In this document: positions 1 through 42,388 of the stretch, piece after piece | How the letters are laid out: every line of letters starts with the position of its first letter | Position numbering within the stretch: position 1 is the first letter of the stretch | Source: Yinghuangia soli | Lineage (GTDB): Bacteria; Actinomycetota; Actinomycetes; Streptomycetales; Streptomycetaceae | Length of the DNA: 42,388 nucleotides | Reading direction: 5' to 3' | NCBI RefSeq assembly: GCF_021502675.1 | Contig: NZ_JAKFHA010000002.1 | Coordinates: forward strand, 1 to 42,388 | Made by a program: the position numbers and the translations under genes | Notes under the pieces: generated by a model | Databases searched by the model: none | What the model was told of the DNA's origin: nothing | The model's input: only the letters and a program-made list of their open reading frames with translations

Positions 1-28
1 CCCCCCCCGGGGGGGGGGCCCCCCGGCC
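1..28. other. G/C homopolymer contig end (probable artefact)
   Basis: Alternating pure C and pure G runs of 6 to 10 bases. No coding or structural signal is visible, and a similar stretch closes the other end of the window. This looks like low-quality sequence at a contig edge rather than biology. Confidence 0.7.
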
Positions 29-67
29 CTCTTCGTTGCGCACGGCCTGCCGCGCGGCGGCCAGGGG

Positions 68-805
68 TCAGTGCTTCTGCTGGTTGCGGTGCTTGCCCTT
101 GCCGGCCGCCAGGGCGTCGTCCTCGGCGTCCTGGGCCACCTGGCCGGGGTCGGTGACCGGGGTGACGGCGGGCTCGCCGCGGTAGGCGTCCGCGCTCATC
201 CCGGCGCTCGGCGGCATCGCGGTGCCCTCGTCGGACTTCCACTCCGCGGCGTCCGCCTTGCGCTGCCACCAGACCCAGCCGGCCACCGCGCCGATGGCCA
301 GCGCCAGGATCAGCACCAGGACGTTCTTGCGGGCCTTGTGCTGCTTCTTCTTGACGATCTTCGCCATCTCGGCGGACGTCACATCGCCGCGCAGCGCCAT
401 GACGGCCGCCTCGGCGCGCGAGCGGGCCTCGGCCACGACCGGCTCGCCGGCCTCCTTGGCGGCCAGGGCGGCGTGGTTGACGCGCGGCATCACGTCGTCC
501 TGCATGCGCTGCTTCGCCGAGTCCATGGCCTGGTGGGCGCGCGGGCCCACGGCGGGTGCCACGGTGTCCCGGCCGAACGCGGCCAGCTTCAGCCGGGCGG
601 CCTCCAGCGCGGGCATGACGCGGTTGCGCGTGGTGTCCGCGGCCTGCACCCGCACCACGGCCAGGCGGTGTTCCAGGCGCGGTGCCGCCCAGTCCCGGGC
701 GTCCGCGGCGTAATGCACCGCGGCATCCCGTGCGTGCGCGGCGCGTGGTGCGATCCAGACCACGGTCCGGCCACCAGCATCGCGTGCCTGCTCCAAGCGG
801 GTCAC
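68..805 (-). CDS. DUF5324 family membrane protein
   Basis: A 245-residue protein from a GTG start, preceded by a strong GAGGAGG ribosome site. The first 150 residues are charged and Ala-rich, with repeated Arg-Ala and Glu-Ala stretches that should be largely helical or coiled coil. A single membrane segment follows at about residues 160-177 (VLVLILALAIGAVAGWVWW) behind a Lys-rich stop-transfer patch. The short acidic tail ends in Lys, His and Gln. I recognise the family as DUF5324, an actinobacterial protein of unknown function that is usually next to the cyclophilin gene found here. It is transcribed divergently from that gene. The membrane role is inferred from topology only; no catalytic motif is visible. 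Confidence 0.85.
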   Translation of the reverse strand: MTRLEQARDAGGRTVVWIAPRAAHARDAAVHYAADARDWAAPRLEHRLAVVRVQAADTTRNRVMPALEAARLKLAAFGRDTVAPAVGPRAHQAMDSAKQRMQDDVMPRVNHAALAAKEAGEPVVAEARSRAEAAVMALRGDVTSAEMAKIVKKKQHKARKNVLVLILALAIGAVAGWVWWQRKADAAEWKSDEGTAMPPSAGMSADAYRGEPAVTPVTDPGQVAQDAEDDALAAGKGKHRNQQKH

Positions 806-1053
806 GACAGCCTCCTCCTCGGCGGGTTACATCCGCTATGTGTTCCCGAGGCGGCGTGGATCATGCCTGGATTGTCATCTCATATCCTCTTGGTCCATTC
901 CTGGGGGCGTCGGCCCGGGACCGAGGCGGAGGACATGGCCGTTGCTGCCGCGGGCATTTGGGCGGCGGGCCCGCGGCCATGCGAGGATTCCGGGGACCTC
1001 GTCACACACGAGACAGTCCGAACGACCGTCATGACCGCAGGGAAGGTTCATCC

Positions 1054-1578
1054 GTGGCCGAGAAGCTGTACGCCACCCTCAAGACCAACCACGGGGACAT
1101 CGTGGTCGAGCTGTTCCCGAACCACGCCCCCAAGACGGTGGCGAGCTTCGTGGGGCTGTCCGACGGCACCCGTGAGTGGATCGACCCGGCGACCGGCGAG
1201 CCCGGCCAGGGACCGCTGTACAACGGCGTCGTCTTCCACCGGGTGATCAGCGGCTTCATGATCCAGGGCGGCGACCCGACCGGCACCGGCCGCGGCGGCC
1301 CGGGCTACAAGTTCGCCGACGAGTTCCACCCGGACCTGGCGTTCAACAAGCCCTTCCTGCTGGCGATGGCCAACTCGGGCCCCGGCACCAACGGCTCGCA
1401 GTTCTTCATCACGGTCGGCGAGACGCCGCACCTGAACCGCCGGCACACCATCTTCGGCGAGGTCGCCGACGAGGCGAGCCGCCAGGTCGTGAAGGCCATC
1501 GCGGCGACCGAGACGGGTCCCCTGAACCGCCCGGTGAACGACGTGGTCATCGACGAGATCGCCATCGAGAAGCGCTGA
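1054..1578 (+). CDS. Peptidyl-prolyl cis-trans isomerase (cyclophilin type)
   Basis: A 174-residue single-domain cyclophilin that should catalyse cis-trans isomerisation of Xaa-Pro bonds in the cytoplasm. No signal peptide is present. Family motifs appear in order: FHRVISGFMIQGGDPTGTG (catalytic Arg and the Phe-x-x-Gln-Gly-Gly core), a SQFFIT segment, and LNRRHTIFGEV near the C terminus. I chose the GTG at 1054 because GGAAGG lies 7 bases upstream and the protein then begins just before the first beta strand. The open frame continues upstream to 682, but that part does not resemble the family. It sits 7 bases before the rhomboid gene and is likely co-transcribed with it. In actinobacteria this gene usually belongs to the crgA-pknB neighbourhood. 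Confidence 0.95.
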   Translation: MAEKLYATLKTNHGDIVVELFPNHAPKTVASFVGLSDGTREWIDPATGEPGQGPLYNGVVFHRVISGFMIQGGDPTGTGRGGPGYKFADEFHPDLAFNKPFLLAMANSGPGTNGSQFFITVGETPHLNRRHTIFGEVADEASRQVVKAIAATETGPLNRPVNDVVIDEIAIEKR

Positions 1579-1585
1579 CGCCGCG

Positions 1586-2491
1586 TTGAACTCCATCCAC
1601 GGCGACGGACCGGCCGGATCCCCGCAGGGGCCGGCCGGTCCTCCGGTGTGCTACCGGCACCCGGGTCGCGAGACGCACATCCGCTGCACCCGGTGCGAAC
1701 GCCCGGTGTGCACGGACTGCATGGTGAGCGCGTCGGTCGGCTTCCAGTGCCCGGACTGCGTCCAGGCCGGCGGCCGCACGGTGCGCGAGGCGCGCACCAT
1801 AGCGGGCGCCCGGGTGCGCAACACCGACGGCAGCGCCGGCGCCACGGGCGCGGTCGTCACCAAGACGCTGATCGGCCTCAATCTGGCCGTGTGGATCCTC
1901 GTGCTGGTGGTCGGCGACAAGGTCGTGGACCGCTTCATACTGCTCGGCCGCGCGGTGGTCGGCGGGCAGTGGGCCGGCATCGCGGAAGGCGAGTGGTACC
2001 GGCTGTTCACCGCGGCGTTCCTGCACCAGGAGCCGTGGCACATCCTCTTCAACATGTTCGGGCTGTGGATGCTCGGCCCGCCGCTCGAGGCGATGCTGGG
2101 CCGGGTCCGCTTCCTGACCGTCTACCTGGTCTCCGCCCTCGGCGGCAGCGCGCTGTCGTACCTGATCGCGGCGCAGAACCAGGGTTCGCTGGGCGCGTCC
2201 GGCGCGGTCTTCGGGCTGTTCGGCGCGGCGCTCGTGGTGGGCCGGCGGATGAACGCGGACCTGCGGCCGCTGATCGCGCTGCTGGTGATCAACCTGGTGA
2301 TCACGTTCCTGAACGTGAGCCGGATCGACTGGCGCGCACATGTCGGCGGCCTGGTGGTCGGCGCCCTGGCCGCGGCGTGCATGGTGCACGCTCCCAAGAA
2401 CCACCGGGTGGCGTTCCAGGTGCTCTCGATCGCGGGCATCGTCGCGGTGCTCGTGGGGATCGTGCTGTTCCGGACGTCCCAGCTCAGCTGA
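1586..2491 (+). CDS. Rhomboid family intramembrane serine protease with N-terminal zinc-binding motif
   Basis: A 301-residue protein from a TTG start, 7 bases after the cyclophilin stop. Residues 22-58 hold a B-box-like set of Cys and His residues (C22, H25, C34, C37, C42, C45, C55, C58) that probably binds zinc in the cytoplasm. The rhomboid domain follows from about residue 93, with roughly six hydrophobic segments. The HILFNMFGLW motif supplies the conserved His-Asn region. The nucleophile Ser205 lies in GASGAVFG and the partner His252 in RAHVGGLVVG, so the dyad is complete and the enzyme should be active. It would cleave membrane proteins within the bilayer; the substrate is unknown. The start is uncertain by a few codons because no strong ribosome site is visible, and coupling to the upstream gene is plausible. 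Confidence 0.93.
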   Translation: MNSIHGDGPAGSPQGPAGPPVCYRHPGRETHIRCTRCERPVCTDCMVSASVGFQCPDCVQAGGRTVREARTIAGARVRNTDGSAGATGAVVTKTLIGLNLAVWILVLVVGDKVVDRFILLGRAVVGGQWAGIAEGEWYRLFTAAFLHQEPWHILFNMFGLWMLGPPLEAMLGRVRFLTVYLVSALGGSALSYLIAAQNQGSLGASGAVFGLFGAALVVGRRMNADLRPLIALLVINLVITFLNVSRIDWRAHVGGLVVGALAAACMVHAPKNHRVAFQVLSIAGIVAVLVGIVLFRTSQLS

Positions 2492-2544
2492 TCGGTTACA
2501 CTGAGGATATGCGGATTGACCCAGCGTGATGAATTGCTGGTGAG

Positions 2545-2561
2545 GGGCGTTTCGAACGCCC
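2545..2561 (+). terminator. Possible terminator hairpin after rhomboid gene
   Basis: A perfect 7-bp inverted repeat (GGGCGTT / AACGCCC) with a 3-base loop, 54 bases after the rhomboid stop. There is no T tract, so its role as a terminator is only suggested by position. Confidence 0.3.
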
Positions 2562-2586
2562 GCGTCGGGGGCCTGGCGCGCTAGAG

Positions 2587-2638
2587 TTATCCACAGGCTT
2601 TGCCTCGTTATCCCCATTGTGGATAACTCTGTGGATGC
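2587..2638. promoter_or_regulatory. Cluster of DnaA-box-like sites
   Basis: Four 9-mers related to the DnaA box lie within 52 bases: TTATCCACA at 2587-2595 (perfect consensus), TTATCCCCA at 2608-2616, TGTGGATAA at 2618-2626 (perfect, reverse strand) and TGTGGATGC at 2630-2638 (reverse strand, near match). The first and third form a perfect 12-bp inverted repeat, 2584-2595 with 2618-2629. The stretch is A/T-rich for this genome and non-coding, between the convergent rhomboid and crgA genes. DnaA-box clusters outside oriC are known in Streptomyces. I recall one in the cosmid-H69 region of S. coelicolor, which carries this same gene neighbourhood. Function as a DnaA-binding or titration site is inferred. 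Confidence 0.75.
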
Positions 2639-2741
2639 CGCCGTGGAAAACGCGCGCAGGCGCCCCGCCGACCGGGTCGGATCCCTGCTCCCGCAAGGGG
2701 AGAAGCACTACTGGTGCCGCCGTGCGTCTAGAGCTGCAGCA

Positions 2742-2993
2742 CTACTTCCACTGCGTGGAGACACCGAAGCCGGCGGCGATGAAGCCGAAGCCGACCACGA
2801 TGTTCCAGTTGCCCATCGACTCGACGGGGAAGTCGCCGTTGGTCACGTAGTAGACGACGATCCACAGCAGGCCGATCAGGAACAGCGCCAGCATGAACGG
2901 CGCGATCCAGCGGCGCGTGTCCAGCTTTATCGCCGTCTTCTTGTCCGGCGGCGGCGTGAAGTCGGACTTCTTGCGAATCCGGGACTTCGGCAC
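2742..2993 (-). CDS. crgA: Cell division inhibitor CrgA
   Basis: An 83-residue membrane protein that in Streptomyces and mycobacteria takes part in septum formation, acting on FtsZ rings in the former and binding divisome proteins in the latter. It starts [16 protein letters not shown], a basic and proline-rich cytoplasmic tail typical of the family. Two membrane segments follow: about residues 31-49 ([19 protein letters not shown]) and 62-79 ([17 protein letters not shown]). I chose the GTG at 2993 because AGGAGAG lies just upstream and the length matches the family; the longer open frame to 3245 does not fit. It is divergent from the DUF881 gene across an intergenic region with an inverted GACAC pair. 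Confidence 0.95.
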
Positions 2994-3077
2994 GAGAGTC
3001 TCTCCTGTCGATGCTGCCCTGGGCCTACTGCTTCCGGCGCCGAGCACCGGGCTTCGGCGCCCCTGCCGTCGGCGGGG

Positions 3078-3119
3078 AGTGTAGGGACGCGACACGACCT
3101 GCGACGTGTCGGTTAGCGT
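3078..3119. promoter_or_regulatory. Divergent crgA / DUF881 promoter region with inverted GACAC pair
   Basis: A 7-bp inverted repeat, CGACACG (3090-3096) and CGTGTCG (3105-3111), separated by 8 bases, lies between the two divergent genes. A TACACT hexamer on the minus strand (3078-3083) could be the crgA -10, and TAGCGT (3114-3119) the -10 for the DUF881 gene. The repeat would then overlap both -35 regions. GACAC is the core recognised by the sporulation regulator WhiA in Streptomyces. Assignment to WhiA here is inference. Confidence 0.45.
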
Positions 3120-3154
3120 AGTCGCTGTCAGGTCCGGATGGAGGGTACGACAAC

Positions 3155-3943
3155 GTGCGTTTGCCCGGTGTGCGCTTGCCTGGTTCCCCGGAGGGAGCTG
3201 CCGGCCGATCCGGATCGGCCTGGCGAGCGATCGTACCCCGCTCACTGGCTCTTGTGGTCTTCGGTCTTGCCGGTCTCCTCTTCTGGATCAGCGCCAATAC
3301 CTCGCACGGCACCAACCTGCGCAACGACAGCCAGTCGATGGAGTACCGGGACCTGGTCCGCAAGCAGGGCCAGCACAACGCCGAGGTCGACCGCGAGGTC
3401 ATCGAACTGGGCGACGAGGTCGACGCGCTGCGCCGCGCGCAGGTGGACGACCCGGCCGCGCAGGCCCGCATCGACGCGCTCAACGGCCCGGCCGGGCTGG
3501 CCCCGCTGAGCGGCGCCGGGCTGACCGTCACGCTCACCGACGCCCCGCCGGACGCCACCGCGCGCATCCCCGGCATCCGCGAACCCACCGCCGACGACCT
3601 GGTGGTGCACCAGCAGGACATCCAGGGCGTGGTCAACGCCCTGTGGGCGGGCGGCGCGCAGGGCATCCAGATCATGGACCAGCGGCTGGTGGCCACCAGC
3701 GCGGTGCGCTGTGTCGGCAACACCCTGATCCTGCACGGCCGGGTGTACTCGCCGCCGTACGTCATCACCGCGGTCGGCAATGTGGACAACCTGCGCCGGG
3801 CCCTGGACGACAGCGACGCGGTCTACAACTACACGACGTACGTCGACGCCTACGGGCTCGGCTACAAGGTGGAGGACCGCAAGCAGGTGAATCTCCCCGG
3901 GTACACGGGCCCTCTCGATCTGCAGTATGCGAAAGTCTCCTGA
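3155..3943 (+). CDS. DUF881 family membrane-anchored extracytoplasmic protein
   Basis: A 262-residue protein from a GTG start, with GGAGGGT about 9 bases upstream. A basic N-terminal tail precedes one membrane segment at about residues 31-46 ([16 protein letters not shown]). A coiled-coil-like stretch follows (about residues 55-95, [21 protein letters not shown] region), then an alpha/beta domain containing [20 protein letters not shown] and [21 protein letters not shown], both characteristic of DUF881. This topology places the domain outside the cell. The family is widespread in Gram-positive bacteria beside division or sporulation genes (YlxW/YlxX-like in Bacillus), but its function is not known. 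Here it lies between crgA and the sortase genes, which suggests an envelope role. Confidence 0.9.
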
Positions 3944-4025
3944 GCCGCCCACCGACCGCCGCCGCCTGCTGCCGAGCGACCGGCCACGAACGCAAGACAG
4001 TGAATAAGAGGGGAGCCGGGAGACC

Positions 4026-4748
4026 GTGCGCACCGCGATCCGCGGACTTGGTGAGGCGTTCATCACGCTCGGCGTGCTGATCCTGCTCTTCGTGGTCTAC
4101 CAGCTCTACTGGACCGGCGTGCTGGCCCGCGAGGCCCGGGCCGGCGAGCTGGACGAGCTCGACAAGAAGATGAAGCAGAACCTCGCCGCCCCGGCCCAGC
4201 CGGGTGCGCCGGTGGCACCGCAGGTCCCCGGCCCGCCGCCGGAGTACAAGGACGGCAAGAGCTTCGCGGTCATGTACATCCCGCGCTTCGGCTCGGGCTG
4301 GAAGTGGACCGTGCTGGCGGGCACCGCGACGGACACCCTCAAGAAGGGCCTGGGCTGGTACGACACGTCCGCCAAGGCCGGCCAGGAGGGCAACTTCGCG
4401 GTGGCCGGGCACCGCAAGACCTACGGCGACCCGATGCTGCACTTCCCGAGCCTGCGGGTGGGCGACAAAGTGGTCATCAACGACACGGTCAACTGGTACG
4501 TGTATACGCTCGACAAGCCCCTCGTGAACGGTGCCGCCGACAAGGCGGTATACAAGACGCTCCCGGAAGATGTCGGGGTCGTCGCACCGGTCCCGGCCAA
4601 GGCGTACGACAAGCCCGGCAAGTACCTGACTCTCACCACCTGCGACCCCGAGTACGGCAGTTCGCACCGACTGATCGCCTGGGGTCACCTCGAATCGGTC
4701 CAGCCGTTGTCCGCCGGCGAGCCCGCGGCGCTGAAGGGAGCCTCCTGA
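4026..4748 (+). CDS. Class E sortase (first of three)
   Basis: A 240-residue membrane-bound transpeptidase that should cleave a C-terminal sorting signal and attach the protein to the peptidoglycan precursor. One N-terminal membrane anchor spans about residues 10-28. An Ala/Pro-rich linker precedes the sortase domain from about residue 79 (FAVMYIPRFGSGW). The catalytic triad can be read as His129 in VAGHRKTYG, Cys206 in LTLTTCDPE and Arg215 in SSHRLIAWG. The start is a GTG with GGGAGCCGGGAG just upstream. Its stop overlaps the ATG of the next small gene. Class E sortases of Streptomyces (SrtE1, SrtE2) anchor long chaplins with LAxTG signals. I cannot tell which of the three paralogues here corresponds to which. 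Confidence 0.92.
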   Translation: MRTAIRGLGEAFITLGVLILLFVVYQLYWTGVLAREARAGELDELDKKMKQNLAAPAQPGAPVAPQVPGPPPEYKDGKSFAVMYIPRFGSGWKWTVLAGTATDTLKKGLGWYDTSAKAGQEGNFAVAGHRKTYGDPMLHFPSLRVGDKVVINDTVNWYVYTLDKPLVNGAADKAVYKTLPEDVGVVAPVPAKAYDKPGKYLTLTTCDPEYGSSHRLIAWGHLESVQPLSAGEPAALKGAS

Positions 4749-4948
4749 TGTACGCCTTTATCTGGCGCCATCTGCCGGGCAACGTGTGGGTACGCATCGC
4801 CATTTCGCTCGTGCTCGTGCTGGCGATCGTCTACGCGCTGTTCAACTGGATCTTCCCGTGGGCCGAGCCGATGCTGCCGTTCGGCGACGTGACCGTCGAC
4901 CAGGGCAACGTCCAGGACGTCCAGCCCAGCGGAGGACTGCCCGGATGA
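4748..4948 (+). CDS. Small single-pass membrane protein, 66 residues
   Basis: The ATG overlaps the sortase stop by one base (TGATG), and the stop overlaps the pabA start, so all three are translationally coupled. An AGGGAG ribosome site lies within the end of the sortase gene. The protein has one hydrophobic segment at about residues 12-33 (VWVRIAISLVLVLAIVYALFNW), followed by an acidic, Gly/Gln-containing tail of some 30 residues that is probably outside the cell. I recall similar short proteins at this place in other Streptomyces-like genomes. No function is known. A sortase accessory role is only a guess from position. Confidence 0.8.
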   Translation: MYAFIWRHLPGNVWVRIAISLVLVLAIVYALFNWIFPWAEPMLPFGDVTVDQGNVQDVQPSGGLPG

Positions 4949-5583
4949 CCGCCCGGATCCTTGTCGTGGACAACTACGACAGCTTCGTCTTCAACCTCGT
5001 CCAGTACCTCTACCAGCTCGGTGCGACGTGCGATGTGCGGCGCAACGACGCGGTGACGGTGGAGGACGCGCTCGGCTACGACGGCGTGCTGCTGTCGCCC
5101 GGACCCGGCACTCCGGAAGAAGCCGGGGTGTGCGTGGACATGGTGCGGCACGGGGCCGGCCGGGTGCCGGTATTCGGCGTGTGTCTGGGGATGCAGTCAA
5201 TTGCCGTCGCCTACGGCGCTACGGTTGGCCGGGCACCGGAACTTCTGCACGGCAAGACGAGTTTGGTCGAGCACAAGGGTGGCGGCGTCTTCTCCGGACT
5301 CCCGTCGCCCTTCACCGCGACGCGCTACCACTCGCTCGCGGTTGACCCGGATACGGTGCCGGCCGAATTGGAGGTGACCGGATGGACGGAGAGCGGCGTG
5401 ATCATGGGGATGCGCCACCGCGACCTTCCGGTCGAAGGCGTGCAGTTCCACCCGGAGTCGGTGCTGACCCAGGACGGCCATCTGATGCTGGCGAACTGGC
5501 TGGGGACCTGCGGGTTCCCGGAGGCCGCCGGGCGCGCCGCCGGGCTGGCGCCGGTGGTGGGCCGGTCGGGGATGGGGGCATAG
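4945..5583 (+). CDS. pabA: Aminodeoxychorismate/anthranilate synthase component II (class I glutamine amidotransferase)
   Basis: A 212-residue glutaminase subunit that releases ammonia from glutamine for a chorismate-using partner, giving either 4-amino-4-deoxychorismate (folate) or anthranilate (tryptophan). The N terminus reads ILVVDNYDSFVFNLVQYL, typical of PabA/TrpG. The triad is Cys80 in FGVCLGMQS, with His169 and Glu171 in VQFHPES. The oxyanion loop SPGPGTP is at 51-57. The ATG overlaps the stop of the preceding small gene (ATGA). No synthase component I gene is in the window, so PabA and TrpG cannot be separated by context. I use pabA because the copy at this locus is usually annotated so. 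Its place among sortase genes is typical of the neighbourhood and has no clear metabolic reason. Confidence 0.93.
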   Translation: MTARILVVDNYDSFVFNLVQYLYQLGATCDVRRNDAVTVEDALGYDGVLLSPGPGTPEEAGVCVDMVRHGAGRVPVFGVCLGMQSIAVAYGATVGRAPELLHGKTSLVEHKGGGVFSGLPSPFTATRYHSLAVDPDTVPAELEVTGWTESGVIMGMRHRDLPVEGVQFHPESVLTQDGHLMLANWLGTCGFPEAAGRAAGLAPVVGRSGMGA

Positions 5584-5636
5584 CCGGCCCGGCTCGGATA
5601 GCCGGCGGTCCGGAGTCCGAGCAGGCCCGCGAGGAC

Positions 5637-6677
5637 GTGTTCGATCCCGGCTTCGGGGACCGGACCGCGGAGTTGGTGGTGCCGTCCCGGGCCGACCTGG
5701 ACCGCAGGGCGGCCCGGCGGGCCGCTCGGGAAGCCGCTCCGGCCGCCCTCGCCCTGCCCGCCGGGGGCTCTTCGGGCCCCTCGGGCGCTTCGGACGGCGA
5801 CGCGGACCCGCCCGCACCCGGCGGCCGCGCGGCCCGCCGCAAGGCCCTTCAGGAGCAGCAGAAGTCCGCTCGGCGGCGCGGTGCAAAGCCCGGTGCCAAG
5901 CCTGGCGCCGCAGTGCCCGAGGGAGCGGGCCGCGCGGCCCGCCGCAAGGCCGCCAAGCCGTCGACGCGCTCCCGGGTGCTCACCGCGGTCGCCACCGGCG
6001 TCGGCGAAGTCGCCATGACGCTGGGCCTGGTGCTGGTCCTGTTCGTCGTCTACACGCAGTGGTGGACGAACGTGGTCGGGGACCGCAATGCCGCCCGCGA
6101 GACCAAGCAGCTCCAGGAGCAGTGGGACAAGGGCCAGACGGGCGAGGCGCCGCTGCCCGCGCCCGACCCGCGCCAGCCGGACGGCTTCGCGCCGGGCATC
6201 GGGTTCGCGGTGCTCTACATACCCAAGCTGAGCGTGAAGGTCCCGGTCGCCCAGGGCACCGACAAGTACAAGGTCCTCGACAAGGGCCTGGCCGGCCACT
6301 ACACCGACCCGAAGACCGCGATGCCGTGGGACAAGCAGGGCAACTTCGCGGTGGCCGGGCACCGCAACACCCACGGCGAGCCGTTCCGCTACATCAACAA
6401 GCTGGGCAAGGGCGACTCGATCGTCGTCGAGACCGCGACCATGTACTACACGTACGCGGTCACCTCCCAGCTCCCGGAGACCTCGCCGAAGAACATCGGG
6501 GTGATCGACCCGATCCCCAAGCAGAGCGGTTTCAAGAAGCCCGGCCGCTACATCACGCTCACCACCTGCACCCCGGACGGCGCCTCGACCTACCGGCTGA
6601 TCGTGTGGGGCGAACTGGTCGAGGAGCGGCAGCGCAAGGACGGCAAGCCGGATGCATTGGTCGCTCCGGGGTCCTGA
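5637..6677 (+). CDS. Class E sortase (second of three), long N-terminal region
   Basis: About 346 residues if the GTG at 5637 is used. The frame is open further upstream into pabA, and GTG codons at 5676 and 5679 are alternatives, so the start is uncertain. The N-terminal 125 or so residues are a charged, Ala/Arg-rich cytoplasmic region carrying the repeat GRAARRKA twice. A membrane anchor follows (VAMTLGLVLVLFVVYTQWW), and then the sortase domain from GFAVLYIPKLS. The catalytic residues are the His in VAGHRNTHG, the Cys in ITLTTCTPDG and the Arg in STYRLIVWG. All are intact, so the enzyme should be active at the outer membrane face. The next sortase starts 15 bases downstream, and both are probably on one transcript with pabA. 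Confidence 0.88.
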   Translation: MFDPGFGDRTAELVVPSRADLDRRAARRAAREAAPAALALPAGGSSGPSGASDGDADPPAPGGRAARRKALQEQQKSARRRGAKPGAKPGAAVPEGAGRAARRKAAKPSTRSRVLTAVATGVGEVAMTLGLVLVLFVVYTQWWTNVVGDRNAARETKQLQEQWDKGQTGEAPLPAPDPRQPDGFAPGIGFAVLYIPKLSVKVPVAQGTDKYKVLDKGLAGHYTDPKTAMPWDKQGNFAVAGHRNTHGEPFRYINKLGKGDSIVVETATMYYTYAVTSQLPETSPKNIGVIDPIPKQSGFKKPGRYITLTTCTPDGASTYRLIVWGELVEERQRKDGKPDALVAPGS

Positions 6678-6692
6678 CCCAGGAGCTTGCTT

Positions 6693-7478
6693 GTGCCAAG
6701 CTGTCGACCCATGGGCGTCGTGCGCAAGGTCATCCGCGGCACTGCGGAGATCGTCTTCACCATAGGCCTGGTCGGACTGCTGCTGTGCGTCCACCAGTTG
6801 TGGTGGACCAACATCGAGGGCCGCGCCGCGGCGCAGGAGAGCCTCGAGGAGCTGTACGAGTCCTGGGAGCAGGAGCCGACCGCCGACGAACCGGCTCCGG
6901 AGGCCTCGCCGATCGCCGGCATCCCGGAGGACGAAGGACCCCAGGACGTCGGCACCGACGGGCAGAAGGACGGCACCGCGGCCGCGCCCGGCGGGGCGAT
7001 CCGCGGCGAGGCGTTCGCGGCGCTGTACATCCCGCGGCTCGGCAGCGGCTACAAGAAGCCGATCGTCGAGGGCACCAGCGCGCAGTCGCTCCGCAAGGGG
7101 GTCGGGCACTACACGTACGCCCCGTACACCGCGCCCGGCCAGGTCGGGAACTTCGGTATCGCGGCGCACCGCAACGGCAACGGCGAGCCCTTCCGGCACC
7201 TGAACAAGCTGGTGGCAGGCGACTTCGTGGTGGTCCAGACGAAGACCGAGTGGTACACGTACCAGATCGTGCGCGGGCCCTTCATCACGAAGCCGGACAA
7301 CGGCGAGGTGCTGGCCTCCAACCCGCCCATGCTGGGACTGCCGGGCGGCCAGCGGCTCATCACGCTGACCACGTGCGATCCGGAGTTCACCTCGAAGAAC
7401 CGGATGATCTACTGGGGCACTCTGGTGGCCACCGACGTGAGCCGGCCCGGGTTCGTGCCCGCGGCGCTGAAGAAGTAG
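6693..7478 (+). CDS. Class E sortase (third of three)
   Basis: A 261-residue class E sortase. I chose the GTG at 6693 because AGGAG ends 7 bases upstream; TTG 6687 and ATG 6711 are less well placed. The membrane segment is at about residues 18-38 (AEIVFTIGLVGLLLCVHQLWW). A long acidic linker (about 45-105, rich in Glu, Asp and Pro) separates it from the catalytic domain, so the domain may sit further from the membrane than in the first paralogue. The triad is His159 in IAAHRNGNG, Cys228 in ITLTTCDPE and Arg237 in SKNRMIYWG. It is the last gene of the cluster and is followed by a long bidirectional hairpin. Streptomyces genomes I know carry two class E sortases at this locus, so a third suggests a local duplication. 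Confidence 0.92.
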   Translation: MPSCRPMGVVRKVIRGTAEIVFTIGLVGLLLCVHQLWWTNIEGRAAAQESLEELYESWEQEPTADEPAPEASPIAGIPEDEGPQDVGTDGQKDGTAAAPGGAIRGEAFAALYIPRLGSGYKKPIVEGTSAQSLRKGVGHYTYAPYTAPGQVGNFGIAAHRNGNGEPFRHLNKLVAGDFVVVQTKTEWYTYQIVRGPFITKPDNGEVLASNPPMLGLPGGQRLITLTTCDPEFTSKNRMIYWGTLVATDVSRPGFVPAALKK

Positions 7479-7540
7479 CCGGACGTACCAAGAGGCTGCC
7501 GGACGTTCGAAGAAGCAGCCCGGGCGCACCGGAAAGACCG

Positions 7541-7577
7541 AGGGCCTGGCCCGGATCAGTGATCCGGGCCAGGCCCT
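7541..7577. terminator. Bidirectional terminator between sortase 3 and pknB
   Basis: A perfect 17-bp inverted repeat, 7541-7557 with 7561-7577, has a 3-base loop and a very GC-rich stem. It lies between the convergent sortase 3 and pknB genes and can serve both. There is no long T tract, which is common for Streptomyces-type terminators. Confidence 0.85.
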
Positions 7578-7634
7578 AGAACGTTGCGCGTGCGCCCTGC
7601 GGGCGACCGGGCCGGCCCGGGGCCGGCCGCGGCG

Positions 7635-9515
7635 TCACCAGTTGCGCGGGTCGAACGGATTCGCCTCGTCGTCGTTGCTGCCCGGGCGGTTGTTGCCGCC
7701 GTTGCCGCCGTTCGACTGGCCCGTCGGGCTGCCCGTGGGGCTCCCGGTGGGCTGCTGCGTGGTCGGCGGCTGCTGCGTGGTCGGCGCCGGGGACGGGCCC
7801 TGCGAGACCGTCAGCTGGACCGAGTTGCCCTCGATGACCTGGTCGCCCTTGGGCACGCTCTGCGCGATGACGATGTTGGCCGGCTTGTCCGGGCTGTACT
7901 CGAACTTCGCGGTGACCTTGACCTTGAGCTCGGCCTCGAGCCGGCTCTTCGCCTCGGCATAGGTCTTGCCCACCACGTCGATCATCTCGGCGGACGGCTT
8001 GCCACTGTTGATCTTGAGGACGACCTCGGAGTTCAGCGGCAGCTCGGTGTTCGCCACCGGGTCCGTCGCGCAGACCGTGTCCTTCTCGCACTTGTGGTCG
8101 GTGCTGCGGTCGGGCCGGGCCTTGAAGCCGGCCTCGGTGATGAGCTTCGTCGCCTGGTCTTCCTTCATCTTCGCGACGTTGGGGACCTTGCCGAGCGCGG
8201 GACCCGAGGACAGCACGACGGTGACGTTGCTGTCCTTCTCGACCTTGGTGCCCTCGGCCGGGGTCTGCGTGCAGACCGTGTCCTTGGGCTGCTCGCAGGC
8301 CTTCTTCTCCGGCGACACGGTCAGCTTGAGCGTGCTGGAGTCGATCATCTGCTGGGCCTGCGCCTGGGTCTTGCCGACCAGGTTCGGGACGCTCTTGAGG
8401 TCGCCCTTGGCATCGTCGCCGCCGAGCAGCGTCTTGCCCACGAAGAAGGCCGCGACCAGGACCGCGACGCATGCCACCGCGAGCAGCGCCCACGCCCAGC
8501 CGCGCTGCCGGGGCGGCTCGTCGTCGTCGTAGTCGTCGTCCGGGCCCAGGTCGTACTGCTGCTGGCCGTGCTGGGTGCCGTACGCCGAGGACGCCTGGGT
8601 GGACGGCCCGGGCGTCGGCGGCAGGTACTGGGTGGCCGCCTCCATGGGCGCCATCACGGCCGGCGCCGCGATCGGCATGCCGTGCAGGGCACGCTCCAGG
8701 TCGGCGCGCATCTCGTCGGCGCTCTGGTACCGGTTGTCCGGGTGCTTGGCGAGCGACTTCAGCACGATGGCGTCGATCGTCGGCGAGACCTCGGGGTCGT
8801 ACGCGCTCGGCGGCAGCGGGTCCTCGCGGACGTGCTGGTAGGCCACCGCGACCGGCGAGTCGCCGACGAAGGGCGGGCGCTCGGTCAGGAGTTCGTAGAG
8901 CAGGCAGCCGGTCGAGTACAGGTCCGAGCGGGCGTCGACGGTCTCGCCGCGGGCCTGCTCGGGGGAGAGGTACTGCGCGGTGCCGATGACCGCGGCGGTC
9001 TGCGTCATCGTCATGCCGTTGTCGGCCATGGCGCGCGCGATGCCGAAGTCCATCACCTTGACGGTGCCCTGCCGGGTCAGCATGACGTTGGCGGGCTTGA
9101 TGTCGCGGTGGATGATGCCGTTGCGGTGGCTGTACTCCAGCGCCTGCAGGACGCCCGCGGTCATCTCCATGGCGCGCTCGGGCAGCAGCCGCCGCCCGGA
9201 GTGCAGAAGCTCGCGCAGCGTGGACCCGTCGACGTACTCCATCACGATGTACGGGATGGAGATCCCGTTGATGTAGTCCTCGCCGGTGTCGTAGACCGCG
9301 ACGATCGCCGGATGGTTCAGCGATGCGGCGGACTGCGCCTCGCGCCGGAACCGGGCCTGGAACGACGGATCGCGGGCCAGGTCGGCACGGAGCGTCTTGA
9401 CCGCGACGGTACGCCCGAGACGGATGTCACGGCCCAGGTACACCTCGGCCATGCCGCCGCGGCCGAGGACCGCACCGAGCTCGTACCGGTCGCCGAGGCG
9501 ACGCGGCTCTTCCAT
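7635..9515 (-). CDS. pknB: PASTA-domain serine/threonine protein kinase PknB
   Basis: A 626-residue transmembrane kinase. In this family it senses peptidoglycan fragments and phosphorylates division and wall-synthesis proteins. The kinase domain is residues 11-270: GRGGMAEV glycine loop, Lys40, HRDIKPAN with Asp138, DFG with Asp156, and activation-loop Thr171 and Thr173. These positions equal those known for Mycobacterium tuberculosis PknB, which supports the ATG at 9515 over the GTG at 9566. A disordered acidic linker precedes one membrane segment (ALLAVACVAVLVAAFFVG). Outside are three PASTA repeats (starting SVPNLVGKT, KVPNVAKMK and MIDVVGKTY). The first two each hold a Cys pair that could form a disulfide. 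The tail is rich in Thr, Gln, Pro, Asn and Gly. It lies last in the fhaA-to-pknB operon, 120 bases after pbpA. Confidence 0.96.
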   Translation of the reverse strand: MEEPRRLGDRYELGAVLGRGGMAEVYLGRDIRLGRTVAVKTLRADLARDPSFQARFRREAQSAASLNHPAIVAVYDTGEDYINGISIPYIVMEYVDGSTLRELLHSGRRLLPERAMEMTAGVLQALEYSHRNGIIHRDIKPANVMLTRQGTVKVMDFGIARAMADNGMTMTQTAAVIGTAQYLSPEQARGETVDARSDLYSTGCLLYELLTERPPFVGDSPVAVAYQHVREDPLPPSAYDPEVSPTIDAIVLKSLAKHPDNRYQSADEMRADLERALHGMPIAAPAVMAPMEAATQYLPPTPGPSTQASSAYGTQHGQQQYDLGPDDDYDDDEPPRQRGWAWALLAVACVAVLVAAFFVGKTLLGGDDAKGDLKSVPNLVGKTQAQAQQMIDSSTLKLTVSPEKKACEQPKDTVCTQTPAEGTKVEKDSNVTVVLSSGPALGKVPNVAKMKEDQATKLITEAGFKARPDRSTDHKCEKDTVCATDPVANTELPLNSEVVLKINSGKPSAEMIDVVGKTYAEAKSRLEAELKVKVTAKFEYSPDKPANIVIAQSVPKGDQVIEGNSVQLTVSQGPSPAPTTQQPPTTQQPTGSPTGSPTGQSNGGNGGNNRPGSNDDEANPFDPRNW

Positions 9516-9635
9516 AGCTTCCAGCCTTTCCCTTACCGGTCCTCGACCCTGAACGTCCTCGGACACGGTACCCGGGCCGAGGCATGCGCGGTTGTCACGG
9601 ACTGATCAAGTCTGCGCGGCCCGATCTGTGGGTTC

Positions 9636-11141
9636 TCACTTGCCGAGCACCGCCTTCATGATGGCGACGGCGGTGGGGGCGGCGGTCTTGCATCCGCTGA
9701 TGTCGTTCCGCTCGACGTCCGCTTCGGTGTCCTCGACGACCACGGCGACCGCGACCTTCTTGCCGTCCAACTCCGCGAACGACACGAACCAGGCATACGG
9801 CCGCTTGTCGTTCGCGAAGCCGCGCTGCGCGGTGCCGGTCTTGCCGCCGACCTTGACTCCCGGGATCTTCGCGGACTGGCAGGAGCCTTCCTCGACCACG
9901 CCGACCATCATGTCCTGCAACTGGCCGGCGACGTTCGGCTCGACCGCCTGGCTGAGCTTCTTGGCGCTGGTCTGCTCTATGGTCTCCAGGCTCTGCGAGC
10001 GCAGCGAGTCGACCAGGTACGGCTCCATCAGGGTGCCGTTGTTGGCGATCGCCGCGGCCACCATCGCCATCTGCAGCGGTGTGGAGGTCACGCTCTGCTG
10101 GCCGATCGCGGCGCGCATGGTGGCGCCGCCCTCGTCGTTGGCCGGGAAGTTGCTTGCGTTGACGCGGGTCGGGATGTCCAGGTTGTTCTTGGTGTCCGAG
10201 CCGCCCTTGGTGAAGTCGTACTTGCCGAAGTCGTTGAAGCCGAACTTCTCGGCCTGCGCCTTGATCGCGGCGTCGCCGAGCTCCATGGCGATGCCCGCGA
10301 AGACCGTGTTGCAGGACTTCTCCAGCGCGACCTTGAGGGTGCTGCCCTGGCAGGCGGCGGGGCCGGCCTGGTCCTTGAGGCCCAGCAGCGAGTTCGGGTA
10401 GGGCATCGGCGACGGGAAGTTCGTCACCGTGTCCCAGTTGTACTTGCCACTGGCGATCGCGGCCGCGGCGGTGACGAGCTTGAACGTCGAACCGGGCGCG
10501 TAGGTGTAGCGGATGACCCGGTTGTCCATCGGCTTGGTCGGATCCTCGTTGAGCGCCTTCCAGGTCGCGTCCTGGGCCTTCTTGTCGTTGACCGCGAGCT
10601 GGGCCGGGTCGTACGACGGCGTCGACACCATCGCCAGGATCTGGCCGGTCGTCGGGTCGATCGCGGCCGCCGCACCGGTCTTGCCGTTCAGTCCCTTGAA
10701 GGCGGCCTCCTGGGCCTTGGCGTTCAGCGTCAGGTCGACGTTGCCGCCGCGCCGCTCCTTGCCGGTGACCACGTCGATGACGCGGCGCACGAACAGCCGG
10801 GAGTCGTCGCCGCTGAGGATGTCCTCCTCGACGTTCTCCAGCAGGTTGCTGCCGTAGAACTGCGACTTGAAGCCGGTGACCGGGGCGTACATCGGGCCGT
10901 TGAGGTAGGTCCGCTGGTACTCGAACTTCTTGCTGTCGGTCTTCTCCGAGCCGGTGATCGGCTTGTCGTCGACCAGGAAGTCGCCGCGGGGGTGGGAGTA
11001 CGACTCGTACATCGCGCGCTTGTTCTCGGGGTGGTCCGCGTACTCGTCGGCCTTGACGACCTGGATCCAGTTGGCGCGCAGCATCAGTGCGGCGACCAGG
11101 ACCAGGCAGAAGATGGACACCTTGCGCAGGGGCTTGTTCAC
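9636..11141 (-). CDS. pbpA: Class B penicillin-binding protein (transpeptidase) PbpA
   Basis: A 501-residue monofunctional transpeptidase that should cross-link peptidoglycan at the outer face of the membrane. The N-terminal anchor is about residues 7-24 (KVSIFCLVLVAALMLRAN). A dimerisation domain precedes the transpeptidase domain, in which the three active-site motifs are intact: SxxK as PGSTFK with Ser218 and Lys221, SxN as SCN at 276-278, and KTG as KTGTA at 434-438. Cys residues at 264, 277, 421 and near the C terminus might form disulfides. The start is a GTG, 13 bases after the SEDS gene on the same strand. The pairing fits the known SEDS-bPBP complex, in which the SEDS protein polymerises glycan and the PBP cross-links it. 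Confidence 0.96.
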   Translation of the reverse strand: MNKPLRKVSIFCLVLVAALMLRANWIQVVKADEYADHPENKRAMYESYSHPRGDFLVDDKPITGSEKTDSKKFEYQRTYLNGPMYAPVTGFKSQFYGSNLLENVEEDILSGDDSRLFVRRVIDVVTGKERRGGNVDLTLNAKAQEAAFKGLNGKTGAAAAIDPTTGQILAMVSTPSYDPAQLAVNDKKAQDATWKALNEDPTKPMDNRVIRYTYAPGSTFKLVTAAAAIASGKYNWDTVTNFPSPMPYPNSLLGLKDQAGPAACQGSTLKVALEKSCNTVFAGIAMELGDAAIKAQAEKFGFNDFGKYDFTKGGSDTKNNLDIPTRVNASNFPANDEGGATMRAAIGQQSVTSTPLQMAMVAAAIANNGTLMEPYLVDSLRSQSLETIEQTSAKKLSQAVEPNVAGQLQDMMVGVVEEGSCQSAKIPGVKVGGKTGTAQRGFANDKRPYAWFVSFAELDGKKVAVAVVVEDTEADVERNDISGCKTAAPTAVAIMKAVLGK

Positions 11142-11154
11142 TTCCGACCAATCC

Positions 11155-12885
11155 TCACTGGCTGTGTCCTCTCGGTCCCGCCGGTCCGCCCGGCCCGCTC
11201 GCTCCTCCTGCGCCGCCGCCCGGCGGCGGTCCGGCCGGTCCGGGCGGGGTGCCCGGCCGCGGCGGCACGCCCGGCACTCCGCCGGGCACCGTCAACGCGT
11301 CCGGGGGCGACGAGGGTTCCGCGGGCGTGCCCGCGGAAGCGATCGGGGTGAACTCGGTGGCGGCGTCCGCATCGACGCGCGGCCGGTCCGGCACATGGCC
11401 GCCGGACAGGTCGCCCAGCGGCGAGCCCTGCACCGGCGTCGGCTCGGCCAGCTCGTCGGCGTCCGCGGCGTCCAGCGCCTGGTCCTCGAAGCCGGTGCGC
11501 CGGGCGCGGCGGCCGCCCCGGCTGTTCTGCGTCGCGGAGACCTCGCCGGCCACCGCGGGCGGCGCGGGGCGCCGGGCGGTGTGGCTGACCACGATGAGTA
11601 TGGCGACCAGGATCCAGTTGGTGATGACCGACGAACCGCCCTGGGCGAGGAACGGCATGGTCATACCGGTCAGCGGGATCAGGCCGGTGACGCCGCCGGC
11701 GACCACGAACACCTGCAGCGCCATGACGACCGAGAGGCCGGCTGCGAGCAGCTTGCCGAAGGGGTCGCGGGCCGCCAGCGCGGTACGCAGGCCGCGCTCG
11801 ATGAGCAGCGCGTACACCATGAAGATCGCCATCATCCCGGCCAGGCCCAGCTCTTCGCCGACCGTGGTGAGGATGAAGTCGCTGCGCGCCGCGAAGCCGA
11901 TCTCGTTCGGGAAGCCCTGGTTGAGGCCCTTGCCGAGCAGGCCGCCGTCGCCGTAGCCCATCAGGGCCTGGGCGAGCTGCTCGGAGCCGCCGCGCGGCGG
12001 GTTCGTGCCGTAGATCGCCATCGGGTCGAGCCACGCGTCCACGCGGCCCTTGACGTGCGGTTCGACGGAGCCGACCAGGGCCGCGCCGCCGATCGCCATG
12101 ACGAGGCCGAAGATCAGCCAGCTGACCCGCTCGGTGGCGATGTAGAGCATCACCACGAACATGCCGAAGAACAGCAGCGAGGTGCCCAGGTCGCGTTCGA
12201 AGACCAGGATCATCAGGCTGAGCAGCCACACCACCACGATGGGGAAGATGTCCCGGCCGCGCGGCAGGTACAGGCCCATGACCTTGCGGCTGGCCAGCGC
12301 GAGCGCATCGCGCTTGACCATCAGGTAGCCCGCGAAGAACACGGTCAGCACGATCTTGGTGAACTCGCCCGGCTGGATCGAGAACGGGCCCAGCCGGATC
12401 CAGATCTTGGCGCCGTAGGTGTCGCCCGGGAACGGGATGGGGGAGACCAGCAGCACGAGGGCGACGAGCATCGCGATGTACGTATAGCGCTGCAGCAGCC
12501 GGTGGTCGCGCAGGAACACCACGACGCCGACGAAGAGCGCGACGCCCATCGCGGTGTACATCAGCTGGGTGGGCGCCGCCTTGCGGGTGAGGTCCAGGTC
12601 CAGGCGGTAGATCAGGACCAGGCCCATGCCGTTGAGGAACGTGGCCAGCGGCAGCAGCAGCGGGTCCGCGTACGGCGTGAACTTGCGGACCACCAGGTGC
12701 GCGATGCCGGCCATGAAGCCGAGACCCAGGCCGTAGGAGACCAGTCCGGCCGGCAGCCGGCCGTCGCCGGCCAGGCCTACGTTGGCGTACGCCAGCACCG
12801 GTACCAGGACCGCGAACCCGAGCATCATCAGCTCGGTGTTGCGGCGGTTCGGAGCGGATTGCGGGGTGATCGTCGTGTTACTCAT
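11155..12885 (-). CDS. rodA: SEDS family peptidoglycan glycosyltransferase (FtsW/RodA/SpoVE)
   Basis: A 576-residue polytopic membrane protein of the SEDS family, which polymerises lipid II into glycan strands. About ten or more hydrophobic segments fill residues 18-450. Family motifs include KIWIRLGPFSIQPGEFTKI, FERDLGTSLLFFG, the long extracytoplasmic loop with GGSEQLAQALMGYGDGG, and the C-terminal MPFLAQGGSSVITNW. After the last helix a cytoplasmic tail of about 110 residues is rich in Pro, Gly and Ala and should be disordered. It could bind FHA or kinase partners, but that is speculation. The ATG at 12885 is preceded by a short intergenic repeat region. The gene is next to its likely partner pbpA. 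I use rodA by synteny with mycobacteria; in Streptomyces the gene is often called ftsW-like. Confidence 0.93.
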   Translation of the reverse strand: MSNTTITPQSAPNRRNTELMMLGFAVLVPVLAYANVGLAGDGRLPAGLVSYGLGLGFMAGIAHLVVRKFTPYADPLLLPLATFLNGMGLVLIYRLDLDLTRKAAPTQLMYTAMGVALFVGVVVFLRDHRLLQRYTYIAMLVALVLLVSPIPFPGDTYGAKIWIRLGPFSIQPGEFTKIVLTVFFAGYLMVKRDALALASRKVMGLYLPRGRDIFPIVVVWLLSLMILVFERDLGTSLLFFGMFVVMLYIATERVSWLIFGLVMAIGGAALVGSVEPHVKGRVDAWLDPMAIYGTNPPRGGSEQLAQALMGYGDGGLLGKGLNQGFPNEIGFAARSDFILTTVGEELGLAGMMAIFMVYALLIERGLRTALAARDPFGKLLAAGLSVVMALQVFVVAGGVTGLIPLTGMTMPFLAQGGSSVITNWILVAILIVVSHTARRPAPPAVAGEVSATQNSRGGRRARRTGFEDQALDAADADELAEPTPVQGSPLGDLSGGHVPDRPRVDADAATEFTPIASAGTPAEPSSPPDALTVPGGVPGVPPRPGTPPGPAGPPPGGGAGGASGPGGPAGPRGHSQ

Positions 12886-12976
12886 GCCACCGCCTCGCTA
12901 CGCTCGGCGGCGCATTCGCAAAACGCATCCCCCTTATTGGTTCGCTCGCTGCGCTCGCTCACGGCGTTCCCCCTCC
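12886..12976 (-). repeat. REP-like GC repeat in the pstP-rodA gap
   Basis: This 91-base gap contains two related short arrays on the plus strand: one around 12892-12911 (CCTCGCTACGCTCGGCGG) and one around 12939-12965, where CGCTCGCTGCGCTCGCTC repeats the unit CGCTCG/TGCGCTCG. They interrupt an otherwise tightly packed operon, where the other gaps upstream are 5 to 13 bases. They resemble dispersed intergenic repeats that accumulate between actinomycete operon genes. Whether they alter mRNA stability is not known. A GGAGG-like ribosome site for rodA is not obvious next to the ATG. Confidence 0.5.
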
Positions 12977-14617
12977 TCAACTCGAGCCGACGGGCTGTAC
13001 ATCGCACTTGGCGATGAGCGGGGTGTCCTCGCCGAGGTCGATGGCCGGACCTGCCGTCGGAGTCGTGGTGGGTGCCGCGGTCGGCTGCGCCGCCGCCGGG
13101 GGACTGGCCGCGGGCTGGCCGGTGCCGGGTGCGCCGGTGGCCGGGCGCTGTGCGGCGCCGGTCGTCTTGACCGGGTCGGGCGTGGCGCGCTTGGTGGAGC
13201 GCGAGACCGAGTCGGTGCCCGGACGGCCGCTCGCGGTCGCGGTCGGGGTGGGCGTGCGCATGGGCGCAGCCTGCACCGACGCGGGCGTGGTCACGTTCTC
13301 GCCTCCCGGGCTGCCGGTACCCGGGGTCTGCGGTTGCTCCGGGGTCTGCGGTACCGAAGGAGAGACGGTGGGCGGGTGCTCCTGGTTCCAGGCCAGCACC
13401 TGGCTGCACACCGTGGCCTGGCGCTGCAGCTTGTCCACGTAGTCGCGCGCGTCCGAGAGGCTGGCCGCGTCGTAGCGGACGTCCAGGCTCTTGCGGTACT
13501 CGGCGCCGATCAGGTCGGTCTTGACCGCGCTGTACTGCTTGTACGGGCTGGACAGCGAGATGCCGAAGATCTGCGCGTCGATGCCGCGGTAGATCGCGAC
13601 GTGGTCGCCGTCGCGCGCCACGTAGTACTGCGTCTGGGTCCACCAGTACGCGCCGCCGAGGGCGGCCAGCACCAGCACGGCCGGTCCCCAGACCGGGAGC
13701 GTGCGGCGCCAGGCGGGCTTGGGGCGGCGCCGGCTCGGCGGCGCCGCGGCCTCCGGCACCAGCGCTTCATTCTCGTATTCGCCCGCGGTCAGTTCGCGGG
13801 CCCGGGAGGCCGGCGTGGTGGGCAGCGTGGCGGTCTCGCCGGCGAAGTCGTCGGCGACCGCGCCGACCACCACGGGGATGTCGGACGGTGTCTCGTCGAC
13901 GTCCACGATGTCCGCGACGATGCAGGTGATGTTGTCCGGGCCGCCGCCGCGCAGCGCGAGCTGGATCAGCTCCTGCACCGCGTCGCGCGGGTCGGCGAGG
14001 GCGAGCAGGGTGTCCTGCATCGTCTCCCGGCTGACCACGCCGGACAGGCCGTCGCTGCAGACGAGGTAGCGGTCTCCGGCGCGGGCCTCGCGGACCGCCA
14101 GGTCCGGCTCGACCTGGCCGCGGCCGTCGAGTGCGCGCATCAGCAGGGAGCGCTGCGGGTGGTGCCCGGCCTCCTCCTCGGTGATGCGGCCCTCGTCGAC
14201 CAGGCGCTGCACCCAGGTGTGGTCCTGGGTGATCTGGTCCAGGACGCCGTCCCGCAGCAGGTAGGCGCGCGAGTCGCCGACGTGCACCAGGCCGAGGCCG
14301 TTGCCGGTCCACAGCAGCGCGGTGAGCGTCGTCCCCATGCCCTCGAGGCCGGGGTCGTCGTCGATCATCACGCGCAGCCGGTCGTTGGCGCGGTCCACCG
14401 CGAGGCGGAGGGTGTCGCGCAGGTCGGCCCCGGGCAGGTCCTCGTCGAGTTCGACGATGGTGGACAGGACCTCGGAGCTGGCCACTTCGCCCGCGGCGGC
14501 GCCGCCCATGCCGTCGGCGACCGCGAGCAATCGGGGGCCGGCGTAGCCGGAGTCCTCGTTGCCCTCGCGGATCATGCCTTTGTGCGATCCGGCGGCGAAG
14601 CGGAGAGAGAGGCTCAT
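12977..14617 (-). CDS. pstP: PP2C-family serine/threonine phosphatase PstP
   Basis: A 546-residue membrane-anchored phosphatase that removes phosphate from PknB and its substrates. The PP2C domain fills residues 1-240. Metal-binding acidic residues are visible in GNEDS (Asp22), VADGMGG (Asp35), CSDGLSG (Asp190) and GGPDN (Asp229). A linker leads to one membrane segment at about 308-327 (LPVWGPAVLVLAALGGAYWW). The external part has a compact region to about residue 420 (with DGDHVAIYRGIDAQIFG) and then a long Pro/Thr/Ala-rich tail ending near CDVQPVGSS. The start ATG is 5 bases after the fhaB stop. The long external tail is usual for actinomycete PstP, though its role is unknown. With pknB it forms the reversible phosphorylation pair of this operon. 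Confidence 0.95.
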   Translation of the reverse strand: MSLSLRFAAGSHKGMIREGNEDSGYAGPRLLAVADGMGGAAAGEVASSEVLSTIVELDEDLPGADLRDTLRLAVDRANDRLRVMIDDDPGLEGMGTTLTALLWTGNGLGLVHVGDSRAYLLRDGVLDQITQDHTWVQRLVDEGRITEEEAGHHPQRSLLMRALDGRGQVEPDLAVREARAGDRYLVCSDGLSGVVSRETMQDTLLALADPRDAVQELIQLALRGGGPDNITCIVADIVDVDETPSDIPVVVGAVADDFAGETATLPTTPASRARELTAGEYENEALVPEAAAPPSRRRPKPAWRRTLPVWGPAVLVLAALGGAYWWTQTQYYVARDGDHVAIYRGIDAQIFGISLSSPYKQYSAVKTDLIGAEYRKSLDVRYDAASLSDARDYVDKLQRQATVCSQVLAWNQEHPPTVSPSVPQTPEQPQTPGTGSPGGENVTTPASVQAAPMRTPTPTATASGRPGTDSVSRSTKRATPDPVKTTGAAQRPATGAPGTGQPAASPPAAAQPTAAPTTTPTAGPAIDLGEDTPLIAKCDVQPVGSS

Positions 14618-14622
14618 TCAGG

Positions 14623-15162
14623 CTACCTGCGCAGCTCGATAACGGTCTTGCCGATGCGGATCGGCGCTCCGAGGGGTACGGGGGTCGGTCCGGTCAAGCG
14701 CGTGCGGTCCAGGTACGTGCCGTTGGTCGAGCCCAGGTCCTCGACGATCCAGCTGCCGTCCGGGGCCGGGTAGATGCGCGCGTGCCGGCTCGACGCGTAG
14801 TCGTCGTCGAGCACGATCGTCGAGTCGTGCGCCCGGCCGATGGTGATCTGCTGGTCCGTCAGATTCATCGTGGTGCCGGTGAGCGAGCCTCCGGTGATCA
14901 CCAGCTTGGACGGCGCACTGCGCGGCGCGGACGCGCGGCGCGGGCCGCGGGCCTGCGGGGGAGGCGCCTGCTGGGCGACCGGCGGAGGCACCGCTGCTGC
15001 GGGGGCTGCGGCCGCGGCCGGCGCACTGCGCCGGCGCATCGGCCGCTGGGTGACGCGCGTGCCGAACAGATCGCTGCGGATCACCTGGACCGCGACGATC
15101 ACGAACAGCCACAGCACGGCGAGGAAGCCCAGCCGCATGACGGTGAGGGTCAGCTCAGACAT
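14623..15162 (-). CDS. fhaB: FHA domain membrane protein FhaB (FipA-like)
   Basis: A 179-residue protein with an N-terminal membrane helix (about residues 5-25, LTVMRLGFLAVLWLFVIVAVQV). An Ala/Pro-rich linker follows, and then a C-terminal forkhead-associated domain from about residue 88. Phosphothreonine-binding motifs are present: ITIGRAHDSTI, SSRHARIY and LGSTNGTYLD. In mycobacteria the FhaB protein FipA binds phosphorylated partners of PknB and links to FtsZ/FtsQ. The same role is likely here by family and by position between fhaA and pstP. The start ATG is 10 bases after the fhaA stop, and the stop is 5 bases before pstP, so translational coupling is likely. Confidence 0.93.
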   Translation of the reverse strand: MSELTLTVMRLGFLAVLWLFVIVAVQVIRSDLFGTRVTQRPMRRRSAPAAAAAPAAAVPPPVAQQAPPPQARGPRRASAPRSAPSKLVITGGSLTGTTMNLTDQQITIGRAHDSTIVLDDDYASSRHARIYPAPDGSWIVEDLGSTNGTYLDRTRLTGPTPVPLGAPIRIGKTVIELRR

Positions 15163-15172
15163 GCGCCCGATG

Positions 15173-16081
15173 TCACCCCTCGGTTTGACGGAACACGACA
15201 GTGGTACTGCCCAGCACGATCCTCGACCCGTCGCGGAGAGCGGCACGCTGGCAGTGCTGCCCGTCCACGACGATCCCGTTCGTCGAGCCGAGGTCGGCGA
15301 TCGACGCCGGGGGGCCGATCTTGATCTCGGCATGGTGCCGCGACACGCTCGGGTCGTCGACCCGCACGTCCGCGTCGGTGCTCCGGCCCAGTTTGGCGGC
15401 CGAGGCGGTGAGTTCGTGGCGCATTCCGTTGACCTCGACCCACGTGCGCAGTGCCGCCGGGGGGCGGTACGGCGCGGGGGCCGGGCCGGGCGGGGGGCCC
15501 GGCGGACGCGGCGGCAGGCCGGCACCCGGTCCCGGGGGACCGGCGGGCGGCATGCCACCCGCCTGCGGGTAAGCGGGCGGGCTGTGGAACTGGGGCGCGG
15601 GGCCTTGGGGCGGTTGCCCGGGCTGCGCGTACTTCGGGTCCGGGTAATGCGGATGCGCCGACGCTACAGGTTCGGGCGGCCCGTACCCAGGGGCACCCTG
15701 GGACTGGCTGCCGGCCAGCGCCTGGCTGCGCACCCGGTAGAGCCCGGTGTCCAGATCGTCGGCCTGCTCGAAGTGCACCTCGACGGGCCCGATGAACGAG
15801 TAGCGCTGCTGCTGTGCGTAGTCGCGCACCATCGTGGACAGCTCGGCACCGAGCTGCTGGGCGTAGGGGCTGAGCCGCTCGTAGTCGTGCGAGCCCAGTT
15901 CCACCACGAAGTCGTTGGGGACCATGGTGCGGTCCCGGTTCCAGATGGTCGCGTTGCTGTCGCACTCGCGTTTGAGCGCGCTGGCGATCTCGACAGGCTG
16001 GACATCGGACTTGAACGCCTTGGCGAAGGCGCCGTTGACCAGGCCCTCAAGTCGTTGCTCGAACTTCTTCAGGACACCCAT
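15173..16081 (-). CDS. fhaA: DUF3662 and FHA domain protein FhaA
   Basis: A 302-residue cytoplasmic protein with an N-terminal DUF3662 domain (residues 1-120, MGVLKKFEQRLEGLVNGAFAK region), a long Pro/Gly/Gln-rich linker (about 130-215) and a C-terminal FHA domain (about 218-300). FHA motifs are AKLGRSTDADV, VSRHHAEI and LGSTNGIVVDG. In mycobacteria FhaA is phosphorylated by PknB and binds the pseudokinase domain of the lipid-II flippase MviN to restrain wall synthesis at poles and septa. The ATG at 16081 has a perfect AAGGAGG site a few bases upstream. This is the first gene of the six-gene minus-strand operon, so its upstream region should hold the main promoter. Confidence 0.94.
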   Translation of the reverse strand: MGVLKKFEQRLEGLVNGAFAKAFKSDVQPVEIASALKRECDSNATIWNRDRTMVPNDFVVELGSHDYERLSPYAQQLGAELSTMVRDYAQQQRYSFIGPVEVHFEQADDLDTGLYRVRSQALAGSQSQGAPGYGPPEPVASAHPHYPDPKYAQPGQPPQGPAPQFHSPPAYPQAGGMPPAGPPGPGAGLPPRPPGPPPGPAPAPYRPPAALRTWVEVNGMRHELTASAAKLGRSTDADVRVDDPSVSRHHAEIKIGPPASIADLGSTNGIVVDGQHCQRAALRDGSRIVLGSTTVVFRQTEG

Positions 16082-16534
16082 GGGCACCTCCTTCCCTGTC
16101 AAGCGTCGCCGTCGTCGCCCGGGGCACGGGCGAGCCGAACCGGGCATGCTCCGGTCCGGCCGGTCCTACAGTCAGCTCACTGATCGTATCCACGCTCGGG
16201 AAACGGCCATGGTTCCCCGCCATGGTCACTGTAGGGAGTGTTGGCTCTCACAAGGACTCCTACACCCCGGCCCCTCGTTCCTGGCTCGCTTGTCGTAGTT
16301 GTGGTGTGACCAGGTGCGTCTACCCCGCAGTTGCCCCGTCCTATCCGGGCGGCGCAGGTCAAGCATGCCGGAGAGGACGGGGCGGCGGGGATGGCCCGGC
16401 ACAAAGAAGAATCGGCTGGGTACTCGGGCCGGTACAGAGTGTGCACATCCGCGTGCTTTGAGTGTGGCGCGGACCACTGCCGGGTATTGATTTCAGTCGG
16501 CCCCGGATCGCGTGCTAACCTTCAGTCATTGCTC
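16082..16534. other. Intergenic region between fhaA and tRNA-Leu
   Basis: These 453 bases hold no convincing protein gene. They should carry the main promoter of the minus-strand fhaA operon and the plus-strand tRNA promoter. Weak candidates are a minus-strand TACAGT at 16228-16233 and a plus-strand TAACCT at 16516-16521, about 14 bases before the tRNA. Neither has a clear -35. Two CCATGG palindromes lie close together around 16207-16225. Nothing else stands out. Confidence 0.5.
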
Positions 16535-16618
16535 GCGCGGGTGGCGGAATAGGCAGACGCGCTGGATTCAGGTTCCAGTGCCCGAAAGGGCGTGGGGGTT
16601 CAACTCCCCCCTCGCGCA
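16535..16618 (+). tRNA. tRNA-Leu (anticodon CAG)
   Basis: An 84-base class II tRNA. The acceptor stem GCGCGGG pairs with CTCGCGC (one G-U). The anticodon stem CTGGA/TCCAG encloses the loop TTCAGGT, giving anticodon CAG. A long variable arm (TGCCCGAAAGGGCG region) and a T arm with GGGGGTTCAACTCCCCC follow. The discriminator base is A at 16618, followed by CC and then G, so the full CCA is not encoded and must be added. The tRNA reads CUG, a major leucine codon in GC-rich genomes. Confidence 0.97.
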
Positions 16619-16624
16619 CCGAGC

Positions 16625-16663
16625 AAGAGGCCCCAGGTCATCGACCTGGGGCCTCTTCTTTTA
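16625..16663 (+). terminator. Rho-independent terminator after tRNA-Leu
   Basis: A perfect 15-bp inverted repeat (16625-16639 with 16643-16657) with a 3-base loop, followed by CTTTTAT. It starts 6 bases after the tRNA. It may also stop transcripts of the convergent hydrolase gene. Confidence 0.93.
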
Positions 16664-16697
16664 TGTCCGCGGCCTTGGGGCCGGCGGCCTGTCGGGG

Positions 16698-17570
16698 TCA
16701 GGCGCGGGCGTCCAGGAAAGCGGCGACCAGCGGCGCGATCTCGGGGAGTTTGTCCTCCAGGGCGAAGTGGCCGGTGTCGAGGATGTGGAGTTCGGCGTCG
16801 GGCAGGTCGCGCAGGTAGGCGCGGGCGCCCGGCTCGGGGAAGAAGGGGTCGTTGCGGCCCCAGACGATGAGCGTCGGCGGCCGGTGCGTGCGCAGCCACT
16901 CCTGCCAGTCCGGGTACAGCGCGAGGTTGGCGTGGTAGTCGAGGGCGAGGTCGATCTGGATCCGGTCGCGGCCGGGCAGGTCGAGGAAGTGCTGGTCGGC
17001 GGTCCAGCCGTCGGGGGCGACGAGTTCGGGGTCGGCGGTGCCGCCTTCGTACTGGCTGCGGGTGACGGGGAGGGTGAGGATGCCGCGCACCGCGTCCACT
17101 GCGCCGGGCACGCCGGGCTTGTAGGACGTCATGGTGCGGGCCGCGTCGGAAAGGCCTTCGAGGTAGGCGTTGCCGTTCTGGACGACCAGGCCCTCGATCC
17201 ACTCGGGGTGCCGGGTGGCGATGCGGAAGCCGACGGGTGCGCCGAAGTCGAAGACATATAGGGAGAAGCGGTCCAGGCCGATGGCGAGCAGGAAGCGCTC
17301 GATCACGTCGGCGAGGCCGTCGAAGGTATAGGTGAAGGCGTCCGGTGCCGGGGCGTCGCTGTGCCCGAAGCCGGGGTAGTCCGGGGCGACCAGGTGGTAG
17401 TCGGTGCCGAGTGCGTCGATCAGCCGGGCGAACTGCCGGGAGCTGGACGGGAAGCCGTGCAGCAGGAGGAGCGTGGGGGCGTCCGCCGGGCCGGCCTCGC
17501 GGTAGAAGATGCGCAGGCCGTCGACATCGACGTGGCGGTGCCGGACCTGGGGGAGCGCGAGCGCGGGCAT
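16698..17570 (-). CDS. Alpha/beta hydrolase, epoxide hydrolase / haloacid dehalogenase-like
   Basis: A 290-residue cytoplasmic alpha/beta hydrolase. LLLLHGFPSSSRQF (about 34-47) supplies the HGFP oxyanion motif. The nucleophile elbow is VFDFGAPVG, with Asp rather than Ser, which points to the epoxide hydrolase and haloalkane or haloacetate dehalogenase branch. IVWGRNDPFF holds the acid-residue region, and LDTGHFALE the catalytic His near the C terminus. The cap region contains WTADQHFLDLPGRDRIQ. ATG 17570 has AGAGGT upstream. The substrate cannot be told from sequence. An A/T-rich 10-bp inverted repeat just upstream of the gene suggests control by a regulator that is not encoded beside it. 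Confidence 0.85.
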   Translation of the reverse strand: MPALALPQVRHRHVDVDGLRIFYREAGPADAPTLLLLHGFPSSSRQFARLIDALGTDYHLVAPDYPGFGHSDAPAPDAFTYTFDGLADVIERFLLAIGLDRFSLYVFDFGAPVGFRIATRHPEWIEGLVVQNGNAYLEGLSDAARTMTSYKPGVPGAVDAVRGILTLPVTRSQYEGGTADPELVAPDGWTADQHFLDLPGRDRIQIDLALDYHANLALYPDWQEWLRTHRPPTLIVWGRNDPFFPEPGARAYLRDLPDAELHILDTGHFALEDKLPEIAPLVAAFLDARA

Positions 17571-17619
17571 GGCGGACCTCTTTCACGGGAGGTGGGGGAG
17601 CGGGCGGTGCACTTCAGAG

Positions 17620-17651
17620 ACTAATGGATTAATCACTTGGGATCCATTAGT
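17620..17651. promoter_or_regulatory. Operator-like inverted repeat upstream of the hydrolase gene
   Basis: A perfect 10-bp inverted repeat, ACTAATGGAT and ATCCATTAGT, has a 12-base spacer. It is markedly A/T-rich for this genome. A possible minus-strand -10, TAGTCT (17618-17623), overlaps one arm. It lies 50 bases before the hydrolase start and within the divergent region of the rhomboid-like gene. Confidence 0.6.
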
Positions 17652-17705
17652 TCTTGGAAGGGAATCGCCTTCCTGCGCATCCCGGGTGCGGGCGGGTCTG
17701 CCGCC

Positions 17706-17775
17706 TAGGATCGCTTTGTCCTGATTCATGACGTACATGACGTACATGGCATGCATGACGTGCATGGTTCGCATG
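17706..17775 (+). promoter_or_regulatory. Promoter -10 and 9-bp CATG-repeat leader of the rhomboid-like gene
   Basis: TAGGAT at 17706-17711 matches the Streptomyces -10 consensus TAGRRT; no clear -35 is visible. From 17727, CATG recurs exactly every 9 bases six times (17727, 17736, 17745, 17754, 17763, 17772); the first two units, CATGACGTA, are identical. Read as protein this would give an odd Met-rich start, so I treat it as leader. An AAGGAG ribosome site follows at 17784-17789. Confidence 0.5.
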
Positions 17776-17793
17776 GCGATACGAAGGAGCCCG

Positions 17794-18564
17794 GTGGTCT
17801 CGGTCGTCGTGGTGCTCGCACTCGTGGTGTCCTGGTACGCGCTGCGCGGCCTCGCGCCGGTGTGGCGCCCGGCGGACCGGCTGGTCGGGCGGCTTGCTCC
17901 GTGGACCGTGCGGCTGCGGGCCTGGGTGCTGTCCGCCCCGGCGGCCTTCACCTACATCGTGCTGTTCACCGCGGGCACTTTCGTGCAGAAGACCGCGCCG
18001 CCCAAGCTGATCGACCTGCTCACCAAGGTCGACAGCACGAACCTCTACCGGCTCGCCGACGACCCGGCGACGGTGCTGGTCACCAGCGCTCTGTGGGTGG
18101 CGGAGCGCGGGTCGGGCCTCACGCTCTATGTCGCGGTCTTCGCCACCGTCGTGGCGTGGGCCGAACGCCGGTACGGCACTCCGCGGTTGATCACCATCGC
18201 GGTGACCGCCCACGTGCTCGGCTCGCTCTGCACCGCTCGGGTGCTGCGCTGGGCGATCGACACCGGACGTGCGCCGCACAAGATGGTGGCGGCCACGGAC
18301 GTCGGCGTCAGCTACATCATGGTCGGCTGCTGCGCGGCGGCCGTACTGGTCATGGCCGGACTGATGCGCTGGGCCGGGGTCGCGGCGCTCGTGCTGGTCG
18401 TGGTCGTCCCGGTGGTGGTGAGCCACACCATCTGGGACCTCGGGCACCTGTTCGCGACGCTGTTCGGGCTGGCCGCCGCCGTACTGGTCCGCCTCGCGGC
18501 GCCGATGCGGACCCCGCCGCCGCTGACCGAGCCGTGGCCGCGGGCGCCCGCCGTACCGGGATGA
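17794..18564 (+). CDS. Rhomboid-like membrane protein (Rhomboid_2 type)
   Basis: A 256-residue polytopic protein from the GTG at 17794, which has AAGGAG 4 bases upstream. ATG codons at 17728, 17764 and 17773 are in-frame alternatives. About six hydrophobic segments are visible, for instance VVSVVVVLALVVSWYAL, AAFTYIVLFTAGTF and VAALVLVVVVPVVVSHTIW. The DVGVSYIMVG segment matches the nucleophile-Ser position of rhomboid folds, and WDLGHLFATLFG supplies a His in a GxxxG-like helix. A Ser-His dyad is therefore possible. I recognise it as the actinobacterial rhomboid-like family, in which activity has not been shown as far as I know. A Pro-rich tail ends the protein. It is convergent with the rhodanese gene, 28 bases apart. 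Confidence 0.8.
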   Translation: MVSVVVVLALVVSWYALRGLAPVWRPADRLVGRLAPWTVRLRAWVLSAPAAFTYIVLFTAGTFVQKTAPPKLIDLLTKVDSTNLYRLADDPATVLVTSALWVAERGSGLTLYVAVFATVVAWAERRYGTPRLITIAVTAHVLGSLCTARVLRWAIDTGRAPHKMVAATDVGVSYIMVGCCAAAVLVMAGLMRWAGVAALVLVVVVPVVVSHTIWDLGHLFATLFGLAAAVLVRLAAPMRTPPPLTEPWPRAPAVPG

Positions 18565-18592
18565 TGCCGCGCCGCTTCGGCCCGGCGCCCGG

Positions 18593-19081
18593 TCAGCAGG
18601 CGCACGAGACACCGGAAACGGGCGCGGTCAGCGCGTCCGGCGCGGTGCGGGTGCGCACGCCGGCACCGTCCTCGACCTCGAAGCCCTCGCGGATCCAGTA
18701 CTCGATGCCGCCGATCATCTCCTTGACGGAGTAGCCGAGCCGGGCGAACTCCAGGGCGGCGCGGGTGGCGCCGTTGCAGCCGGGGCCCCAGCAGTAGGTC
18801 ACGACCGTGACGTCCTTGCCGATCAGCTGCGGGGCGAGTTCGGCGATCCGCGCCGTGGGGATGTGCACGGCGCCCGGGATGTGGGCCTGGTCCCAGCCGA
18901 CCTGGCGGCGCGAGTCGACCACCACGATGCCGGGGGCGCCGGAGGCGAGGTCGGTGTGCACGTCCGAGACGTCGGCCTCGAAGGCGAGGCGGGCGGCGTA
19001 GTGCGCGGCGGCGGCCTCCGGGGTGGCGGCGGGCACGGTGTTGACGGCGGACTCGATGACGAACTCGGCGGCGGCGGACAT
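18593..19081 (-). CDS. Rhodanese-like domain protein
   Basis: A 162-residue single-domain rhodanese. It begins MSAAAEFV at an ATG with GAGGAG 8 bases upstream; the longer frame to 19174 lacks support. IVVVDSRRQVGWDQAHIPGAVHIP matches the first rhodanese motif (CH2A). The active-site loop is VTYCWGPGCNGATRAA, with a Cys at the expected nucleophile position and a second Cys four residues on, a longer loop than the usual six residues. It probably carries a persulfide and moves sulfur or handles thiols in the cytoplasm. It is divergent from the GlxA-type regulator, a pairing I recall from other Streptomyces genomes, so it is likely that regulator's target. Confidence 0.88.
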   Translation of the reverse strand: MSAAAEFVIESAVNTVPAATPEAAAAHYAARLAFEADVSDVHTDLASGAPGIVVVDSRRQVGWDQAHIPGAVHIPTARIAELAPQLIGKDVTVVTYCWGPGCNGATRAALEFARLGYSVKEMIGGIEYWIREGFEVEDGAGVRTRTAPDALTAPVSGVSCAC

Positions 19082-19187
19082 CTGTTGCTCCTCGTGTGTG
19101 CGGTTCGCGGGGCTGTTCCCTGCTGACGAGAAGAATCCTGTCGCGGGACCCCCAGCCCTCGACAGTGGCGGCAACGACCCCTACCGC

Positions 19188-19199
19188 TAAGATCCCGCC
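19188..19199 (+). promoter_or_regulatory. -10 element giving a leaderless GlxA-type regulator mRNA
   Basis: TAAGAT at 19188-19193 lies exactly 6 bases before the ATG, so transcription should start at or beside the start codon. No ribosome site is present. No convincing -35 is seen at the usual distance. Confidence 0.55.
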
Positions 19200-20204
19200 A
19201 TGCCTGTCATCGAGCTTTCGCCCCCGACCCTGCAGCCCGAGCCGCACTGCGGGACGGTCGCCGTTTTGGCCTTCGACGGCATGGCCCCGTTCGAGATGAG
19301 CTCGGTCGTGGAGATCTTCGGGATCCCCCGTCCGGAGCTAGGCATCCCCTGGTACAAGCTCTTCGTCTGCGGCGAGACGCGCGAACCGATGCGCATGGTG
19401 GGCGGCTTCTCGGTGCTGGTCGAGCACGGTCTCGACGTGCTGGCCGCGGCCGACACCGTGATCGTCACGGCGGTCCCGGACGTGCGCGGCGACATGTCGC
19501 CCGCGCTGGCCGAGGCGCTGCGCAGCGCGCACGCGCGCGGGGCGCGCATCGTCTCGATCTGCTCGGGGGCGTTCGCCCTGGCCGGCGCCGGACTGCTGGA
19601 CGGCCGCACCGCCACCACCCACTGGAAGTACGCCGACCTGCTCGCCGAGCGCTTCCCCGGGGTCACCGTCGACCCCGATGTGCTGTACGTCGACGACGGG
19701 CAGATCCTCACCAGCGCGGGCAGCGCCGCCGGCCTGGACCTGTGCCTGCACCTGGTGCGCAAGGACCACGGCGCCAAGGTGGCCAACTCGGTGGCCCGAC
19801 GCCTCGTCATCCCCCCGCACCGGGAAGGCGGCCAGGCGCAGTTCATCCAGGCCGCGGTCGGCGAGGTGGACGGCGACGACGGCATCGCCCGCTCGATGGC
19901 GTGGGCCCTGGAGCACCTGGCCGAGCCGATCACGGTGGCCGACCTGGCCGCGCAGGCGCTCGTCTCGCAGCGCACCTATCTGCGCAAGTTCTCCGCGCAG
20001 ACCGGCACCAGCCCCGTGCGGTGGGTGCTCGCGCAGCGCATCGCGGCCAGCCTGGCCCTGCTGGAGGAGACCGCGGCCTCGGTGGAAGAGGTCGGCGCCG
20101 CCGTCGGCTTCGAGAGCCCGGTGACGTTCCGGCACCACTTCGGGCGCGCGATGGGCACCTCGCCGTCCGCGTACCGCAGGACCTTCCGTACGTCCGTGGC
20201 CTAG
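19200..20204 (+). CDS. GlxA family AraC-type transcriptional regulator (DJ-1/PfpI plus HTH)
   Basis: A 334-residue regulator. Residues 17-190 form a DJ-1/PfpI-like domain (TVAVLAFDGMAPFEMSSVVEIFG). A Cys sits in the nucleophile-elbow position of the IVSICSGAFALAGAGLLDGR segment, and TTHW follows. Residues 225-330 form an AraC DNA-binding domain with two helix-turn-helix units (ITVADLAAQALVSQRTYLRKF and VEEVGAAVGFESPVTFRHHF) and the closing GTSPSAYRRTF. Such regulators sense small metabolites or thiols and often act on the adjacent gene, here the divergent rhodanese. The ATG lacks a ribosome site but has TAAGAT six bases upstream, so the mRNA is probably leaderless. Confidence 0.93.
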   Translation: MPVIELSPPTLQPEPHCGTVAVLAFDGMAPFEMSSVVEIFGIPRPELGIPWYKLFVCGETREPMRMVGGFSVLVEHGLDVLAAADTVIVTAVPDVRGDMSPALAEALRSAHARGARIVSICSGAFALAGAGLLDGRTATTHWKYADLLAERFPGVTVDPDVLYVDDGQILTSAGSAAGLDLCLHLVRKDHGAKVANSVARRLVIPPHREGGQAQFIQAAVGEVDGDDGIARSMAWALEHLAEPITVADLAAQALVSQRTYLRKFSAQTGTSPVRWVLAQRIAASLALLEETAASVEEVGAAVGFESPVTFRHHFGRAMGTSPSAYRRTFRTSVA

Positions 20205-20303
20205 CGCGCGCCCGACCGTCGCGCCCGACCGTCGCGTCAGGCCCACCGGGGCGGTACCTTCGGGACGCTCCGCCGCACGGCGGGACGAAGGAGGTCGGTG
20301 GCC

Positions 20304-21761
20304 ATGGCGTTCGCAGCTTCGTCCGAGGCCCCGGCCGCTCCGGAATCCGGGGCGGCCGCGGGCGGTTCCGACCCGTCCGGCGAAGAGCCCATGACGGGAC
20401 GCGACTTCGCGGTGCCCGGGTTCTGCTCGCGGGGGGACCGGCCGGCTCGGGCCCAGGGCAAGGACCTGCGCAAGCAGGTTTCCCGCGCGGACCACGACCG
20501 GTTCGCGCCGGCCGCCGACCGTCCTGCGGTGATCGACGTGGTCGAGCAGGCGAACGAAGGCCGCCTGCCGCACCTGGTGCCGCTGCGCATCGGGCGCATG
20601 GTCGCCACCCCGTTCGCGTTCCTGCGCGGTTCGGCCGGGCTGATGGCCGCCGACCTCGCGAACACCCCGGTCACCGGCGTGCACGCGCAGATCTGCGGCG
20701 ATGCGCACGCGGGCAACTTCGGCCTGTTCGGCAGCGCCGACGGGCGCCTGGTGATGGACGTCAACGACTTCGACGAGACCGTGCCGGGCCCGTGGGAGTG
20801 GGACCTGAAGCGGCTGGCCGCCAGCCTGGTCGTGGCCGGCCGGGTCGGCGGCGCGGCCGAGGACGTCTGCCGGGCGGCCGCCCGGGACGCCGCCGAGACG
20901 TACCGGCGCACGCTCGCGCTGCTGGCCGGGATGCCGGTGCTGCAGGCCTGGCAGGCGATCGCCGACGAGTCGCTGGTGTGGCATGCCGAAGCGCACGACC
21001 TGACCGGGCACTTGGAGCAGGTCTCCGCCAAGGCGCGGAAGAACACCAGCGCCAAGGTCGCGGCCCGGTCCACTGTCGAACTCGAGGACGGCCGCCGCCG
21101 GTTCGTGCCCGACCCGCCGGTGCTGACCACGGTCGACGACGCCACCGCGGAGGCGGTCGCGCAGTCCCTCGCCGGGTACGTGCAGACGCTGTCGCCGGAC
21201 CGCCGCCCGATGTTCGGGCGGTTCGTGGTCGAGGACGTGGCGTTCCGCGTGGTGGGCACCGGAAGCGTCGGCCTGCGCGCGTACGTCGTGATGCTCGAAG
21301 GCAGCGGCGACGAGCCCCTCGTACTGCAGGTGAAGGAGTCGCGGCGCTCGGCGCTGGCTCCGTACCTCGGGATAGGGGACGCCGAGCACGAAGGCCGCCG
21401 CGTGGTCTTCGGCCAGAAGGTGATGCAGGCCGTCACCGACACCCTGCTGGGCTGGACCACGGTCGGCGACCGGCACTTCATGGTGCGGCAGTTCCGCAAC
21501 ATGAAGGGCAGCATCGACGCGAGCACCCTGCCCGCCGAGCAGCTCGACGACTACGGGCGCATGACCGGCGCGCTGCTGGCCCGGGCGCACAGCCACTCGG
21601 TCGACCCGAAGCTGCTGGCCGGCTACTGCGGCAAGAGCACCAAGCTCGACGAGGCGGTGGCCGCGTTCGCGGTGGCCTACGCCGACCAGACCGAACGCGA
21701 CCACGAGGAGCTGGTCGCCGCGGTCAAGGCCGGGCGCCTGCCCGCCGAGACGGGAGTCTGA
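20304..21761 (+). CDS. DUF2252 domain protein
   Basis: A 485-residue protein. AAGGAGG at 20288-20294 favours the ATG at 20304; the GTG at 20298 is too close to it. After a low-complexity Ala/Gly/Pro N terminus of about 30 residues the DUF2252 domain fills the rest. The segments ICGDAHAGNFG and MDVNDFDET resemble the catalytic HxxN and metal-binding DxD motifs of aminoglycoside phosphotransferase-like kinases, to which DUF2252 is thought to be distantly related. PWEWDLKRLAASL is another family hallmark. No signal peptide or membrane segment is seen. A small-molecule or protein kinase activity is possible but unproven. Neighbours give no hint. It is convergent with pxpC, 21 bases apart. Confidence 0.88.
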   Translation: MAFAASSEAPAAPESGAAAGGSDPSGEEPMTGRDFAVPGFCSRGDRPARAQGKDLRKQVSRADHDRFAPAADRPAVIDVVEQANEGRLPHLVPLRIGRMVATPFAFLRGSAGLMAADLANTPVTGVHAQICGDAHAGNFGLFGSADGRLVMDVNDFDETVPGPWEWDLKRLAASLVVAGRVGGAAEDVCRAAARDAAETYRRTLALLAGMPVLQAWQAIADESLVWHAEAHDLTGHLEQVSAKARKNTSAKVAARSTVELEDGRRRFVPDPPVLTTVDDATAEAVAQSLAGYVQTLSPDRRPMFGRFVVEDVAFRVVGTGSVGLRAYVVMLEGSGDEPLVLQVKESRRSALAPYLGIGDAEHEGRRVVFGQKVMQAVTDTLLGWTTVGDRHFMVRQFRNMKGSIDASTLPAEQLDDYGRMTGALLARAHSHSVDPKLLAGYCGKSTKLDEAVAAFAVAYADQTERDHEELVAAVKAGRLPAETGV

Positions 21762-21782
21762 GCCGCGGCCCGGCCGGGGAGT

Positions 21783-22667
21783 TCACCACCGGTCGGGCAC
21801 GATGCGGAAGCGCAGCGCGCTGCCCGGCGCGGCCTGGGCGGCGTGCGGCAGGTCCGCCGGGTGCACGCACCCGATGACCGGATAGCCGCCGGTCGTCGGG
21901 TGGTCGGCGAGGAAGAGCACCGGCAGGCCGTTGGGCGGGACTTGCAGCGCGCCGGGCACCATGCCTTCGCTGGGCAGTGCGTCGCCGCCGGTACGCGGCA
22001 GCGCCGGGCCGTCGAGGCGCACCCCGATGCGGTTGCTCGCGGGCAGCACGGTCCATGCGTGCGCGCGCAGCAACTCCCAGGCGGCGGGCGGGAAGAAGCC
22101 GCTCCGCGGGCCGGGCGTGACGCGCAGCACCGGGCCGCGGGCCAGTCCCGGCGGCGGCGCCCCGGTGGCGTCCGGCGCAGCTGCGGCGGGACCGAGCGGC
22201 AGGACGGCGCCCGCGGCAAGCGGTGCGGGGCCGAGCCCGGACATCAGGTCGGTGGCCCGGCTGCCCAGCACTTCCGGTACCGCGATGCCGCCGCCGACGG
22301 CGAGGTACGAGCGGACCCCGGCGACCACCGGGCCCAGTTCGACGGTCTCGCCGGCGCGTACGAGGAACGGCGCGCCGAACGGCACCGCGCGGCCGCCCGC
22401 GGCGACCGGGCAGGGGGCGCCCGCGACCGCGAACCACCGGTCGGCGTCGGTGCGCACCGCGCAGCCGACCACGGTGGTCTCCAGCGTGGCGGCCGACTCC
22501 GGGTTGCCGACCAGCCGGTTCGCGAAGGCGTGCGAGCGCCGGTCGGCGGCGCCGGACCTCGGCACGCCGAGGTGCGCCTGGCCGGCCCGGCCGAGGTCCT
22601 GCACGGTGGTGAGTGCACCGGGCCGCACGACGGCCAGGTGCGCGGGCGCGGCGGGGAGCCCGGTCAT
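21783..22667 (-). CDS. pxpC: 5-oxoprolinase subunit C (biotin-dependent carboxyltransferase-like)
   Basis: A 294-residue PxpC/KipA protein. With PxpA and PxpB it forms the ATP-dependent bacterial 5-oxoprolinase that opens 5-oxoproline (pyroglutamate) to glutamate. LTTVQDLGRAGQAHLGVPRSGAADR at the N terminus and NRIGVRLDG, PSEGMVPGALQVPPNG and TTGGYPVIGCV in the second half are family motifs. The ATG overlaps the pxpB stop as ATGA, with GGGAGG upstream. The open frame running upstream to 22988 lies inside pxpB and is not real. Gene order pxpA-pxpB-pxpC supports the assignment over urea carboxylase, since no biotin carboxylase domain is present. Confidence 0.93.
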   Translation of the reverse strand: MTGLPAAPAHLAVVRPGALTTVQDLGRAGQAHLGVPRSGAADRRSHAFANRLVGNPESAATLETTVVGCAVRTDADRWFAVAGAPCPVAAGGRAVPFGAPFLVRAGETVELGPVVAGVRSYLAVGGGIAVPEVLGSRATDLMSGLGPAPLAAGAVLPLGPAAAAPDATGAPPPGLARGPVLRVTPGPRSGFFPPAAWELLRAHAWTVLPASNRIGVRLDGPALPRTGGDALPSEGMVPGALQVPPNGLPVLFLADHPTTGGYPVIGCVHPADLPHAAQAAPGSALRFRIVPDRW

Positions 22668-23296
22668 GTGTCCGCCTCCCGGAAACGTACGCGGGTGCCC
22701 GGGGCCAGCAGTGCGGCCGGGGTCCGGGCGATGTCGAAGAGCACCGCATCGGTGGTGCCGATGATCTGCCAGCCGCCGGGGGAGCTGCGCGGGTAGACGC
22801 CGCAGTACTCGCCGCCGAGGCCGACGGCTCCGGCGGGGACGGACGTGCGCGGCTCGGCGCGGCGCGGGACCTGCAACTCCTCGGGCAATCCGGTCAAATA
22901 GCCGAAACCCGGGGCGAAACCGCAGAAAGCCACCGTGAATTCGGTGCCGCTGTGCCGCTCGGCCACCTCGCGGGCGGACCGCCCGCACAGCTCGGCGACC
23001 TCGGCGAGGTCGGGGCCGTCGTAGCGGATCGGGAGCTCGACGAGCGGGCCCGGGGCTCCGCCGCCGTCGGCCGCGGGGCGGAGGGTCGGCAGAAGAGCGG
23101 CGATGCGGCTGCGGGCTTTGGCCCCGGCGGCGGACTGACGGAATGTCACCAGCACGGTGCGGGCGGCCGGGACGACATCTTCGATGTCCGGTTCGTCGGC
23201 CCGGATGCCCTGCAAGGCGGCGTCCAGGGCGCGCACCTCGGCGGCCGAGGCGAGCTCCGCGAGGATGCCGAACGGCCCGGCGGCCAAGAGGTTCAC
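22664..23296 (-). CDS. pxpB: 5-oxoprolinase subunit B (allophanate hydrolase subunit 1-like)
   Basis: A 210-residue PxpB/KipI protein, partner of PxpC. Typical sequence includes DVVPAARTVLVTF, the YDGPDLAEVAELCGRSAREVAERHSG helix region, FCGFAPGFGYLTGLP and PGGWQIIG near the C terminus. The GTG at 23296 gives a normal-length N terminus (NLLAAGPFGILAELASAAEV). It has no good ribosome site, but GTGA overlaps the stop of a 21-codon ORF that itself starts at the pxpA stop. Reinitiation could therefore supply translation. A shift in the reading frame from a sequencing error upstream cannot be excluded, but the family alignment does not require it. Confidence 0.9.
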   Translation of the reverse strand: MNLLAAGPFGILAELASAAEVRALDAALQGIRADEPDIEDVVPAARTVLVTFRQSAAGAKARSRIAALLPTLRPAADGGGAPGPLVELPIRYDGPDLAEVAELCGRSAREVAERHSGTEFTVAFCGFAPGFGYLTGLPEELQVPRRAEPRTSVPAGAVGLGGEYCGVYPRSSPGGWQIIGTTDAVLFDIARTPAALLAPGTRVRFREADT

Positions 23297-23358
23297 CGGG
23301 CGGCCGGTTCGGTGCGTTGCGAGGACGCGCTGGATCGGCCTGCGCGCAGCGGCGTCAT
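23293..23358 (-). CDS. 21-codon coupling ORF between pxpA and pxpB
   Basis: An ATG overlaps the pxpA stop (ATGA), and the TGA stop of this ORF overlaps the pxpB GTG (GTGA). The encoded peptide, MTPLRAGRSSASSQRTEPAA plus one Arg, resembles nothing known to me. I read it as a relay that carries ribosomes from pxpA to pxpB rather than as a functional peptide. Chance or an indel in the pxpB 5' end are the alternatives. Confidence 0.4.
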   Translation of the reverse strand: MTPLRAGRSSASSQRTEPAAR

Positions 23359-24116
23359 GCGAAGGGCTCCACCGCGACGCCGGCCTCCAGGAGCGCGGCC
23401 CGGACGGACGCGGCGAGCGCGGCGGCCCCCGGGGTGTCGCCGTGCACACACAGCGAGCGCGCGGCGATCCTGACCTCGGTGCCATCCGCCGCGGTCACCG
23501 CGCCGTCGCGGGCGATGCGGACCGAACGGGTCCGGACGTGCTCCGCATCGTGCACGACGGCGTGCGGTTCGCGGCGCGGCACCAGGGTGCCGGCCGCGGT
23601 ATAGGCGCGGTCCGCGAACGCCTCGGGGACTGTGGCGAGTCCCCGTTCCCCTGCGATGCGGAGCACGGCCGAGCCGGGGAGGCCGAGGAGCGGCAGTGCC
23701 GGGTCGTACCGGCATACCGCCTCGACGACCGCCGCGGCCTGCACGTCGTCGTGCACGATGCGGTTGTACAAGGCGCCGTGCGGTTTGACGTACCGCACGC
23801 GGTCGCCCGCGGTCCGCGCGAACGCGTCCAGGGCTCCCAGTTGATAGAGCAGGTCGTCGGTCAGTTCGGCCGGCGCGTACTCGATGTCGCGCCGGCCGAA
23901 GCCGACCAGATCGCGGTAGCCGACCTGGGCGCCGATACGCACGCCCTTGGCGACCGCGGTGTCGCAGGTCCGCCGCATCGTCGAGGGATCCCCCGCGTGG
24001 AACCCGCACGCGACGTTGGCACTGGTGATGACGTCCATCAGTGCCTCGTCGTCGCCCAGGCGCCACTGCCCGAAGCCCTCGCCGAGGTCGGCGTTGAGGT
24101 CGATCCTGTGCTGCAT
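23355..24116 (-). CDS. pxpA: 5-oxoprolinase subunit A (LamB/YcsF family)
   Basis: A 253-residue LamB/YcsF protein, the subunit of bacterial 5-oxoprolinase thought to hold the 5-oxoproline site. The N terminus IDLNADLGEGFGQW, the ANVACGFHAGDPSTM segment, the GAQVGYRDLVGFGRR stretch, and VKPHGALYN are strong family signatures with conserved Asp and His residues. LCVHGDTPGA lies near the C terminus. The ATG at 24116 has only a weak AGGG upstream. It is 72 bases downstream of the tetR stop on the same strand and is the first of the three pxp genes. Its role would be to salvage 5-oxoproline, which forms spontaneously from glutamine and glutamate. Confidence 0.94.
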   Translation of the reverse strand: MQHRIDLNADLGEGFGQWRLGDDEALMDVITSANVACGFHAGDPSTMRRTCDTAVAKGVRIGAQVGYRDLVGFGRRDIEYAPAELTDDLLYQLGALDAFARTAGDRVRYVKPHGALYNRIVHDDVQAAAVVEAVCRYDPALPLLGLPGSAVLRIAGERGLATVPEAFADRAYTAAGTLVPRREPHAVVHDAEHVRTRSVRIARDGAVTAADGTEVRIAARSLCVHGDTPGAAALAASVRAALLEAGVAVEPFA

Positions 24117-24188
24117 CCCTGGAGTCCCGATGGCCGGTTCCGTCTTACGGAGGTGACGCTACCGGCCTTCGACGTGTCGCGGTGCCGC

Positions 24189-24782
24189 TCAGGCCTGCGG
24201 CTGTTTCACCGCGGCTATGGACTGGCGGGTGAATTCGACCAGGTGCTCCCGGCGGCGGGCCTGGGCCTGTTCGGACTCGGTCTCGGTGCCCAGGATGATG
24301 CGGGCCATCTGGGGCATCGTGGACTGCCAGGCGGCGACGCCGATGAGCGAGAACAGGAGCTGAGCCACGTCGGGGGTGGGCTGCACGCCGAGCTGCTCGG
24401 CGAACTCCTGCAGTTTGACGGCGTAGCTGGTGGCCCGCCGGTCCTCGTCGGGGATCGGCTCGTGACCGTAGTACAGCGCCTCCCAGAGGAGGAGCCGCAG
24501 CAGCTCGGGACGTGCGCAGTAGAAGTCGTAGATCTGCGCGACGTACTCGGCCGGGTCGTCACTGGACATCGTGACGACCGCGGTCAGCTCCTGCAGGGAC
24601 TCGCTGAGGACGTGCTGGAACAGTTGTTCCTTGTTCCCGAAATACGCATAAATGCGCTCCTTGTTCACCCCGGCGCGCAGGGCGATGCGGTCGACGCGGG
24701 CGCCGGCGATGCCGTGCTCGGCGAACTCCGCTCGGGCGGCGTCGAGAAGTTTGGCTCGGGTGCGTGCGGTGTCGGGCGGCAT
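24189..24782 (-). CDS. TetR/AcrR family transcriptional regulator
   Basis: A 197-residue regulator. The N-terminal helix-turn-helix covers about residues 9-55 (LLDAARAEFAEHGIAGARVDRIALRAGVNKERIYAYFGNKEQLF when read in parts). The C-terminal ligand and dimer domain is all helical, with no features that reveal the ligand. It lies directly upstream of pxpA on the same strand, so it could be the first gene of a tetR-pxpABC operon and respond to an amino-acid-related signal; this is inference. TAAGAT six bases before the ATG and the lack of a ribosome site suggest a leaderless mRNA. A palindrome CCAAC-N6-GTTGG just upstream is a likely autoregulatory operator. Confidence 0.92.
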   Translation of the reverse strand: MPPDTARTRAKLLDAARAEFAEHGIAGARVDRIALRAGVNKERIYAYFGNKEQLFQHVLSESLQELTAVVTMSSDDPAEYVAQIYDFYCARPELLRLLLWEALYYGHEPIPDEDRRATSYAVKLQEFAEQLGVQPTPDVAQLLFSLIGVAAWQSTMPQMARIILGTETESEQAQARRREHLVEFTRQSIAAVKQPQA

Positions 24783-24788
24783 GGCTGG

Positions 24789-24820
24789 ATCTTATCCCCT
24801 CTAGCCAACTGCTTGGTTGG
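24789..24820 (-). promoter_or_regulatory. tetR promoter with TetR operator candidate
   Basis: On the minus strand TAAGAT (24789-24794) is the -10, six bases from the ATG. The inverted repeat CCAAC (24805-24809) and GTTGG (24816-24820), 6-base spacer, falls in the spacer and -35 region, where a repressor would block RNA polymerase. TetR self-control is usual in the family. Confidence 0.6.
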
Positions 24821-24977
24821 ATCGACTGGCCAGGGACGGCCTGACCATGCTGCCCTAACACTTAGGCTGGCGTGGGCTGTTGTGCGTGATTTGATCTTCT
24901 CGACACCTAACGGTTTGTGCGGTGCGCCCCTGCCCGGCCGCCCGGCGATGCCGCCGAACCGACGGAAGAGGTCTGTG

Positions 24978-25763
24978 ATGAACGACGGCATGGCGCCGGC
25001 AATGTGGACGGATCCGCAGGTCAGCGCCCTGGAGACCCAGGTCGCCGCGGTCGAGGCCGCCTTGTTGGACGCCGAGGTGGATGTCACCACGTTGCGCGTC
25101 GAACTGGACAATCTTGCGATCGTGCACCATCGCCGCCTCGGACCGCTCTACGAGCGCCTCGACGAGCTCGATGCGCTGGTCGCGGAGGCCGTCGCGGCGC
25201 GCAGCGGCGATGCCGACGACATCAGGCGTGCGCTGGAGGCCCGGGCCATCGTGGACCCGATGCCGGACATCGACGATCTCCTCGATGCGTTCGGGGGAGC
25301 CGAGGCCGGTGCGGCGCCCGAGGCGGAAGTGCGGCGGGTGAAGCCGAGTGACGAGGCCCGCCGCCTCTACCGCGAGCTGGCCCGCCGCGCGCACCCCGAC
25401 CTCGCGCAGGACCCGGCGGAAAAGGACCGGCGCAGCGGCTTCATCGTGCGGGTCAATGCCGCCTACGCGGCCGGCGACGTGGCGACGCTGATGGCGCTCG
25501 ACGAGGAGTGGGCGGCCGGTCCCGGGACCGCGCCGGCCGCGGCGGTGCCGGACCGCCTGGAGTGGCTGCGGACCCGGCTCGCGCTGCTGGACGCCCGGCG
25601 CACGCAGCTGGCCGCCGAGCGCGAAGCGCTGCTGGACAGTCCGATGGGCCAGCTCCTGGCGCTCGCCCCGGACGACCCGGACGGCCTGCTGGAGCACCTG
25701 GCCGAGCAGCTGCTGTCCCGCATCGACGACCGCGAGAAGGAACTCGCGGGCCTGCTGGGGTGA
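24978..25763 (+). CDS. J-domain protein with N-terminal coiled coil
   Basis: A 261-residue protein from the ATG at 24978, with GGAAGAGG upstream; the frame is open far upstream but there lies antisense to pxpA and tetR. Residues 14-75 are heptad-rich and should form a coiled coil (VSALETQVAAVEAALLDAEV). At about 120-165 a J domain is readable, with YRELARRAHPDLA holding the HPD motif that stimulates Hsp70 ATPase. A second helical, coiled-coil-prone region follows (LEWLRTRLALLDARRTQLAA). It lacks the Gly/Phe and zinc regions of DnaJ and so is a specialised co-chaperone. The client is not evident. The gene stands alone between divergent tetR and an A/T-rich gap. Confidence 0.8.
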   Translation: MNDGMAPAMWTDPQVSALETQVAAVEAALLDAEVDVTTLRVELDNLAIVHHRRLGPLYERLDELDALVAEAVAARSGDADDIRRALEARAIVDPMPDIDDLLDAFGGAEAGAAPEAEVRRVKPSDEARRLYRELARRAHPDLAQDPAEKDRRSGFIVRVNAAYAAGDVATLMALDEEWAAGPGTAPAAAVPDRLEWLRTRLALLDARRTQLAAEREALLDSPMGQLLALAPDDPDGLLEHLAEQLLSRIDDREKELAGLLG

Positions 25764-26154
25764 GCCGCACGCCGGGCCGCGCCTCGGCTACTCGTGGGGC
25801 TGCTTGCCGGGCCGCACATGGGGCCGGCCCGGTCCGGCCGGATGGGCGTCGGCCGGACCAGGCCGGGTCGGTGGGCCGAACCGCCTCGCGCGTGCGCCGG
25901 GTCGTTCAGCGATGAATCACAAGATCTACCTGCAATTCAGGCATATCAACGATTTTGCCCGCGTGTTGCCGCACGCGACCCGTTCAGCGCGCCCCGGCTG
26001 GGCCGATCGGGGGCTTTCCGCCGGGCGCCTGGGCCGATCGGCGGACCTTCCGGTTGCGGCGGGCCGCGGCGGCGGATGCCGGACAATGGCCGTCGGGCGC
26101 TCGGGGATCTCCCCGAGTCCCGTACCTGCTCCGCACGACTTCCCTGGAGAACCG
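25764..26154 (+). other. Non-coding gap with an A/T-rich island before the rhodanese gene
   Basis: No gene is convincing in these 391 bases. The stretch 25910-25970 is clearly A/T-rich against its surroundings (GATGAATCACAAGATCTACC at its start). An in-frame extension of the rhodanese gene begins there at 25912, but its protein is not family-like. The rest is GC-rich, with short repeated GGGCCGATCGG and CGGGCCGG motifs. A promoter for the downstream rhodanese is the most likely content. Confidence 0.4.
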
Positions 26155-26484
26155 ATGCACATGTCGCCCCCGGCCGTCGGCGCCGCCGAGGTCCCCGCCG
26201 ACGCTTTCGTGCTCGACGTCCGCGAGGACGACGAGTGGCAGGCCGGGCACGTGGACGGCGCCGTGCACATCCCGATGGGCACGCTGCTGGGCCGCCTGGA
26301 GGAGCTGCCGCAGGACACCCGCATGTACGTGATGTGCCGGGTCGGCGGCCGCTCGGGCCAGGTCGTGCAGTACCTCGGTGCGCGCGGCTGGGACGTCGTC
26401 AACATCGACGGCGGCATGATGGCGTGGGACGCCGCGGGCCGTCCGATGGTCTCCGACCTGGGCGGCGACCCGTTCGTGGCCTGA
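26155..26484 (+). CDS. Rhodanese-like domain protein (small)
   Basis: A 109-residue single-domain rhodanese from the ATG at 26155; the ATG at 26161 is also possible since GGAGA at 26146-26150 fits both. The first motif is AFVLDVREDDEWQAGHVDGAVHIPMG. The active-site loop is YVMCRVGGRSGQV, with the catalytic Cys followed by the canonical Cys-x4-Arg loop. GWDVVNIDGGMMAWDAAGRP closes the domain. It matches the GlpE/PspE-type sulfurtransferases that carry a persulfide in the cytoplasm. It has no obvious partner here and is convergent with the thioesterase gene. Confidence 0.92.
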   Translation: MHMSPPAVGAAEVPADAFVLDVREDDEWQAGHVDGAVHIPMGTLLGRLEELPQDTRMYVMCRVGGRSGQVVQYLGARGWDVVNIDGGMMAWDAAGRPMVSDLGGDPFVA

Positions 26485-26520
26485 CCCTCGGGCCGGCTCC
26501 GCGCGGGCGCCGCCGTGCGG

Positions 26521-27246
26521 TCAGCTCTGCGGGGCCGGCCCCGCGGCCGGCGCGCGGTCGGTCACGAAGACCGCGGTGGCCTCCGCGGTCACCACGCCGC
26601 CGGCCCGGATCTCCGCGGTGGCGAACGTCTTGCGTCCCACCCGCCGGTCGAAGCGCGCCGCGAGTTCGAGCGGCACGTCGTACGGCGTCGCCTTCCGGTA
26701 CCTGATCTCCAGGCCCACGGTGAAGCCCGCGGGGCCGCTCGCCGATGCCGCGACGCCGAGGATCTGGTCCAGCACCGTGGCCACCACGCCGCCGTGCACC
26801 CGCCCGGGCGGCCCGCCGTGCTGCGCGGTCAGCGTCACGCGGCCGCGGATCTCGACCGGCTCGGGCGTCTCGCCCGGTTCCGGCGGCGTGGGCAGGTTCA
26901 GGTACTCCACGCGCGGGGCCTGCGGGTTGAGGCGGCCCGAGCCGGCCTGGGTGAGGTGCTCGTAGCGGCCGTTCGGGTGCCGGACGAGCTGGACGACCGA
27001 GTCCTTGGCGCGCTGCGCGGCGCGGAGGTCCTCGGTGACCTGCGCGATGCGCGCCGCCGCGGCGGCCCGGGCGGCCGGGTCGACATCGGTCAGCACCACG
27101 GCCTCGACCAGGTCGCGGACGCGTTCGGCCAGCTCGTAGGCCTCCGGGGCGATGTCCTCGGCGGCCGGCATGTCGGCACCGAGCAGGGCGGCGAGGGTCG
27201 AGGCGGACGGACCCGAGAGGGTCGGCGCGGTGGGCTCCGGACTCAT
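26521..27246 (-). CDS. PaaI-type hotdog-fold acyl-CoA thioesterase
   Basis: A 241-residue protein from the ATG at 27246, with GAGGAG 5 bases upstream. The N-terminal 110 residues are helical and Ala-rich. The hotdog domain starts near residue 128, with GPPGRVHGGVVATVLDQILGVA, the central helix motif HGG-x-x-x-x-x-D of PaaI-like thioesterases. TVGLEIRYRKATPYDVPLEL and GRKTFATAEI follow. It should hydrolyse an acyl-CoA thioester, with substrate unknown. The gene is divergent from an acyl-CoA synthetase, separated by a region with a TTGACA-g-TGTCAA palindrome, so the two are likely co-regulated and metabolically linked. Confidence 0.88.
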   Translation of the reverse strand: MSPEPTAPTLSGPSASTLAALLGADMPAAEDIAPEAYELAERVRDLVEAVVLTDVDPAARAAAAARIAQVTEDLRAAQRAKDSVVQLVRHPNGRYEHLTQAGSGRLNPQAPRVEYLNLPTPPEPGETPEPVEIRGRVTLTAQHGGPPGRVHGGVVATVLDQILGVAASASGPAGFTVGLEIRYRKATPYDVPLELAARFDRRVGRKTFATAEIRAGGVVTAEATAVFVTDRAPAAGPAPQS

Positions 27247-27332
27247 CCAGGCTCCTCGTCTTGTGCGGGTCTTGTGCGGGCGTGCAGGTGTGCCCTGCGG
27301 GCGCGTGGCGCCGCCGGACTGAACGCGTGTCA

Positions 27333-27347
27333 GTTGACAGTGTCAAC
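27333..27347. promoter_or_regulatory. Palindromic operator between thioesterase and acyl-CoA synthetase genes
   Basis: GTTGACA-g-TGTCAAC is a perfect 15-base palindrome with 7-bp arms about a central G. The left arm contains TTGACA (27334-27339), an ideal -35 for the synthetase. CACAATT lies about 17 bases on, a weak -10. Such an arrangement would let a repressor, probably TetR-like, shut the promoter. Confidence 0.65.
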
Positions 27348-27403
27348 CATGCGGACACAATTCATCTGACGGTGTATCAGGAATCGGTCGAGGGAGCACA
27401 TCC

Positions 27404-29050
27404 ATGGTCACGATCGCCGAGCTGGTCCACGCCCAGGTGGGCGACCACCGCACCGGTCTGATGTTCGAGGACCGGACCTGGACGCACGACCAGGTCGCCC
27501 GGGCCGCCGCCGCGCGGGCCGCGCTGCTGGCCGACCTGCTGCCGGCCGGTGCCGCACCGCACGTCGGCGTCCTGCTCGACAACGTGCCCGAGTTCCCGAT
27601 GTGGCTCGAAGGCATCGCCGTCGGCGGCAGCACCCTGGTCGGCATCAACTCGACCCGGCGCGGCGCCGAACTGACACGTGACATCACGCACGCCGACTGC
27701 TCCGTGGTGGTCACCGAGCGGGCGCATCTGCCGCTGCTCGAAGGCCTGGACCTGGGCCTCCCCGCCGAGCGCATACTCGTGGTGGACGACCCGGCGTACG
27801 AAGAGCTGCTCGCCCCCTACGCGGACGCGGCGCTGCCGGACCTCGACGTCGACGCCGCCACCCGGCTCCTCATCGTCTTCACCTCCGGCTCGACCGGCGC
27901 CCCCAAGGGCGTCATCTGCTCGCAGGGCCGCCTGGCCGGCGCCGGCACCGCGCTCACCGACCAGTTCGGCTTCGACCAGGACAGCGTCAACTACATCTGC
28001 ATGCCGATGTTCCACGGCAACGCGCTGATGGCCAACTGGGCGCCGGCGATGCGGGCGCGCGGCGCGGTCGCGCTGCGCCGCAAGTTCTCCGCGTCCGGCT
28101 TCCTCGACGACGTCCGCAAGTTCGACGCCACTTACTTCACCTACGTGGGCCGGGCCATCTCGTACCTGCTGGCCACCCCCGAGCAGCCCGACGACGCCGA
28201 CAACCCGCTGCGCAACGGCTTCGGCACCGAGGCCGGCACCGTGGACATGCGCCGCTTCGAGGCCCGCTTCGGCGCCAAGCTCACCGAGGGGTACGGAAGC
28301 TCCGAGGGCGGCATGAACGTCAACTGGCGGCCCGGCACCCCGGACCGTGCGGTCGGCCCCTGCCCGCCGAACGCCGCGCTGCTCGACCCGGAGACCGGCA
28401 AGGAGTGCCCGCGCGCGGTCTTCGACGCGGCCGGCCGCCTGCTCAACGGCGACGAGGCGATCGGCGAGCTGGTCAACCTCGGCCGCAACGGCTTCGAGGG
28501 CTACTGGCGCAACGAGGCCGCCAACGCCGCGCGTTCGCGGGACGGCCAGTACTGGACCGGCGACCACTTCTACCAGGATGCGGACGGATACCTCTATTTC
28601 GCCGCCCGGTCCGACGACAAGCTCCGGGTGGACAGCGAGAACCTGTCGGTCGCCACGATCGAGAACATCCTCTCCCGGTTCGACCCGGTCGAGACGGTCA
28701 TCGTGTACGGCGTGCCCGACCCGGTCTCCGGCGACCAGGTGATGGCCGCGCTGCAGCTGCGCGCCGGCGCCGAGTTCGATGCGGAGGCCTTTGCCGCCTT
28801 CCTCGCCGGGCAGGAGGACCTCGGCACCAAGATGGCACCGCGCTTCGTGCGCATCGCCGAACGCATCCCGGTCACCGCCACCAACAAGGTCAACAAGGTC
28901 GGGCTGCGCCGCGAGGGGTTCCGCACCGCGGAGCCGGTGTGGTGGCAGTCCGAGCGCGGCGCGGCGTACCGACCGTTCGGTGCGGACGACCGCACCGCGC
29001 TGCTCGGCGTCTACGCAGCGCACGGCCGCGAGAACGCCCTCGACCTGTAG
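27404..29050 (+). CDS. Acyl-CoA synthetase (AMP-dependent synthetase/ligase, FadD-like)
   Basis: A 548-residue ANL-family ligase that activates a carboxylic acid to its acyl-CoA through an acyl-adenylate. The ATG at 27404 has AGGGAG seven bases upstream. Motif A3 is FTSGSTGAPKGV at residues 159-170. LTEGYGSSEGG is the A5 adenine region, YWTGDHFYQDADGYLYFAARSDDKL the A7/A8 hinge, and TNKVNKVGLRR holds the C-terminal Lys region. The sequence fits the mycobacterial FadD17/FadD1-like group rather than acetyl-CoA synthetase. Substrate length cannot be fixed. The divergent hotdog thioesterase suggests fatty or branched acyl-CoA turnover. Transcription may run on into the DUF5819 gene 87 bases downstream. 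Confidence 0.93.
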   Translation: MVTIAELVHAQVGDHRTGLMFEDRTWTHDQVARAAAARAALLADLLPAGAAPHVGVLLDNVPEFPMWLEGIAVGGSTLVGINSTRRGAELTRDITHADCSVVVTERAHLPLLEGLDLGLPAERILVVDDPAYEELLAPYADAALPDLDVDAATRLLIVFTSGSTGAPKGVICSQGRLAGAGTALTDQFGFDQDSVNYICMPMFHGNALMANWAPAMRARGAVALRRKFSASGFLDDVRKFDATYFTYVGRAISYLLATPEQPDDADNPLRNGFGTEAGTVDMRRFEARFGAKLTEGYGSSEGGMNVNWRPGTPDRAVGPCPPNAALLDPETGKECPRAVFDAAGRLLNGDEAIGELVNLGRNGFEGYWRNEAANAARSRDGQYWTGDHFYQDADGYLYFAARSDDKLRVDSENLSVATIENILSRFDPVETVIVYGVPDPVSGDQVMAALQLRAGAEFDAEAFAAFLAGQEDLGTKMAPRFVRIAERIPVTATNKVNKVGLRREGFRTAEPVWWQSERGAAYRPFGADDRTALLGVYAAHGRENALDL

Positions 29051-29137
29051 GCCGGGTCCGCCGGATCCGGGCCGACGTCCCCGTTCGGGCGGCGAAGCGG
29101 GTAGCGTGCGGCTGCCGCAACAAGGACGGGGAGGGGC

Positions 29138-29911
29138 ATGCCTGCACAGGACAGCCCGGACATCGGGGTCGAACCGGAGACCGGCAGCGGTTCCGCCGGG
29201 GGGCCGGCCGCGGTTCCGGGACCGGCGCCGGCACCTGGATCGGCGCCCGCGCCGGGAACCGCGCCGATGCCGCCCGCCCCGGTCGCCGCGATCGATCCGG
29301 AGGACCCTGCCGCCCGCTCGACGCGCGTGCAGATGGCCGCCGCCGTGGTGGCCATGCTGATGCTCGTCGGCGTCGGCTTCCATCTGCTCTTCGTGACCTT
29401 GCACGTGGCACCCCCGAACCAGGCCTCGCGCAAGTACGCGGACGCCACCGACAGCTGGATCTACCCGCTGTTCGAGCAGAACTGGCGGCTGTTCGCGCCG
29501 GACCCGCTCAACATCAACGTGCGGGTCAACGCGCGGGTCCAGTACAAGGCGGCGGACGGCACCCGCACCGAGTCGGCGTGGTTCGACCTGACCGGCGACG
29601 ACGTGGACCACATCCGCGGCAACCCGTTCCCCAGCAAGGCCGACCAGAACCTGCTGCGCCGCGCCTGGGACTTCTACAACTCGCATCACGCCGACGACGG
29701 GACGCGGACCGGCGGGCACGCCCTGCTGTCCGAGCAGTACCTGCGCCGGATCGTGATCGGCCGGCTGCAGGACGCGGGCCGGGCGGACGGCATCGTCGCG
29801 GTCCAGGTGCGCGCGGTGTCCACGCAGATCGCGCCGCCCGGCCAGGGGCCGATCGAGCCGACCGTGCGCGAACTCGTCTGGTGGGAGGCGAGCCCCGATG
29901 ACTTCCGTTGA
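29138..29911 (+). CDS. DUF5819 family membrane-anchored protein
   Basis: A 257-residue protein from the ATG at 29138, with GGGGAGGGG just upstream and TAGCGT (29102-29107) as a possible -10. After a Pro/Gly/Ala-rich cytoplasmic N terminus of about 65 residues, one membrane segment (AAAVVAMLMLVGVGFHLLFVTL) is followed by an extracytoplasmic domain. That domain begins TLHVAPPNQASRKYADATDSWIYPLFEQNWRLFAPDP when read in parts; the NWRLFAPDP motif is the family hallmark. No catalytic residues are evident. Its last 14 bases overlap the HTTM gene. I recall the two as a conserved neighbour pair in actinomycetes, so they likely form one membrane complex of unknown function. Confidence 0.85.
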   Translation: MPAQDSPDIGVEPETGSGSAGGPAAVPGPAPAPGSAPAPGTAPMPPAPVAAIDPEDPAARSTRVQMAAAVVAMLMLVGVGFHLLFVTLHVAPPNQASRKYADATDSWIYPLFEQNWRLFAPDPLNINVRVNARVQYKAADGTRTESAWFDLTGDDVDHIRGNPFPSKADQNLLRRAWDFYNSHHADDGTRTGGHALLSEQYLRRIVIGRLQDAGRADGIVAVQVRAVSTQIAPPGQGPIEPTVRELVWWEASPDDFR

Positions 29912-31121
29912 GTCGACACCCGGTACCCCCGGCGGGACGCAGGCCGCGGCGGTCCCGGGCCCGGCGCCCGGGCCGCAGAGCGGACCGGTGCCGCTCGGCA
30001 AGGCCCCCGCGGCGCGGCGCGTCCCGCTGGACGTCCGGATCGCCGACGGCCTTCTCGCGTTCCTCGGCCGGATCACCGGCCGGATGCGCGGCACCTACCA
30101 GGCCGCGCTGCTGCGCATCGGCTTCGGCTCGGTGTTCCTGGCCACGCTGCTGCGCGAGTTCCTGAACCGCCGGGAGATCTGGGGCGACCAGTCGCCCTGG
30201 TCCCCGGGCATGGCCCGGCAGCTGCTCAGCGGCATCGACGGCGTCAGCATCCTGCTGGTGCGCGACGACCGCTGGTGGTTCGAGCTCATGTACGTGCTCG
30301 CCGTCGCGGCCACCGCGATGTTCGTGCTGGGCTGGCACACCCGGGCGACCAGTGTGCTGTTCTGCGTGATGGTCGTGTCGTTCAACAGCCGGTCGATACT
30401 GATGACCGACGGCGGCGACACCGTCCTGCTGCTGATGTCCTTCTACTTGATGTTCACCGCGTCCGGCCGCGTGTGGTCGCTGGACGCCCGCCGGGCCCGG
30501 CGCACCGGTCTGGGCCGCTCGCCCGGCCCCGGCCAGGAGCTCGGCGTCTTCGTGGCGCTGTTCGCGGTGGTCGCGGTCGGCCTGCTGCTGCCCTGGTGGT
30601 ACTCGCTGATCGGCGCCGCGGTGGTGCTCCTCGGCCTGTGGCGGCTGCCCCTCGAACTGGAGCAACTGCGCGTCGCAGTGGTCGCCGCGATGCACCACTG
30701 CGCGCTGTTCGTGATCGCCGCCCAGGTGTGCGTCGTGTACGCGGCGGCCGGGCTGTTCAAGGTGCAGGGCTCGCGGTGGCAGGACGGCACCGCGATGCAC
30801 TACGCACTGAACCTGGAGTACTTCCAGCCCTGGCCGGTGCTGTCCGGGATCGCCGACGGCGGTGCCATCTGGGGCACGTTCATCGCCTACCTGACGGTGT
30901 TCACCCAGGTCGGCTTCATGTTCCTGGTGTTCGCCAAGAAGGCGAAGTACGTCGTCATCGCGATCCTGCTGGGCATGCACATGGGCATCGCGGTGCTCCT
31001 CGGGCTGCCCGCGTTCTCCGCTTCGATGGCGCTCGGCGACCTGGTGTTCCTGCCCACCGCCTTCCTGCTGTTCGTGCAGGCGCAGGGCGCAAGGCTCCGC
31101 CCGCGTACCCTCGACAGGTGA
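29898..31121 (+). CDS. HTTM domain membrane protein (vitamin K carboxylase-like)
   Basis: A 407-residue polytopic protein that starts inside the DUF5819 gene, a 14-base overlap. The N-terminal 60 residues are a Pro/Gly/Ala-rich cytoplasmic tail. From about residue 68 there are roughly seven to eight membrane segments, with the HTTM-type patches LGWHTRATSVLFCVM and SRSILMTDGGDTVLLLMSFYLMF. HTTM domains are the part of the gamma-carboxylase family that lies in the membrane. Most bacterial HTTM proteins lack proven activity. A carboxylase role is not supported by neighbours, since no menaquinone-epoxide reductase is present. Its TGA overlaps the GTG of the RNA methyltransferase gene. Confidence 0.87.
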   Translation: MTSVESTPGTPGGTQAAAVPGPAPGPQSGPVPLGKAPAARRVPLDVRIADGLLAFLGRITGRMRGTYQAALLRIGFGSVFLATLLREFLNRREIWGDQSPWSPGMARQLLSGIDGVSILLVRDDRWWFELMYVLAVAATAMFVLGWHTRATSVLFCVMVVSFNSRSILMTDGGDTVLLLMSFYLMFTASGRVWSLDARRARRTGLGRSPGPGQELGVFVALFAVVAVGLLLPWWYSLIGAAVVLLGLWRLPLELEQLRVAVVAAMHHCALFVIAAQVCVVYAAAGLFKVQGSRWQDGTAMHYALNLEYFQPWPVLSGIADGGAIWGTFIAYLTVFTQVGFMFLVFAKKAKYVVIAILLGMHMGIAVLLGLPAFSASMALGDLVFLPTAFLLFVQAQGARLRPRTLDR

Positions 31122-31789
31122 TCGAGGAGCAGACCGACCCGCGCGGCGACGCGGCCGAACCCGAGCGCGAGGTGGGGGTGGGCCCCCACCCGGCGCCGTG
31201 GCCCGACGACCCGCGCTTCGACCCGGAGCTGCTCGCCGCCGGCGACCGCCGCAACGTCGTGGACCGGTACCGGTACTGGACGCACGACGCGATCGTGGCC
31301 GACCTGGACACGCGCCGGCACGACTTCCACGTCGCGGTGGAGAACTGGCAGCACGACTTCAACATCGGCTCGGTGGTCCGCACCGCCAATGCGTTCCTGG
31401 CCCGCGAGGTGCACATCGTCGGCAAGCGCCGGTGGAACCGCCGCGGCGCGATGGTGACCGACCGGTACCAGCACGTGCGCAACCACTCCTCGGTCGCCGA
31501 ACTGGCCGCATGGGCGGCCGAGGAGGGCCTGCCGGTCATCGGGATCGACAACCTGCCCGGCGCGGTCCCGCTGGAGACCACGCAGCTGCCGCGGCGCTGC
31601 GTGCTGCTCTTCGGCCAGGAGGGCCCGGGGCTGACCGAGGAGGCCTGGGCGGCGTCGTCGCTGGTCTGCTCGATCGCGCAGTTCGGGTCGACCCGGTCGA
31701 TGAACGCGGGTGCCGCGGCCGCGATCGCGATGCACACCTGGATCACGCAGCACGTGGCCGCCGAGGACCTGCCGCCGAGCGGGGTGTGA
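31118..31789 (+). CDS. TrmH/SpoU family RNA 2'-O-methyltransferase
   Basis: A 223-residue SPOUT methyltransferase starting at a GTG that overlaps the HTTM stop (GTGA). The three family motifs are present: motif 1 NIGSVVRTANAF, motif 2 VLLFGQEGPGLTEEA, and motif 3 STRSMNAGAAAAIAMHTW. These build the trefoil knot that binds S-adenosylmethionine. It should methylate a ribose in tRNA or rRNA; the target cannot be told. A 40-residue charged extension precedes the domain. The open frame runs back to 30275 within the HTTM gene, but that part is not family-like. Confidence 0.92.
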   Translation: MIEEQTDPRGDAAEPEREVGVGPHPAPWPDDPRFDPELLAAGDRRNVVDRYRYWTHDAIVADLDTRRHDFHVAVENWQHDFNIGSVVRTANAFLAREVHIVGKRRWNRRGAMVTDRYQHVRNHSSVAELAAWAAEEGLPVIGIDNLPGAVPLETTQLPRRCVLLFGQEGPGLTEEAWAASSLVCSIAQFGSTRSMNAGAAAAIAMHTWITQHVAAEDLPPSGV

Positions 31790-31796
31790 CGCGGCG

Positions 31797-32645
31797 ATGC
31801 GATTCGATGCGATCGTGGCGGCCGGCGGCGCGGCGCGGCGCCTGGGCGGCCGCGACAAGCCCGCGCTGCTGGTCGGCGGGCGCACGCTGCTGGACCGCGC
31901 GGTCGAGGCCTGCGCGGGAGCGGAGCGCGTGGTCGTGGTCGGACCGCGGCGGCGCACCGCGCAGCCGGTGCACTGGGTCCGCGAAGACCCGCCCGGCGGC
32001 GGACCGGTCGCGGCGCTGGCCGCCGGCCTGGCTGCCGTGGAGGCCCCGGTCGTGCTGGTGCTCGCCGCCGATCTGCCGTTCGTCACCGCCTCGGTGACGG
32101 ACCGCCTGCTCGCCGCGCTGACCGGCGGAAACGATCCGGCGGACGGCGTGCTGCTGGTGGACGCGGACGGCCGCGACCAGCCGCTGCTGGCCGCGTACCG
32201 CACCGAGGCCCTCCGCTCCGCGCTCGCCGGACTCGGCGATCCGCACGGCGCGGCCCTGCGGGCCCTGCTCGCGCCGCTCGCGCTGCGGCGCCTGCCGGAC
32301 ACCTCGGACGCGGCGTTCGATTGCGACACCTGGCCTCAAGTACGTGCGGCCAGACACCGTTCCGGGAGTATGGAAACCGTGCTGGACGACTGGATCGAGG
32401 CCGTGAAGGCCGAACTGGGTGTGGACCTCGACGTCGACGTCGCAGGGCTGCTCGACATGACCAAGGTGGCGGCGCACAACGTCGTGCGCCCGGCCGCCCC
32501 GCTGACCGCGTTCCTGGTCGGCTACGCCGCGGCCCAGGCGGGCGGCGGCGCGGCGGCGGTCGCGGACGCACTGCGCCGCGCCGAGGCATTGGCCGCGGCG
32601 TACGAACGCCCCGCCGACGACAGCGCCGAGGGTGCCGGACCGTGA
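31797..32645 (+). CDS. mobA: Molybdenum cofactor guanylyltransferase MobA fused to DUF6457
   Basis: A 282-residue two-domain protein from the ATG at 31797, seven bases after the RNA methyltransferase stop. Residues 1-190 form a MobA-type nucleotidyltransferase. FDAIVAAGGAARRLGGRDKPAL carries the GTP-binding AGG-x5-GxxKP pattern. LVLAADLPFV holds the metal-binding Asp. GRDQPLLAAYR follows. It would attach GMP to molybdopterin. Residues 195-275 match DUF6457 (MLDDWIEAVKAEL-type start, VAAHNVVRPAAPLTAFLVGYAAA). The stop overlaps the moeA GTG (GTGA), which supports a cofactor role for the tail domain as well. The start region of DUF6457 contains an internal ATG (32370), so separate expression of the tail is possible. 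Confidence 0.88.
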   Translation: MRFDAIVAAGGAARRLGGRDKPALLVGGRTLLDRAVEACAGAERVVVVGPRRRTAQPVHWVREDPPGGGPVAALAAGLAAVEAPVVLVLAADLPFVTASVTDRLLAALTGGNDPADGVLLVDADGRDQPLLAAYRTEALRSALAGLGDPHGAALRALLAPLALRRLPDTSDAAFDCDTWPQVRAARHRSGSMETVLDDWIEAVKAELGVDLDVDVAGLLDMTKVAAHNVVRPAAPLTAFLVGYAAAQAGGGAAAVADALRRAEALAAAYERPADDSAEGAGP

Positions 32646-33814
32646 CCGCAGACCACCACGATCTTCCGTGGCCGGACGCCCGTGCCCGCGCCCGGGCCGC
32701 GGGGCGTCCGCTGCCCGCGGTCTCGCGCACGCTGCACCATGCGCGCGACCACGTCCTGGCCCGGCCGCTGACCGCGCTGACCGACCTGCCGCCGTTCGAC
32801 ACCTCGGCGATGGACGGCTGGGCGGTGGCCGGTCCGGGCCCGTGGCGGGTCCGCGGCCGGCTGCTGGCCGGCGACGACGGCACCGGGATTGGCCCGCTGC
32901 GGGACGGCGACGCGGTGCAGATCGCCACCGGCGCCCGGCTGCCGCACGGCGCGACCGGCGTGCTGCGCAGCGAGCGCAGCAAGGTCGACGACCGGATGCT
33001 GTTCGGCGACGTGCAGCAGGGCGGCGACATCCGCCCGCAGGGCCAGGAGTGCCGTACCGGCGACGAACTGCTGCCCGCGGGCACTGTGGTCACGCCGGGC
33101 GTCGCGGGCCTGGCCGCGGCCGCGGGCTACGACGAACTGGTCGTGGTGGACCGGCCGCGTGTCGAGGTCCTGGTGCTCGGCGACGAACTCCTCGACTCCG
33201 GGCCGCCGCGGGACGGCCGGGTGCGGGACGCGCTCGGCCCGCTGCTCACCCCGTGGCTGCGCATGCTGGGCGCCGACGTGCGCCGGGTGCGCCGGATCGG
33301 CGACGACCTGCCGGCGCTGCGCCGCGCGGTCGACGGCTCGCAGGCCGACGTGCTGATCACCACCGGCGGCACGGCCGGCGGGCCGGTCGACCACGTGCAC
33401 CCGCTGCTGCGCGACCTGCGCGCCGAACTCCTGGTGGACGGTGTCGCGGTGCGCCCCGGGCATCCGATGGTGCTCGCCCACCTGCCTGGCGACCGGCCGG
33501 GCAGCGGGCGGTTCCTGGTCGCCCTGCCGGGCAACCCGCTGGCCGCGGTGACCGGCATGCTCACGCTCGCGGTGCCGCTGCTGCGCCGGCTCTCCGGGCG
33601 TCCCGAACCCCGGCCGCGCCGGGTGCGGCTGGCCGCCGCGGTGACCGGGCATCCGCGCGACACCCGAATCGTGCCGCTGGTCGGCGATGCGCCGCTGCAC
33701 TTCTCCGGGCCGGCGATGCTGCGCGGGTTCGCGGTGGCCGACGCGATGGCGGTGGTGCCGCCGGGCGGACTGGGCGCCGGGGACCGTGCCGAGGTGCTGC
33801 AGGTGCCGCGATGA
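32642..33814 (+). CDS. moeA: Molybdopterin molybdenumtransferase MoeA
   Basis: A 390-residue enzyme that inserts molybdate into adenylylated molybdopterin. It starts at a GTG overlapping the mobA stop. FDTSAMDGWAV is the conserved N-terminal motif, and QIATGARLPHGATGV and the GDELLDSG segment are typical. DVLITTGGTAGGPVDHVHPLL is the MoeA variant of the TTGG active-site loop, and VALPGNPLAAVTGMLTL lies in the second half of the domain. The N terminus is shortened against E. coli MoeA, but the family core is complete. Its stop overlaps the K+ channel start (ATGA). The linker region is somewhat divergent, and I take it to be MoeA rather than a competence-induced CinA-like protein. Confidence 0.92.
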   Translation: MTADHHDLPWPDARARARAAGRPLPAVSRTLHHARDHVLARPLTALTDLPPFDTSAMDGWAVAGPGPWRVRGRLLAGDDGTGIGPLRDGDAVQIATGARLPHGATGVLRSERSKVDDRMLFGDVQQGGDIRPQGQECRTGDELLPAGTVVTPGVAGLAAAAGYDELVVVDRPRVEVLVLGDELLDSGPPRDGRVRDALGPLLTPWLRMLGADVRRVRRIGDDLPALRRAVDGSQADVLITTGGTAGGPVDHVHPLLRDLRAELLVDGVAVRPGHPMVLAHLPGDRPGSGRFLVALPGNPLAAVTGMLTLAVPLLRRLSGRPEPRPRRVRLAAAVTGHPRDTRIVPLVGDAPLHFSGPAMLRGFAVADAMAVVPPGGLGAGDRAEVLQVPR

Positions 33815-34965
33815 AGACCGTGCGCACGCCGGACGACCAGCCGTCCGACCGCCGCGGGCCGATGGGTGCGCTGGCCCGGCCGATGCCGGAGATAAAGCGC
33901 CGGCCGGTCGACGACTCGGTCGGTCCGGGCGCGGCCGCGATCAGCATCCCGCGCGACCGGCCGGGACCGCTCAAGCAGGTGCTGCGGCGCTTCGCGATGG
34001 CGCTGGGCGTGCTGTTCCTGACCGTCGTGATCGTCTACCTGGACCGGGCCGGCTACAAGGACAACACCGGCTCCGAGCTGTCGTTCCTGGATGCCGCCTA
34101 CTACGCGACCGTCACGCTCTCGACCACCGGCTACGGCGACATCGTCCCGGCCAGCGAGTCGGCCCGGCTGATCAACATCCTGGTCATCACCCCGCTGCGG
34201 GTGGTCTTCCTGATCATCTTGGTCGGCACCACCCTGGAAGTCCTCACCGAACGCACCCGGGAGCAGTGGCGGCTGTCCCGCTGGAGGTCCACGTTGCGAG
34301 ACCACACCGTCGTCGTCGGCTTCGGCACCACGGGCTACAGCGCGATCCACACGCTGCTCGCGCAAGGCGTGCCCAAGGAGCGGATCGTGGTGGTCGACCC
34401 CGACCCGGAGGCCGCGGCGTACGCCTCCGAGCAGGACGGCCTGGTGGTGGTCACCGGCGACGCGACCCGCACCGAGGTGCTGCGCCGCGCGGAGTTCGAG
34501 CGGGCCCGCAACCTGATCGTCTCGGTGAACCGCGACGACACCGCCGCGCTGGTCACCCTGACCGCGCGCCAGCTCAACCGCCGGGCGTGGATCGTGGTGG
34601 CGGTCCGCGAGGACGAGAACTCCCCGCTGATCCGGCAGAGCGGCGCCGACTCGGTGGTCACCACGGCGAGCGCGGCGGGCCGCCTGCTGGGCGTGTCGAT
34701 GCTCAGCCCGAACGTCGGCGAAGTGGTCGAGGACCTGCTGCACTACGGCGACGGCATGGACCTGATCGAGCGGCCGGTGGACAAGCGCGAGACGGGCAAG
34801 TCGCCGGCCGAGTGCCGCGACCTGGTCGTCGCGGTGGTGCGCGGGCACCGCATGCTGCGGCACGACGACCCGGAGGCGTCCAAGCTGGCGTCCGGGGACC
34901 GGCTGGTGGTCATCCGCAGCATCGGCCCGCCCGGCACTGCGGTGTCCCGGCCCGAGCACCATTAG
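33811..34965 (+). CDS. Two-helix potassium channel with TrkA-type NAD-binding domain
   Basis: A 384-residue channel from an ATG that overlaps the moeA stop. The N-terminal 50 residues are a basic cytoplasmic tail. The first membrane helix is about 61-78, a pore helix precedes the filter TTGYGD at 105-110, and the second membrane helix is about 120-142 (INILVITPLRVVFLIILVGTT in parts). The cytoplasmic RCK domain starts with HTVVVGFGTTGYSAI, a Rossmann GxGxxG, and binds NAD(H) or ions. A TrkA-C-like part ends the protein. It should conduct K+ with gating by ligand. Translational coupling to moeA is probably a matter of genome packing rather than function. Confidence 0.95.
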   Translation: MKTVRTPDDQPSDRRGPMGALARPMPEIKRRPVDDSVGPGAAAISIPRDRPGPLKQVLRRFAMALGVLFLTVVIVYLDRAGYKDNTGSELSFLDAAYYATVTLSTTGYGDIVPASESARLINILVITPLRVVFLIILVGTTLEVLTERTREQWRLSRWRSTLRDHTVVVGFGTTGYSAIHTLLAQGVPKERIVVVDPDPEAAAYASEQDGLVVVTGDATRTEVLRRAEFERARNLIVSVNRDDTAALVTLTARQLNRRAWIVVAVREDENSPLIRQSGADSVVTTASAAGRLLGVSMLSPNVGEVVEDLLHYGDGMDLIERPVDKRETGKSPAECRDLVVAVVRGHRMLRHDDPEASKLASGDRLVVIRSIGPPGTAVSRPEHH

Positions 34966-34989
34966 CAGCACCAGAAGGAGCGAGAACTC

Positions 34990-35976
34990 TTGTACGCGAT
35001 CACGATCGATTCCCCGGGCGGGCCCGAGGCGCTGCGCTGGACCGAGGTGCCGGACGAGGAGCCGGGCCCCGGCGAGGTGCTGGTCGAGGTGGCGGCCACC
35101 GCGGTGAACCGGGCGGACCTGATGCAGCGCCAGGGGTTCTATCCGCCGCCGCCGGGGGCTTCGGAGTACCCGGGGCTCGAGGCGTCCGGGCGGATCGCGA
35201 AGCTGGGTGCCGGGGTCGCGGGCTGGGCGGTCGGCGACGAGGTGTGCGCGCTGCTCGCGGGCGGCGGGTACGCGCAGTATGTGCGGGTGCCGGTGGGCCA
35301 GTTGATGCCGGTGCCGGACGGGGTGGACCTGGTCGAGGCGGCCGCGCTGCCCGAGGTGGCCGCCACGGTGTGGTCCAACGTGTTCATGGTGGCGCACCTG
35401 CGGCCCGGCGAGTCGTTCCTGGTGCACGGCGGCTCCAGCGGCATCGGCACGATGGCGATCCAGCTGGCCAAGGCGGTCGGGGCGCGCATCTTCACGACCG
35501 CGGGCAGCGCGGAGAAGTTGGCCCGGTGCCGCGAGTTGGGGGCGGACGTCGCGATCAATTACCGCGACGAGGACTTCGTGGCCCGCATCGCCGAGGAGAC
35601 CGGCGGGGCCGGGGTCGACGTGGTGCTGGACAACATGGGCGCCAAGTACCTGGCCCGCAACGTCGAGGCGCTCGCGGTGAACGGTCGGCTGGTGATCATC
35701 GGGCTGCAGGGCGGGCGCAAGGCCGAACTGGACCTGAACCAGCTGCTGGTCAAGCGGGCCGCGGTGGCGGCGACGTCGCTGCGCGGGCGGCCGCTCGCGG
35801 AGAAGTCGGCGATCGTCGCGGCGGTGCGCGAGCACGTGTGGCCGCTGATCGCGGCGGGCCGGGTGCGGCCGATCGTGGACCGCGTGCTGCCGGTCGCCGA
35901 GGCGGCCGAGGCGCACCGGATCCTGGAGGCGAGCACGCACATCGGCAAGATCGTCCTGGCGATGCCGAAGGAGTGA
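34990..35976 (+). CDS. NAD(P)H:quinone oxidoreductase, zinc-free medium-chain dehydrogenase
   Basis: A 328-residue MDR-family enzyme from a TTG start with AAGGAG about 9 bases upstream. GEVLVEVAATAVNRADLMQRQGFYPPP shows the N-terminal GroES-like fold with the quinone oxidoreductase RQG motif, and no structural zinc Cys set is present. The nucleotide-binding segment is FLVHGGSSGIGTMAIQLAKAVGA. It resembles PIG3/TP53I3-type quinone oxidoreductases. It would reduce a quinone with NADPH in the cytoplasm; the true substrate is unknown. It ends the run of plus-strand genes that began with the acyl-CoA synthetase and is followed by an A/T-rich promoter-like region. Confidence 0.93.
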   Translation: MYAITIDSPGGPEALRWTEVPDEEPGPGEVLVEVAATAVNRADLMQRQGFYPPPPGASEYPGLEASGRIAKLGAGVAGWAVGDEVCALLAGGGYAQYVRVPVGQLMPVPDGVDLVEAAALPEVAATVWSNVFMVAHLRPGESFLVHGGSSGIGTMAIQLAKAVGARIFTTAGSAEKLARCRELGADVAINYRDEDFVARIAEETGGAGVDVVLDNMGAKYLARNVEALAVNGRLVIIGLQGGRKAELDLNQLLVKRAAVAATSLRGRPLAEKSAIVAAVREHVWPLIAAGRVRPIVDRVLPVAEAAEAHRILEASTHIGKIVLAMPKE

Positions 35977-36092
35977 CAGAAAACGATCGCCGGTCGAATC
36001 CGAATGTCGGTTATTGAACGTATAGTCCGCTTTTCTTAGTGTTTGTCGCATCGCCGGAACGGTCCGGTGCGTGGACGCTGGGAAGGGTGGCC
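35977..36092 (+). promoter_or_regulatory. A/T-rich upstream region of the LPKTG protein gene
   Basis: This 116-base gap is much less GC-rich than its surroundings, notably 35975-36050. TATAGT at 36021-36026 is a candidate -10, without a clear -35. It would put the start of transcription some 60 bases before the GTG at 36093. Confidence 0.45.
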
Positions 36093-36845
36093 GTGGCCGA
36101 GCGGAAGCGGATCCGGGGCGTCGCGGCCTGCCTCATGCTGACCTCGCTGGTGCTGCCGGCCCGGCCGGCCCAGGCGGTCCCGGTGCCGGCCGCCTCGACC
36201 GGGCCGGCCCAGGCCGGACCGGCCGAGCAGCCGGGCCCGCCGGCGCCGTCCGCCGGGCCGTCGCTCGGCATCGCGCCGCGTGCCGGGCTGCCGGGGCTGC
36301 GCCCCGATCCGGACCTGCACCCGTCGACCGCCCCGGGCGGCGCGGCGGCGGAGCACGGGCACGGGGTCCCGGGCCGGTCGGGCGCCGCGCAGCCGTCCCG
36401 CGAGGAGCGCGACGCGCTGCTGGCCCGGCTCGCGCCGTACGGTGTCCGCCCGGTGCTCGACGAGGCGGGCGCGCCGGCCCTCACCGCGGACCGCGAACTC
36501 GTGCTGGCCGGCGGCCCGGAGGCCCTGGCGGCGATGCAGGCCGCGGGCGTCGAGCTCGCGCCGGGTCCGCGCGCGGGCGTGAGCGCGGTGCGCTCCGGGG
36601 AGCGCATCGTCGGGTGGTACGTCCTGGACGATCCGGTTGCTCCTGCGCCGCCCAGCGCGCCGCCGAACGTGCCGCCTGTGCCGTCCGGGGTGCCCGGTCC
36701 GGTCCCGGCCCAACCGCCGGCCGCGCCCGTGCTCCCGAAGACCGGCCCGTCCGGCACCTTCCCGTTGGCGGCGTCCGGCGCGGTGCTGCTGGCCGCGGGT
36801 GCGGTGTTCGTCCGCATCGCGGCGCGGCGGCGGGCGCGCGGCTGA
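36093..36845 (+). CDS. LPKTG-anchored secreted cell-surface protein
   Basis: A 250-residue protein. I chose the GTG at 36093 because GGAAGG lies 6 bases upstream and a signal peptide follows at once (MAERKRIRGVAACLMLTSLV, then LPARPAQA with a likely signal peptidase site). A Pro/Ala/Gly-rich part (about 30-100) precedes a compact region (REERDALLARLAPYGVRPVL onward, to about 175) with a repeated LAG/Ala-Glu helix character that I do not recognise. A Pro-rich stalk leads to LPKTG at 214-218, then a hydrophobic segment and the charged tail RRRARG. This is a complete sortase signal. Wall anchoring is therefore expected. Confidence 0.85.
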   Translation: MAERKRIRGVAACLMLTSLVLPARPAQAVPVPAASTGPAQAGPAEQPGPPAPSAGPSLGIAPRAGLPGLRPDPDLHPSTAPGGAAAEHGHGVPGRSGAAQPSREERDALLARLAPYGVRPVLDEAGAPALTADRELVLAGGPEALAAMQAAGVELAPGPRAGVSAVRSGERIVGWYVLDDPVAPAPPSAPPNVPPVPSGVPGPVPAQPPAAPVLPKTGPSGTFPLAASGAVLLAAGAVFVRIAARRRARG

Positions 36846-37235
36846 CCCTCGCGGCGTTCCTGCGGCCGGACTTCGCACAACCGGGCGGCGCGGATCCCGA
36901 ACCGGAACGAACCATCCCGGATCGAACCGGTGCGCCCGCGGATCCGTGTCACCGTCATGTCGCGGTCCGTCCGCGGACGGGCACCACTGCCGGCCTCCGC
37001 GCGGTGGCGTCTGGTGCAACTCCCGAGAACAGTGCAGTCTCATCAGTGGCCTTGCGCCCGACGAGCGTCGGCAAGGCGGACACATCGGAGACGGCGGCAC
37101 CGGATTCGCGATAGTTTCCGGCAGTGCCGCCTCGATCCCGGCCAGTGGCCGGGAACCGACGGAGAGGCCCCTCCGGGCCGGATCCCCGGCCGGACGGGGA
37201 GTGTGGACCCCCGTCGAGCGGGGAAGGGAGGCCGG
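36846..37235 (+). other. Non-coding gap between two envelope protein genes
   Basis: In these 390 bases no open frame has a plausible start and protein. The frame of the downstream gene is open through much of it but gives a low-complexity Arg/Pro product. Its use is unlikely because GGGAAGGGAGG sits just before the GTG at 37236. Repeated CGGATC and CCGGATC words are present. I see no terminator hairpin with a T tract. Confidence 0.4.
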
Positions 37236-38006
37236 GTGCGCAGAGTACGCGACCTCATCCGGCGTGTTCCGGTCGGCCCGGTGGCGATCGCCCTTGTCAT
37301 GGTCGGCGTGCTGGTCCTGGTGAACCTCTACGGCAGCAAGGGCGCGCAGGACCGCGCCGCCCCGTCCCAGCCGGTCGGCATACCCCCGCAACTGCCCGCC
37401 GAGGAGCACCCGGTGCCCTCGACCCCGGCCGCCACGGAACCGCCGGCCGCGACGCCGCCGAGCGGCGTGGAGACCTCGATGCCCGCCCCGGGCGCACCGC
37501 GCGGCAACCCGGTGCCGTCCACGCCCCGGCCCACCGCCGCGGCCACCGCGGGAGCGGCGCCGCCGGCCGCGCCCCTTCCCACCGCGACGACCAAGAAGGA
37601 CGCCGGCGCGCAGGGCGTGCAGGGCGAATCCACCGGCGGGCAGGGCGGCAGCGGTTCGTCGGGCCGCTTCAAGGTCGTCGAAGTGGTGCTCAGCAGCGAC
37701 CACGGGCCCGGCTCGTACGTCCGCTGCAACGACCGCGAGGAAGTGGTGCTCGCCGCGACCATCAAGGTGGACGGCGGCGAGGGCGACATCGTCTACCAGT
37801 GGTTCTTCGAGCAGACGAAGTCGTGGCCGCCGGACCAGCTGCACTTCACCGGCACCGGGAAGCGCCAGCAGAGCCTGACGATCCCGTACAAGATCCCGCT
37901 CAAGTACAGCGGCTACCGGATCAAGGGCACCGTGCAGCTGCGCATCCTGCAGCCCGCGGTCAACGCCCAGACCCAGAAGATCACCATCGACGTGATCTGC
38001 GCCTGA
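37236..38006 (+). CDS. Membrane-anchored extracytoplasmic protein of unknown function
   Basis: A 256-residue protein from a GTG with GGGAAGGGAG upstream. After a basic N terminus (MRRVRDLIRR) a single membrane segment follows (about 15-30, VAIALVMVGVLVLVNLY). A long Pro/Ala/Thr/Ser-rich stalk (about 35-135) leads to a C-terminal domain of about 110 residues starting FKVVEVVLSSDHGPGSYVRC. Its alternating polar and hydrophobic strands, for example IVYQWFFEQTKSWPPDQLHF and IKGTVQLRILQPAV, suggest a beta sandwich. Two Cys residues, in YVRCND and the extreme C-terminal VICA, may form a disulfide. I do not recognise the family. A wall-spanning stalk with an outer domain fits the envelope theme of this part. 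Confidence 0.75.
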   Translation: MRRVRDLIRRVPVGPVAIALVMVGVLVLVNLYGSKGAQDRAAPSQPVGIPPQLPAEEHPVPSTPAATEPPAATPPSGVETSMPAPGAPRGNPVPSTPRPTAAATAGAAPPAAPLPTATTKKDAGAQGVQGESTGGQGGSGSSGRFKVVEVVLSSDHGPGSYVRCNDREEVVLAATIKVDGGEGDIVYQWFFEQTKSWPPDQLHFTGTGKRQQSLTIPYKIPLKYSGYRIKGTVQLRILQPAVNAQTQKITIDVICA

Positions 38007-38070
38007 CCGCTCGCGCGGGTTCACAGGTCGCCTCTTCGGCACCACCTCCTGGCCGGATCGCGTGGCCCTC

Positions 38071-38108
38071 TTGTGGAATCGAGCATACTCGGTATACATA
38101 CTCAGTAT
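38071..38108 (+). promoter_or_regulatory. PadR promoter with tandem PadR boxes overlapping the start codon
   Basis: ATACTCGGTAT (38085-38095) and ATACTCAGTAT (38098-38108) are two PadR-type palindromes, 13 bases apart centre to centre. The second ends in the ATG of padR. TTGTGG (38071-38076) and TATACA (38093-38098), spacer 16, form a candidate promoter whose start point falls beside the ATG. No ribosome site is present, so the mRNA is probably leaderless and repressed by its own product. Confidence 0.75.
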
Positions 38109-38748
38109 GTCTATCAAGCACGGGCTGCTCGCGCTGCTCGACCAGGGGCCCCGCTACGGCTACCAGCTCAGAGCCGAGTTCGAGTCCCGGACCGGATCGA
38201 CCTGGCCGCTGAACGTCGGCCAGGTGTACACGACGCTGGGCCGCCTGGACCGCGACGGGCTCGTGGTGCCGGACGGCGAGGACGGCGAAGGGCACGTCTT
38301 CTACAAGATCACCGACGAGGGCCGCCGCGAACTGCGCGAGTGGTTCGACGAGCCGGTCTCGCGGGCCGGCCGGCCGCGCGACGAACTCGCCATCAAGCTG
38401 GCCATGGCGGTCACCGTGCCCGGGGTGGATGTCGCCGCGGTCGTGCAGAGCCAGCGCGCCCACACCCTGCGCGCCCTGCAGGACTACACCCGCCTCAAGG
38501 CGCGCGCCGCCGAGGACGACCTGGCCTGGCAACTCGTCCTGGAGAGCCTGGTGTTCCAGGCCGAGGCCGAGGTCCGCTGGCTGGACCACTGCGAATCCCG
38601 GCTGGCCCGGCGCGACCTGGTCGCCCCCGCCCCCGCGCCGCTGCCCGCGGACGCCGGCGGCGGCGCCGTGCCGCCGGACACCGACGACGAACGATCCGAC
38701 GACCGTGCCGCACCGCGGCGCGGCCGCATCCGACGGGGGAACCGATGA
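38107..38748 (+). CDS. PadR family transcriptional regulator
   Basis: A 213-residue regulator. The N-terminal PadR winged helix (MSIKHGLLALLDQGPRYGYQ, then LNVGQVYTTLGRLDRDGLV and FYKITDEGRREL) covers residues 1-80. A helical C-terminal domain, residues 85-175, forms the dimer, and an Asp/Arg-rich tail ends the protein. Tandem ATACT-type palindromes cover its promoter and start codon. Its stop overlaps the start of the ABC ATPase gene (ATGA), so it should repress its own operon and with it the transporter, releasing in response to a compound that the transporter may expel or sense. Such PadR-ABC pairs commonly answer antibiotics or peptides. Confidence 0.94.
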   Translation: MSIKHGLLALLDQGPRYGYQLRAEFESRTGSTWPLNVGQVYTTLGRLDRDGLVVPDGEDGEGHVFYKITDEGRRELREWFDEPVSRAGRPRDELAIKLAMAVTVPGVDVAAVVQSQRAHTLRALQDYTRLKARAAEDDLAWQLVLESLVFQAEAEVRWLDHCESRLARRDLVAPAPAPLPADAGGGAVPPDTDDERSDDRAAPRRGRIRRGNR

Positions 38749-39473
38749 ACGCACCCGTGCTGGAACTGCGCGGACTGGGAAGGACGTACGGCACCGGCGC
38801 GGCCCAGGTGCAGAGCCTGATCGGCGTCGACCTGACCGTCGACGCCGGCGAACTCCTGGCCGTCATGGGCCCGTCCGGCTCCGGCAAGTCCACCCTGCTC
38901 ATGCTGGCCGGCGGACTCGACACCCCGACCACCGGCATGGTCCTGGTGGAGGGCAAGGAGATCACCGGCCTGCCGCGCCGCAAGCAGGCCGCACTGCGCC
39001 GCCGCAGCGTCGGCTACGTCTTCCAGGACCTCAACCTCATCCCCGCGCTCACCGCCGCGGAGAACGTCGCGCTGCCGCTCGAACTCGACGGCACCTCGGT
39101 GCGCAAGGCGCGTACCGCCGCGCACGCCGCGCTGGAGGAGGTCGGCGTACGGCAGCTCGCCGACCGGTTCCCCGACGAGATGTCCGGCGGTCAGCAGCAG
39201 CGCGTCGCGATCGCCCGCGCGCTGGTCGGCGACCGGCGCCTGGTGCTGGCCGACGAACCGACCGGCGCGCTCGACTCGGCGACCGGCGAGGCGGTGCTGC
39301 GCGTGCTGCGGGCCCGCTGCGATGCGGGCGCGGCCGCGGTCCTCGTCACCCACGAGGCCCGGCACGCCGCCTGGGCGGACCGCATCGTCTTCATCCGCGA
39401 CGGCCGCCTGGTCGACGACACCGGCCGCCAGGAGGGCGCCGAGTCGCTGCTGGCCGCGGAAGGCACCCGATGA
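38745..39473 (+). CDS. ABC transporter ATP-binding protein (LolD/MacB-like)
   Basis: A 242-residue nucleotide-binding subunit from an ATG overlapping the padR stop. Walker A is GPSGSGKST (about residues 45-53). VFQDLNLIPALTAAENVALPLEL is the Q loop and following segment. DEMSGGQQQRVAIARAL holds the ABC signature, and LVLADEPTGALDSATGEAVL the Walker B and D loop. VLVTHEARHAA has the switch His. The sequence belongs to the MacB/LolD/FtsE-like group that works with FtsX-fold permeases, and the next gene is such a permease. Stop and start overlap (ATGA), so the two should be made together. It energises either export or mechanotransmission. Confidence 0.96.
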   Translation: MNAPVLELRGLGRTYGTGAAQVQSLIGVDLTVDAGELLAVMGPSGSGKSTLLMLAGGLDTPTTGMVLVEGKEITGLPRRKQAALRRRSVGYVFQDLNLIPALTAAENVALPLELDGTSVRKARTAAHAALEEVGVRQLADRFPDEMSGGQQQRVAIARALVGDRRLVLADEPTGALDSATGEAVLRVLRARCDAGAAAVLVTHEARHAAWADRIVFIRDGRLVDDTGRQEGAESLLAAEGTR

Positions 39474-42331
39474 ACCTGTCCGGCTGGCGGGCCGCGCTGC
39501 GCATCGCCCGCCGCGAGGCCTGGCGCGCCAAGGGCCGCAGCCTGCTCATCACGCTCATGGTGGCGCTCCCGGTGTTCGCCGCGACCGCCGCCGACATCAC
39601 CTTCCGCAGCCAGCAGTTGGACACCGGCGAGCGGCTCTCGCGCGCAATCGGGAAGGCAGACGCGCTGGTCTGGGCCGGCATGGACAACGGCACGCCCCTG
39701 GTCCAGGCCCCCGAGGACGGCGAGAAATACACGGTCCGCGAAAACGTCATGCCGTCGGGACCCGGGGTCTCCGTGGACATGGGGAACGGCGTCACCGTCA
39801 CCAGGAGCCCTGCCGGACCGCCGCCCACGCCGCCCGACGTGCGCGGCTCCATCCCGCCCGGCGCCCAAGTGCTGACCATCGCGGACGCCAGTGTGTCGAT
39901 CCGCAGCAAGCACGGCCTGGCCGGCGCCGGATTCATCGAGTTCGACTACGCCGCGGCACTCGCCGAGGGCATGGTGACGCAGACCCGGGGCCGCGCCCCC
40001 AAGACCCTCGACGAAATCGCGCTCACCGAGAAGATGATGTCCATCAGCGGACTCCGGATCGGCGACACCACGACCGAGTTCGTCACCGGCAAGACCTTCA
40101 CGATCGTCGGCGCCGTCGAGGTGCCCGACACGCTCCGGGCCCGGTACATCTACGCGCTGCCCGGCGCCCTGCTCGACAACCTGCGCCAGAAGGCCCCGGG
40201 GACGTTGGTGCGGACCCGCTTCCTCGTGGATGCGGAACCCGGCGCGTACCGCTGGGACCAGGTCCGCAAGCTCAACGACAAGGGCATCGTCGCCACCTCG
40301 CGCGAGGCCGTGTACCAGGACCTCCCGGACAGCGAAGTCCCTTACCGCTCGGTCGACTTCGAGGAGGAGCGGTTCAGCGAGATCGCGATCGCCATCGGCG
40401 TGGTCGTGATCGGCATGGCACTGCTGGAGATCGTGCTGCTGGCCGGCCCTGCGTTCGCGGTCGGCGCGCGGCGGCGGCGCCGCGACTTCGGCCTGGTGGG
40501 CGTGGTCGGCGGCGACCACCGGCACATCCGGACCATCGTGCTGGCCGATGGCGTGGTGCTGGGCCTGCTGGCCGGCATCACGGGCACCGCTGCGGGGCTC
40601 GCCGCGTCGTGGTTCACCCGCGACTGGTTCGCGGACATGACCGGCAAGCGGCTCGGCACTTACGACGTCCGCCCGCTCGAACTCCTCGGCGTGGCCGCGC
40701 TCGGACTCGTCATCGGCGTGGTCGCGGCGGCCGTGCCGGCCTTCCTGGCGGCCCGGGACAGCGTCGTCGATTCGCTGACCGGCCGGCGCGGCGTGCGGCA
40801 CGGCTCCAAGATCCTCCCGGTGGCCGGCCTGGCGCTCGCGGCGCTCGGACTCGGGCTCGCCTACTACGGATCGAACGTCACACCGGACAATTGGGTGCTG
40901 CTGGGCGGCTGCGTGCTCGCGCAACTCGGCGTCATCGCCTGCTGCCCGGCGCTGCTCGGCCTGGCCGGCCGGCTCGGCCGGTTCCTGCCGCTGACGCCGC
41001 GCATCGCGCTGCGCGATGCGGCCCGCAACCGGCCGCGCACCGCGCCCGCGGTCGCGGCGATCATGGCGGCCATCGCGGGCGCCACCGCGGTGGTCGCCTT
41101 CTGGGCCGGCACCGACCACGACAAGCGCGCCGAATACCTGGCGTACACCCGGCCCGGTCAGGTCGCCGCGATGGGCGGCGGTGATGCGATCACGGACGTC
41201 GAGCGCCGGACCAAGGCGATCGAGGAGACCTTGCCGGTGACCGGACCGGGCGTCGTCGACGGCTACCCGTCGGGGTGCAGCGGCCCGCCGGGCACGGTCT
41301 GCGTCGGGGTCTCGCTCGAGGTGCCGGAGCAGAACCGCTGCCCGCTGTACAGCCGGATGTCCCTCGACGGGCCGCCTCCGCAGCCGACCCCGGAGCAACT
41401 GGCCGCCGCAAGCAACGATCCGCGCTGCGCGGTGTCCGGGAAGAACCAGATCTATCGCGCTGAACTCCCGGTCGGCGACGCCGAACTGGCCAAGCGCTAC
41501 AACGGCATGGACGACTCCCGGATCGCCGAGGGGCTCAAGAACGGCGTGGTGGTCTTCGACAAGAGCCTGATCGCGGACGGCAAAGCCACCGTGACGGTTC
41601 GCACCATGACGATGTACGACACCTCCTTGGGCCCGCCCCCGGAGAGCGAGCGCCGCCCGCAGGAGCGGACCGTCCTGCTGCCGGCCGTGTATGTCGAGCC
41701 GAACGGCACCACGTTCGCCCGTGCCATCATCGGTCGGGAAGCGGCCCGGGTCATCGGCATCGAGCCCAAGCCGGTCCAACTCCTGTACGACACCTCCCGG
41801 ATGCCCACCGAGGCGGAGGAACAGCGGGCCCGGGAGGCACTGTCCGCGCTGGGCGGTGGGTACCTGGAGGTGGAGCGCGGCTACCAGGGCCGGCCGGGTG
41901 CGCAGACGCTCCTGCTGGCCGCCGCGACCATCGTGACCGCGCTGGGTGCCGCAGGGGTGGCCACCGGGCTCGCGCTCGCCGACGGCCGCCGCGACCTGGC
42001 GACGCTCGGCGCGGTCGGCGCACCGCCGTACGTACGCCGGACTCTGTCGGCCGGCCAGAGCTGGGTGATCGCCCTGATCGGCACGGGCCTGGGCGTGGTG
42101 GTGGGGCTCCTGCCCGCCGCGGCGCTGCGCTGGCAGGCGCGGACCATAGCGGAGGAGGATGCGGAGAGGTTCCGGCAGATGGGCGCCCTGGAGGACTTCG
42201 GCATCGACGTCCCGGTCATCATCCCGTGGGCCGAGATGGGCATCGCGCTCGTCGTGATCCCGCTGCTGGCGGCAACCGTCGCGGCGGTGTTCACCCGGTC
42301 GCGCGACGGGCTCCGGCCCCGGAGCGGCTGA
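39470..42331 (+). CDS. ABC transporter permease, FtsX/MacB type
   Basis: A 953-residue permease from an ATG overlapping the ATPase stop. The first membrane helix (about residues 23-42, RSLLITLMVALPVFAATAAD region) leads into a large external domain of some 260 residues. Three helices follow, with FAVGARRRRRDFGLVGVVGGDHRHI as the typical FtsX cytoplasmic coupling segment. Further helices lie around VAGLALAALGLGLAYYG and CVLAQLGVIACCPALLGLAG. A second external domain of roughly 250 residues is rich in Pro and has four or more Cys (GCSGPPGTVC, NRCP, DPRCA), which may form disulfides. A final three-helix FtsX unit ends the protein. The frame is intact to the TGA at 42331. Substrate is unknown. 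Confidence 0.93.
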   Translation: MNLSGWRAALRIARREAWRAKGRSLLITLMVALPVFAATAADITFRSQQLDTGERLSRAIGKADALVWAGMDNGTPLVQAPEDGEKYTVRENVMPSGPGVSVDMGNGVTVTRSPAGPPPTPPDVRGSIPPGAQVLTIADASVSIRSKHGLAGAGFIEFDYAAALAEGMVTQTRGRAPKTLDEIALTEKMMSISGLRIGDTTTEFVTGKTFTIVGAVEVPDTLRARYIYALPGALLDNLRQKAPGTLVRTRFLVDAEPGAYRWDQVRKLNDKGIVATSREAVYQDLPDSEVPYRSVDFEEERFSEIAIAIGVVVIGMALLEIVLLAGPAFAVGARRRRRDFGLVGVVGGDHRHIRTIVLADGVVLGLLAGITGTAAGLAASWFTRDWFADMTGKRLGTYDVRPLELLGVAALGLVIGVVAAAVPAFLAARDSVVDSLTGRRGVRHGSKILPVAGLALAALGLGLAYYGSNVTPDNWVLLGGCVLAQLGVIACCPALLGLAGRLGRFLPLTPRIALRDAARNRPRTAPAVAAIMAAIAGATAVVAFWAGTDHDKRAEYLAYTRPGQVAAMGGGDAITDVERRTKAIEETLPVTGPGVVDGYPSGCSGPPGTVCVGVSLEVPEQNRCPLYSRMSLDGPPPQPTPEQLAAASNDPRCAVSGKNQIYRAELPVGDAELAKRYNGMDDSRIAEGLKNGVVVFDKSLIADGKATVTVRTMTMYDTSLGPPPESERRPQERTVLLPAVYVEPNGTTFARAIIGREAARVIGIEPKPVQLLYDTSRMPTEAEEQRAREALSALGGGYLEVERGYQGRPGAQTLLLAAATIVTALGAAGVATGLALADGRRDLATLGAVGAPPYVRRTLSAGQSWVIALIGTGLGVVVGLLPAAALRWQARTIAEEDAERFRQMGALEDFGIDVPVIIPWAEMGIALVVIPLLAATVAAVFTRSRDGLRPRSG

Positions 42332-42349
42332 GCCGCTGCTCCTCCCGTC

Positions 42350-42388
42350 GGGGGGGGGGGGCCCGGGGGGGGGCCCGCGCCCCCGGGG
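42350..42388. other. G/C homopolymer contig end (probable artefact)
   Basis: Runs of 11 and 10 G residues and stretches of C, with no other base in this stretch. It mirrors the other end of the window and looks like low-quality sequence at a contig edge. Confidence 0.7.

Follow-up and report, generated by a model that had tools for sequence, protein, structure and literature searches.

The convergent gap between the rhomboid and crgA genes of Yinghuangia soli contains a dense cluster of DnaA boxes, and such boxes recur behind the 3' end of crgA across the class. The crgA-gap site is probably a DnaA sink that lies near oriC without being part of it and restrains initiation, and it probably exemplifies a module shared across the actinomycete class. 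The sites of the cluster are rare, its position and geometry recur in relatives, and its conservation is deep. Clusters of this kind are already known from Streptomyces coelicolor, and what appears to be new here is the reach of the crgA cluster across the class. This recurrence suggests an old replication brake rather than a curiosity of Streptomyces.

The stretch of DNA analysed (the window) is 42,388 nucleotides long. It begins where contig C12 begins, and its positions 1-28 consist almost entirely of C and G, which may be an artefact of the assembly edge. The crgA gene (2742-2993, minus strand) encodes 83 amino acids, starts with GTG and was identified by a match to Pfam PF06781 (E 3.7e-29). 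It faces a rhomboid-family gene with an uncertain start codon (1586-2491, plus strand; PF01694, E 6.6e-37), next to which lies a gene for a cyclophilin-type peptidyl-prolyl isomerase as part of a conserved neighbourhood (1054-1578, plus strand; PF00160, E 3.4e-43). The rhomboid and crgA genes converge, with stops at 2491 and 2742, and leave an intergenic gap of 250 bp (2492-2741) that holds the cluster. The boxes are therefore non-coding, as the preliminary description had it.

A sequence was counted as a box if it differed from TTRTCCACA by at most one mismatch. Box C (TTATCCACA, exact; 2587-2595, plus strand), box B (TTATCCCCA, one mismatch; 2608-2616, plus strand) and box A2 (TTATCCACA, exact; 2618-2626, minus strand) were located by motif matching. 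The weak box A1 (GCATCCACA, two mismatches; 2630-2638, minus strand) was read from the sequence during repeat analysis, and many relatives carry a better box at its place. Thus, the two perfect opposite boxes and two near matches described earlier between 2584 and 2638 were all recovered. Boxes A2 and B are separated by 1 bp and form a near-palindrome with arms at 2607-2616 and 2618-2627. The inverted repeat noted before is also present, with the perfect boxes in its arms, but it measures 13 bp instead of 12 bp and is perfect over that length (2583-2630; arms 2583-2595 and 2618-2630).

Matches with at most one mismatch number four in the whole 42-kb window, where 1.04 would be expected; the one outside the gap (3781-3789) falls within a DUF881 gene. 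Among 2000 dinucleotide shuffles of the 250-bp gap, none reached three boxes and only two contained two or more, which agrees with the earlier statement that the boxes are denser than chance. The 50-base cluster sequence is present once in the 9.7-Mb assembly. Exact TTRTCCACA occurs at 56 sites of this assembly, the reversed-motif control at 14. Judged by the shuffles, permuted motifs and flank controls, a chance origin of the cluster is very unlikely.

Conservation in the family was examined at crgA loci of named genomes found in a CrgA search, of which the best 80 of at least 503 confirmed loci were used. Going by their titles, 79 of these belong to Streptomyces, Embleya or Yinghuangia and one to "Actinobacteria bacterium OK074"; Streptomyces sp. 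F001 contributes two. The exact inverted TTATCCACA pair was found 3' of crgA in 79 of these best 80 loci, and in 71 of the same 80 the second strand also carries a distal TTGTCCACA. The preliminary description had named conserved 9-mers in relatives as the test of its own proposal, and such conservation is evident. The only one of the 80 loci without boxes is that of S. triticagri (L044), in whose 5.2 kb no rhomboid or cyclophilin match was found. At L044:2750-3100, a G+C-rich inverted repeat and an apparent kinase gene come after crgA, in place of the cluster and of the rhomboid gene. When 101 Streptomycetaceae sequences were aligned, with L044, L047 and L073 omitted, the boxes looked by eye like the most strongly conserved islands within the gap.

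A strict inverted-pair pattern was matched in 104 of 121 family genomes, and its reversed control in none. All 17 genomes that missed the pattern have at least three boxes 3' of crgA, in a stretch of about 360 nt from its end. Not every match is located at crgA: that of genome G171 lies away from it, other members of the same genus have similar G+C-rich spacers and may have their matches elsewhere too, and some genomes of genus g85 show, among the matches listed, a second match at another place. Since strict-pattern matches are not always at crgA, the claim for the family is based on the crgA-flank data instead.

Some of the additional pairs have features of their own. In the g85 genomes G182 (L227:2953-3010) and G178 (L228:3023-3080), the second inverted TTATCCACA pair has a start-to-start distance of 47 bp and is 0.92-0.95 Mb away from the first match; in both genomes, a similar 458-aa protein is encoded nearby. 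In G162, G170 and G205, matches of this span have TGATCACATGATC in the spacer. A 42-bp inverted-pair element occurs three times within 20 kb in G211 (C1:3954758, 3967975 and 3974634), perhaps as a result of local duplication.

Beyond the family, a class sample of 118 genomes was used, in 112 of which CrgA was found, the contig of the window being the 112th; one genome with less than 150 nt of sequence downstream of crgA was still counted. In the 300 nt that follow the crgA stop, at least one box is present in 104 of these 112 genomes, two or more in 92 (shuffle mean 0.5), three or more in 59 and an exact box in 73. At the family level, 35 of 37 families have a box at crgA and 32 have two or more. 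The total of 285 boxes compares to a mean of 7.9 (maximum 15) in 20 dinucleotide shuffles, and to a mean of 6.7 for 300 permuted motifs, where the maximum of 71 belongs to the highest controls, which share part of the DnaA-box motif. The box density in successive 100-nt bins after the crgA stop is 17.3, 6.1 and 2.1 per kb, and ranges from 0.12 to 0.25 per kb in every other bin, be it beyond 300 nt, upstream of crgA or in crgA itself. The eight genomes of the 112 that have no box in the 300 nt after the stop belong to four families (f3, one genome; f25, four; f26, two; f37, one). Outside of the class, 57 genomes yielded a CrgA match; in 20 of these, drawn from the stronger matches, a box was found in 14 and two or more in seven, a weaker signal than within the class.

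Where a rhomboid or cyclophilin match lies no more than 1.6 kb away, a box is present at crgA in all 77 class genomes; among the 35 without such a match, the number is 27. The cluster adjoins the 3' end of crgA, not its promoter. The earlier suggestion that the site ties replication control to the crgA division locus is borne out as physical linkage only. Because of this position, and because boxes persist in those 27 of 35 genomes that lack the usual neighbour, the association suggests that crgA offers a convenient gap more than that it is regulated from there.

The spacing of the boxes is also recurrent. Measured from start to start, a distance of 10 bp between inverted boxes was found in 38 genomes (18 families), one of 13 bp between direct boxes on the plus strand in 33 genomes (14 families), and one of 23 bp between inverted boxes in 33 genomes (17 families). 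Many families have a common geometry of box, 13 bp, box, 10 bp and inverted box. A three-box template built on this geometry, with TTRTCCMCA for each box and 27 scored positions, was matched with at most four mismatches in 41 of 112 genomes and in none of 109 control stretches, the best of which had nine. This geometry is not universal, as 71 of the 112 genomes exceed four mismatches, including the site of the window with seven. In the latter, boxes A2 and B stand in the template relation, A1 is weak and 12 bp away, and box C is extra.

In 25 genomes selected for few contigs, with circular wrap assumed where needed, crgA lies 13.1-132.6 kb from dnaA without exception; in four family members the distance is 21.6-55.6 kb. 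The dnaA and crgA genes of Y. soli are located on separate contigs, so that its own distance to oriC is inferred from these relatives. The dnaB gene lies 23.0-95.5 kb from dnaA, in 18 of the 25 genomes on the opposite side from crgA. The genes dnaA, dnaB and serS were identified by Pfam matches, while pheA, purC, dnaN and the transporter gene were named from a reading of the translations.

Further clusters were found around some of these genes. At least one box was found in the 700 bp ahead of the dnaB domain in all 26 genomes, Y. soli included, and two or more in 25. Upstream of serS, two or more boxes are present in four of the 26 genomes, all of genus g2 (presumably Streptomyces), single boxes occur in two others, and no cluster was found there in Y. 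soli. Hence, of the three apparent clusters of the 2006 study discussed below, two look old and one recent. In the assembly of Y. soli, the region upstream of dnaB (C24:71598-71861; L094:8599-8862) features seven boxes, four of them exact. Five exact boxes lie within 204 bp between purC-like and purL-like genes (C12:294760-294963; L095:8761-8964), and this site could be a strong cluster of the genus's own that replaces the absent one upstream of serS. Two inverted pairs of exact boxes, 31 bp each and 1.43 kb apart, were observed at C6:69728-69758 and 71160-71190 (L093). The gap between the organism's own dnaA and dnaN contains 15 boxes, of which two are exact TTGTCCACA and none exact TTATCCACA, compared to two exact TTATCCACA in the crgA-gap cluster.

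This box-rich dnaA-dnaN gap bears on whether the site is itself an origin or the relic of an older or second one. In favour of a relic, relatives have boxes close to the dnaA region. Nevertheless, the dnaA-dnaN gap with its many boxes is elsewhere in the assembly, and the crgA gap has no strongly AT-rich unwinding stretch, with a G+C content of 0.63 overall and of 0.45 in its lowest 40-mer. Identity with oriC was rejected on these grounds, and a relic is extremely improbable. An RNA hairpin, for example a two-way terminator without a T-tract to which the likeness to DnaA boxes would be secondary, is hardly more plausible. For the window site, folding is better than that of shuffles on both strands (z -4.07 and -3.40), but inverted boxes would give such folding by themselves. 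In 97 of the 101 aligned sequences, those with the exact inverted pair, the six positions outside the 9-mers pair no more often than expected (observed/expected 84/84.0, 36/46.4, 63/64.7, 33/25.8, 14/14.9 and 29/28.1). Position 1 is nearly invariant and carries little information on pairing, and 122 of 2000 shuffles gave an excess as large as the only one observed, at position 4. A scan of the gap detected no T-tract terminator, and there was no significant covariation beyond the 9-mers. Moreover, the commonest inverted pair of the class (10 bp) leaves 1 bp between its arms, which permits no loop unless the stem is opened, and all boxes lie on a single strand in 19 genomes. The terminator scan and the covariation counts hence disfavour a hairpin or terminator, for which very little probability remains.

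DnaA bound at the site might instead mainly influence transcription in the vicinity, by forming a roadblock that keeps the opposed transcripts of crgA and the rhomboid gene apart or by regulating an adjacent gene. The gap is convergent in the window, and in relatives the rhomboid or cyclophilin genes that were detected run against crgA. Also in line with local action are the missing T-tract terminator between the genes, the presence of a box in 77/77 genomes with such a neighbour against 27/35 without one, and the location of the other class-wide cluster upstream of dnaB, where promoter control is possible. However, clusters also occur where the next gene is apparently co-directional with crgA according to rough ORF calls (G107, G022 and G024), boxes are confined to one strand in 19 genomes and occupy both in 73, and proximity to oriC is needless for local gene control. 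Taking both sides into account, we consider local action unlikely. A DARS-like site that recharges or loads DnaA and promotes initiation appears more doubtful still. DARS1 likewise consists of a few boxes in a fixed geometry, and the direction of an effect is not readable from sequence alone. Yet DARS sites lie farther from oriC, and a position near oriC suits early doubling of the site. In addition, the S. coelicolor clusters are cited as repressing initiation in the accessible parts of PMC4585315, PMC10950094 and PMC5742627.

The DnaA sink described at the outset is thus the reading that we prefer. Judging from the motif, DnaA would bind the strong boxes, and a site near oriC would be copied soon after initiation. 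By analogy with datA and the Bacillus subtilis clusters, the doubled sites would then bind DnaA and perhaps help to inactivate it, free active DnaA would fall and the next initiation would be delayed. As two or three boxes hold few DnaA molecules, titration alone may be weak.

To our knowledge, it is poorly understood how actinomycetes prevent re-initiation. Boxes kept at crgA in 35 of 37 sampled families would offer a concrete, deletable site for this question in many species, and a cluster described in one streptomycete would prove to be old and class-wide. With more reserve, falling somewhat short of an even chance, we suggest that the oriC-proximal modules at the crgA 3' end and upstream of dnaB are an ancient actinomycete pair for class-wide negative control of DnaA, to which Streptomyces later added the strong pheA-serS (D78-like) cluster, and that the geometry of box, 13 bp, box, 10 bp and inverted box nucleates a DnaA oligomer distinct from the complex at oriC. 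The DnaA domain I dimer, described as conserved across Actinomycetes in the available text of PMC13270200, could help to bridge the boxes. Among the papers listed in a literature search, mostly without subscription papers, there was no report of a class-wide crgA-linked DnaA cluster; none is mentioned in the accessible parts of PMC4585315, PMC10950094, PMC5742627, PMC4285127, PMC3411110, PMC4255298, PMC13270200, PMC13152386, PMC13121528 and PMC6265350.

Among known systems, the three DnaA-box clusters of S. coelicolor are the closest to the crgA-gap site. They were reportedly described as H69, H24 and D78 by Smulczyk-Krawczyszyn and colleagues in 2006 (J Bacteriol 188:6184), and D78, not H69, is said to have shown the highest affinity and the deletion phenotype. 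We take the published H69 cluster to lie in the crgA-rhomboid gap of S. coelicolor, on cosmid H69; by gene context, the cluster upstream of dnaB presumably fits H24 and the pheA-serS cluster D78. A DnaA-box cluster in the crgA-rhomboid gap, as expected of an H69 orthologue, is present in the window and in its relatives. The preliminary description had pointed to the cosmid-H69 region; the match to that cosmid is presumed, while the synteny is supported, crgA being SCO3854 in S. coelicolor according to the accessible part of PMC4255298. This synteny makes it very probable that the crgA-gap cluster and the H69 cluster are orthologues. The proposal that such clusters limit replication firing is plausible by analogy, as the available passages of PMC4585315, PMC10950094 and PMC5742627, citing the 2006 work, state that the S. 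coelicolor clusters repress untimely initiation. The deletion phenotype, however, reportedly concerned D78, not H69. The accessible text of PMC4285127 lists the high-affinity box of S. coelicolor as TTGTCCACA, not TTATCCACA. Whereas H69, H24 and D78 are known from S. coelicolor, the clusters at crgA and upstream of dnaB are here found class-wide, in contrast to the D78-like cluster upstream of serS, which has two or more boxes only in the four g2 genomes among 26. Like the crgA-gap site, datA of Escherichia coli is a non-coding DnaA-box cluster outside oriC, and the several boxes of the crgA gap, denser than chance, resemble it in this respect. It restrains initiation according to the available parts of PMC4585315 and PMC5742627, but uses an IHF site and DnaA-ATP hydrolysis and has a different gene context. 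The DnaA-box clusters of B. subtilis (Okumura 2012, as cited in the accessible text of PMC4585315 and PMC5742627) repress untimely initiation and are close to oriC (PMC4585315). Although they belong to a different phylum, the crgA-gap cluster would resemble them in repressing initiation and in its proximity to oriC.
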